DNA from: Myxococcales bacterium
GTDB lineage: Bacteria; Myxococcota; Myxococcia; Myxococcales; JAKAPL01
DNA: 38,753 bases
Reading direction: 5' to 3'
Assembly: GCA_021783235.1 (NCBI GenBank)
Contig: JAJXUD010000044.1
Location: 1-38,753, forward strand
Each line of letters starts with the position of its first letter. The first letter of the stretch is position 1. Both the position numbers and the translations under genes were made by a program. Under the pieces are notes generated by a model. The model made no database searches, was not told where the DNA came from, and saw only the letters and a program-made list of their open reading frames with translations. This document shows, piece after piece, positions 1 through 38,753 of the stretch.

Positions 1-378
1 AGCGGCCTCCACGAGCTTCGTACCGACCGATTGATCGTTGGAAGCGGCCTCCACGAGCCTCGTACCGACCGGTTGATCGCTCGAAGCGGCCTCCACGAGC
101 TTCGTACCGACCGATTGATCGCTGGAAGAGGCCTCCACGAGCCTCGTAGCGACCGATTGATCGCTCGAAGCGGCCTCCACGAGCTTCGTACCGACCGATT
201 GATCGCTGGAAGAGGCCTCCACGAGCCTCGTAGCGACCGATTGATCGCTCGAAGCGGCCTCTACGAGCCTCGTACCGACCGATTGATCGCTCGAAGCGAC
301 CTCCACGAGCCTGGTACCGACCGGTTGATCTCTCGAAGCGACCTCCACGAGCCTCGTACCGACCGGTTGATCTCTCGA

Positions 379-387
<9 letters not shown>
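1..387 (+). repeat. 42-bp tandem repeat array (nine full units plus a partial tenth)
   Basis: Nine contiguous 42-bp units start at 1, 43, 85, 127, 169, 211, 253, 295 and 337, with a partial unit from 379. The array probably continues beyond the window edge. Units differ by a few substitutions and none has an indel. The pair 85-168 is identical to 169-252, so an 84-bp higher-order unit was duplicated recently. Each unit holds a short inverted repeat (GCTTCG / CGAAGC). Since 42 is a multiple of three, a 14-residue peptide repeat (consensus near [14 protein letters not shown]) is open on the plus strand and joins the downstream smc tail in frame. There are no spacers, so it is not CRISPR. Confidence 0.97.
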
Positions 388-543
<156 letters not shown>

Positions 544-545
544 CG

Positions 546-1376
546 TCAGAAGGCGTACGCGGGCTGCGGCCAGCCGCTCGGCTGCGGCGCGTCGTCGCCG
601 CCCGAGTCGGCGGTGCGATCGAACGTCAGCTTGGTCGCGCTGGTGACCCACAGGGGAATGCCGATCGCCAGGGCGACCGCGCCCACGATGGTCATGCCCA
701 CGCCGATCCACAGGACGGTCATGTCGGAGCCGAGGGCGGGCGGCATGAACGCTCCATTCGCGGCGATGGAGATCGGCCCTGCGAGCAGCAGGCCCGCGCC
801 GCCGTACGTCAGCGCCTGGCCCAGGGCCAGGCGGCCTGCGGAGCCCGCCTTCACGTCGATGTCCACCCGGCCGGTCGGCGACGTGACGTCGAACACGTTC
901 GAGGCCGCGACGCCCTCGCCGGCGATCTGGTACTGCCGGGCGGGATCCAGCCGCAGGTTGCAGGGCGCGAGGCAGACGCGCGCGTAGGAGGCCCCCACGA
1001 ACTCGTTGCCGTCGCCGTCGTAGCCGCCGAAGGTCGACCGCAGTCGGTAGAGGGCGACGCTCGGGTTCTCGGTGTGGAGGTGGACGAAGACGCCGGGCCG
1101 GGTGGCGGCGGGCGGCACCCGATCGCTCGTGCCGTTCGGCGGCGGCGGGCCGGCCGGCGTGGCCGGGATCTCGGACCAGGGGATGACCTTGACCTCGCCG
1201 GTCGCGAGCTGGAGCGTCAGGTGGTCGCCCGGCACGCGCTCGACGAGCCGGCCGGAGTAGACGTCGCCGTTGCGGAGGGTGATCGTCTCCTGCACCGCGC
1301 CCGCCGTCGCCTGGGCGAGCGCGGCGGCCGCCGGCAGACAGGCGAGCAGCGCGATCGTGCGGAAGAAGCTCTTCAT
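546..1376 (-). CDS. Predicted membrane protein with signal peptide and PEGA-like domain
   Basis: This 276-aa protein of unknown function begins with a clear signal peptide (MKSFFRTIAL..., cleavage near ALAQA, residue 22). Residues 30-70 form a small beta-rich segment with NGDVYSGRLVERV and GEVKVIPWSEI, resembling domains that read as 'effect of a modification on a setting' in myxobacterial proteins. Residues 95-176 look like a PEGA-type beta domain with a Cys pair (C135, C139). Two hydrophobic segments follow (about 188-207 and 220-245), then a short polar tail. I chose the ATG at 1376 over longer starts because it begins the signal peptide and has GGAGG about 10 nt upstream. An envelope location is inferred from these segments; no enzymatic motif is visible. 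Confidence 0.8.
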   Translation of the reverse strand: MKSFFRTIALLACLPAAAALAQATAGAVQETITLRNGDVYSGRLVERVPGDHLTLQLATGEVKVIPWSEIPATPAGPPPPNGTSDRVPPAATRPGVFVHLHTENPSVALYRLRSTFGGYDGDGNEFVGASYARVCLAPCNLRLDPARQYQIAGEGVAASNVFDVTSPTGRVDIDVKAGSAGRLALGQALTYGGAGLLLAGPISIAANGAFMPPALGSDMTVLWIGVGMTIVGAVALAIGIPLWVTSATKLTFDRTADSGGDDAPQPSGWPQPAYAF

Positions 1377-1611
1377 GGCGTGCGCGCCTCCGGATTTCGT
1401 GTACCGACGGGGCGGTGCGCCTGGCATTCAATCCGCCCCCGAGGCGGCCGGCGGCTAATCGCCCATCACTACGCCGGTTCATCTACCAGTGGAGCGTCGA
1501 TCGGCTGCTGACGCGGGACGCCGACGCCTGCGGCGCTGGGAGCGGGATGCCGCAGCGAGAGACGTTCGACCCGCCGGACTTCTGGTTCGACTCCCTCGCC
1601 CGCTACCGGAA
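1377..1611. other. Intergenic stretch without a recognised gene
   Basis: Between the minus-strand membrane protein gene and the first 70-bp repeat I see no convincing gene. A plus-strand reading through about 1495-1611 gives a protein-like string ending DFWFDSLARYRKS just before the repeat, which could be a gene remnant, but it has no clear start or stop of its own. Confidence 0.4.
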
Positions 1612-1681
1612 GTCGAGGGGGGGGCGGGGGGCATCGGAGGACCGCAGGCCAGAGGCCGAGGACCGGACGGGCCCCCCGAAT
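1612..1681. repeat. 70-bp hairpin-forming direct repeat, copy 1
   Basis: Nearly identical to 1718-1786. The ends can pair: GGGGGGC at 1626-1632 with GCCCCCC at 1671-1677. An inner GGCC-aga-GGCC can form a smaller hairpin at 1647-1657. It reads as a small palindromic intergenic element rather than coding DNA. Confidence 0.85.
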
Positions 1682-1717
1682 CGATCGACGGAGGGAGGGC
1701 GGAGGAGCCCGACCGAG

Positions 1718-1786
1718 GTCGAGGGGGGGCGGGGGGCATCGGAGGACCGCAGGCCAAAGGCCGAGGACCGGACGGGCCCCCCGAAT
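1718..1786. repeat. 70-bp hairpin-forming direct repeat, copy 2
   Basis: The second copy differs from the first by one G fewer in the G-run and one substitution, in the loop of the inner hairpin (aaa instead of aga). It lies directly beside the terminator hairpin of the cold-shock gene. Confidence 0.85.
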
Positions 1787-1791
1787 ACGAA

Positions 1792-1824
1792 GAGGCCCGA
1801 CTCTCCTGGGGAGAGCCGGGCCTC
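1792..1824 (-). terminator. Strong hairpin terminator of the cold-shock gene
   Basis: GAGGCCCG (1792-1799) pairs with CGGGCCTC (1817-1824) and CTCTCC (1801-1806) with GGAGAG (1810-1815), giving a 14-bp stem with one mismatch and a 3-nt loop. It lies 25 nt past the stop codon of the minus-strand csp gene. There is no T-run on the minus strand, so it may act as a GC-type terminator or 3' stabiliser. Confidence 0.65.
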
Positions 1825-1848
1825 GAGAGACCACGCGACGGGCGTTGC

Positions 1849-2055
1849 TCAGCCGATCGGGCGGACGTTCGCGGCCTGGAGCCCCTTCGGCCCCTTGGTC
1901 ACGTCGAAGCTGACCTTCTGGCCTTCCTGCAGGCTGCGGAAGCCCTCGGCCTGGATCGCCGTGTGGTGGCAGAAGACGTCCTCGCCCCCGTCGTCCTGCG
2001 TGATGAACCCAAAGCCCTTCGCGTCGTTGAACCACTTCACGGAGCCAGTTGCCAT
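1849..2055 (-). CDS. Cold-shock domain protein (CspA family)
   Basis: This 68-aa protein has the length and both RNA-binding motifs of the CspA family: [15 protein letters not shown] (RNP1, residues 4-18) and [10 protein letters not shown] (RNP2, 25-34, with VFCH replacing the commoner VFVH). Such proteins form a five-strand OB fold that binds single-stranded RNA or DNA and melts secondary structure, in the cytoplasm. The start at 2055 gives the canonical [10 protein letters not shown] beginning; the longer in-frame start has no family support. The upstream leader contains a hairpin at 2106-2119 (CTCTCG-AA-CGAGAG), which could matter for the post-transcriptional control common in csp genes. 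A strong hairpin follows the stop. It appears monocistronic. Confidence 0.96.
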
Positions 2056-2185
2056 TGGAGCTGTTCTTCTTTCTAGTTCATGCGCCGAAGTGACGCACGG
2101 AACGACTCTCGAACGAGAGCCGAACGGCGGCAACCTAGTCGGCTTTGGGCGCGCCGTCCACCCCCCGACTCCGGCGGGACGCGTG

Positions 2186-2563
2186 ATGAGCGCGAGCTAC
2201 GACAACCAGAGGCTTCGGACGGCCTTCACCGACCGCGATGGTCACTCGTCCGTCACGGCGTACAACACCAACGGCGATCCGGTATCGGTGGAGGACGCGC
2301 TGGGCAACCTGAAGACGATGACGTGGGACGGAAACATCGAAAAGCTGAGCGAGACGGATGCGCTCGGCAGCACGACGAGCTACGCCTACGACGGCGCCGG
2401 CCACCTGACCCAGGTCACGGACCCCATGGGCCACAGCCGCACGACGGAGCCAGTCGGGATGGACTTCGGGGTCTCACTCTCAGTCATGCCGCACGCAGGA
2501 GCCGACATCTTCATCACGAACTCGACCATCCTCTCGCCGTTCGGATGCTGTGTGGATCACTGA
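2186..2563 (+). pseudogene. RHS/YD-repeat protein fragment
   Basis: About 85 codons (2198-2455) encode consecutive RHS/YD repeats: YDNQRLRTAFTDRDGHS, ALGNLKTMTWDG, DALGSTTSYAYDGAGHLTQV. Full RHS proteins are usually well over 1000 aa and form a shell around a polymorphic C-terminal toxin or an adhesin. Here only three or so repeats survive. After TEPVGMDF the frame continues for 37 codons of non-RHS sequence to a TGA at 2561-2563. The fragment is visibly AT-richer than its neighbours. The ATG at 2186 is only an arbitrary start. Most likely this is a decayed remnant of an RHS gene with part of a different 3' end attached; expression is uncertain. Confidence 0.7.
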
Positions 2564-3030
2564 TGTCCAACGAGACCAGTTCGACTCTTCAGCGGCATCG
2601 AGCGTCACCGGCGTCGAGTTCCTCCCGTCGCTTGGGTGCGCCGCGCGCGCTCGTGTTGGTCGGACTCCTGCTGGCGCTCGGGCTCGGCATCCCCCTGGGC
2701 GGGAGGTTCCTCCGAGCCGCTCCAAAGGCTCAGGTCACCGAGTGCCGCGTGACCTGGCTGCACGGTGACAGAGCGAACGTCACCCTGGCGAACGGCACAG
2801 CGCTCGTGTTCGACCAGCAAGACATCCCAGACCCGAGCAAGTGCATTCCTGTCGGCACCGAGGTCGAGAAGAGGTCATTCGAGATTGGCTACTGGATTGG
2901 CGGCATCTACCATCCGCTGCGAGCGCAGAGCCTCCTTCCGATGGGCGCGCCATGCCTGGTCGGGTTCCTCTTGCTTGTCCTCGGAGTCTTCCTCTCCATG
3001 AGAGCACGCGTCCAACGACTCGCGTCGTGA
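2563..3030 (+). CDS. Small two-TM membrane protein coupled to the RHS fragment
   Basis: This 155-aa protein begins at an ATG that overlaps the TGA of the RHS-fragment frame (ATGA), a typical sign of translational coupling. Layout: a Ser-rich cytoplasmic N-terminus (1-25), a membrane helix (about 28-46), an 80-residue extracytoplasmic loop with two Cys (C61, C94), a second membrane helix (about 128-146) and a short basic tail. No family is recognised. Small membrane proteins directly behind RHS toxin ends are sometimes immunity proteins, and the position permits that reading, but nothing in the sequence proves it. Codon use is less GC-biased than downstream genes, consistent with acquisition together with the RHS fragment. 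Confidence 0.6.
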   Translation: MSNETSSTLQRHRASPASSSSRRLGAPRALVLVGLLLALGLGIPLGGRFLRAAPKAQVTECRVTWLHGDRANVTLANGTALVFDQQDIPDPSKCIPVGTEVEKRSFEIGYWIGGIYHPLRAQSLLPMGAPCLVGFLLLVLGVFLSMRARVQRLAS

Positions 3031-3048
3031 CGGCGGGCGAGCGGAGGG

Positions 3049-3228
3049 CTACTTCTTCGCCTCGTGAGGCGCGAGGGCACCCAACACGACGCGACGGTAG
3101 ACGTCCTGGGCGAGACGCTCCTCGCGCGGCGCTCCACTCGTCCCTCGTGGGGCGGGATCCCAGGGCACGAGGCTCGCGCGGCAGGGCTCGTCCGGCGTCG
3201 TTTGCGGCCGGCCGGTTCGTGCTACCAT
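3049..3228 (-). pseudogene. Possible gene remnant, 59 codons
   Basis: The minus strand has a short frame ending EERLAQDVYRRVVLGALAPHEAKK with credible GC-rich codon use (GAC GTC TAC CGT CGC GTC) and a TAG stop. There is no Shine-Dalgarno sequence and no recognised family. It may be the 3' remnant of a gene lost at this accessory edge, or a chance frame. Confidence 0.25.
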
Positions 3229-3237
3229 CCGGGCATC

Positions 3238-6200
3238 ATGCGATCGCTCGTTCGGCTCTCGGTGGCCGTCCTTCTCTTCGCTGGATCGGCTTGCCGCTGT
3301 GGCGCGGTGGTGGGGCAGCTCGGGGACGGGGGCGCGGGCTCGGACGGCGGCCGAATCGGCGCGCGGGACGGCGGGATGGATGGGGGAGTTCACGGGGCCG
3401 ACGGGGGCGGCGGCTGTGGCCTTCGGACGTGCGCGTCGGCGGGGGCGAACTGCGGTCCGATCGGCGACGGCTGCGGGGGCGTGCTGGAGTGCGGCGGCTG
3501 CACCGCGCCCGAGAGCTGCGGCGGCGGCGGCACGCCGAGCGTCTGCGGGGGGCACAGCGGCTGCGTGGCCCGGAGCTGCGCGTCGGCGGGGGTGAACTGC
3601 GGCCCCATCGGCGACGGCTGCGGCGGCCTCTTGCAGTGCGGGAGCTGCGCCGCGCCCGACAGCTGCGGCGGCGGCGGGGTTCCGAGCGTCTGCGGCCTCT
3701 CGACGGCGGTCGACGGGGGTCGGCTGTCGGCGGACGGCGGCTGCCTCCCCCGGAGCTGCGCCGACCAGGGCGTCCAGTGCGGTCCGGTGGGCGACGGCTG
3801 CGGCGGGAGCCTCGACTGCGGCGGCTGCACGGCGCCCGCGATCTGCGGCGGCTCGGGGACGCCGTTCATCTGCGGGACGCCGGCCTGCACGCCGCGCAAC
3901 TGCGCCGAGGCCGACGCCGGCTGCGGCGCGGTGGGCGACGGCTGCGGCGGGCTGATCCAGTGCGGGAGCTGCAGCTCCCCGGCCATCTGCGGCGGCGGCG
4001 GCGTTCCGAACGTCTGCGGCGACGGCTACGCCGGCCTCGACGCCGGGCCGCCCTGCCAGGGCGTCCTCTCCGTCACCCCGGCCACCGCGACGATCGACGT
4101 CCCCCAGGGGAGCCCCACGACGCTCCAGCTCCAGGCGCTGCTCTCGGGCTGCGGCAGCCCCCAGGTCGTCCAGGCCTCGTGGATCTCGAGCCGCCCCGAC
4201 CTCGCCTCGGTGGGGACGGCCACGGGGCTCGTCTCGGCCCAGGGGCCCCGGGGCGGCCAGCTGATCGTGAGCGCGGGCTACCGGGGGCTGACGGCCGAGG
4301 CGACGATCACCGTGGTCGTCCAGGAGACCAGCTTCGCCGGCGCCCCCGCCAGCGCGCCGCAGTCGTTCGGGTCGGCCCCCGCCCCGGGCGCGCCGGGTTT
4401 CCTCTACCCGCTCGACCAGGTCGTCCTCCCCGTGAACCTCCAGCCGCCGGTCTTCCAGTGGAAGCCCGCCGCGGCCTCGGGCAGCGTCTACCGGGTGAGC
4501 CTGGCCGGGAGCTACGCCACCCTGACCGGCTACGTCGTCCCGACGAACGCGAGCCAGCCCGCCTGGCAGCCCGACGCGCAGAGCTGGTCCAACTTCGCCC
4601 AGAGCAACGTCGGCCGGACGGTGACCTTGGATCTCGCGGAGAGCACGGGCTCCGGCGCCCCGGTCTACGGCGCCGCGGAGCAGACGATGACCCTCGCCGC
4701 CTCGCGCTTCGCGGGGACCATCTACTACTGGTCGGTGAGCCTCGGGAAGATCCTCCGGGTCTCGGCGGGCTCGACCACCCCCCAGTCCTTTTACACCGCC
4801 CCCTCGAACGGCTCCAACAACTGCATCGCCTGCCACGCCGTCAGCCCGGACGGCACGAAGCTCTCGGCGGAGCTCTGGGGCGGCGGTCAGCCGGGAACCG
4901 TCGTCGACCTGACCCAGACCCCGGCGACGCCGCTCGTGAACGTGGGGCCGAACTGGGACTTCTCGACCTTCGACGCCACCGGCAGCCTCCTCGTCGTCTC
5001 GAACAACGGCGACCTGACGCTGCGCGACTCGTCCACGGCGAACCCGGTCCCCCAGGGGAGCGGCGAGGGGAACCTCGGGACGCTCGGATGTGGACCCGGG
5101 GCGACCTGCACGCAGCCCACCTTCTCGCGCGACGGCACGCTGCTCGCCTTCATCCGCGGCACTCCTGGCTACTTCGGAAGCGACTGGAGCTTCAGCGCCT
5201 CGGACCTCGAGATCGCGAGCTGGGCCGCGTCGAACCAGACCTTCGCCGCGCCCTCGGTGCTCGCGACGAACCAGTTCGACGGCCAGACGCTCGCGAACGT
5301 CTACCCGACCATCTCGGTCGACGACGCGCTCGTGGCCTTCACGCGCAGCCCCTGCTCCTACGGCTCGGGCTGCCCCCAGAGCGCGAAGCTCGATCTCGTG
5401 CCGGCGGCCGGGGGGACGCCGATCGAGCTCGCGCGGGCCGAGGACGGCGACACGACCAACCGCTTCCCGAACTTCTCTCCGTTCAAGGAGGGCGGCTACC
5501 ACTGGATGGCCTTCTTCACGATGCGCCGCTACGGCTGGGTCACCTCGGGCAATCGCCAGATCTGGGTGGCGGCGGTGGACGACCAGGCGAACCCGGTCAG
5601 CGACCCCTCGCACCCCCCCTTCTGGCTGCCGGGCCAGGATTCGACCTCGGACAACGACAAGGCGCAGTGGGCCACGCTGCCCTGCGTCGGCCAGGGCCAG
5701 CCGTGCCAGGGCGACATCGACTGCTGCTCGGGTGAGCTCTGCCGCGAGGCGGACGGCGGCTCGGCGTGCCTCCCGGCCGCCCAGGCCTGCGGCTTCACCG
5801 GGAACGCCTGCCAGTCGAGCAGCGACTGCTGCGCGCCGCTCGACTGCCTCGCGACCGGCCTCTGCGGGACGCCCTGCAGCCAGGCGGGGACGGCCTGCCA
5901 GAGCCAGGCGGACTGCTGCTCCGGGCTCGGCTGCGTCCAGGGCGTCTGCGTCATGCCGAGCTGCACGCCGCTGAGCTGCGCCCAGCAAGGGTTCCAGTGC
6001 GGCCTGCAGGGCAACGGCTGCGGTCAGTCCATCTCGTGCGGCGGCTGCGACGCGGGGAGCTGCGGCGGCGGCGGCGTGGCTGGCGCCTGCGGCTCGCCCT
6101 GCGTGCCGTCGAGCTGCCAGCAGCTCGGCGTCGAGTGCGGCCCCGCGGGCGACGGCTGCGGCGGCCTCCTCGACTGCGGCGGCTGCGATGGCGGGAGCTG

Positions 6201-6528
6201 CGGCGGCGGCGGGCTCTCGGGCGTCTGCGGCACCGGCACCCGCTGCGTCCCCCAGAGCTGCGCCGAGCAGGGCATCTCCTGCGGCCCCGCGGGCGACGGC
6301 TGCGGGGGGCAGCTCGACTGCGGCGGCTGCGATGGTGGGAGCTGCGGGGGGGGCGGGACCCCGAGCGTCTGCGGCTCGCCGAGCTGCACGCCGCTGACCT
6401 GCGCGGGGTTGGGCTTCAACTGCGGCAAGGCGGGCGACGGCTGCGGCGGCCTCCTCGACTGCGGCGGCTGCGACGCCGGAAGCTGTGGCCAGACCCACCC
6501 GAACGTCTGCGGGGGCGCCTTCGAGTAG
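3238..6528 (+). CDS. Large secreted Cys/Gly-repeat lipoprotein-like protein with Ig-like and CxxCH propeller domains
   Basis: This 1096-aa protein has a signal peptide ending in SAC (possible lipobox, C20). Four ~45-residue Cys repeats follow (about 3415-4020), each of form CxPxSCAxxGxxCGPxGDGCGGxLxCGxCxAPxxCGGGGxPxVCG. Next is an Ig-like (BIG2-type) domain (about 4050-4325) and a TolB/PD40-like propeller (about 4400-5640) containing CIACH at residues 529-533, followed by AVSPDG. CxxCH is the covalent haem-c site motif; in this context it could bind haem or be a structural knuckle. The C-terminus has a Dickkopf-like Cys stretch (5698-5953, CC pairs) and four more Cys repeats (5962-6522). Such repeats occur in myxobacterial surface proteins. 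The start at 3238 begins the signal peptide; a TACCAT hexamer lies 9 nt upstream with no Shine-Dalgarno sequence. Surface exposure is inferred. Confidence 0.9.
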   Translation: MRSLVRLSVAVLLFAGSACRCGAVVGQLGDGGAGSDGGRIGARDGGMDGGVHGADGGGGCGLRTCASAGANCGPIGDGCGGVLECGGCTAPESCGGGGTPSVCGGHSGCVARSCASAGVNCGPIGDGCGGLLQCGSCAAPDSCGGGGVPSVCGLSTAVDGGRLSADGGCLPRSCADQGVQCGPVGDGCGGSLDCGGCTAPAICGGSGTPFICGTPACTPRNCAEADAGCGAVGDGCGGLIQCGSCSSPAICGGGGVPNVCGDGYAGLDAGPPCQGVLSVTPATATIDVPQGSPTTLQLQALLSGCGSPQVVQASWISSRPDLASVGTATGLVSAQGPRGGQLIVSAGYRGLTAEATITVVVQETSFAGAPASAPQSFGSAPAPGAPGFLYPLDQVVLPVNLQPPVFQWKPAAASGSVYRVSLAGSYATLTGYVVPTNASQPAWQPDAQSWSNFAQSNVGRTVTLDLAESTGSGAPVYGAAEQTMTLAASRFAGTIYYWSVSLGKILRVSAGSTTPQSFYTAPSNGSNNCIACHAVSPDGTKLSAELWGGGQPGTVVDLTQTPATPLVNVGPNWDFSTFDATGSLLVVSNNGDLTLRDSSTANPVPQGSGEGNLGTLGCGPGATCTQPTFSRDGTLLAFIRGTPGYFGSDWSFSASDLEIASWAASNQTFAAPSVLATNQFDGQTLANVYPTISVDDALVAFTRSPCSYGSGCPQSAKLDLVPAAGGTPIELARAEDGDTTNRFPNFSPFKEGGYHWMAFFTMRRYGWVTSGNRQIWVAAVDDQANPVSDPSHPPFWLPGQDSTSDNDKAQWATLPCVGQGQPCQGDIDCCSGELCREADGGSACLPAAQACGFTGNACQSSSDCCAPLDCLATGLCGTPCSQAGTACQSQADCCSGLGCVQGVCVMPSCTPLSCAQQGFQCGLQGNGCGQSISCGGCDAGSCGGGGVAGACGSPCVPSSCQQLGVECGPAGDGCGGLLDCGGCDGGSCGGGGLSGVCGTGTRCVPQSCAEQGISCGPAGDGCGGQLDCGGCDGGSCGGGGTPSVCGSPSCTPLTCAGLGFNCGKAGDGCGGLLDCGGCDAGSCGQTHPNVCGGAFE

Positions 6529-6553
6529 CCGGCGCGCCGGCCCTGCCCCAGGG
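6529..6553 (+). terminator. Possible GC-rich terminator hairpins
   Basis: The perfect palindrome CCGGCGCGCCGG (6529-6540) directly after the stop codon is followed by CCCTG-ccc-CAGGG (6541-6553). No T-run follows, so this is only a weak terminator call. Confidence 0.3.
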
Positions 6554-6634
6554 CTCCTCCCGCTCGCCGTCCGAACCCCGGGGGGCGCCGCCCGCCCTCG
6601 CGCTGGACGAGCCGCTCGGCCAGGCGAGACTCGC

Positions 6635-6663
6635 TTGATTTCGAGCCCCCCCGGGCGTACATC
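6635..6663 (+). promoter_or_regulatory. Putative promoter of the dehydrogenase/lipoylation operon
   Basis: TTGATT (6635-6640), a 17-bp spacer and TACATC (6658-6663). The lpdA start codon follows 26 nt downstream behind a GGAGG Shine-Dalgarno sequence, so this transcript would have a short leader. Confidence 0.4.
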
Positions 6664-6689
6664 CTGCCGTCCCTCGGTCGGAGGCTTCC

Positions 6690-8096
6690 GTGGCGAATTC
6701 GTACGACGTCACCATCATCGGTTCGGGTCCCGGGGGCTACGTCGCCGCCATTCGCGCGGCGCAGCTCGGCCTGCGAACCGCGCTCGTGGAGAAGGACAAG
6801 CGGCTCGGCGGCACCTGCCTGCACCGCGGCTGCATCCCCACGAAGGCCATGCTGTTCTCCGCGCAGCTCCTCGACCACGCGCGAGACGCGACGTCGTTCG
6901 GCCTCGTGATCCCGGAGGCGAAGGTCGACGTCGAGGGCGTCCACCGCTACAAGGACGCGGTCGTCGGCAAGATGGCGAACGGCATCGACTTCCTCATGAA
7001 GAAGAACAAGGTCGTGGTCCACAAGGGCCACGGCCGCATCGCCGGCCCCGGCCGCGTCGAGGTGACGCCCGAGGGCGGCGGCGCGCCCGAGCTGCTCGAG
7101 ACCAAGGCGACCATCGTCGCGACGGGCAGCGTGCCGCGCGCCCTCCCGGGCCTCGACTTCGACCACGAGAAGGTCTTCTCCTCGGACGACATCCTGCTCA
7201 TCCAGAAGATCCCGAAGCGGCTCGCCGTGCTCGGCGGCGGCGCGGTCGGGGTCGAGTTCGCCTCGATCTTCCGGAGCTACGGGAGCGAGGTCACGATCAT
7301 CGAGCTGATGCCGCGGCTGCTCCCCATCGAGGACGAGGACTCCTCGAAGGAGCTGCTCAAGGCCTTCCGGAAGCGGAAGATCCAGTGCCTGCTCGGCATG
7401 AAGCTCGAGAAGCTCGAGAAGACGGCGGACGGCGTGCGGCTGCTCGTCGTCTCGGCCGACGGAAAGAGCCAGACCGTCGAGGCGGACCTTTTGCTCTCGG
7501 CGGTGGGGCGGCGGCCGCTCACCGACGACGTGGGCCTCGGCGCGACGCAGGCGAAGCCGGACGCCAGGGGCTTCCTCGCCGTCGACTCGATGATGCGGAC
7601 GAAGGAGCCGAACGTCTACGCGATCGGCGACGTCGTGCCCACCGCGGCGCTGGCGCACGTCGCCTCCGCCGAGGGGATCCTGGCGGTCGAGCACTGGGCC
7701 GGCAAGAACCCGCGCCCCATCGATAGCGACCAGATCCCCTCGTGCACCTACTCGGCCCCCCAGGTGGCGAGCATCGGCCTCACCGAGGCGAAGGCCCGGG
7801 AGCGCGGTTACGACGTCAAGACCGGCGTCTTCCCCTTCTCGGCGATCGGAAAGGCGCAGATCCTCCGGGCGGGCGAGGGCATGGTGAAGATCGTCGCCGA
7901 GAAGAAGTACGACGAGTTTCTCGGCATCCACATGGTCGGCCCCGACGTCACCGACCTGCTCGCCGAGGGCGGCGTCGCGCTGAAGCTCGAGTCGACCGTC
8001 GAGGAGATCGCGCGGACCATCCATGCCCACCCGACGCTCTCGGAGGCGGTCGGGGAGGCGGCCCACGCGGTCCTGGGGCACGCGATCCACATCTAG
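6690..8096 (+). CDS. lpdA: Dihydrolipoyl dehydrogenase (E3)
   Basis: E3 reoxidises the dihydrolipoyl arm of 2-oxoacid dehydrogenase complexes using FAD and NAD+. The 468-aa length is normal. Visible motifs are the FAD fingerprint GSGPGGYVAAIRAAQLG (11-27), the redox disulfide CLHRGC (C43, C48), the NAD fingerprint GGGAVGVEFASIF, the AIGDVV FAD motif, and the C-terminal HAHPTLSEAV segment with the catalytic His-Glu pair. The GTG start has GGAGG 5 nt upstream. It is the first gene of a closely spaced series that also encodes E1 and E2 subunits and the lipoylation enzymes, so it presumably serves that complex and perhaps the cell's other lipoyl complexes. Confidence 0.97.
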   Translation: MANSYDVTIIGSGPGGYVAAIRAAQLGLRTALVEKDKRLGGTCLHRGCIPTKAMLFSAQLLDHARDATSFGLVIPEAKVDVEGVHRYKDAVVGKMANGIDFLMKKNKVVVHKGHGRIAGPGRVEVTPEGGGAPELLETKATIVATGSVPRALPGLDFDHEKVFSSDDILLIQKIPKRLAVLGGGAVGVEFASIFRSYGSEVTIIELMPRLLPIEDEDSSKELLKAFRKRKIQCLLGMKLEKLEKTADGVRLLVVSADGKSQTVEADLLLSAVGRRPLTDDVGLGATQAKPDARGFLAVDSMMRTKEPNVYAIGDVVPTAALAHVASAEGILAVEHWAGKNPRPIDSDQIPSCTYSAPQVASIGLTEAKARERGYDVKTGVFPFSAIGKAQILRAGEGMVKIVAEKKYDEFLGIHMVGPDVTDLLAEGGVALKLESTVEEIARTIHAHPTLSEAVGEAAHAVLGHAIHI

Positions 8097-8114
8097 GCGC
8101 CCCACCTTCAGGCA

Positions 8115-9005
8115 ATGGACGAGACGCTCATCCCGCTGAAGACGCCGCGCGCGCGCAAGCCCGACTGGCTCAAGGTCCGGCTGCCCGCGGGCGAGGGCTA
8201 CGAGCGCGTGCGATCGCTGCTCCAGTCGCTCGACCTGCACACGGTCTGCGCCGAGTCGCGCTGCCCCAACATGGCCGAGTGCTGGGGCGGCGGCACCGCC
8301 ACGGTCATGCTGATGGGCGCCGTCTGCACGCGGGCCTGCCGCTTCTGCCACGTCGTGAGCGGCCGGCCCGAGCCGCTCGACCCGCGCGAGCCGAGGCACC
8401 TCGCCGAGGCCGTCGCGCGGCTCGGGCTGCGCTACCTCGTCGTGACCTCGGTCGACCGCGACGACCTCCCCGACGGCGGGGCCGGCCACTTCGCGAGCGC
8501 CATCCGCGAGCTCAAGGGCGCCTCCCCGGGGACGAAGGTCGAGGTCCTGATCCCGGATTTCCGAGGCGAGACGGCGCTGCTCGACGTCGTGGCCGCGGCC
8601 GGGCCCGACGTCGTCGCTCAGAACCTCGAGACCGTTCGGCGGCTCACGAGCTCCGTCCGCGACCCGCGCGCCGGCTACGACCAGACGCTCGAGGTCCTGC
8701 GCCACCTCAAATCCCGGGGGCTCGTGACCAAGAGCTCGCTCATGGTGGGGCTCGGCGAGACGCGGGCCGAGCTGCGGGAGGCCTTCGCGGATCTGCGCGC
8801 GGCCGGGGTCGACGTGCTCACCGTCGGCCAGTACCTGCGGCCGTCCCCCTGGAACCTCCCGGTCGAGCGATTCGTCGAGCCCTCGGAGTTCGACGAGCTC
8901 GCCGGCGAGGCGCGGGAGCTCGGCTTTCTCTACGTGGCGGCGGGCCCGCTCGTTCGATCGAGCTATCGGGCGGCGGAGCTCTTCTTGGAAGGGAAGCTCC
9001 ATTGA
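8115..9005 (+). CDS. lipA: Lipoyl synthase
   Basis: This radical SAM enzyme inserts two sulfurs into octanoyl chains bound to lipoyl domains. The 296-aa protein carries both iron-sulfur clusters' ligands: the LipA-specific triad C45, C50, C56 ([12 protein letters not shown]) and the SAM cluster C71, C75, C78 (CTRACRFC). It also has the C-terminal RSSY motif ([11 protein letters not shown]) that ligates the auxiliary cluster through Ser. With lipB downstream in the same operon, the pathway from octanoyl-ACP to lipoylated E2 is complete at this locus. The ATG start is 18 nt past lpdA. Its stop overlaps the possible TTG start of the next gene. Confidence 0.97.
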
Positions 9006-9019
9006 ACCGGGCGGAGAAG

Positions 9020-10006
9020 ATGAAGTCTGGGGCCGGGAAGGAGCAGCGGTCGGAGCGGGCCGCGGCGCGCCCGGCCTCGTCGCGGCCGAGCTCGCGTCCC
9101 ACCGCGGCGCCGGAGCTCGAACGGCTCCTGCGCGAGGGGCTCCGCTCGCTCGCGCTCGACGAGCGGATGGAGCGCTGGGCGGCGGCCGGGAGCGTTCCCT
9201 ACCCGTTGCCGGCGGGGGAGTGGGGTCCGGCGCTGGCCGCGGCGGGGCTCGCGCTCGAGGAGCGCGACTGGCTCTTCCCGGGGCTGCGGGAGGCCCGCGG
9301 GGCGCTCTCTCGCGGCATGCCGCTCGAGGCCTACCTCGCCCAGATCCTCGGCCGCTCGCTCGGGCAGGGCTCGGTCGTCTCCTCGCCGGGCGAGATCGCC
9401 GACGCGGCCCACCGGGTCGCCTCGGTGGCCGGCGGCCCCGCGTCCCACCTGCCGCACGCGGTCGGCGCGGCGCTGGCGGCGCGGCTGCGGCGCAAGGACG
9501 AGGTCGCGCTGGCCCTCTGTGGCGAGGCCGCGGTGGCCGAGCCCGACTTCCACGCCGCCTGCAACTTCGCGGGCGTCTACCGCGCGCCGCTGCTGCTCGG
9601 GGTGAGGCTCGAGGCGGGATCCGACTTCGACGTGGAGGCGCGGGCGGCCGCTTACGGAATCGCGGGGGTCCGGCTCGATCCCGGCGATCTCGAGCCCTTC
9701 CTCGCCGCGCTACGAGCGCTCGTCGGCCGCGTCCGCGGCGGCAGCCCGACGCTCCTCGCGCTCGCCCACCCGGTCGATCCGGAGGCGGCGGTGGCGCAGC
9801 TCGCCGGGCGGATCGGCGCCGATGTCGCGGCCCTCCGCGCCGAGGCGGGCGTCGCCTGCGACGCGGCCTTCGAGGCCGCGGGCCGTGGGAGCGCCGCCTC
9901 GCTGGAGGATCTCGCGCGCCACGTCTTCGCCGGCCCGGAGAGGCACCTGGGGGCCGAGCTCCGTGAGCTCACCGAGAGGCCCGAGCGGCTCGACCAAGAG
10001 ATCTGA
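9020..10006 (+). CDS. Degenerate E1-alpha-like subunit (thiamine-diphosphate site lost)
   Basis: This 328-aa protein aligns along its length with the true E1-alpha encoded at 12316-13425: LDERMERW, ERDWLFPGLREA, LPHAVGAALAARLR and EPDFHAACNFA match that subunit's landmarks. The cofactor site is missing. GDG (true subunit 166-168) is GEA (168-170), the NNQWSIS segment is replaced by RLEAGSDFD, and the RLGAHSSSDDP loop is reduced to ALAHPVDP. It therefore should not bind Mg-thiamine diphosphate by the family mechanism. It sits between lipA and E1-beta, with 8 nt to E1-beta. A structural, regulatory or assembly role is inferred. The ATG at 9020 has GGAG just upstream; a TTG at 9002 overlapping the lipA stop, behind GGAAGGGA, is an alternative. 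A basic, Ser/Ala-rich N-terminal 30 residues is unlike E1-alpha. Confidence 0.85.
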   Translation: MKSGAGKEQRSERAAARPASSRPSSRPTAAPELERLLREGLRSLALDERMERWAAAGSVPYPLPAGEWGPALAAAGLALEERDWLFPGLREARGALSRGMPLEAYLAQILGRSLGQGSVVSSPGEIADAAHRVASVAGGPASHLPHAVGAALAARLRRKDEVALALCGEAAVAEPDFHAACNFAGVYRAPLLLGVRLEAGSDFDVEARAAAYGIAGVRLDPGDLEPFLAALRALVGRVRGGSPTLLALAHPVDPEAAVAQLAGRIGADVAALRAEAGVACDAAFEAAGRGSAASLEDLARHVFAGPERHLGAELRELTERPERLDQEI

Positions 10007-10014
10007 GGGACGCG

Positions 10015-11007
10015 ATGCCGACCATGAACCTGATTCAAGCGGTCAACGACGCCTTGCGGCTCCGGATGCGGGAGGATCCGCGGGTGGTCGTCCTCGGCGA
10101 GGACGTCGGCAAGTTCGGCGGCGTCTTCCGCGCCACCGCCGGCCTCGTGGAGGAGTTCGGCGAGGAGCGGGTCATCGACACGCCGCTCGCCGAGGGCGGC
10201 ATCGTCGGCGCCGCCATCGGCATGGCGATGAACGGCCTGCGGCCCGTCCCCGAGATCCAGTTCTCGGACTTCATCTACCCGGCCTTCGACCAGATCGTGA
10301 ACGAGCTCGCGAAGCTTCGCTACCGGAGCGGCGGGCAGTACTCGGCGCCGCTCGTCATCCGCACGCCGTCGGGCGGCGGCATCAAGGGCGGCCACTACCA
10401 CTCGCAGTCCCCGGAGGCCTACTTCGTCCACACCCCGGGGCTCAAGGTGGTCATGCCCTCGAACCCGCTCGACGCGAAGGGGCTCCTGCTCTCGGCGATG
10501 CGGGGCGAGGATCCGGTGATCTTCTTCGAGCCGAAGCGGCTCTACCGGGCCGCCCGCGGCGAGGTGCCCGAGGGCGAGGTCGAGATCCCGCTCGGCGTCG
10601 CGGCGCGGGCCTGGCCCGAGGCCGAGGCGCCCGCGCTCGCGACGGTGATCTCGTGGGGCGCCATGGTGCCCGAGGCGGTCGAGGCCGCCCAGGCGCTCGC
10701 CGGGGAGGGCGTCGCGGTCGAGGTCATCGACCTGCGGACGCTCTGGCCGCTCGATCTCGACACCGTGCTCGCCTCGGTGAAGCGCACGGGCCGCGCCGTG
10801 GTGGTCCACGAGGCGCCGAGGAGCTGCGGCTTCGGCGCCGAGGTCGTCGCGCTCGTTCAGGAGCGGGCCTTCAGCTGGCTCGCCGCCCCCGTGCAGCGGG
10901 TCACCGGGCTCGACACGCCGTTCCCCTACACGCTCGAGCTCGAGTACCTGCCGCTCGCGCCGCGCATCGCCCGCGCCGTCCGCGCGGTCGTCGCCTACCA
11001 ACCCTGA
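10015..11007 (+). CDS. 2-oxoacid dehydrogenase E1 component, beta subunit (branched-chain type)
   Basis: E1-beta pairs with E1-alpha in an alpha2-beta2 enzyme that decarboxylates a 2-oxoacid and transfers the acyl group to E2-lipoate. The 330-aa protein shows VLGEDVGKFGGVFRAT near the N-terminus, DTPLAEGGIVGAAIGMA, the substrate-channel segment GGHYHSQSPEAYFVHTPGLK and IFFEPKRLYR. These last two segments resemble branched-chain 2-oxoacid dehydrogenases more than pyruvate dehydrogenases. The C-terminal transketolase-like domain (LATVISWGAMV...VIDLRTLWPLD) is intact. The ATG follows a GAGGG Shine-Dalgarno sequence. It ends 9 nt before E2. The substrate assignment to branched-chain oxoacids is probable, not proven. 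Confidence 0.95.
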   Translation: MPTMNLIQAVNDALRLRMREDPRVVVLGEDVGKFGGVFRATAGLVEEFGEERVIDTPLAEGGIVGAAIGMAMNGLRPVPEIQFSDFIYPAFDQIVNELAKLRYRSGGQYSAPLVIRTPSGGGIKGGHYHSQSPEAYFVHTPGLKVVMPSNPLDAKGLLLSAMRGEDPVIFFEPKRLYRAARGEVPEGEVEIPLGVAARAWPEAEAPALATVISWGAMVPEAVEAAQALAGEGVAVEVIDLRTLWPLDLDTVLASVKRTGRAVVVHEAPRSCGFGAEVVALVQERAFSWLAAPVQRVTGLDTPFPYTLELEYLPLAPRIARAVRAVVAYQP

Positions 11008-11016
11008 AGGAGAGCC

Positions 11017-12312
11017 ATGCGCTACGAGTTCAAGCTGCCGGACATCGGCGAGGGTGTGATCGAGGGCGAGATCGTCCGCTGGCTCGTCCAGGACGGGGAG
11101 GCGGTCCAGGCCGACCAGCCGCTCGTCGAGGTGATGACCGACAAGGCGACCGTCGTCATCCCGTCGCCCAAGGCGGGCAAGGTGGTCGAGCGGCGCGGGG
11201 CCGAGGGCGGGATGGCCAAGGTCCACGAGACGCTCGTCGTGCTCGAGGTCGGGGAAGGGGCGGCGGCCGTTGCGCCACAGGCCCAGCCCGCCGCGATGAG
11301 GCCCGCGTCGTCGCCGCTCGCGCCGAAGGTCGCCCCGGCGCCGGCGCCCGCCGCCGCGAAGGCGTCGCCGGCGGCTCCCGTCGCCGTCGTCTCCGCCGCG
11401 GAGGCGGACGGCGCCCACGTTCGATCCACGCCCGTCACCCGCAAGCTCGCCGCCGAGCACGGCCTCGATCTCGCGCGCGTCTCGGGGAGCGGACCGGGCG
11501 GCCGGGTGCTCAAGACCGACGTCCTCGCGCTCGTCTCGGGGAACGGCGCGACCGCCGCGCCGGTCTCGGCGCCGGCGCCGCGGCCCGCGGCCGTCGGCGG
11601 AGCCCTGGAGGAGCGGATCCCGATCCGGGGGCTGCGCAAACGGATCGCCGAGAAGATGCAGCGGAGCAAGCGGACCGCCGCCCACTTCACCTTCGTCGAG
11701 GAGGTGGACGCCACCCGGCTGGTCGAGCTGCGCAAGCGGATCAACGACGCGCAGGCGAAGTCGGAGGGAGGCGTCAAGATCTCCTTCCTCCCCTTCGTCG
11801 TGAAGGCCGTCGTCGAGGGGCTCAAGCGCTACCCGACCCTCAACGCCTCCGTCGACGACGAGAAGAACGAGATCGTGATCAAGCGGAGGTACGACCTCGG
11901 CATCGCGGCGGCGACGCCGGACGGCCTCATCGTCCCCGTGATCCACGGCGCCGACCGGCTGAGCCTGCGGGGGCTCGCGCAGGAGATCGACCGGCTGGGC
12001 GCGGACGCCCGGGCGGGCAAGAGCCGGCTGGACGACCTGCAGGGCGGGACCTTCACCATCACGAGCCTCGGCCAGATCGGCGGCCTCTTCGCGACCCCCG
12101 TCATCAACCACCCGGAGGTGGCGATCCTCGGCATCCACAAGATGCGGCCTCGGCCGGTCGTGCGCGACGGGCAGATCGTCGTGCGCGACATGATGTACGT
12201 CTCCTGCGCGTTCGATCACCGGATCATCGACGGCTCGGTGGGCGCCCAGTTCACCTACGAGGTGATCAAGTACCTCGAGGATCCGGAGCTCTTGATGCTG
12301 GAGCTCGCCTAG
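11017..12312 (+). CDS. Dihydrolipoamide acyltransferase (E2), branched-chain type
   Basis: E2 is the core of the complex; it carries the swinging lipoyl arm and transfers the acyl group to CoA. The 431-aa protein has one lipoyl domain (about 3-80) with the modified lysine K43 in EVMTDKATV and an Ala/Pro-rich linker (about 85-130). An E3/E1-binding domain follows (about 135-171, STPVTRKLAAEHGLDLARVSG). The catalytic domain (about 195-431) ends with HRIIDG (H401, D405), the HxxxDG motif. The N-terminal KLPDIGEGVIEGEI is typical of branched-chain or 2-oxoacid E2 proteins. AAGGAGAG lies just before the ATG. The product needs LipA and LipB from the same operon to work. Confidence 0.96.
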   Translation: MRYEFKLPDIGEGVIEGEIVRWLVQDGEAVQADQPLVEVMTDKATVVIPSPKAGKVVERRGAEGGMAKVHETLVVLEVGEGAAAVAPQAQPAAMRPASSPLAPKVAPAPAPAAAKASPAAPVAVVSAAEADGAHVRSTPVTRKLAAEHGLDLARVSGSGPGGRVLKTDVLALVSGNGATAAPVSAPAPRPAAVGGALEERIPIRGLRKRIAEKMQRSKRTAAHFTFVEEVDATRLVELRKRINDAQAKSEGGVKISFLPFVVKAVVEGLKRYPTLNASVDDEKNEIVIKRRYDLGIAAATPDGLIVPVIHGADRLSLRGLAQEIDRLGADARAGKSRLDDLQGGTFTITSLGQIGGLFATPVINHPEVAILGIHKMRPRPVVRDGQIVVRDMMYVSCAFDHRIIDGSVGAQFTYEVIKYLEDPELLMLELA

Positions 12313-12315
12313 CCG

Positions 12316-13425
12316 ATGGCGGCTCGCACGGAAAGCCTCGGTCGGGCCCACCCCGCGGCGAGGGCAAAGAGAGAGCCCTCCGCTCCCGCGGCGGATCTCG
12401 AGCGGGAGCTGCGGGTCTACCGCCACATGGTCCTCCTGCGGCTGCTCGACGAGCGGATGCTCACGCTCCAGCGGCAGGGGCGCGTCGGCTTTTACGGGAG
12501 CTGCTACGGGCAGGAGGCGGCGACCCTCGGATCGGCGGCCGTCCTCGATGCTGGCGACTGGATCTTCCCCGCGCTGCGCGAGGGTGGCGCGATGCTCTTG
12601 CGCGGCTACCCGCTCGTCTCCTACCTCTGCCAGATCTTCGGGAACTCGGGCGACCCGACGAAGGGGCGCCAGATGCCGTCGCACCAGGCCGCGGCCTCGG
12701 TGCACCAGGTGAGCTGGTCGTCGGTCATCGGGACCCAGCTGCCGCAGGCCGTCGGCGCGGCCCACGCGGCGAGGCTGCGGGGCGAGCCGACCGTGGTGAT
12801 GGCCTACCTGGGCGACGGCGCCACCTCGAGCGCCGACTTCCACCACGCCCTCACGTTCGCCGCGCGGCTGAAGGCGCCGGTGGTCTTCTGCTGCCAGAAC
12901 AACCAGTGGTCCATCTCGCTGCCCGTCTCGCGGCAGACCGCGGCGCCGGAGCTCGCGCTCAAGGGCGCGGCTTACGGGGTCCCCTCGAAGCGGGTGGACG
13001 GCAACGATCTCGCCGCGGTGCTCGAGGCGGCGGGCGAGGCGGTGGCGGCCGCGCGGGCGGGCGAGGGGCCGCGCTTCCTCGAGCTGCTCACCTATCGGCT
13101 CGGGGCCCACAGCAGCTCGGACGACCCCACGCGCTACCGTGACCAGAAGGAGGTCGACCGCTGGCTCGCGCGCGATCCGCTCCAGCTCGAACGCCTCCGG
13201 CTCGTCGAGGCGGGCGTCTGGGACGAGGAGCGCGAAGGGGCCTTGCGCGGCGAGCAGGCCGAGGTCATCGCGCGCGCGGTGGCGGAGGCCGAGGCGTTCC
13301 CGCCGCCCTCGCCGGAGACGCTCTTCGAGGACCTCTACGCGGATCCGCCCTGGATCGTCTCCGAGCAGCGCGAGGCGCTGCGCGCCGAGCTCGCGGAGGC
13401 CCCCCGGAAGAAGCCGGGGGCGTAG
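12316..13425 (+). CDS. 2-oxoacid dehydrogenase E1 component, alpha subunit (branched-chain type)
   Basis: This 369-aa catalytic partner of E1-beta has an intact thiamine-diphosphate motif: GDG at 166-168, followed about 28 residues later by NN (195-196) in CCQNNQWSIS. Also present are GRQMPSHQ, the IGTQLPQAVGAAHAAR helix and the loop RLGAHSSSDDPTRYR, which contains the conserved His and the Ser residues phosphorylated in mitochondrial branched-chain enzymes. It lies 3 nt after E2, an unusual order (E1-beta, E2, E1-alpha), while the position before E1-beta is occupied by the degenerate paralogue. This suggests the original alpha gene was duplicated and the upstream copy was repurposed. Confidence 0.95.
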   Translation: MAARTESLGRAHPAARAKREPSAPAADLERELRVYRHMVLLRLLDERMLTLQRQGRVGFYGSCYGQEAATLGSAAVLDAGDWIFPALREGGAMLLRGYPLVSYLCQIFGNSGDPTKGRQMPSHQAAASVHQVSWSSVIGTQLPQAVGAAHAARLRGEPTVVMAYLGDGATSSADFHHALTFAARLKAPVVFCCQNNQWSISLPVSRQTAAPELALKGAAYGVPSKRVDGNDLAAVLEAAGEAVAAARAGEGPRFLELLTYRLGAHSSSDDPTRYRDQKEVDRWLARDPLQLERLRLVEAGVWDEEREGALRGEQAEVIARAVAEAEAFPPPSPETLFEDLYADPPWIVSEQREALRAELAEAPRKKPGA

Positions 13426-13431
13426 GCGCGG

Positions 13432-14541
13432 ATGGCGGGCAGCCGCAGCCTGACGATCCACCGGCTCGGCCGCGTCGAGTACGCCGACGGGCTCCTGCTG
13501 ATGCAGGCGTTCCGCGACGCCCGCGCGCGCGGCGAGGTCTCGGACTCGCTCTTCCTGCTCGAGCACCCGCCCGTCCTGACCTTCGGCCGGGGCGCGAAGC
13601 GTGAGCACCTGCTCGCGCCCCCCGAGCTCCTCGAGGCACGGGGCATCGAGCTCTTCGAGACCGAGCGCGGTGGCGACGTCACCTACCACGGCCCGGGGCA
13701 GGTCGTGGGCTACCCCATCGTCGACCTCGCGCCGGATCGCTGCGACGTGCGCCGCTACGTGCGAGATCTGGAGGAGGCGATGATCCGCGCCGCCGCGGAC
13801 TTCGGCGTGACCGCCGGCCGGGTCTCGAAGATGAACGGCATCTGGCTCGGCGAGGACGCCGATCCGAGCACGCCCGGCCTGCCGCGCAAGCTCGGCGCCG
13901 TCGGGGTGCATCTCTCGCGCTGGATCAGCTCGCACGGCTTCGCCTTCAACGCGAACACGCGCCTCGCAGACTTCGAGCTCATCGTCCCCTGCGGCCTGGT
14001 CGGCCGCGGCGTCACCTCCCTCGAGCGCGAGCTCGGCCGGCCCGTCGAGCTCGAGGCCGTCGAGGGCTCGCTCGGAAGGCAGGTCGCCCGCGCGCTGGAT
14101 CGGGAGCCCGTCGAGGCAGAGCCGCCCCGGCGGTTCGTCCAGGTGCAGGTCGTCCGCGAGGGAGGGCGCGGGCCCGAGCTGCTCGGACTCGAACGGACGG
14201 TGGCGCGGGGCGGAATCTGGCAGCCGGTCACGGGCCACGTCGAGCCCGGCGAGTCGACCGAGCTGGCCGCGGCCCGGGAGCTGCTCGAGGAGACGGGGCT
14301 CTCCGCCGAGGTCCAGCCGCTCGGCTACCGGCATTCGTTCGTCTGGCTCTCCGGCGAGCGGCCTTCGGTGGCCGAGGAGACGGCCTTCTTCGCGCGGGCG
14401 CCCGCCGACTTTCAGCCGACCCTCGCGGCGCGCGAGCACCGAGCGAGCGGCTGGCTATCGCTCGACGAGGCGCTCCGGCGCTTTCCCTACGCGGGGCTGA
14501 AGCGGGGCGCGCGGCTCGCCCTGGGGCAGGGGCAGCCGTGA
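13432..14541 (+). CDS. lipB: Octanoyltransferase LipB fused to a C-terminal Nudix domain
   Basis: Residues 1-225 are LipB, which transfers octanoate from ACP to lipoyl domains before LipA adds sulfur. Visible are [33 protein letters not shown], the active-site lysine K153 in [13 protein letters not shown], and cysteine C187 in IVPCGL. Residues about 233-369 add a Nudix hydrolase domain with a full Nudix box from G268 to L290 ([22 protein letters not shown], matching Gx5Ex7REUxEExGU). LipB alone is normally about 200-230 aa. One frame with no internal stop or frameshift makes a real fusion. It is 6 nt after E1-alpha, and its TGA overlaps the GTG of RNase D. The Nudix substrate is unknown. Confidence 0.95.
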
Positions 14542-15398
14542 CCGATCCCGTCCCGCAGATCGTGCGAGACGCGGCGGGCCTCGAGGCGCTGGCCGTCCGG
14601 CTCGCCCGCGAGCCACGGGTCGCGCTCGACACCGAGGCCAACAGCTTCCACGCCTACTTCGAGCGGGTCTGCCTCCTGCAGCTCGGCTTCGGGGACGAGC
14701 AGATCCTCGTCGATCCGCTGGCCGTGGACGTACGGCCGCTCGGGCCGCTCTTCGCCGATCCCGCCCGGCTGATGGTCGTTCACGGCGGCGACTACGACGT
14801 CCGGATCCTGCGGCGGGACTTCGACTTCCAGCTCGGTCGGGTCTTCGACACGATGCTCGCGGCTCAGATCCTGGCGCTCCCGGAGCTCGGGCTCGCGGCG
14901 CTCCTGCGCAATCGGCTCGGGGTCGCGATCGAGAAGGGCGAGCAGCGAAGCGACTGGGGGCGCAGGCCGCTGCGGCCCGAGCAGCTGCAGTACGCCGCGG
15001 CGGACGTGCGCTACCTCCTTCGGCTCGAGGAGGATCTCTCGCGCGAGCTCGCCGCGAAGAATCGTGCCGCCGCCGCCGAGGCCTCGTTCGAGAAGCTTCG
15101 CCGGCTGGTCGCTCGCGAGAAGCGCTTCGACGAGAGCGGCTACCTGAAGCTCCGGCAGGCGCGCCAGCTCGGCGAGCGCGAGCGAGAGCTTCTCCGGCTG
15201 CTCTGGATCGGCCGTGAGGCGCTCGCGCGCCAGCTCGATCGCCCCCCGTTCAAGATCATCGGCGAGCAGGCGATGGTCGAGGTGGCCCGGCGGCTGCCGA
15301 CCTCGATCGAGGAGCTGCGGCGCATCCCGGGGGTCGGCGAGATCGCCGTGCGCGGCCTCGGCGAGCAGCTGATCCAGGCCGCGCGTGCGCCGGCGTGA
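14538..15398 (+). CDS. rnd: Ribonuclease D-like 3'-5' exonuclease
   Basis: RNase D trims 3' ends of tRNA precursors and other RNAs. The 286-aa protein has the DEDDy exonuclease residues: D31 and E33 in ALDTEAN, D87 in [10 protein letters not shown], and Y152 and D156 in [10 protein letters not shown] single HRDC domain follows (about 205-280, with the helix-hairpin-like [18 protein letters not shown]). It is shorter than the E. coli enzyme, which has two C-terminal helical domains. The GTG start overlaps the lipB-Nudix stop (GTGA), so translation is probably coupled. Its presence at the end of a dehydrogenase operon is not explained by pathway logic. Confidence 0.92.
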
Positions 15399-15422
15399 GG
15401 CCGCCGCGGCGGCTCTGGCCAG

Positions 15423-15452
15423 TTGAGGAACGCGGGGCGCTTGGCCTAGGCT
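15423..15452 (+). promoter_or_regulatory. Putative promoter, leaderless-type
   Basis: TTGAGG (15423-15428), an 18-bp spacer and TAGGCT (15447-15452). The GTG start of the transglycosylase gene follows after only 7 nt and no Shine-Dalgarno sequence is present. Confidence 0.45.
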
Positions 15453-15459
15453 TTCCGTC

Positions 15460-17577
15460 GTGATTGCCCTGGCGCTCGCCGCGCTCCTCGCCTCCACGCC
15501 GGCCACCGACCCGCTTCCCGAGCTTCGGGCGATCGAGCGAGCGCTCGCGGGGGAGGCGCCTCGCGCCGGCGATTCGGCGCGCGCCGTCCTCGCCGCGCTC
15601 CCCTTCCTCTGGCGGCAGGGCCGTTTCGAGGAGGCCGCTGCACTGCTCGCGAAGGCTCCGGCCGACGACCGACTGGGCCCGGAGGCGCGCTGGCTCCGCG
15701 CCGAGTCGCTCGCGTACGCGGGGCGGCCTGGGGAGGCGGCCGAGCTGCTCGGCGATCTCGCCCGGGGGCCGGTCGCCGATCCGATCGTCCGGCGCGCCCG
15801 CGAGCGGATCCCGGAGGAGCTGTTCGCCGCGGGGGACGCCGCCGGCGCAGTGGCGCGCTGGCGGGCGCTGCTCGGCGCGCCGCCGGGGAGCGGTCTGCGG
15901 GCCAGCGCTCCCGAGTGGGAGGAGTACGGTCGGGCGCTCTTGGCCGTGGGGGACGCCGGCGCGGCGGCCCGGGCCCTCCGCGAGGCCTGGCTCTGCGATC
16001 CGGCCGATCCGGCGGGAGGAATGGCCGAGCGCGAGCTCGAGGCGATCGGCGCCCCGCTGGCGGGCGCCGCCGGCGGCTCGCGGAGGCTGCTCGTCCGCGT
16101 GCGCCAGCTCCTCGCCGGGGGGCACCCCGACGCCGCCCACTCGGAGGCGGAGCTTCTTTCCGGCGGCCCTTCGCGAGGCCGGCAGGAGCTCTACTCGGGG
16201 CAGGCCGATCGGGCGCTCGGCCGCGCGGGCGAGGCGCGGCAGCACTGGTCCCGGGCGATGCTCGACCCGAATCCGCGCGTCGCGGCGCTCGCCACGACGG
16301 CTTACGCCCGATCGCTCGAGGCGGAAGGGGACTGGAAGCGGGCCGTCGAGCTGCTCTCCGGGGTGGCGCGCCTTCGCCCGCGGAGCGCCGAGGCGCTCGA
16401 GGCGGGTTACCTCGCCGCCTGGATGGAGCTGCAGCACGGGCTCGTCGACGAGGCGCTCGCCGAATTCAGGCGGATCGCCGGAATCGGCCGCGCCCACGCG
16501 GCAGAGTCCCGCTGGTGGATCGGCTGGGCTCTCTTCGAGCACGGCCGCCCGGCCGAGGCGGCCGCCGCCTGGAATCCGATCGCGCGGCCGGTGGCGACGG
16601 AGCTGGGCCAGCAGGCCACCTACTGGATCGCGCGCGCGCTCGCCGACGCCGGGAGCCCCGTCGAGGCGGGGCGGCTGCTCGCGCCGATCCGGTCCGAGGC
16701 GGCGTCGTACTACGCGCTGCTCGCGGACGGTGGCAGGCCGCCCCCAGTGGGCGCGGCGGCGGTCGACTGCGCCGACGGCGAGGCTCCGCCGCCGCTGCTC
16801 GCGCGGCTCGAGCGGGCCGAGCTGCTCTGGGCGCTCGGGGAGGGGGGCCTCGCCGCCGCCGAGCTGGACGCCGCCGCCGCCGAGGCCGGATCGCCTCGCG
16901 GCGGCGCCGCGGTGGTGGCAGTCGAGTCGGCCCTCGGCGAGGCGGGCAGGGCATTCGCGCTCGTCTCGGCCGGGCGAGCCTGGGTGCGCCGCGTCCCCCC
17001 CGGGCGAGACGGGCCCGAGGCGTGTGGGCGGCTGACGGGCGGGGAGCTGAGCCCCGAGCTCTACCCGAGGCCGCACCGGGAGTCGGTGGAGCGGGCCGCG
17101 GCCGCGGCCGGCATCGATCCGTTGCTCCTCTGGTCCGTGATGCGGCAGGAGAGCCGCTTCCGGGAGGGGGCCCGATCGGCCGCCCGGGCCGCTGGGCTCA
17201 TGCAGCTCCTCGGTTCCACCCGCCGTCGCATCGAGCTCGCGGCGGGCGCCGCCGCCTCGGGGCCCGACGGCGAGATCGCCGCGGCCGCCTGGTATCTGCG
17301 GGCGCTCCTCGATCGGTTCGGCAGCGAAGCGCTGGCCGTGGCGGCCTACGACGGCGGCCCGCCGGCCGTGGAGCGTTGGCGCCGCTCGTTCGGCGATCGC
17401 CCGCTGGACGAATTCGTCGAGCGGATCCCGTTTCGCGAGACGCGCCGCTACGTGAAGCGCGTCCTCGCGAACCACGCCGCCTACCGCGCGCTGTTCGGCC
17501 GCAAGGGGAGCGACGGCCCCCTCGTCGACGCCAAAGCGCGCCCCGGCCGCTCGGAGTCGCGGGGGGTGGAGTTCTGA
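15460..17577 (+). CDS. TPR-containing soluble lytic transglycosylase
   Basis: This 705-aa periplasmic enzyme is predicted to cleave peptidoglycan between MurNAc and GlcNAc with anhydro-ring formation. A short signal peptide (MIALALAALLASTPA) is followed by about 500 residues of Ala-rich helical hairpins like the superhelical U-domain of Slt70, with TPR-like units such as GRFEEAAALLAKAP and GRPGEAAELLGDLARG. A C-terminal lysozyme-like SLT domain (about 535-690) carries the catalytic glutamate E564 in VMRQESRF, followed by SAARAAGLMQLLGSTRR and AVAAYDGGPPAVERW. The GTG start is supported by the signal peptide and by a promoter-like element 7 nt upstream. Its TGA overlaps the beginning of the CAP gene. 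Slt70 has about 645 aa, so the size is usual. Confidence 0.9.
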   Translation: MIALALAALLASTPATDPLPELRAIERALAGEAPRAGDSARAVLAALPFLWRQGRFEEAAALLAKAPADDRLGPEARWLRAESLAYAGRPGEAAELLGDLARGPVADPIVRRARERIPEELFAAGDAAGAVARWRALLGAPPGSGLRASAPEWEEYGRALLAVGDAGAAARALREAWLCDPADPAGGMAERELEAIGAPLAGAAGGSRRLLVRVRQLLAGGHPDAAHSEAELLSGGPSRGRQELYSGQADRALGRAGEARQHWSRAMLDPNPRVAALATTAYARSLEAEGDWKRAVELLSGVARLRPRSAEALEAGYLAAWMELQHGLVDEALAEFRRIAGIGRAHAAESRWWIGWALFEHGRPAEAAAAWNPIARPVATELGQQATYWIARALADAGSPVEAGRLLAPIRSEAASYYALLADGGRPPPVGAAAVDCADGEAPPPLLARLERAELLWALGEGGLAAAELDAAAAEAGSPRGGAAVVAVESALGEAGRAFALVSAGRAWVRRVPPGRDGPEACGRLTGGELSPELYPRPHRESVERAAAAAGIDPLLLWSVMRQESRFREGARSAARAAGLMQLLGSTRRRIELAAGAAASGPDGEIAAAAWYLRALLDRFGSEALAVAAYDGGPPAVERWRRSFGDRPLDEFVERIPFRETRRYVKRVLANHAAYRALFGRKGSDGPLVDAKARPGRSESRGVEF

Positions 17578-18689
17578 GGCTCGCCCTCGTCCTCTCGATC
17601 GGGCTCGCGCTCGGTCCGAAGGGATCGCCGGCGCCGCGGCCGGATCCGGCGGAGGAGGCGCTTGCCGGGATCGTCGCGCAGCTCTACCGGAGCCGGGGCG
17701 CGGAGCCGCCGCGCTGGGATCTGGCGCTCGCCTGCGCGGCCCGCGGCGTCGCGGCGGAGAGCGCGACCCGGCTGGACGACCCCCAGGCGATCCAGCTTCG
17801 CGTGGGGGAGTGCGGCTCGGGTGACCCGGCCCCCGAGGCCTTTCTGGTCGAGGCGTCGACCCGGGAGGCGTTGCTCGCGGGGCTCGCCTCGCGGCTGCCG
17901 GCCACCCGCGCCGACGTGGTCGGCGGCGCCGTGATCGCGACTCCACGGGGCTTTCGAGCGGTGCTCTTGCGCGCCGTCCGCCGGGCTCGAGTCGACGCCG
18001 TCCCGGACCGCGTGCCGGTGGGCGCGACGATTCGGATCGCGGGCGAGCTGCTCGGTGACCTCGGCGCCCCGCAGCTCTTCGTCGAGGATGCGAGGGGGGA
18101 GGTGGTGCCGCTCTCGGCACGCGTGGACGGGCGCCGCTTCGAGGCCGTTGCGACCCTCAGGGCCGCCGGGCGCTACGTGCTCGAGCTCATGGGGCGCGGC
18201 CGCGCGGGGCCGACGGTCGCCTGGCTGCTTCGCGTCGGAGTGGGCATGGCCCCCGGCGGCGTCGCGGCCTCGGGCCAACGGGTCGGCCTGGACGAGCCGT
18301 CCCAGGCCCGCGCCGTCTTCGACGCCATCAACGGGCTGCGGCTCCGGCAGGGGGAGGCGGCCCTTGCGCTCGATCCCGCGCTCTGCCAGCTGGCCGAAGG
18401 CTACAGCCGAGAGATGCGCGACCGAGGCTTCTTCGCGCACGTCTCTCCCTTCTCGGGGGATCTGCGGGCGAGGCTCTCTCGCGCGCGCTACCGCTTCGCC
18501 AGCGCCGGCGAGAACCTCGCAGAGGGCAAGGACGCGCTCTCCGCCCATGCCCTCGCCGAGGAGAGCCCGGCCCACCGGCGCAACCTGCTCGATCCCGGCT
18601 ACGACCGCTGCGGCGTCGGCGTCGCCTGGAGCCGGGACCCGGCCGGGGATCCGCTCGCCATCGTCACCGAGATCTTCGCCGGGGGTTGA
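17574..18689 (+). CDS. Secreted CAP (SCP/PR-1)-domain protein; start probably CTG
   Basis: The last ~135 residues form a CAP domain: INGLRLRQGEAALALDPALCQLAEGYSREM, GFFAHVSP, AGENLAEGKDA, SPAHRRNLLDPGYDRCGVGV and IVTEIFAGG. The first half has a hydrophobic start (LRLALVLSIGLALG), a probable secretion signal, then an alpha/beta segment and a beta-rich segment of unknown fold. Bacterial CAP proteins are extracellular and of varied or unknown function. No ATG, GTG or TTG exists in this frame near the beginning. A CTG at 17574 overlaps the upstream TGA (CTGA) behind GGTGGAG and gives the signal peptide. The first canonical in-frame start is GTG at 17802, which would drop the signal peptide. It is translationally coupled to the transglycosylase gene; both act on or near the cell wall. 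Confidence 0.82.
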   Translation: MRLALVLSIGLALGPKGSPAPRPDPAEEALAGIVAQLYRSRGAEPPRWDLALACAARGVAAESATRLDDPQAIQLRVGECGSGDPAPEAFLVEASTREALLAGLASRLPATRADVVGGAVIATPRGFRAVLLRAVRRARVDAVPDRVPVGATIRIAGELLGDLGAPQLFVEDARGEVVPLSARVDGRRFEAVATLRAAGRYVLELMGRGRAGPTVAWLLRVGVGMAPGGVAASGQRVGLDEPSQARAVFDAINGLRLRQGEAALALDPALCQLAEGYSREMRDRGFFAHVSPFSGDLRARLSRARYRFASAGENLAEGKDALSAHALAEESPAHRRNLLDPGYDRCGVGVAWSRDPAGDPLAIVTEIFAGG

Positions 18690-18739
18690 GGGCCGCTCGG
18701 GGGGTACCCCTTCCGCCGGGCGGGGCTGGAGCTGGTTCT

Positions 18740-18769
18740 TTGACTCTGCGCCTCCCGGGCGGTCAGAAT
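18740..18769 (+). promoter_or_regulatory. Putative promoter, leaderless-type
   Basis: TTGACT (18740-18745), an 18-bp spacer and CAGAAT (18764-18769). The GTG start at 18778 follows after 8 nt without a Shine-Dalgarno sequence. Confidence 0.5.
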
Positions 18770-18777
18770 CCGAAGAC

Positions 18778-21459
18778 GTGAGCGAGATCGAGGAGAGCCT
18801 GGAGCTGGGCGCGAGCCTCGAGCGACTCGCCCTCCAGCGGTCGGTGGCCCGGGACGGACTCGCGGCGCGGATCGTCGATCTCGCCCCGGGGCTCCCGTTC
18901 CGGCTGGGCGAGAGCGCCCGCGACTTCGCGGTGCCGTTCGCCTGGGATGACGAGATCGACGAACTCGCCACGGCGGCGGTCGAGGGGCTGGGGAACCTTT
19001 TGGCGGCCCGCCGCCCTGGGGCCCCCCCGGGCGCCTTCGCGCTGCGGCGCGGGCTGCCGCCGCTCTGCGTCCGCTTTCTCTCGCTCGCGGCGGAGCACGA
19101 CCCGCACCTCGAGCCGCAGCTCGCCGCGCTGTTCTGGGACGGGCCGGGGGGTGCGCTCGCGGAGGCGCTGCGCCGGGTCTTCGTGCGGGCGCTGGAGGAG
19201 GAGCTCGGCTCCCCGACCCGGGAGCCGTTCGGGCCGCTCGCCGTCCTCGCGGCGGCCTCGCTCGCGGGGAAGGTGAAGGCCCTCGCGCCGCGCGGCATGA
19301 CCTATGAGCGGCTCGAGAAGGCCGTCGGCTTCGCGCTCTTCTCGCTCTCCGAGGCGGCGTCGCGCGTCGCCTCGGCGGAGATTCGAGCTCGCGCCTGGCC
19401 ACTCGACCCGGTGCCCTCGCTCGAGCGGCTGCGGCTCTGGTCGAACCCGCTCTGCTTCATCTCCATCCGGCAGCGCGCCCTGCAGAACGCGGTGAACCCG
19501 TGGCTTCTCCCGGAGGAGCTGGCGTCGGCCTTCGACGCCAAGGTCTCGCGCAGACTCGAGGCGGTCCCGCCGCTCGAGCGGGCCGCGGCGGCGCTGGAGC
19601 AGCTCCAGGCCGAGCCGCGGCTGCGCGAGCTCGCGAGCGCGGCGGGCCGGCGGGCGCGGTTTCGGCGCGGGCTCCTCGAACTCCTCCTGCGGCACGACCG
19701 GGGTGGCGACGACCAGTGGTCCCGGCTCCGCTCCGCCTGGCTCGACGACGGCCAGGCGGACGAGCTTTTGAGAGATCCAAAGGCTTTGGGCGGCGCGGTG
19801 GCGGCTCGGCTCCAACCGCTCCTCCAGCCGCTGTCGGGCCCCGGGGCCGACCTGGACGACCTCCGTGCGAGCGTCGACGCGGCGCTCGCCTACGAGCTCG
19901 ATCGCCAGACGGCCGACGAGCTCGATCGGAACCAACGGACGCTTCGCGACGAGCGCCCTGGGGCGGGGCGGGAGGAGCTGGTCCAGCGCTACACGGCCGG
20001 CCGGCTCTACCGGCTCTCGGGCGACGGCAAGCCGCTCCTGCGGGGCGCGGAGCAGGGCGAGACCGGCTACCTCTTCGTCGACCTCAAGGGATTCACGCAG
20101 CGAACGGTCCGCGTCAAGGAGATCTCGGTCGCGGACTTTCTCCAGCGCGAGTTCTACGAGCCGATCCTCGCCGCGGCGCGCGGCCTCGCCTCGGTCGACC
20201 GGGGCGACCTGCGGCTCTTGAACCTGCTCGGGGACGCCGCCGCCTTCGCGGGCGAGATCCCGACGCTCGTCGCGCTCTCCACCGAGATTCGGCGGATCTG
20301 CGCCGAGTACGAGCGCAAGCTCGCAAGGCTCTCGCCGACGCGTATCCCCGAGGCGAGTCCGGACGCGCGGCTCGTCGCCGAGTCGCGGGCGACGGCGGCG
20401 CGCGAGCCGCTCCTCCTCGAGCGGACGCTCCTCGAGGGGGAGATCTCGCGAAAGCAGTCGGTTCCCCTCGAGGGCCGCCGGCAGGAGCTCGAGCGCCAGG
20501 TGGCCAGTCGGGCCGCCCAGCTCGCGCAGGCGTTCCAGGAGGTGCGCGCTCGGCTCCAGCAGGCCACGCCGGCGGAGCGCGCGGGGATCCAGGCCGAGAT
20601 GGCTCGGATCTCCGTGGCGCAGGAGCAGCTCGTCTCGCGCGCGGAGCTCGCCCTGGCGAGGATTCAGGAGCAGCCCGAGGCGGAGCGGGCCGAGACCCTG
20701 TTCGAGCTCCTCACGGCGCGGGAGCGGGCTCGCCTCGAGGAGCTCGATCGCGAGCTCGGTCGCATCGACACCGACCTCGCGCGCGAGCTGGCGGAGATCG
20801 ACCGGGCGAGCGAGGAGGAGGGTGCGGTGGCGCTCGAGGCCGGCGTCTTCATCAGCCACGGCGCGTCGCCGGAGGAGATCCGCTTCGAGGACCCGCTCTT
20901 CGGCGAGGTGCGCGTCGCCATCGGCGAGCGGCTGAACGAGGCGGCGCGCGGCACGGCCCGCTCGGGCAAGGTGCTCATGGAGGTCGAGGCGGAGGTCGCT
21001 GCCAGCGGGAAGCGGGGCGTCCGCACGCCGTTTGGCGTCCACGTCGAGAGAGGCGACGGGGAGCGGCTCGGGAGCGAGATCTACAACTCGGGGCAGGCCG
21101 TCTCGGCGCGGGCGCTCGACGTCTTCTTGCGCGAGACGCTCGGTGAGCGCTTCCATTTCGAGCGGCGGCTCGCGCGAGCCGATCGCGCGCCCGAGCTCGA
21201 GGCGGCGCTGCCGCTGCCCGCCGAGCTGCGGCTCATCGTCAGCGTCGGCTCTTCGCCGGGCGACGTCCTCGTCTTTCGCGAGGTGGGCGGGGTGCGCTTT
21301 CGCGGCTTCGAGCGCTCGCACCCCTGCCTCGTCTTCGAGCTGCTCGCGGCCGACGGCTCGCTCGCGAAGCTGCTCGCGCGCCACCACCTCCCGAAGTGGG
21401 TGCAGGAGGCGCGCCTCGACCGGGCGTCCTTGCTCTCGGGCCTTCCCGGCGCCAGCTAG
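18778..21459 (+). CDS. Large protein with a class III nucleotidyl cyclase-like domain split by a coiled-coil insertion
   Basis: This 893-aa soluble protein has an N-terminal ~425-residue helical region with no recognised family. Then YLFVDLKGFTQRT appears (D435, first metal ligand position of class III cyclases), and NLLGDAAAF (D486, second metal position). After a highly charged Glu/Arg/Gln-rich coiled-coil stretch (about 515-680), the expected second half resumes: GVFISHGAS (689-697) and VRVAIGERLNEAARG, with N720 and R724 in the NxxxR spacing of the transition-state residues. In ordinary cyclase domains only about 40-50 residues separate these halves. Catalytic residues are kept, so activity is possible; GGDEF or other families do not fit. 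The substrate-selecting Lys appears to be Asn (about 482). A C-terminal domain follows (about 740-893). The GTG start has a promoter element directly upstream. Confidence 0.85.
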   Translation: MSEIEESLELGASLERLALQRSVARDGLAARIVDLAPGLPFRLGESARDFAVPFAWDDEIDELATAAVEGLGNLLAARRPGAPPGAFALRRGLPPLCVRFLSLAAEHDPHLEPQLAALFWDGPGGALAEALRRVFVRALEEELGSPTREPFGPLAVLAAASLAGKVKALAPRGMTYERLEKAVGFALFSLSEAASRVASAEIRARAWPLDPVPSLERLRLWSNPLCFISIRQRALQNAVNPWLLPEELASAFDAKVSRRLEAVPPLERAAAALEQLQAEPRLRELASAAGRRARFRRGLLELLLRHDRGGDDQWSRLRSAWLDDGQADELLRDPKALGGAVAARLQPLLQPLSGPGADLDDLRASVDAALAYELDRQTADELDRNQRTLRDERPGAGREELVQRYTAGRLYRLSGDGKPLLRGAEQGETGYLFVDLKGFTQRTVRVKEISVADFLQREFYEPILAAARGLASVDRGDLRLLNLLGDAAAFAGEIPTLVALSTEIRRICAEYERKLARLSPTRIPEASPDARLVAESRATAAREPLLLERTLLEGEISRKQSVPLEGRRQELERQVASRAAQLAQAFQEVRARLQQATPAERAGIQAEMARISVAQEQLVSRAELALARIQEQPEAERAETLFELLTARERARLEELDRELGRIDTDLARELAEIDRASEEEGAVALEAGVFISHGASPEEIRFEDPLFGEVRVAIGERLNEAARGTARSGKVLMEVEAEVAASGKRGVRTPFGVHVERGDGERLGSEIYNSGQAVSARALDVFLRETLGERFHFERRLARADRAPELEAALPLPAELRLIVSVGSSPGDVLVFREVGGVRFRGFERSHPCLVFELLAADGSLAKLLARHHLPKWVQEARLDRASLLSGLPGAS

Positions 21460-21471
21460 CGGGCGCCGCGC

Positions 21472-21705
21472 TCAGGCCGAGCGGCGCTGCGTCGCGTAGC
21501 CTTCGATGCCGCCCTCGGTGTCGGGCGTCATCGCCACGAGGGGGCAGCGCGCGCAGGTCCAGCTGTTCCAGCCGCGCATCACGGCCTCGTCGAGGCAGTC
21601 GTCGTAGTGCGGGCAGAAGAGCTTGCGATGCAGCTCGACGCCCTGCTTACGCCCGTTGGCCTCGGGGTTGATGGCCGACTGCAGCTCCGTTGGGTTCGGC
21701 TTCAT
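21472..21705 (-). CDS. Small four-cysteine protein, probable metal binding
   Basis: This 77-aa protein of unknown function has four cysteines arranged C31-x5-C37 and C51-xx-C54 (CPHYDDC, WTCARCPL), which can form one zinc or iron-sulfur site. The N-terminal 25 residues are polar. I chose the ATG at 21705 because it fits the promoter and a GGAGG 11 nt upstream. A longer frame to 21750 has no support. It converges with the cyclase-like gene, with 12 nt between the two stops and no visible terminator. Ferredoxin- or zinc-finger-type functions are both possible; no DNA-binding signature is obvious. Confidence 0.8.
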   Translation of the reverse strand: MKPNPTELQSAINPEANGRKQGVELHRKLFCPHYDDCLDEAVMRGWNSWTCARCPLVAMTPDTEGGIEGYATQRRSA

Positions 21706-21753
21706 GGCGAGCGCGTCCTCCGTGGCCCCCGCAACAGCGCCAATGGGCAACGG

Positions 21754-21782
21754 AGAATGCTCCCTGAGACGCGGTGTGTCAA
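21754..21782 (-). promoter_or_regulatory. Putative promoter of the four-cysteine protein gene
   Basis: On the minus strand a perfect TTGACA (21777-21782) lies 17 bp from CATTCT (21754-21759), about 48 nt before the start codon, so a normal leader with a Shine-Dalgarno sequence is expected. Confidence 0.5.
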
Positions 21783-21831
21783 CCCCACGCCCCGGAAGGG
21801 GACGCTCGGCGAGGGCTCGCCCCTCGATGGG

Positions 21832-23352
21832 TCAGCGGGCGAGGGCCGAGACGGCGCCCGTGCCAGCGTCCGGCGCCTCGGGGGCCGCGGTCGCGGCCGG
21901 CGGGGCGCTCGCGCCACGGGCGAGGGCCATCGGCAGGTGGCCGGCCTCGGCGGAGCTGACGAGCTGGTCGAGATCGAAGGAGACCTGGCTCCAGAGATCC
22001 TTCTGGTCGGAGGCGCGGGAGGTGAGGACGTTCTGCTGCGCGGCGGCGCTCTCGTGGGCGGCCGGGTCGATCGCCGCGCGCAGCGCGATCGAGCGGTAGT
22101 CGAGGACGGCCAGAAGCTGGCGCCAGAGGTCCGCGTAGAGCCGGTCGAAGTGGTCTCGGACGGGCTGATCGAGCGCCGAGACGGGCACGGTCGGCAGCTG
22201 CCCGGAGACCGGGAAGCCGATGGCGTCGAGCGTCCCGAAGCCGTCGTGACGGTCGTCCCAGAGCTCGAGGGAGGGGCTGTCCGCGAGCGGGAAGAGGTCG
22301 CTCAGGATGGCGACGCGCACCCTCGCCGGATCGGTGAGCTCGACCACGGCGGTCCGGTCGCCGTACGGGAACAGCAGCCGGTGGGAGCGCTCGGCGAAGA
22401 GCAGGCTGACCACCTTCTCGCGGTCGGCCGGCGTCACGTCCACCGTGCGGACCTGGTCGCGCTTCGGCACCTTCAGGCTCGCGAGCTCGGCCTTGAGCTG
22501 GTCGATCGCGACGACGACGTTGAGCGCCGCCGCGTCGCGATAGCCGGCGTGGTAGATGCCGACGAGCTCGAGCTCGCCGGTCTGGCACGAGATCGCGAAG
22601 ACCGGGCTGCCGCTGTTGCCTTGCGAGAGCAGGGCGTCGGTCACGAAGTCCTCGTGCGCCCAGCCGCGCTCGCTGTCCCACTGGCCGACGCTGATCACCT
22701 TGCCGTTGTTCGAGGCGGCGAACGCGCCGAGCGGGTAGCCGCGCACGACGAGCGCGTTGCCCGTCTTGAGCGCCGAGCTGTCGCCGATCCGGTAGGGCAT
22801 GACGTCGAGCTTCTTGTGGGCCTTGAGCACCGTGACGTCCATCTGCGGGTCCGAGAGGACGCGGGCGAGGAGCGTCATGCCGGGCTCGTAGTCGTCGTCC
22901 TGGCTCTTGACGAGCTTCACCACCTCGCGGACCTTCCGGCTCCCCGGGGGGACCCCTTCGACGGGGTGGGCCTCGTCGGTCACCTCCGGCTGGTCGGCGA
23001 CGTGGTGGTTCGTGACGAGCAGCGTGTCGCCGTCCTTCGACGTCCGCATCGCGAAGGCGGTCCCGTGGATCTCGCTGCGCAGGTAGCTCCGCCGCAGCTT
23101 GCCGTCGGGGCCGTAGTAGAGGTGCTCGTAGGTGGCGACGTCCCGCACGCAGTACGAGTAGTTGTGATCGGGGAGCTGCTCGTAGGCTTCGGTGGCCGGG
23201 TTCTCCGCCGCGAGGAGGTCGGCGTAGCGGCCCGTGCAGCGGGCGCGGCCGAGGAGCGTGGCCGTCTCGGGCGAGGCCGGAGCGGCGGCCGCGCCGGCCG
23301 CGAGGCACAGCGCGCCGACGAGCGAGGCCACCGAGGCGAGAGGCGAGGCCAT
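21832..23352 (-). CDS. Secreted trypsin-like serine protease
   Basis: This 506-aa protein has a signal peptide (residues 1-24, ending AAAAPAS). It carries a chymotrypsin-fold catalytic triad: H117 in LLVTNHHVAD, D171 in DPQMDVTVLK and S246 in LSQGNSGSP. The GNSGSP form and TNHHV context are like those of trypsin_2/HtrA-type and V8-type proteases. No PDZ domain is apparent. The remaining ~220 residues are a C-terminal region without recognised motifs, ending in an Ala/Pro-rich tail. Four cysteines in the mature part may pair in an extracytoplasmic setting. The start at 23352 was chosen to begin the signal peptide. It lies 56 nt behind the FHA gene on the same strand and may be cotranscribed with it. 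Confidence 0.9.
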   Translation of the reverse strand: MASPLASVASLVGALCLAAGAAAAPASPETATLLGRARCTGRYADLLAAENPATEAYEQLPDHNYSYCVRDVATYEHLYYGPDGKLRRSYLRSEIHGTAFAMRTSKDGDTLLVTNHHVADQPEVTDEAHPVEGVPPGSRKVREVVKLVKSQDDDYEPGMTLLARVLSDPQMDVTVLKAHKKLDVMPYRIGDSSALKTGNALVVRGYPLGAFAASNNGKVISVGQWDSERGWAHEDFVTDALLSQGNSGSPVFAISCQTGELELVGIYHAGYRDAAALNVVVAIDQLKAELASLKVPKRDQVRTVDVTPADREKVVSLLFAERSHRLLFPYGDRTAVVELTDPARVRVAILSDLFPLADSPSLELWDDRHDGFGTLDAIGFPVSGQLPTVPVSALDQPVRDHFDRLYADLWRQLLAVLDYRSIALRAAIDPAAHESAAAQQNVLTSRASDQKDLWSQVSFDLDQLVSSAEAGHLPMALARGASAPPAATAAPEAPDAGTGAVSALAR

Positions 23353-23408
23353 GGGCACCGGTCCCTCAACCTGGAACCGCGTGGTCGGGGCCCGCATTCC
23401 CGGGCGCC

Positions 23409-23981
23409 TCACCGGCCGCGCGAGCCCAGCTTCGAGAAGAGCTCGGCAAAGGTCCGCTGCTCGATGGCGCAGAAGAGGCACGAGGCCTCCCCGAAGGCGA
23501 GGACGTCCCCCGATCGGATCGGCTCGCCGTGGCTTGCGACGACGCGGGTGCCGTTGAGGCGCGTGGCGTTGCGGGACTTGGCGTCCCGCACGGAGTAGCC
23601 CTCTTCGGTCCAGCGGATGTCGGCATGGAAGCGCGAAACCGAGGCCTGGTCGATGACGACGTCGTTCTGCGACGAGCGGCCGATGGCCACGTGAGCGTAG
23701 GCATTGCGCTGCGTCTTGACCACCGGCAGGAGCTGGACGCCGGGGGCCGGGCTCTTCGCGCCCATCGCCGACTGGACGAGCCGCACGACGGGCCCCGCCT
23801 GCGTGGTCACCTCGAGGTCGCGGGGCGGGCCCGAGGGCGGCGGCGAGAGCGACAGCGTCCGCCGCTCGCCGGCAGGCCGCTCCCACGGCTCGAGCGGAAT
23901 GAGGAGCGGGCCCTCGAACGCCTCGGCGACGGCGGGAAAGCCCCGCGTGATCCAGAGCCGGAAGAGTTCGTCGAAGGTCAT
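23409..23981 (-). CDS. FHA-domain protein
   Basis: This 190-aa cytoplasmic protein has a forkhead-associated domain in its second half (about 85-175): IGRSSQNDVVID (G101, R102), VSRFHADIRW (S116, H119) and RNATRLNGTRV (N143). These match the phosphothreonine-binding loops, so it probably recognises a partner phosphorylated by a Ser/Thr kinase. The N-terminal half (DELFRLWITRGFPAVAEAFEG, then a Pro-rich stretch) matches nothing I recognise. The ATG overlaps the stop of a 38-codon ORF upstream (ATGA), so translation is probably coupled to it. The secreted protease gene follows on the same strand. Confidence 0.92.
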   Translation of the reverse strand: MTFDELFRLWITRGFPAVAEAFEGPLLIPLEPWERPAGERRTLSLSPPPSGPPRDLEVTTQAGPVVRLVQSAMGAKSPAPGVQLLPVVKTQRNAYAHVAIGRSSQNDVVIDQASVSRFHADIRWTEEGYSVRDAKSRNATRLNGTRVVASHGEPIRSGDVLAFGEASCLFCAIEQRTFAELFSKLGSRGR

Positions 23982-24094
23982 GGCTGTTCGGCGAGCCTTC
24001 CCCCGGGGAGGGGCTCGAGCTCGGCCTCCTCGCGGCGGTGAACGCGAGCGCTCCAGTCGGCCCGAAGGGCCTCGGTGTCGTCGGCGCCGGCCAT
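23978..24094 (-). CDS. 38-aa leader ORF coupled to the FHA gene
   Basis: A tiny frame beginning MAGADDTEALRADW runs to a TGA that overlaps the FHA start codon as ATGA. It is acidic to amphipathic with no recognised family. Two things support it as real: the stop-start overlap, and a well-spaced promoter (TTGACC, 17 bp, TACGCT) ending exactly 6 nt before its ATG. That matches leaderless starts elsewhere in the window. It may act mainly in cis to set translation of the FHA gene, or be a small interacting peptide. Confidence 0.5.
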   Translation of the reverse strand: MAGADDTEALRADWSARVHRREEAELEPLPGGRLAEQP

Positions 24095-24100
24095 GGAGGG

Positions 24101-24129
24101 AGCGTAAATCCGGCGGGCGAACGGGTCAA
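24101..24129 (-). promoter_or_regulatory. Putative promoter of the leader ORF-FHA-protease unit, leaderless-type
   Basis: On the minus strand TTGACC (24124-24129), a 17-bp spacer and TACGCT (24101-24106), with the ATG of the 38-aa ORF 6 nt beyond. Confidence 0.5.
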
Positions 24130-24203
24130 CGAGCGGAGCTCTGTGCCGCTGCCCGAGAGCCCCGGCACGCGGCCGACGGGCCTCGACCTTCCTGGCCTGA
24201 AGC

Positions 24204-24233
24204 TTGCTTGCCCTCCGCTCGCTCTGCTAGCTT
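24204..24233 (+). promoter_or_regulatory. Putative promoter, leaderless-type
   Basis: TTGCTT (24204-24209), an 18-bp spacer and TAGCTT (24228-24233). The TTG start of the thioesterase gene follows after 9 nt without a Shine-Dalgarno sequence. Confidence 0.35.
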
Positions 24234-24242
24234 CCGCGCGCC

Positions 24243-24635
24243 TTGATCCCCCTGGAGATCCGCGTGCTGTACGGCGACACCGATCAGATGGGGTTCGTCT
24301 ACTACGCGAACTACCTCCGCTACTTCGAGGCGGGGCGCGGCGAGTTCATGCGCGCCCGCGGCCGGAGCTACCGCTCGGTCGAGGAGGGCGGGATCAAGAT
24401 CCCGGTGGTCGAGGCGCGCGTCCGCTACCGCGCCCCGGCGCTCTACGACGACGTCCTGCGCATCGAGACGACGCTCTCCGAGGTCACCGGGGCGACCTTC
24501 CAGTTTCGCTACGAGCTGCGCCGCAAGGCGGACGAGCGGCTCATCGCCGAGGGGGAGACCCTCCACGCCTGCCTCGGGCCCGCGGGTCGCCCCGTCCGAG
24601 TACCGAAGGAGCTTGCCGAACTCGTGCTCGATTGA
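24243..24635 (+). CDS. YbgC/4-hydroxybenzoyl-CoA-type hotdog thioesterase
   Basis: This 130-aa single hotdog-fold protein is predicted to hydrolyse acyl-CoA or acyl-ACP thioesters. The signature YGDTDQMGFVYYANYLRYFE carries the catalytic aspartate D14; the His usual in VYHANY is Tyr here, a variation that occurs in some members. The length matches the family. No Tol-Pal genes lie beside it, so a link to that system is not supported; next come an FBPase and an SRPBCC protein. The TTG start at 24243 is the earliest in-frame start and fits a leaderless promoter. A GTG a few codons later would lose the first beta strand. Confidence 0.9.
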   Translation: MIPLEIRVLYGDTDQMGFVYYANYLRYFEAGRGEFMRARGRSYRSVEEGGIKIPVVEARVRYRAPALYDDVLRIETTLSEVTGATFQFRYELRRKADERLIAEGETLHACLGPAGRPVRVPKELAELVLD

Positions 24636-24682
24636 CACCTTTTCGCCCTCACCCCGAACCCCCCGTCCCGAAAGGAATCGTC

Positions 24683-25645
<963 letters not shown>

Positions 25646-25651
25646 CGGCGG

Positions 25652-25668
25652 GCGGCCCTTCGGGTCGC
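25652..25668 (+). terminator. Possible terminator after glpX
   Basis: GCGGCCC pairs with GGGTCGC (one G-T wobble) around a TTC loop, followed by TTTCGC. The 7-bp stem is plausible but the T-run is short. Confidence 0.4.
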
Positions 25669-25711
25669 TTTCGCACACCCGGCCGGCCCTGGGGCATGGT
25701 AAGTTTGGCAC

Positions 25712-26158
25712 ATGCCCCAGGCCAGCCGTTCGATCGTGATCGACGTCCCCGTCGACCAGCTCTTTCGCGTCGTCACCGACTACGACGCTTACGCGAAGTT
25801 CATCCCCGAGATGCGCGCGGCTCGCACGCTGCGCAGCTCGGGCGTCGTCAGGGAGGTCGAGTTCGAGATCGAGCTCGCCGTCCTCGGTTTCTCGAAGCGG
25901 ATCCGCTACACGCTCGAGTTCACGGAGGCGCCGCCCACCCATGTCCGCTGGCGTCTGACGCAGGGCGACGTCATCAAGGCGAACGACGGGGCGTGGACGC
26001 TGCGGGACCTCGGCAACGGCAAGACCGAGGGCACCTACCAGATCGAGCTGAAGCTCGGAGCCCTGGTTCCGAAATCGGTCAGCACCTTCCTCGCCGAGCA
26101 GTCGCTCCCGAAGCTTCTCGACCAGTTCAAGCGCCGTGCCGAGTCGCTGACGGCGTGA
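25712..26158 (+). CDS. SRPBCC-family protein (COQ10/RatA-like START domain)
   Basis: This 148-aa single-domain protein has the helix-grip hydrophobic-pocket fold. IDVPVDQLFRVVTDYDAYAKFIPEM matches the N-terminal strand and helices of Coq10/RatA-type polyketide cyclase-like proteins. The long C-terminal helix (STFLAEQSLPKLLDQFKRRAE) closes the pocket. Relatives bind lipids or quinones, or in RatA's case affect ribosomes; sequence alone cannot choose. The ATG at 25712 has a TAAGTT hexamer 6 nt upstream and no Shine-Dalgarno sequence, so the mRNA may be leaderless, although no good -35 is visible. It stands alone after the glpX hairpin. Confidence 0.88.
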   Translation: MPQASRSIVIDVPVDQLFRVVTDYDAYAKFIPEMRAARTLRSSGVVREVEFEIELAVLGFSKRIRYTLEFTEAPPTHVRWRLTQGDVIKANDGAWTLRDLGNGKTEGTYQIELKLGALVPKSVSTFLAEQSLPKLLDQFKRRAESLTA

Positions 26159-26274
26159 GGACGGGGGGACCCCCGGGGTGGGGGGGGCCTGCGCCGTCCC
26201 GGGACGCGTCGCCACCTTCATCCTGGAAGCAGTGGAAAGAGTGAGCCTTCTCGCCAGCTTGGCGGGCGGGTTTG
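26159..26274. other. Intergenic G-rich stretch
   Basis: Between the SRPBCC gene and the next promoter lies a G/C-run region (GGGGGGACCCCCGGGG near 26163-26180) that could fold into a small hairpin or a G-rich structure. No gene is seen. Confidence 0.35.
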
Positions 26275-26303
26275 TTGACGGTGCGATGGAAGGCTGTTAT
26301 GCG
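26275..26303 (+). promoter_or_regulatory. Promoter of the 59-aa small protein gene
   Basis: TTGACG (26275-26280), a 17-bp spacer and TATGCG (26298-26303). The surrounding 50 bp are clearly AT-richer than their neighbours. It implies a leader of roughly 115-120 nt. Confidence 0.55.
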
Positions 26304-26323
26304 TGTTGAAGGTTAGCTCTCAT

Positions 26324-26341
26324 CGGGGCGTCCAAGCCCCG
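26324..26341 (+). other. Hairpin in the leader of the small protein gene
   Basis: CGGGGC (26324-26329) pairs with GCCCCG (26336-26341) around a 6-nt loop (gtccaa), near the expected 5' end of the transcript. It may stabilise the mRNA or regulate it; no known riboswitch is recognised. Confidence 0.45.
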
Positions 26342-26427
26342 GCGGGGGCGGGCAGCGGCGGTGGAATGGCGGTGCGGCGGGAAGGCGTTGTCTTCGCTGG
26401 GACATCCGAGGGGCGTCGGAGGCACCC

Positions 26428-26607
26428 ATGCTGGACGCTTTCATCATCGAAGAGCTGAAGCGCCGAGAAGAGGAGCGCCGTCGCGACTCGGAGACGAGTC
26501 AGCCACAGCTCCCCGTGCCCTCTCAACCGGACAGGGAGGTGCCCGCGCGCCAGAGCGACGACGAGAAGCCACAGCGGGGGGTTGTCATCATCGACTATTC
26601 GGTCTAA
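26428..26607 (+). CDS. Small soluble protein, 59 aa, own transcription unit
   Basis: The frame is MLDAFIIEELKRREEERRRD, then a Pro/Gln/Ser-rich linker and a conserved-looking end GVVIIDYSV. It has GGAGG 5 nt before the ATG, a TAA stop, its own promoter and a T9 terminator, which together make it a convincing gene. Residues 1-20 form a strongly charged amphipathic helix; the middle is likely disordered; the end is a hydrophobic strand. Both termini look like short binding motifs, so it may tether or adapt other proteins. I do not recognise a characterised family. The isolated strong unit suggests high expression. Confidence 0.8.
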   Translation: MLDAFIIEELKRREEERRRDSETSQPQLPVPSQPDREVPARQSDDEKPQRGVVIIDYSV

Positions 26608-26647
26608 ATTGAAGTCATCGCAGCGGAAGTTGAAGTCGCGGTAGGGT

Positions 26648-26673
26648 CGGCCAGGTTGCCGGCCTTTTTTTTT
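26648..26673 (+). terminator. Rho-independent terminator of the small protein gene
   Basis: CGGC/GCCG (or GGCC/GGCC in the alternative fold, 26649-26664) is followed directly by nine T residues (26665-26673). This is the clearest intrinsic terminator in the window. It also separates the unit from the convergent TPR gene. Confidence 0.8.
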
Positions 26674-26693
26674 GGCCGCGAGCGCTGCGCGGT

Positions 26694-29600
26694 TCAGTCC
26701 TCGGGCACCATCGCCCGCGTCGTCGAGCGGAGCTGGTGGAGGTCGTCCGAGACGGCAAACCGGGCGAGCTCTCCGAGGCCCGCCACCTGCCGGAGCGCCG
26801 CGGCCAGCGCCTCGGCGCGGACGCCCCCCCCGAGGATCTCTTTCCCGTCCACGGCCGCCGCCGCGGTGAGGCCCGCGGCGATGTCGCCGGCGAGCAGAAG
26901 ACCGGCGCGGTCCGCCGTGCTCGCGAGCGAGCGGGCCCACGCGAGCCCCTGCTCCGGGAAGGCGCGCGCGAGGCTCGGCCCGAGCTCCTCGAGGGCGCGG
27001 CGCGCCTTGCGCGAGAGCAGCTTGCCGAGCCGCTTCTCGAGCTCCTCGTCCGGGCGGCCGACGACGCGCGAGCCCGGCTGCACGAGCCGGATGGCGGCGC
27101 CGAGCAGGTCGCAGAGCCGCTGCGGCTCCAGGAAGGCCGCCGCGGCGCCGTCGCTCGCCCGCTGGACCAGCCGGCCGAGGAGGAAGCGCTGCTCGCGGTT
27201 CTGGAACTTTCGGACGACCTGCGCCCCGACCACGAGCGAGACCGGGTTCGTGGGCAGGGCGGCCAGCTCGAAGCCCTTTGCCTGGTAGACCTCGAACTCG
27301 AGATCCGGCACGCCGAGCTTCTGAGCGAGCGACTCGCAGAGGCGGCGCACCGGGTGGTCGGTCTTGAGCCGATCGCCCCGAGCGAGCGAATACTCCTCCG
27401 TCGGCCAGTCCGCGAGCTTCTCGAGCGGCTCGCCGAGCAGCCGCAAGAGCGTGGTCAACGGCGAGCGGCCGTCCGGGTGAGGGAGGAGCCGCTCGCGGAG
27501 CTCCGGCGAGAGCTCGGAGCCCTCGGCGGGGAGCCGCTTGCGGGCCTCGGCGTGCGACGTCTGGATCTCGTCGTCGCCGAGCAAGAGGAACGAGAGGACA
27601 GCGGAGGAGCAGTAGGCCCGGTCGGTCTGCCGCTGGGCGGCGAAGATGCGCTGGAGCGCTCGGTAGGTCTCGGCGCGTGCGGGGTCGACCCGAAGGAGGC
27701 GCTGGTGCTCCGCGATGGCGTCCGAGAGGTGCCCGGGATCGCTCGCGTAGAGGTCGGCGAGGGCCGAACGGGTCACCGCGTCGTCGGGATCCACCTCGAG
27801 GGCTCGCCTGTAGTTCGCGATGGCGTCCGCGGGGCGGCGCAGCTCCTGGACGCAGATCTCGCCCGCGCGCAGCCGGAAGGAGCGGGCCGCGGCGGGGTCG
27901 CTCCTCGCCGTCAGCGCCGCGAGCCGCTCGCAGGTCGAGCTCGCCCCTTCCCAGTCTCGCAGCCGCTGCTCGAGGGCGCAGAGCAGGCTGAGCGACTGGA
28001 GATCGTCCGGCAAAAGGCCGTGCGCGCGCCGGATCTGCTCGAGCGCGCCGGTGCCGTCACCGAGGCCGTCGAGCAGCACCCGCGCGTGGAGCAGCAGCGC
28101 GCGGGCGAGCATCTCTCGCGGTGGCTCGGCCGCCTCGAGCAGCTCGAGCGTGCGCGCGGCCCCCGTCCAGTTGCCGCCGGCCTCGTGCAGCCGGGCGAGC
28201 CGCTCGAGCGCCTCGGCGTGGCGGGGATTCGCGGCCACGGCGGCCTGGAGCTGCACCGTCGCGCGGTCGGGATCGGCGAGCTGATCCTGCAGGAGGACGG
28301 CGACCTGAAAATGGGCGTTGGCCTGTCGCTCCGGATCGGCCGCGTGCTGGGCGGCGCGACGGAACGACTCGGCCGCCTCCTCGGGGCGGGCGAGCGAGGC
28401 CAGCAGCTCGCCCCGGAGGTGGAGGGCGCCCGAGTGCTCTGGATCGAGCGCGAGCGCCCGATCGACGAGGCCGAGCGAGCGGGAGAGCTCCACCTGCGAC
28501 GCGGCGGTCGCCCGCTGCTTGCCGGACAGGCCGGCGAGGTCGGCGGCGACGGCCAGGAGGACCTCGATCCCGCCCGCGTCGCCCTGGGCGACCAGGGTGA
28601 GCCCCTGCCGCTCGCGCAGCTCGAGGAGCGAACTCGAGTCGCCGCTCGCCTCGAGGATCGCCGCGAGCCGCTCGGCGGCGTGGCGGTGGAGGGGATCGCG
28701 GGCGAGGATGCGCCGGTAGTCCGAGGCCGCGGTGGCGCCGTCGCCGAGCTGCTCGGACAGCTCGGCCGCCTGGCCGAGCGCCTGGATCGCGAGCGAGGCG
28801 TCGGTGAGCTGCTCGGCGAGCGCGAGGGCGGCCTCGCGGGCGCCGGCATGGTCGCCGCTCGATCGAGTGAGTGCGAGCGCGAGCTCGAGCAGCGGCACCG
28901 AGGCGGGATTGGCGGACAGTCCCAGCCGGCAGGCGGCGAGCGCCGGCTCCAGCCGGCCCGAGCGCCCGTGGATCTCGGCGAGCTCGAGCGCCGCCCCGGA
29001 GACCTCGGCGGGCGAGCCGCCTCCGGAGACGCGCCGCTCGAGCAGCGGGACGAGCTGCTCGAGATCGCCGGCGCCCCGCAGGGCGTCCTCGAGCGCCTCT
29101 TGGGCGGCCGGCTCCTCCGGGCGGAGCGCGTGGGCCCGCTGATAGTCGGCCAGCGCCGCGCTCGCGCCGCTCGGGTCGGGCGCCGCCTCGGCGCGGTCGC
29201 GGGCGGCGAGCAGCGCGACCGCCGAGGCGAACTCGGGCGCACCGAGCAGCTCGACGAGCCGCTCGCGCGTCCGGGCGCGCCCCTGACGATCCCCGAGCGC
29301 TCCCTGCGCCCGCTCGAGCGACTTCAGGGCGAGCAGCCGCGTCGCGGAGTCGTTCGATTCTCCCTCGAGCGCCATCTCGAGGCACTGAGCGGCCCGGGCG
29401 AAGTCGCCGAGCCGATCGCCGTAGAGCCGCCCGAGCCGCAGATAGCCGAGGTCGCGCTCGGGCCCCGAGGGGGCCGCGACGAAGAGCCGCTCCTGGACCG
29501 CGGCGAGCTCGCGCCAGCAGCCGGCGGACGAGTAGAGCCGGTCGAGGGCGCGCAGCGCGAGCGCGTGGCCTGGGACGAGCCGCAGGACCTCCTGGTAGGC

Positions 29601-31769
29601 GTCGACGGCGAGGTCGGTCCGCGCGAGGTGCCGCTCGCAGACCTCGCCCAGGTGGAAGAGCACGGGCGCGCGCTCCTCCGGCGCGGTCCGAAAGGCGGCC
29701 TGCGTCCGCAGGACGTCGACGAGGGCGTCCCACTGGCGCCGGCTCTGGTAGATGCGCTCGAGCGCCTCGAGCGCGGGCGCGTGGTGCGACTGTAGCCCGA
29801 GCACCTCGCGGTAGGCCGCGAGCGCCTGCTCCTCGCGCCCGAGCTTGTCCTCGTAGAGCTCTCCGATGCGGTAGACGAGCGACGCCGCCTCCTCGGACGA
29901 GACCGCGACGTCGGCCTCCTGGCGGAACATCTGGACGAGCTCGTCCCAGCGCCCCTTCTGCGCGTAGAGCCGCCCGAGCGCCCGGAGCGCGGGCAGGTAG
30001 GAGGGCGAGAGCGAGAGCACCTTGCGGTAGGCCTCGATGGCCCCGTCCTTGTCGCCGAGCTGCTCCTCGAGGATCTCGCAGTTGCGGTGGAAGAGGCTGA
30101 CGATCTGCTTCTGATCGCCGGTGAGCCCCGCCTCGAGCTCGTTGGCCCAGATGAGCTGGCGCCAACGTTGCGACCGCTCGCAGAGCCGCGCGAGGGAGCG
30201 GACGGTCGGCAGGTGATCCGGGTTCTCGTCCAGGATGGAGAGGTGGGCGCGCACGGCGCGCTCGTGATCCTGGAGCCGCTCCTCGGCGACCTGGGCGATC
30301 TGCGTCCAGAGGGAGATCCGCTGGTCCCGATCGCGGGTCTGGGCGATCTCGCGCTCGTAGAGCTCGACGAGCGCGGCGGGCTGGCCCGTCGTCGCGTACA
30401 GCCGCTCGAGCGCCTTCTGCGCGGGCAGGTAGCCCGGTTGGATGCGGAGGACCTCGGCGTAGCGAGCGACGGCGTCGTCCACGCGGGCGAGCCGCTCCTC
30501 GAGGAGCTCCCCCGCCTTGTAGAGCTTCGCGGCGCGTTGGCGCGCGTCCTGGATCGAGGCGATCTCGGCGTCGTAGGTGGCGAGCAGCTCGGCCCACTGG
30601 CCGCGGCGGTGGTAGAGCTTGCCGAGCGCCGCCAGCGCCGCGGGGTGCCCCGGCGCGAGCCCGACGACCTCCTGGTAGCGCGCGACCGCCTCCTCCTCGC
30701 GCTCGAGCCGCTCCTCGTAGAGGCCGCCGAGTCGCATCAGCACCTCGACCGACTCCCGAGCCGAGCGGCGGGCGCCCAGCTTCGCCTCGAGGACCTCGGC
30801 GTACTCCTTCCAGAGCCCCTTGTTCTCGTAGAGGCGCGCGAGCTCCGCGAGCACCAGGGGATCCTCGGGCGCGGCGCGCCGGGCCTCGAGCAGCGCCGCG
30901 AGCGCGTCCGGCTCGCGGTCGAGCCGCTCGGAGCAGACCTGCGAGGCCTGGTAGAGGAGCGCCGCGGCGGGAGCGCCCCTGGCCGCTCGGCCCTCGGCGA
31001 GGAGGACTTCGCAGAGCTCCTCCCAGCGCCCCTGCCGTTCGGCATGAGCCCGCACGCCCGCCATCGCGGCCGGGTCGGCGGGCGAGAGGCGCAGCGCCTC
31101 CCGGTAGAGATCGGCCGCGTCGTCGGGCCGGCCCAGCCGGTCCTCGAGGACCGAGGCGGCCGCCGTCAGGCAGTAGAGGCGAATGGGCAGATCCTCGGCG
31201 GCGGCGGCCTCTCGCCGGTAGGCGTCGACGAGGACGGCGGGATCGTTCGCCGAGAGCGCGAGCGATTCGAGCGCCGCCGCGCTCCCGGCGTCGCGCGGGT
31301 CGCGCTCGAGGAGCCGCACGAGCGCAGCGGTGGCCTCCGCGGTCCGCCCCAGCCGGTCGGCGAGCAGCCGCCCCCGCTCGAGCTCGAGCGCCCGCGCCTC
31401 CGCGGGCGTCGGCTGCGCCGCGACCTCGGCGTCGAGGAGCTGCAGCGCCATCGGCCAGTTTCCGACGCGCGTGAAGAGGCGCCTTGCGGCCGTGAGGTTC
31501 GGCCGGAGCTGCGGGTCGAGCCGATAGGCGTTCTGGTAGCAGGCAGCGGCCTCTCGGGGGCTCTGCAGCCGCGTCTCCCAGAGGCGGCCCATCTCGAAGT
31601 GGAGCGGGGCCGCCGAGGGATCGGAGCCGCGGGCGCGCGCCTCCCGCTCGTAGGCGGCGACGAGCTCGCGCGGGTCGGGCAGAGGGCCGGGCCGTTCGGT
31701 CTCGCTCGACGGCCCGTCGAGCGCAACCTCCACCGGTACGTCGACCTCGGCCGCCGCCTCGTTCGCCAT
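26694..31769 (-). CDS. Giant TPR-repeat protein, 1691 aa
   Basis: About 1350 residues are tandem TPR-like helical hairpins with 'gearing' phrases such as LYENKGLWKEYAEVLEAKLGAR, LYHRRGQWAELLATYDAEI and YQEVLGLAPGHPAALAALGKLY. The first part is strictly periodic; the later part is more divergent. The last ~270 residues (after YCSSAVLSFLLLGDDE) are a separate domain with PTNPVSLVVGAQVV, REQRFLLGRLVQRA and ADRAGLLLAGDI. These resemble the C-terminal domain of large myxobacterial TPR proteins. No signal peptide or membrane helix is visible, so it is probably a cytoplasmic scaffold. The ATG at 31769 has GGGGGC upstream; a TTG at 31802 in the same frame is less likely. It lies 81 nt behind the pseudokinase gene and probably works with it. 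Confidence 0.9.
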   Translation of the reverse strand: MANEAAAEVDVPVEVALDGPSSETERPGPLPDPRELVAAYEREARARGSDPSAAPLHFEMGRLWETRLQSPREAAACYQNAYRLDPQLRPNLTAARRLFTRVGNWPMALQLLDAEVAAQPTPAEARALELERGRLLADRLGRTAEATAALVRLLERDPRDAGSAAALESLALSANDPAVLVDAYRREAAAAEDLPIRLYCLTAAASVLEDRLGRPDDAADLYREALRLSPADPAAMAGVRAHAERQGRWEELCEVLLAEGRAARGAPAAALLYQASQVCSERLDREPDALAALLEARRAAPEDPLVLAELARLYENKGLWKEYAEVLEAKLGARRSARESVEVLMRLGGLYEERLEREEEAVARYQEVVGLAPGHPAALAALGKLYHRRGQWAELLATYDAEIASIQDARQRAAKLYKAGELLEERLARVDDAVARYAEVLRIQPGYLPAQKALERLYATTGQPAALVELYEREIAQTRDRDQRISLWTQIAQVAEERLQDHERAVRAHLSILDENPDHLPTVRSLARLCERSQRWRQLIWANELEAGLTGDQKQIVSLFHRNCEILEEQLGDKDGAIEAYRKVLSLSPSYLPALRALGRLYAQKGRWDELVQMFRQEADVAVSSEEAASLVYRIGELYEDKLGREEQALAAYREVLGLQSHHAPALEALERIYQSRRQWDALVDVLRTQAAFRTAPEERAPVLFHLGEVCERHLARTDLAVDAYQEVLRLVPGHALALRALDRLYSSAGCWRELAAVQERLFVAAPSGPERDLGYLRLGRLYGDRLGDFARAAQCLEMALEGESNDSATRLLALKSLERAQGALGDRQGRARTRERLVELLGAPEFASAVALLAARDRAEAAPDPSGASAALADYQRAHALRPEEPAAQEALEDALRGAGDLEQLVPLLERRVSGGGSPAEVSGAALELAEIHGRSGRLEPALAACRLGLSANPASVPLLELALALTRSSGDHAGAREAALALAEQLTDASLAIQALGQAAELSEQLGDGATAASDYRRILARDPLHRHAAERLAAILEASGDSSSLLELRERQGLTLVAQGDAGGIEVLLAVAADLAGLSGKQRATAASQVELSRSLGLVDRALALDPEHSGALHLRGELLASLARPEEAAESFRRAAQHAADPERQANAHFQVAVLLQDQLADPDRATVQLQAAVAANPRHAEALERLARLHEAGGNWTGAARTLELLEAAEPPREMLARALLLHARVLLDGLGDGTGALEQIRRAHGLLPDDLQSLSLLCALEQRLRDWEGASSTCERLAALTARSDPAAARSFRLRAGEICVQELRRPADAIANYRRALEVDPDDAVTRSALADLYASDPGHLSDAIAEHQRLLRVDPARAETYRALQRIFAAQRQTDRAYCSSAVLSFLLLGDDEIQTSHAEARKRLPAEGSELSPELRERLLPHPDGRSPLTTLLRLLGEPLEKLADWPTEEYSLARGDRLKTDHPVRRLCESLAQKLGVPDLEFEVYQAKGFELAALPTNPVSLVVGAQVVRKFQNREQRFLLGRLVQRASDGAAAAFLEPQRLCDLLGAAIRLVQPGSRVVGRPDEELEKRLGKLLSRKARRALEELGPSLARAFPEQGLAWARSLASTADRAGLLLAGDIAAGLTAAAAVDGKEILGGGVRAEALAAALRQVAGLGELARFAVSDDLHQLRSTTRAMVPED

Positions 31770-31810
31770 CGCTGCCCCCACTGGGTCCTGTCGTTCCTGC
31801 AAGCCCGTGA

Positions 31811-31839
31811 ATCATCGTCGTTTTCCCGAGGGGTGGCAA
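31811..31839 (-). promoter_or_regulatory. Possible internal promoter for the TPR gene
   Basis: On the minus strand TTGCCA (31834-31839), a 17-bp spacer and GATGAT (31811-31816), about 42 nt before the TPR start codon. Confidence 0.35.
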
Positions 31840-31850
31840 GAATGGGATCG

Positions 31851-33584
31851 TCAGGGCGCCTCGGTGGGATGGACCTCGAGGGTCAGGGTCTCGCCGGGCT
31901 GGGCCGAGAAGCGCCGCTCGAACTTCGCCTTGCCCATCAGGACTTCGATCCGGTGGGTCCCGGCCATGAAGCGGAGCGGCGCCATCGGCGCGCGGCCGAT
32001 GGCCTTGCCGTCGAGGAAGACCCGGCTCCCGGCCGGCGCCGTGATCTCCATGCCGGCGTTGAGGGCGGGAGGCCTGGGCTTGGGCCGCGCCTTCGGCCTC
32101 GGCCTCGGCCTCGGGGTCGGAATCGGTTCGGCGTCCTCCGGCTCCTCCGTCGGCGCGCCCTGCGGGGGAACGAGCGGGGCGGCGACCAGCGGCGCGGGGG
32201 AAGGAGCCGGAGCGGGCTGGGCGGGCTTGCGGAGGAGGCCGGGGAGGAAGACCGCGCCGCCGACCACCGCGGCCCCGCCGAGCGCGGCGAGGAAGAGGGC
32301 CGGGGCCATCGAGCGAGGCGCGGGGCTCGGGGAGGCCGGGGGGCGCGGGGCGGGCCCCGGCTCTGGATGGGGCGCCGCCGAGGCCGGGGCAGGGGCCCCC
32401 GCACGCGGCGGTGCGACGATCGGCGGCGTCGTCGAGGGCATCGTGGCGGCCGGAGCAGAAGGGGGCGACGCCGGAGGCGGCGTCGGCGGCGCGCGGGGAG
32501 GCTCGGCGGGCGGTGCGAGGGGAGGCTCGACGGGCGGCGGGGGCGCGGCGTGGTACGCCGCGGCTGGGCTGATCGGAGCCGGTGCCGGCGCCGGGGCAGC
32601 GACGGCCGGCTCCGGCCGGGGCCAGGGAGGGGGGCCGAAGCCGACGCTCGCGAGGAGGCTCGCGCGGCCGGCTCGCGCGTCTCCATCGCGGGGGAAGAGC
32701 CGCTCGAGATCGCGGGCCACCTCTTCGGCGGGAGCCGTCCCGAGCGACCGCAGCGCCGCGCCGAACTGGCCCGCGCTGGAGAAGCGCTCGCCCGGGCTCT
32801 TCGAGAGCGCCTGCAGCGTGATCTCGCGCAGCACCGGCGGGACGCGCGAGAGCGGCTCGACCGGCGCCGGCTCGGAGAGGAGTCTTCGCTCGAGGTCGGG
32901 ATCGCTCGAGAGGAACGGAGTGCGGCCGGTGAGCGCCTCGTAGAGCACGACGCCGAGGGCGTAGACGTCGCCCCGCCGATCCGCGGCCGCTGCGCCTCCC
33001 TCCACCTCCTCGGGCGATAGGTAGAGGTAGCGGGGGCCGAGGCGCGCGCCGAACGCGTCGCGCGGGGCGACCGCGAGCGCGCCGTAGCCCGAGACCCTCG
33101 TCCGCCCGTCGAAGCCGACGAGGAGCGTCTCGGGGCGAAGCGCGCCGTGGAGCCGGGCGCGCACGTTCCCCTCCCGCTGGCCGAGCTCGTGGACGTGGTG
33201 GACGCCGTCGCAGGCGTCGGCGACCACGCGCGCCGCCACCGCCGAGGAGAGCGAGGGGCGGCCTGCGCGGCGCACCCCTTCGAGCACGCGCCGCAGGGTC
33301 TCGCCGTCGGCGAGCTCGACGATCCGGGCCCAGCTCTCCTCGAACGGCTCGCAGCCGAGGACGCGCAAGACGTTCGGGTGGTCGATCTCCGAGGCGCGGC
33401 GGGTGTCCTCGACGAGCTGCTCGAGCCGATCCGGATCTTCCAGCAGCTCCGCGGGGACCCGGATCGCCACGATCGGCCAGCGGGGCCCCGCCTCGCCTCG
33501 CTCGTAGCCCAAGAACGCGCGGGACTGCGGGCTCGAGCCGATGGGTCCGAGCGCGACGAACCGGGAGGCGGAGGGAGGCGCCAT
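31851..33584 (-). CDS. Membrane pseudokinase with C-terminal PEGA domain
   Basis: This 577-aa protein has a Ser/Thr-kinase-like domain (about 8-285), a Pro/Ala-rich linker (about 318-425), one membrane helix (426-451), a Pro/Arg-rich stretch and a C-terminal PEGA domain (about 512-577, extracytoplasmic). The kinase core is degenerate. The ATP lysine of VAIK is Arg (VAIR, R42), HRD is HGA (146-148) with LKPEN reading LRPET, and DFG is GYG (166-168). SPEE and DVYALGVVLYE of the C-lobe are kept, so the fold is retained. It should not phosphorylate by the normal mechanism and probably acts as a docking or signalling scaffold. Its start lies 3 nt behind hutH, so it is cotranscribed; the TPR gene follows. 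Confidence 0.93.
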   Translation of the reverse strand: MAPPSASRFVALGPIGSSPQSRAFLGYERGEAGPRWPIVAIRVPAELLEDPDRLEQLVEDTRRASEIDHPNVLRVLGCEPFEESWARIVELADGETLRRVLEGVRRAGRPSLSSAVAARVVADACDGVHHVHELGQREGNVRARLHGALRPETLLVGFDGRTRVSGYGALAVAPRDAFGARLGPRYLYLSPEEVEGGAAAADRRGDVYALGVVLYEALTGRTPFLSSDPDLERRLLSEPAPVEPLSRVPPVLREITLQALSKSPGERFSSAGQFGAALRSLGTAPAEEVARDLERLFPRDGDARAGRASLLASVGFGPPPWPRPEPAVAAPAPAPAPISPAAAYHAAPPPPVEPPLAPPAEPPRAPPTPPPASPPSAPAATMPSTTPPIVAPPRAGAPAPASAAPHPEPGPAPRPPASPSPAPRSMAPALFLAALGGAAVVGGAVFLPGLLRKPAQPAPAPSPAPLVAAPLVPPQGAPTEEPEDAEPIPTPRPRPRPKARPKPRPPALNAGMEITAPAGSRVFLDGKAIGRAPMAPLRFMAGTHRIEVLMGKAKFERRFSAQPGETLTLEVHPTEAP

Positions 33585-33587
33585 CCC

Positions 33588-35099
33588 TCAGCCGACCGCC
33601 GCCTGGAAGGCGCCCGCGTCGGCGAGATCGCAGACCGCCCGGATGTCGAGGTGCAGCTCGCGGTCCTCCCACATCGGCGGCACGCGCGCCCGGAGCGCGG
33701 AGTGGACCCGGGCGATCGGCTCGGCGGGGCGCACCGGCGCGCGCAGGTCGATCGCCTGGCAGGCGACGAGCAGCTCGATCGCGAGCACCGTGCGGCAGAG
33801 CTCCGCCGCCGCCCGCGCCTTGAGCGCCGCGCCCATGCCCATCGAGACGTGGTCCTCGCGTCCCGCCGAGGTGGGGATGCTGTCGACGCTCGCGGGATGG
33901 GCGAGCATCCGCAGCTCGGCCACCAGGGCCGCGGCGGTCACCTGGGCGATCATGAAGCCGCTGTTGAGGCCGCTCTTCGGCGCGAGGAACGGGGGCAGGC
34001 CCGAGAGCGACGGGTTGACGAGCTGTTCGATCCGGCGCTCGCTGATCGCCGCGAGCTGGGCCAAGCCGATGGCGATGAGGTCGGCGGCGAGCGCGACCGG
34101 CTGGCCGTGAAAGTTGCCGCCGCTCACGATCTCGTCGCGCTCGGGGAAGACGAGCGGGTTGTCCGTCGCCGAGTTGATCTCCACCGAGAACGTCGTGCGA
34201 GAGAAGGCGAGGGCGTCGCGGGCCGCGCCGTGGACCTGCGGCATGCAGCGGAGCGAGTAGGCGTCCTGAACCCGCGCGCAGCCCTGGTGGGACTCGTTCA
34301 GCGGGCTCCCCTCGAGCAGCGCCCGGAGCCGGTCGGCCACCCGCCGCTGCCCGGGGTGGGGGCGGACCTCGTGGAGGTGGGCCGCGAAGGGGCGCTGCGA
34401 CCCGAGCAGCCCCTCGACGGTAGCCGCGCCGCAGAGGTCGGCGAGGTCCGCGAGCCGCTCGGCCCGCAGGAGGGCGAGGCCGCCGACGGCGCAGATCGCC
34501 TGCGTTCCGTTGACGAGCGCGAGCCCTTCCTTCGCCTGGAGCAGCACGGGCGAGAGGCCCGCGCGGGCGAGCGCCTCGCGGCTCTTCAGCCGCTCGCCGC
34601 GGTGGAAGGCCTCCCCCTCGCCGATGAGCGTCAGCGCGAGGTGGGCGAGGGGCGCCAGGTCGCCGGAGGCCCCGACCGAGCCGCGCTCCGGCACCACGGG
34701 AACGACGCCGGCCTCGAGGGCTGAGAGCAGCAGGGCGACCACCTCGGGCCGGATGCCCGAGTGGCCCTTGGCGAGGACGTTGGCTCGCAGGAGCATGAGC
34801 GCGCGGCTCTCCTCGATCGAGAGCGGGGCGCCGACCCCGGCGGCGTGGGAGAGGATGAGGTTGCGCTGCAGCTTCTCGAGGTCGGCGCGGTCGATGGGCG
34901 TCTCGGCGAGCGTCCCGAAGCCGGTGTTGACCCCGTAGGTCGGCAGCGGCGACTCGGCCCGCCGCTCGACGAGGCGGCGCGCCGTGACCAGCCGCTCGTG
35001 CGCTGCCCCGGAGAGCGTCGCCCGCGCCTCGGCCCGGGAGACCCGCTCCATGTCCTCGAGGCTCAGGGAGCCCCCGTCCAGCTCGATGGTCGTTCGCAT
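33588..35099 (-). CDS. hutH: Histidine ammonia-lyase
   Basis: HutH removes ammonia from histidine to give urocanate, the first step of histidine degradation. The 503-aa length is standard. The MIO prosthetic group forms from A144-S145-G146 in [23 protein letters not shown] (with Y55) and the GNFHGQPVA and INSATDNPL segments are present. No hutU, hutI or hutG lies in the window, so the rest of the pathway must be elsewhere, or the enzyme supplies urocanate or belongs to a related lyase. The ATG at 35099 has TATACG 8 nt upstream and no Shine-Dalgarno sequence, suggesting a leaderless start. It is 70 nt behind the receiver gene. Confidence 0.95.
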
Positions 35100-35169
35100 C
35101 GTCCGCTCGTATACCGCGAAGCCGCGTGACGGATCCACGGCGAGGCCGCCGCCAGGGCGAGCGGAGGGC

Positions 35170-35541
35170 TCAGGTCGCCGGGAGGAAGCGGCGGATGACC
35201 TCGAGCAGCCGCGGCAGCTGGATCGGCTTCGTCAGGTAGGCCGAGGCGCCCTTCTCGAGCGCGCGCTCCTGATCCTCGAGAGCGCCCTCGGTCGTGACCA
35301 TGATCACGGGCAGCTCCTTGAGCGCCGGCCGCTGCCGAAGCTCGTCGAGGAGCCCGAGGCCGCCGAGGACCGGCATGTTGACGTCGCAGAGGACGAGATC
35401 GAACGGCCCGCCGTCCAGCTTGTGCAGCGCCTCGCGCCCGTCGGCCGCCTCGTCGCAGGTGACGCCGGGGAGGCGTGAGAGCCCGAGCTTGAGCAGCTGC
35501 CGGACGGTGGGGGAATCATCCACGATGAGGATCTTCGCCAT
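35170..35541 (-). CDS. Single-domain response regulator (CheY-like)
   Basis: This 123-aa protein is a receiver domain only. Residues of the phosphorylation site are D8, D9 (LIVDDS), D53 (LVLCDVNMP), T83/T84 (MVTTEG) and K105 (LTKPI). Without an output domain it likely acts by protein-protein contact or phosphotransfer. The histidine kinase is not in the window. It sits divergently from the coiled-coil GAF gene and upstream of hutH, with 70 nt between, so cotranscription with hutH is possible, though hutH seems to have its own -10. Confidence 0.95.
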
Positions 35542-35564
35542 TCCGCTCCTCGGGCTTCGCCGAA

Positions 35565-35593
35565 TTGGCGCCGACGCTTCGCCATGCTACACA
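35565..35593 (+). promoter_or_regulatory. Possible promoter of the GAF gene
   Basis: TTGGCG (35565-35570), a 17-bp spacer and TACACA (35588-35593). It overlaps the divergent promoter of the receiver gene, so the two might exclude each other. Match to consensus is weak. Confidence 0.3.
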
Positions 35594-35611
35594 CATCTCG
35601 TCGAATATCAA
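35584..35611 (-). promoter_or_regulatory. Putative promoter of the receiver gene
   Basis: On the minus strand TTGATA (35606-35611), a 16-bp spacer and TAGCAT (35584-35589), with a leader of about 36 nt before the start codon at 35541. Confidence 0.45.
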
Positions 35612-35632
35612 CGCTCGAGACGGGGATCATCG

Positions 35633-36499
35633 ATGGCCGAGAACGACGAGTCGAAGGGAGACGGGCTTTCGAACATCGAGCTCGACTCCGAGGCGCTCAT
35701 GAAGGGGCTGGTCGACGACAGCCGCCGCTTCTTCCGCGACCTCCTCGACAGCAATCAGGGGATCCGGCGCCGCTGCGCGTCCCTCGAGGAGAGGCTCGCG
35801 CGTTCCGCCGAGGAGCTCGCCGAGGCGCGTCGGTCCGCCGACCGCGCCGCGGAGCTCGAGCGCGAGAACCAGTCGCTCGCGCGCGAGCTCGCCGGGCTCA
35901 AGCAGCGCTTCGAGGAGGTGGAGTTCGAGCAGCAGGACTTCTCGGCGCGCTACCAGCAGATCGAGGAGCAGTACGCCACCGTCGCGAACCTCTACGTGGC
36001 CACCTACCAGCTCCACGCGACGTTGGTCTACGGCGAGGTGCTCTCCGTCGCGAAGGAGATCATGGCGAACCTCGTCGGCGTCAAGCGGATGCGGCTCTAC
36101 CTGCGGACGAACAAGAACAACCTCTTGCTCGCCGCCGAGATCCACGTCCCCACCCTCGGCGGGCCAGGCGAGGGAAAGATCGACGCCGAGGCGATCGCGG
36201 ATCCTCTGCTCGCGAAGGTGCTGATCGCCGGCGCCAGCTACTACCGGCCGGCCTCCGCGGAGGCTGGGATCCTCGCCGCGATCCCGCTGCGGATTCGAAA
36301 GACCGTCGTCGGCATCCTCGTGATCGACGAGCTGCTCGCCCAGAAGGAGCGGCTCACGGGGGCCGACGAGCAGATGTTCGAGCTCCTCGGGGGCCACCTC
36401 GCCGTGGCGCTCGCGCGCTCGCGCAAGGGCGGGGGCGAGGCCCAGTCGACGCTCGCGGACCAGGAGATCGAGCTGTCGAACCTGCTCCTCGTGAGCTGA
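35633..36499 (+). CDS. Coiled-coil GAF-domain protein
   Basis: This 288-aa soluble protein has an N-terminal polar segment, a long coiled coil (about 40-112, with heptad-like ELERENQSLARELAGLKQRFEEVEFEQQ) and a C-terminal GAF-like sensory domain (about 115-265: VYGEVLSVAKEIMANLVGVKRMRLYL, AAIPLRIRKTVVGILVIDE). Coiled coil plus GAF without an enzymatic output suggests a dimeric signalling or scaffold protein that senses a small ligand. A divergent CheY-like gene lies 91 nt away, which may be a partner. The ATG at 35633 has no strong Shine-Dalgarno sequence. Polarity proteins of myxobacteria have similar build, but I do not claim identity. Confidence 0.85.
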   Translation: MAENDESKGDGLSNIELDSEALMKGLVDDSRRFFRDLLDSNQGIRRRCASLEERLARSAEELAEARRSADRAAELERENQSLARELAGLKQRFEEVEFEQQDFSARYQQIEEQYATVANLYVATYQLHATLVYGEVLSVAKEIMANLVGVKRMRLYLRTNKNNLLLAAEIHVPTLGGPGEGKIDAEAIADPLLAKVLIAGASYYRPASAEAGILAAIPLRIRKTVVGILVIDELLAQKERLTGADEQMFELLGGHLAVALARSRKGGGEAQSTLADQEIELSNLLLVS

Positions 36500-36521
36500 C
36501 CGCCGAGGGGCCAGGGCGGGT

Positions 36522-36551
36522 TTGACTTCCCGCGCCAATCGCCCGTAAGTT
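36522..36551 (+). promoter_or_regulatory. Putative promoter of aspartate kinase, leaderless-type
   Basis: TTGACT (36522-36527), an 18-bp spacer and TAAGTT (36546-36551). The lysC ATG follows after 9 nt with no Shine-Dalgarno sequence. Confidence 0.5.
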
Positions 36552-36560
36552 CGCACGTTC

Positions 36561-37814
36561 ATGCTGATCGTCCAGAAGTACGGCGGCACCTCGGTGGGCG
36601 ACGTCGACCGGATCCGGAGCGTCGCCCGCCGCTGCCTGGAGGCGCGGGCCGCCGGCCACGATCTCGTGGTCGTCGTCAGCGCCATGGCCGGCGAGACCAA
36701 CCGGCTGCTCGGGCTCACCCGGCAGGTCTTCGGCGCGAGCGCGCCGAGCGAGCGCGAGCAGGACGTCGTCGTCGCGACCGGCGAGCAGGTCTCGGTCGGT
36801 CTCCTCGCCCTCGCCATCCAGGCGGCCGGTGGGAAGGCCGTCTCCTTGCTCGGCCACCAGGTGAAGATCGTCACCGACGGCACCTTCTCGAGGGCGCGCA
36901 TCAAGAGCATCGACGGCGGGCGGATCTTCGCCGCGCTCGGCCGGGGCGAGATCGCGGTGGTCGCGGGCTTCCAGGGGACCGACGAGCATGGAAACGTCAC
37001 GACCCTCGGCCGGGGGGGCTCGGACACGACGGCCGTGGCGCTGGCCGCCGCCCTCGGGGCCGGCGCCTGCGAGATCTACACGGACGTCGACGGCGTCTAC
37101 ACGACCGATCCGGCCATCTGCCCGGCGGCGCGCAAGCTCGACCGGGTGTCCTACGAGGAGATGCTCGAGCTCTCCTCGCTCGGCGCGAAGGTCCTGCAGA
37201 TCCGGTCGGTCGAGTTCGCCATGAAGTACCGGGTGCCGCTCTGGGTCAGGTCGAGCTTCGGGCGCGACCCGGGGACGCTCGTTTGCGAGGAGGACGAGGC
37301 GATGGAAGACGTGCTGGTGAGCGGCATCGCGCACGACCGGAACGAGGCCAAGATCGCCATCCGCCGGGTCCCCGACGTCCCCGGGGTGGCCGCCAAGATC
37401 CTGACGCCGCTCGCCGAGGCGGACGTCGTCGTCGACATGATCGTGCAGAACGTCTCCCAGGACGGCCACACGGACCTCACCTTCACGGTCGGCCGCAGCG
37501 ACCTCGAGAAGGCGACGGCGATCGTCAAGGAGGCCGTCGAGCCGCTCGGCGTGCGCAAGGTCGACACCGACGACGAGGTGGCGAAGGTCTCGATCGTCGG
37601 CGTCGGCATGCGCAACCACTCCGGCGTCGCCTCGAAGATGTTCCAGACGCTCGCCGCCGAGGGGATCAACGTGCTCATGATCTCGACCTCCGAGATCAAG
37701 ATCTCCTGCGTCATCCACGAGAAGTACGTCGAGCTCGCGGTGCGGGCGCTCCACGCCGCCTTCGGCCTCGATGCTCCGGCGCCCGTGCTCGCCGTCGCCG
37801 CCGGGCGGGGTTAG
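36561..37814 (+). CDS. lysC: Aspartate kinase
   Basis: Aspartate kinase phosphorylates aspartate at the head of the lysine, threonine, methionine and diaminopimelate pathways. The 417-aa protein has the KYGGTSVG catalytic start (K6), the [15 protein letters not shown] loop, [22 protein letters not shown] and [12 protein letters not shown]. Two C-terminal ACT domains (about 260-340 and 343-410; [25 protein letters not shown] and [26 protein letters not shown]) indicate allosteric control by lysine and/or threonine. It is the monofunctional type without homoserine dehydrogenase. The end has an unremarkable Ala-rich tail. The HhH gene begins 9 nt after its stop. A promoter element immediately upstream suggests a leaderless mRNA. 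Confidence 0.97.
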
Positions 37815-37823
37815 GCGGCGACC

Positions 37824-38318
37824 GTGCGCGGCGCGACCCTCCTGCTTGCCCTGCTCTCCCTCGGGGCGCTCGGCGCCCTGGCCCGGGGCCGGGCCGAGCG
37901 CTGGCGGGATCGGCTGCCACCCGGCTGCGCCGTCCGCGTCGAGCTCCAAAGCCCGGAGGGCGACCGGCTCGCCTGCGGCCCCGAGATCGAGCGGTCGCTC
38001 GCGGCGGTCGGGGCGGCGCCGCTCGAGCTGCGGGACGGCGACCGGCTGACGGTTCCGGTCGGCGGCGGCGCGGCGACGCGAGGGCGGATGGCGGGGCCGG
38101 CCCTCCGCCTCCTCGGTTTACCGGTGGACGTCAACGCGGGGTCCGTGGAAGACTTGGAGGCGCTCCCAGGAATCGGGCCGACGCTCGCGGAACGGATCGC
38201 GGCCCGGCGGCCCTTTCGGAGCGTCGATGATCTCCTGGCGGTCCCCGGCATCGGGGCTCGCCGACTGGCGGCGCTGGGCGCGGCGGTGACGCTGGACCGC
38301 GCCGAAGGATCGAGGTGA
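37824..38318 (+). CDS. ComEA-like helix-hairpin-helix protein
   Basis: This 164-aa protein has an N-terminal signal or anchor helix (MRGATLLLALLSLGALGALA), an unfamiliar ~80-residue middle and a C-terminal double HhH motif (about 101-155): VDVNAGSVEDLEALPGIGPTLAERI and FRSVDDLLAVPGIGARRLAAL. That is the DNA-binding module of ComEA-type uptake receptors. No other competence genes are in the window. The GTG start at 37824 lies 9 nt behind lysC, and the TGA overlaps the next gene's GTG, so all three may be one transcript. Extracytoplasmic DNA binding is inferred from the helix and HhH pair. Confidence 0.88.
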   Translation: MRGATLLLALLSLGALGALARGRAERWRDRLPPGCAVRVELQSPEGDRLACGPEIERSLAAVGAAPLELRDGDRLTVPVGGGAATRGRMAGPALRLLGLPVDVNAGSVEDLEALPGIGPTLAERIAARRPFRSVDDLLAVPGIGARRLAALGAAVTLDRAEGSR

Positions 38319-38753
38319 ACGTGCAGATTACTTGCGAGAAGTGCGCGACTTCCTACGCCGTCGACGACGCGCTGATCCCGGCGGCGGGCGCCCCGGTGCA
38401 GTGCACGAAGTGCGGCAACCTGTTCACGGCCTACCCGCCCGCGCCCAAGAACTCTCCGGGCAAGACGGTGATGATGTTCGCCGAGCAGGTCCAGGGCGCG
38501 CCGCAGCGGATCTCGAACCCCGGAATGGCCGTGGCTCCGCCCCCTTCGGTCGCGGCCCCCGCGGCACGCCCCGTCCTGGCGCCCGCGCCCCATCCTTCGT
38601 TCCCCTCGGGCACGGTCCCTTACGCCGAGGGCAGTGCCCCGCCCGCCGCCGCTCCCGCTCCCCCGAGCCCCGCCCCGTGGCCCAGCGCATTCACCGCTCC
38701 CGCCGCTCCCGCTCCGCGGGCGGCCGCGCCGACGCAGCCGGCTCCCGCCGCTC
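38315..38753 (+). CDS. MJ0042-type zinc-ribbon protein with Pro/Ala-rich tail (partial, runs off the window)
   Basis: The visible 146 codons start VNVQITCEKCATSYAVDD and contain four cysteines, C7, C10, C30 and C33 (CEKC, CTKCGNLF), as in the MJ0042/FXXR zinc-ribbon family. Then comes a Pro/Ala/Ser-rich region that continues past the edge. In delta-proteobacteria such zinc-ribbon-plus-linker proteins often end in a membrane segment or another domain; here the end is unseen. The GTG at 38315 overlaps the preceding TGA, with AAGGA 5 nt upstream; a GTG at 38321 behind GAGG is an equal alternative. Confidence 0.85.
   Translation, partial: MNVQITCEKCATSYAVDDALIPAAGAPVQCTKCGNLFTAYPPAPKNSPGKTVMMFAEQVQGAPQRISNPGMAVAPPPSVAAPAARPVLAPAPHPSFPSGTVPYAEGSAPPAAAPAPPSPAPWPSAFTAPAAPAPRAAAPTQPAPAA

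Follow-up and report, generated by a model that had tools for sequence, protein, structure and literature searches.

The window, the whole 38,753-nt stretch of DNA that was analysed, carries a complete 2-oxoacid dehydrogenase operon with two E1-alpha-like genes. One of them, here termed psE1a, is missing the cofactor loops of E1-alpha, both in the window and in a genome of another genus of the same family, and it is a pseudoenzyme that has been retained rather than a recent pseudogene. We give about even chances to the proposal that its product is a non-catalytic subunit of the E1 complex, in which case one of the alpha seats is the most likely place for it.

The operon and the psE1a gene

A first-pass annotation of the window had pointed to an E1-alpha paralogue without an active site inside a complete operon, and homology, the loop deletions and the position of the gene all confirm this. 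The operon has the order lpd-lipA-psE1a-E1beta-E2-E1alpha-lipB, with short intergenic gaps, and consists of the following genes:

6690..8096, + strand: lpd (E3), dihydrolipoamide dehydrogenase, operon gene 1 (Pyr_redox_2 and Pyr_redox_dim; orthologue in the second psE1a-carrying genome, G001, 75% identical)
8115..9005, + strand: lipA, lipoyl synthase (Radical_SAM and LIAS_N)
9020..10006, + strand: psE1a, E1-alpha paralogue without cofactor loops, 328 aa (PF00676, 38-row alignment, motif scan, AlphaFold2 model)
10015..11007, + strand: E1-beta (Transket_pyr and Transketolase_C)
11017..12312, + strand: E2, dihydrolipoyl acyltransferase with a single lipoyl domain (Biotin_lipoyl, E3_binding, 2-oxoacid_dh)
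12316..13425, + strand: canonical E1-alpha of the alpha2 type, with GDG, NN and HSSSDD (PF00676 277 bits over the full profile; motif scan)
13432..14541, + strand: lipB fused to a NUDIX domain (LplA-B_cat and NUDIX)

The psE1a gene is separated from lipA by 14 nt and from the E1-beta gene by 8 nt. Scans of the operon for promoters and terminators found none, and a viral scan was likewise negative. NUDIX is the C-terminal part of the lipB fusion (13432-14541); many relatives give matches about as long, which suggests a fusion shared widely within the order, and the lipB match in G001 spans the LipB part only. A separate ORF in the window, at 3064-6528 (1154 aa), contains many cysteine-rich repeats of the type CGPxGDGCGG...CG, and its product is possibly a secreted or surface protein.

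The psE1a ORF (9020-10006) starts with ATG and encodes 328 aa with no internal stops. Its product matches PF00676 (E1_dh) with 68.6 bits, well above the cut-off of 22, over profile positions 39-220 only, and the G001 copy scores 70.7 bits; the window's own genome has four PF00676 matches in total. The downstream E1-alpha is 35% identical over 217 aa (E 7e-24), and the best solved relative by sequence is 1um9_A (E 2.8e-18). Against the NCBIfam model for pyruvate dehydrogenase E1 alpha (TIGR03181), psE1a reaches 87.2 bits, below the cut-off of 411.35, and the canonical copy also falls below it, at 372.9, so that this cut-off does not decide the matter. A domain search with both copies found no partner domain gained by psE1a.

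Homology and a codon test rule out a chance ORF. An assembly or frameshift artefact is also ruled out, as the gene, its slot and its deletions are the same in two separate genomes. The perfect frame over 328 codons, which the first-pass annotation had taken as a sign of maintenance, is indeed open, and was over-weighted: at 73% GC a random frame of this length stays open with a probability of 0.006 to 0.047. Because of this GC content, openness is weak evidence, and the test of selection described below carries the argument instead.

Loss of the cofactor loops

The two psE1a copies were aligned with 38 of 45 canonical rows collected from relatives, near-duplicates and cut rows being excluded. 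Adding 6 to a residue number of the window's canonical E1-alpha gives the number in Geobacillus E1 alpha, a conversion that fits D173, Q200, N202, I206 and H271 without gaps. As described in PMC2663715, the inner loop of the Geobacillus protein spans residues 203-212, and it ligates Mg and contacts the diphosphate. Residues 275-293 make up the outer loop, and the lipoyl domain is engaged by the loops. The deletions in psE1a fall on these inner and outer loops and on N202 and H271, at two sites in the window:

9605..9610, + strand: first deletion site, between R196 and L197; the canonical NN and the inner loop (Geobacillus 201 to about 210) are missing
9761..9781, + strand: second deletion site, residues 248-254; the outer loop is mostly gone, as is the catalytic His (H271), in two stretches

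Neither copy has a residue left at the positions of N202, I206 and H271. Because the missing loops hold the Mg/diphosphate and lipoyl-domain contacts, psE1a would be expected to be free of cofactor.

Motif scan and alignment agree with the earlier description of the two paralogues, in which the downstream E1-alpha has GDG, NN and the HSSSDD loop and psE1a has GEA, no NN and no such loop. GEA is present in the window copy as claimed, but was given too much weight as a sign of lost function. Most alpha1-type copies (those encoded ahead of E1-beta, alpha2 copies being encoded behind E2) have GEG at the GDG position, and one E1-alpha from a relative (G007, L168, match at 7835-8710) has GEA yet retains ENN and the His loop. 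The deletions, and not GEA, are the real lesion, and to judge from the G007 copy, GDG is a less strict rule than is commonly supposed.

Changes extend beyond the loops. In the canonical rows, 84 columns reach a uniformity of 95% or more. Of the 19 that lie in the loops, both psE1a copies keep one. Of the 65 that lie elsewhere, 26 are kept by both copies and 13 by one, while neither copy keeps the remaining 26, which are lost or deleted. These last 26 may include interface residues. At the Q200 position psE1a has Arg, as do alpha1 copies. At the D173 position an acidic residue (E169) survives in the window copy but not in the G001 copy. The latter has, in place of GDG, a sequence that lacks the acidic residue of that motif. 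Both psE1a copies retain, in DFH, the Asp that corresponds to D180 of Geobacillus E1, where D180 and E183 make up a proton wire; structure entry 1w88 is the D180N/E183Q variant.

Could the cofactor site have been rebuilt from other residues, leaving psE1a catalytic? The window copy does keep the conserved Arg (R90) along with the acidic residue at the D173 position. Against this stand the three positions deleted in both copies and a 38-residue active-site deletion in human transketolase that abolishes specific ThDP binding and activity (PMC3485151). We consider a catalytic psE1a extremely improbable.

The two copies have 33 residues in common that are rare (at most 5%) in the canonical rows, among them E67-W68-G69, H131, A137-G138-G139-P140, H143 and C280. 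Conservation between the two copies is highest here:

9395..9484, + strand: best-conserved psE1a stretch, residues 126-155, IADAAHRVASVAGGP..HLPHAVGAA.AA, replacing the canonical SS-[PC]-I-x-x-Q segment

Within it, a block of 25 codons (residues 131-155) is 84% identical between the copies, as against 17% for the last 23 aligned residues. The shared new residues fit a changed, retained role better than drift.

Distribution of psE1a and contents of the slot

Searches of 60 relatives and then of 195 genomes of the phylum found psE1a in two of the 195, the window's own genome and G001. The G001 copy is 47% identical and has the deletions of the window copy. In a comparison listing 14 protein pairs from the two genomes, identity is 49% for psE1a, 50-79% for twelve pairs and 35% for one short pair. 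It also lies between lipA and E1-beta, so that the proposed adjacency of orthologues to these genes is seen in both copies found. With a profile made from the pair and run over the 195 genomes, the two copies score 614 and 599 bits and the next match scores 163.5; those of the next matches that were scanned are E1-alpha proteins with loops. A genome of the same genus as G001 (G002, 69% complete) is uninformative, since its operon contig ends inside E2 and no E1-beta resembling that of the operon was found.

The contents of the slot between lipA and E1-beta were tallied at 59 loci, chosen by their match to psE1a or its profile and hence not a random sample. Loci were scorable when lipA and E1-beta (60% or more) stood in line, as was the case for 43 of the 59. 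The slot holds a loop-bearing E1-alpha at 23 of these, is empty at 18 and holds psE1a at two. Every locus with an empty slot (18/18) has an alpha2 behind E2. Two genomes, G022 (L116) and G157 (L181), have two loop-bearing E1-alpha genes with one E1-beta and E2, alpha1 lying before E1-beta and alpha2 behind E2; G157 was tallied as having no alpha2, its E2 match being split, and it is the motif scan that places alpha2 behind E2 there.

In that motif scan, 68 of 73 rows (one G013 gene entered twice) have G[DE]G together with NN or AN. Three divergent rows miss the pattern and, on reading, keep the N and the His loop; the two psE1a rows are the only ones without the cofactor loop. Solitary E1-alpha-like genes in which AN replaces NN occur at L150/L195 (G013), L196 (G034) and L197 (G031), with no E1-beta, E2 or lip genes found nearby. 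A pattern scan of contigs with the window protein returned, among 80 of its 332 matches, mostly E1-alpha proteins of Streptomyces and one Anaeromyxobacter locus, which alone was used.

Selection on psE1a

The main rival to a subunit role is slow decay, in which an alpha1 made redundant by alpha2 lost its loops and is eroding towards an empty slot, with any residual constraint due to folding or to co-translation within the operon only. Several observations lean this way. Between the window's genome and G001, dN is 0.46 for psE1a versus 0.12-0.21 for six neighbouring genes, so that psE1a evolves 2-4 times faster. Its C-terminal end is poorly conserved, the slot is empty at 18 of the 43 scorable loci, and open frames are kept fairly easily at 73% GC.

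Tests of neutrality point the other way. Because dS is saturated, the absolute omega of psE1a is uncertain and only the range at fixed dS of 1.5-4 is meaningful: omega is 0.31, 0.19 and 0.12 at dS of 1.5, 2.5 and 4. The neighbours have omega of 0.05-0.08 at dS 2.5. For psE1a, omega=1 is rejected (LR 90.9), and a neutral simulation at dS 2.5 gives an expected identity of 11.5% (largest of 200 simulations, 15.8%) versus the observed 47%. The substitution pattern thus indicates that psE1a is under purifying selection. Unless the deletions arose twice, their presence in both copies means that the loops should have been lost before most of this divergence took place. The strongly conserved 25-codon block and the 33 shared new residues also speak against slow decay, which we regard as rather unlikely.

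Frames are open in both genomes, with no frameshift or stop, and the neutral rate is rejected, so the marks of a pseudogene are missing. The earlier claim that psE1a is maintained therefore survives its dN/dS check (omega about 0.19, neutrality rejected, for one genome pair with saturated dS), and the frameshifts named there as counter-evidence appear in neither of the two genomes. That annotation had also allowed that relatives keeping GDG and NN would mean local decay only. Such relatives exist, as 23 of the 43 slots hold GDG or GEG together with NN and the His loop, but local decay only does not follow, because both genera share the deletions and the 33 new residues, and omega is about 0.19.

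Predicted structure

AlphaFold2 models of the psE1a monomer have a pLDDT of 87.3 and a pTM of 0.82 for the window copy, and 85.5 and 0.84 for the G001 copy. In VIA-align, the closest chain to both is Thermus E1 alpha 1um9_A, with Z 32.1 (285 aligned, 2.2 Å) for the window copy and Z 34.3 (300 aligned, 2.5 Å) for the G001 copy. Although the models were built on alignments that consist mostly of canonical E1-alpha, and so are biased towards that fold, psE1a is predicted to have the E1-alpha fold.

Possible function of psE1a

The first-pass annotation had put forward E1 assembly, regulation, a third subunit or a decoy of E1-beta as candidate roles. If psE1a is a subunit of the E1 complex, it would be produced together with E1-beta and enter the same complex, presumably unable to bind Mg-ThDP or to engage the lipoyl arm. 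In the most likely form, the E1 tetramer would be alpha.psi-alpha.beta2, with psE1a in one of its two alpha seats. A single active site would then remain, and the dead half would serve as a structural or allosteric partner. Less likely is an inert psi-alpha2.beta2 that would titrate E1-beta. Speaking for a subunit role are the slot beside E1-beta in both genera, deletions that fall on the cofactor loops, the 26 near-invariant columns that both copies keep elsewhere, the Asp in DFH, the rejection of neutrality, the 33 shared new residues and models that match E1-alpha chains over most of their length. Counting against it are the 26 such columns that neither copy keeps, the poorly conserved C-terminal end, the 18 of 43 loci that have an empty slot and manage without psE1a, and the fact that only two psE1a copies are known. 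A more specific and tentative possibility, to which we give less credence than to a subunit role as such, is a natural half-site E1, that is, an obligate alpha.psi-alpha.beta2 with a dedicated dead subunit, one active site and no alternation between sites.

Alternatively, a psE1a homodimer might act outside the E1 complex and bind a different ligand or protein; it might, for instance, sense lipoylation or the thiamine state. On this reading its place in the operon would serve co-regulation only. Many conserved columns outside the loops have changed too, and the shared new residues named above may form a new surface or pocket. However, psE1a adjoins E1-beta in both genera, its overall fold is predicted to be that of E1-alpha, and it has acquired no partner domain. 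We therefore find a role outside the complex decidedly unlikely.

Relation to known systems

Non-catalytic paralogues of subunits are familiar from the mammalian pyruvate dehydrogenase complex, in which E3BP (protein X) is such a subunit, as proposed for psE1a; E3BP, however, is an E2 paralogue and eukaryotic. In its predicted fold, its operon company and its 35% identity to the neighbouring E1-alpha, psE1a resembles the E1-alpha of alpha2beta2 2-oxoacid dehydrogenases (PF00676; TIGR03181; Thermus 1um9/1umb, human BCKDH 1dtw, Geobacillus 1w85). Unlike these, it is without NN, the inner loop, the catalytic His and a complete outer loop.

Another ThDP-enzyme paralogue missing active-site residues is TKTL1, and human transketolase with the 38-residue active-site deletion, a model variant for TKTL1, shows no specific ThDP binding and no activity (PMC3485151). 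TKTL1 differs from psE1a in that it is human, belongs to a homodimeric enzyme family, has one 38-residue deletion and does not share an operon with its active partner. Pseudoenzyme partners in hetero-oligomers, in which a dead homologue joins a live subunit and alters its activity, are exemplified by an inactive AdoMetDC homologue, TbPRMT1 PRO and an inactive ALDH2 variant (PMC10211241). Those cases belong to other enzyme families, and assembly of psE1a with a live subunit is a proposal. Thus, pseudoenzyme partners (PMC10211241) and a ThDP-enzyme paralogue with an active-site deletion (TKTL1, PMC3485151) are already known, and a limited literature search, which may miss the spelling "E1alpha", found no described E1-alpha pseudoenzyme, an absence that is weakly supported. 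If the proposed role is correct, psE1a would represent, in a bacterial operon, a pseudoenzyme partner within a complex of central metabolism, and a natural complex with one dead alpha would test the mutual need of the two active sites.

Origin of psE1a

In a phylogenetic tree the two psE1a copies form one clade (100/100) on a long branch that attaches between alpha1 and alpha2. Neither a clade of psE1a with its own family's alpha2 (p-AU 0.066) nor one with two alpha1 rows (p-AU 0.305) is rejected. Because its slot matches that of alpha1, psE1a most probably descends from the alpha1 that other families keep there, and the two genera probably separated only after this ancestral alpha1 had lost its cofactor site.

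A different origin, in which alpha2 of the same family was duplicated in tandem and the new copy came to lie upstream and diverged rapidly, draws on the unplaced long branch, on the survival of the clade with alpha2, and on the Leu that precedes the conserved Arg (R90) in the window copy, as in alpha2 copies. It is at odds with the equivalence of the slot to that of alpha1 at 23 loci and with G022 and G157, which keep loop-bearing alpha1 and alpha2 in the same order, and we judge it unlikely. The question of function is unaffected by the choice between the two origins.

With an alpha1 origin, we infer that the old operon had two alpha genes, that most families lost one or the other, and that this family disarmed one. 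The series of slots (alpha1 with loops; alpha1 and alpha2; psE1a and alpha2; empty slot and alpha2) looks like the record of a redundant subunit that was lost in some lines and altered and kept in another.

Follow-up and report, generated by a model that had tools for sequence, protein, structure and literature searches.

In class III nucleotidyl cyclases two residues read the base of the substrate, one located four positions before the second metal-binding aspartate (Lys for ATP, Glu for GTP) and the other located seven positions before the asparagine (Asp or Thr for ATP, Cys for GTP), and natural variants are known at these base-selecting positions. Base-reading residues were reported for the case of Ma1120 (PMC4215837), and in the pyrimidine cyclases natural changes around the hairpin were found to accompany other bases (PMC11224242). 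In mammalian adenylyl cyclase, Gs-alpha places its switch II helix into a groove of C2 that is formed by two loops, alpha1-alpha2 and alpha3-beta4, and upon binding of Gs-alpha the domains rotate and approach the active state (PMC2576301). In trypanosome adenylyl cyclases the alpha3-beta4 loop carries a 36-residue, two-helix Delta-subdomain, which was proposed to be allosteric (PMC6027212).

The protein described here is encoded within a window of 38,753 nucleotides, i.e., the whole stretch of DNA that was analysed (contig JAJXUD010000044.1 of a Myxococcales bacterium), and it is an insertion-bearing new variant of the class III cyclases rather than a categorically new system. Its gene (18778-21459, forward strand, as are all other features of the window given below) is a real open reading frame of 893 codons which starts with GTG and yields an 893-aa protein, and a full-length homologue with 54% identity was identified in a genome of the same family. 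Translation of the frame placed the motifs VDLKGFT (with D435), LLGDAAAF (with D486), GVFISHGAS and GERLNEAARG (with N720 and R724) at the positions given for them in a preliminary description of this DNA. Sequence searches with the 893-aa protein returned no significant Pfam, NCBIfam or PDB match, just weak chance or coiled-coil matches, and nothing meaningful was found in Pfam for ten distant homologues or for any of the 31 sequences in the family alignment. PF00211 is absent from the listed hits of all 31 family members (E up to 1), none of which reaches the Pfam cut-off, a criterion of recognition and not of mechanism. The preliminary description knew of no described family with such a layout, and none was found in the domain libraries and the literature searched. 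Likewise, no relatives were found among viral contigs and plasmids, and matches to a viral structure library were noise from helical proteins.

The profile search of Myxococcota which had been proposed earlier revealed relatives with varying insert length in 54 of 195 genomes (55 when the protein itself served as query), spread over about 36 of 90 genera with apparently one gene per genome. About one in four of the searched Myxococcota genomes thus carries a member of this family, which domain libraries had not modelled before. Two of the homologues lie in frames of 1605 codons (L084, 8168-12982) and 1489 codons (L086, 6042-10508), which are either gene fusions or merely long GC-rich frames. 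Among 35 aligned members, many of them with only 26-35% identity, D435, N482, D486, V713, N720 and R724 are each kept in at least 34, whereby the sole exception is L011 (D435E, N482S, N720H); the four catalytic positions (D435, D486, N720, R724), of which it was stated earlier that all survive, are strongly conserved in the family. In two very distant relatives the catalytic site is partly degenerate, as L119 is devoid of the second metal Asp and L118 of the Asn. As judged from these exchanges, L011, L118 and L119 are probable pseudo-cyclases, the latter two at the edge of the family.

The relation to class III cyclases was determined with a comparison set of 24 class III cyclase domains, which PF00211 had retrieved from the genome of the window and from those of its relatives. 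The profile comparisons gave probabilities of 93-96% in the expected register. With the insert removed from the family, profile-profile alignment (hhalign) gave a probability of 93-94% and an E-value of ~1e-7, the score being 48.8 as compared to at most 22.9 among 200 column-shuffled controls. Upon addition of the C-terminal strands the global alignment reached E 1.2e-9 over 178 columns with all motifs in register: D435 corresponds to the first metal Asp, LLGD to kfIGD, AGxFISyG to the beta4 strand, IAEKINEAAR to IGDaVNlASR and F[RK]GFE..VYE to vKGk.pV.vy. The first half of the cyclase fold (residues 425-518, 20050..20331; hhalign E 1e-7 and AlphaFold2 topology) comprises beta1, alpha1, alpha2, the beta2-beta3 hairpin and alpha3. 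It holds the two metal-binding aspartates in beta1 and in the beta2-beta3 hairpin, which align with Asp in 24 of 24 class III domains, namely D435 (20080..20082; Asp in 34 of 35 members, Glu in one), aligned with the invariant class III Asp, and D486 (20233..20235; 35/35). The second half (residues 683-744, 20824..21009) spans beta4, the beta5 region and alpha4; by itself it did not align significantly with the class III profiles (E 0.14), so its assignment depends on structure (AlphaFold2/Foldseek) and on the joint alignment. From the beta4 Gly to the Asn, 30 residues were counted in every family member versus 28 in most class III enzymes, and helix alpha4 carries the Asn/Arg transition-state pair four residues apart, i.e., the ribose-orienting N720 (20935..20937; 34/35) and the transition-state R724 (20947..20949; 35/35). 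The C-terminal part of the cyclase domain (residues 766-857, 21073..21348) was assigned by global hhalign and by the AlphaFold2 strands 773-776, 816-823, 830-839 and 850-855; here an invariant IYNxGxAxS strand-helix and the F[RK]G[FL]E...VYE strands align to the class III segments 'ilvSe' and 'vKGk..pV.vy'.

An AlphaFold2 model of the 893-aa protein, built with the family alignment, reached a pLDDT of 88.6 and places beta 428-437, alpha 439-443 and 448-470, beta 479-484 and 487-492 and alpha 494-518 ahead of four helices (528-682), which are followed by beta 687-696, 699-705 and 709-715 and alpha 717-724. When the full protein was compared with the PDB (Foldseek), adenylyl or guanylyl cyclases of class III accounted for nearly all of the best 50 hits; Synechocystis Cya2 was aligned through the insert over 443 columns with a TM of 0.69 (normalised to Cya2). 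The full-length E-values are weak (1.3e-3 at best), probably because the helical parts dominate. A separate model of the insert-free homologue L029 (pLDDT 86.6, pTM 0.82) matched P. aeruginosa CyaB with E 2e-8 and TM 0.74, and the uridylate cyclase structure 8jsz was among its Foldseek hits. Since the Cya2 match spans both halves and the insert-free L029 matches CyaB, both halves belong to a single class III cyclase fold in the predicted structures. The preliminary description had named, as an outcome that would refute it, a predicted structure in which residues 430-500 and 685-725 do not form one ferredoxin-like cyclase fold, and the models thus speak for the class III fold. The N-terminal region (residues 1-395, 18778..19962) was modelled as nearly all helical with pLDDT mainly 85-97, residues 1-10 excepted, and shows conserved columns at R16, G44, P53, R78 and W119 in alignment A1; as noted before, it is unrecognised, no Pfam or NCBIfam match having been found up to residue ~395.

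The helical insert (residues 519-682, 20332..20823) resides in the alpha3-beta4 loop. In class III cyclases the halves had been said to be about 40-50 residues apart, and this was borne out, as 35-49 residues (mode 47, n=24) separate the second metal Asp from the beta4 Gly, compared to 202 in the window protein. The AlphaFold2 model resolves the insert into four helices (528-560, 564-595, 601-630 and 634-682) with short breaks between them and a pLDDT of mostly 90-94, the ends being weaker (~51 at 521-530, 67-73 at 671-690). D, E, K and R make up 31-51% of three of the helices and 23% of the fourth; of the charged coiled coil formerly proposed for residues ~515-680 the strong charge was thus recovered, but the helix does not run through unbroken. 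Nor was support obtained for a coiled-coil lever that would drive the halves apart: they superpose as one fold in the Cya2 match (TM 0.69, 443 columns), meaning that the insert exits and re-enters at the same loop and the halves are not separated, and furthermore the insert is absent from two family members and shorter in others. Within the family the distance from the second metal Asp to the beta4 Gly is 40-48 (L029, L085), 82-115 or 179-207 residues, corresponding to 0 (L029, L085), ~35, ~65 or ~135-160 extra residues depending on the clade. A core tree calculated without the insert groups a long-insert clade including the window protein, two short-insert clades and one insert-free pair, with L013 and L020 having short inserts though they are found within the long-insert clade; it is a quick tree with SH-aLRT support only and no inferred root, so gain and loss of the insert are indistinguishable on it. 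Based on the helix breaks of the model and on the stepwise lengths, the insert looks like a hairpin-type antenna rather than a lever. By analogy with the Gs-alpha dock and the trypanosome Delta-subdomain, which both locate to the alpha3-beta4 loop, it is plausible that the insert serves as input module, and its length series (0, ~35, ~65, ~135-160) constitutes a natural test of this loop as a general input port.

As to the catalytic region, the preliminary description was right about the four positions; what it missed is that the domain reaches to residue ~857 and that the base-selecting pair is replaced. The site of the Lys/Glu is occupied by N482 (20221..20223; Asn in 34 of 35 members), with Lys in 24 of 24 class III cyclases of the relatives, and the site of the Asp/Thr/Cys by V713 (20914..20916; Val in 35 of 35), with Thr in 20 of 24. 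Neither the Lys-Asp/Thr pair (ATP) nor the Glu-Cys pair (GTP) is therefore present in the family, and to our knowledge no characterised cyclase has an N-V pair. As natural variants occur at these positions, N482 and V713 were considered to concern the substrate more than fold membership, and with the pair replaced, substrate and product are not predictable from sequence.

Directly upstream of the cyclase-like gene lies a gene (~17500-18689, start approximate) whose product has a CAP (SCP-like) domain (18318..18632; PF00188, E 2.3e-11) and likely an N-terminal signal sequence. With a profile of this CAP protein, such a gene was located as immediate upstream neighbour for 13 of the 14 long-insert members that could be tested, which come from several families, and beside none of the members without a long insert, including L013 and L020; the correlation rests on few lineages and shared ancestry accounts for part of it. 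The CAP-linked members all come from draft genomes, while the family as such is also present in closed ones (e.g., G065 and G060). No transmembrane segment was found in the cyclase-like protein (maximal 19-residue hydropathy 1.38), thus any tie to the secreted CAP protein would be indirect. Other neighbours, namely glutamine synthetase, SpoU methylase, pseudouridine synthase and glycosyltransferase, look lineage-specific. Elsewhere in the window, a putative 663-aa frame without Pfam or PADLOC match follows directly downstream (21607-23598), a single ORF (13432-14541) combines a lipoate-protein ligase domain (PF21948) with a NUDIX domain (PF00293), and a GlpX-type fructose-1,6-bisphosphatase is encoded at 24038-25645, its domain starting at ORF residue 218, a matter of the start site or of an N-terminal extension.

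Considering these findings, the protein is best explained, with somewhat better than even confidence, as a cytosolic and probably homodimeric class III-like nucleotidyl cyclase which is controlled via a helical antenna. The suggested mechanism assumes that D435 and D486 together with N720/R724 of the partner subunit would cyclise a nucleoside triphosphate, whereby the helical-hairpin antenna projecting from the alpha3-beta4 loop would pass on an input in that it moves the dimer closer to, or further from, its closed and active conformation, and the helical N-terminal region may provide another input or an oligomerisation surface. Dimerisation, antenna function, input and product are what we infer here, as is enzymatic activity, the latter from the conservation of the catalytic residues. 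That six active-site positions are kept at mostly 26-35% identity argues for a selected catalytic function; counting against it is the missing K/E and D/T/C pair. The replacement of this pair by N482/V713 in the whole family would also suit a pseudo-cyclase, i.e., a class III fold serving as regulatory module which binds a nucleotide or second messenger without turnover, and the loss of catalytic residues in L011, L118 and L119, where the gene is retained, documents that the protein can persist without catalysis. A mere binding site would, however, need neither the transition-state Arg nor both metal Asp, and as 34 of the 35 aligned sequences have retained the full set of D, D, N and R despite divergence to 26-35% identity, this explanation is considered unlikely, though worth keeping in mind.

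Assignment of the region to a different group with a palm fold, be it the GGDEF diguanylate cyclases or the Cas10 palm, would draw on the ferredoxin-like core common to palm and class III cyclase domains (PMC6027212), the class III likeness then reflecting the common fold alone. Yet class III cyclases make up almost all of the best 50 PDB hits obtained with either model, the N-x3-R helix and the GD hairpin of class III are present in register, and the 893-aa protein has neither a GG[DE]EF motif nor a PF00990/Pfam GGDEF hit, rendering this assignment highly improbable. Both strands of the window contain numerous long frames that overlap, which might raise the suspicion that the motif arose by chance in a GC-rich frame that was over-read and encodes no real protein, but with the same motifs in homologues from ~54 genomes and a confident AlphaFold2 model this can practically be dismissed. 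A more far-reaching version of the cyclase reading is regarded as speculative and rather doubtful: the family would be a new class III subfamily with an unprecedented N-V pocket, whose product is neither cAMP nor cGMP or which takes several bases, gated by the helical antenna at the Gs-alpha groove and, in the long-antenna clade, coupled to the secreted CAP protein. The favoured reading as an antenna-controlled class III-like cyclase implies a probable second-messenger enzyme, present in one copy in roughly every fourth Myxococcota genome that was searched, which is invisible to domain libraries.

Amongst named systems, DUF2652 (PMC4886424) is likewise a bacterial family of undefined function which profile and fold comparisons have put among the class III cyclases; its members are single-domain proteins of 250 aa on average from Actinobacteria, Bacteroidetes and Proteobacteria, unlike the 893-aa protein, for which no hit to the DUF2652 Pfam model was obtained. 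Pycsar PycC (PMC11224242) shares with the family the class III fold and altered base-recognition residues, but the residues of the base pocket differ. PADLOC gave no PycC hit for four members and two neighbours, its just two weak and unrelated matches being in L009 (best E 0.035), and no Pycsar-type effector was seen as neighbour. From the class III cyclases CyaB (3r5g), Synechocystis Cya2 (2w01) and S. platensis CyaC the family differs by the absent PF00211 score and the N/V pair, to which it adds the alpha3-beta4 helical insert, insertions between alpha4 and beta6 and before beta7, and the helical N-terminal region. The trypanosome cyclases GRESAG4.1/4.3 likewise bear a helical insertion at the alpha3-beta4 loop, the likeness being one of position: theirs has 36 residues in two helices and belongs to a membrane receptor, whereas the family has up to ~160 extra residues, arranged in four helices in the window protein, and is cytosolic.
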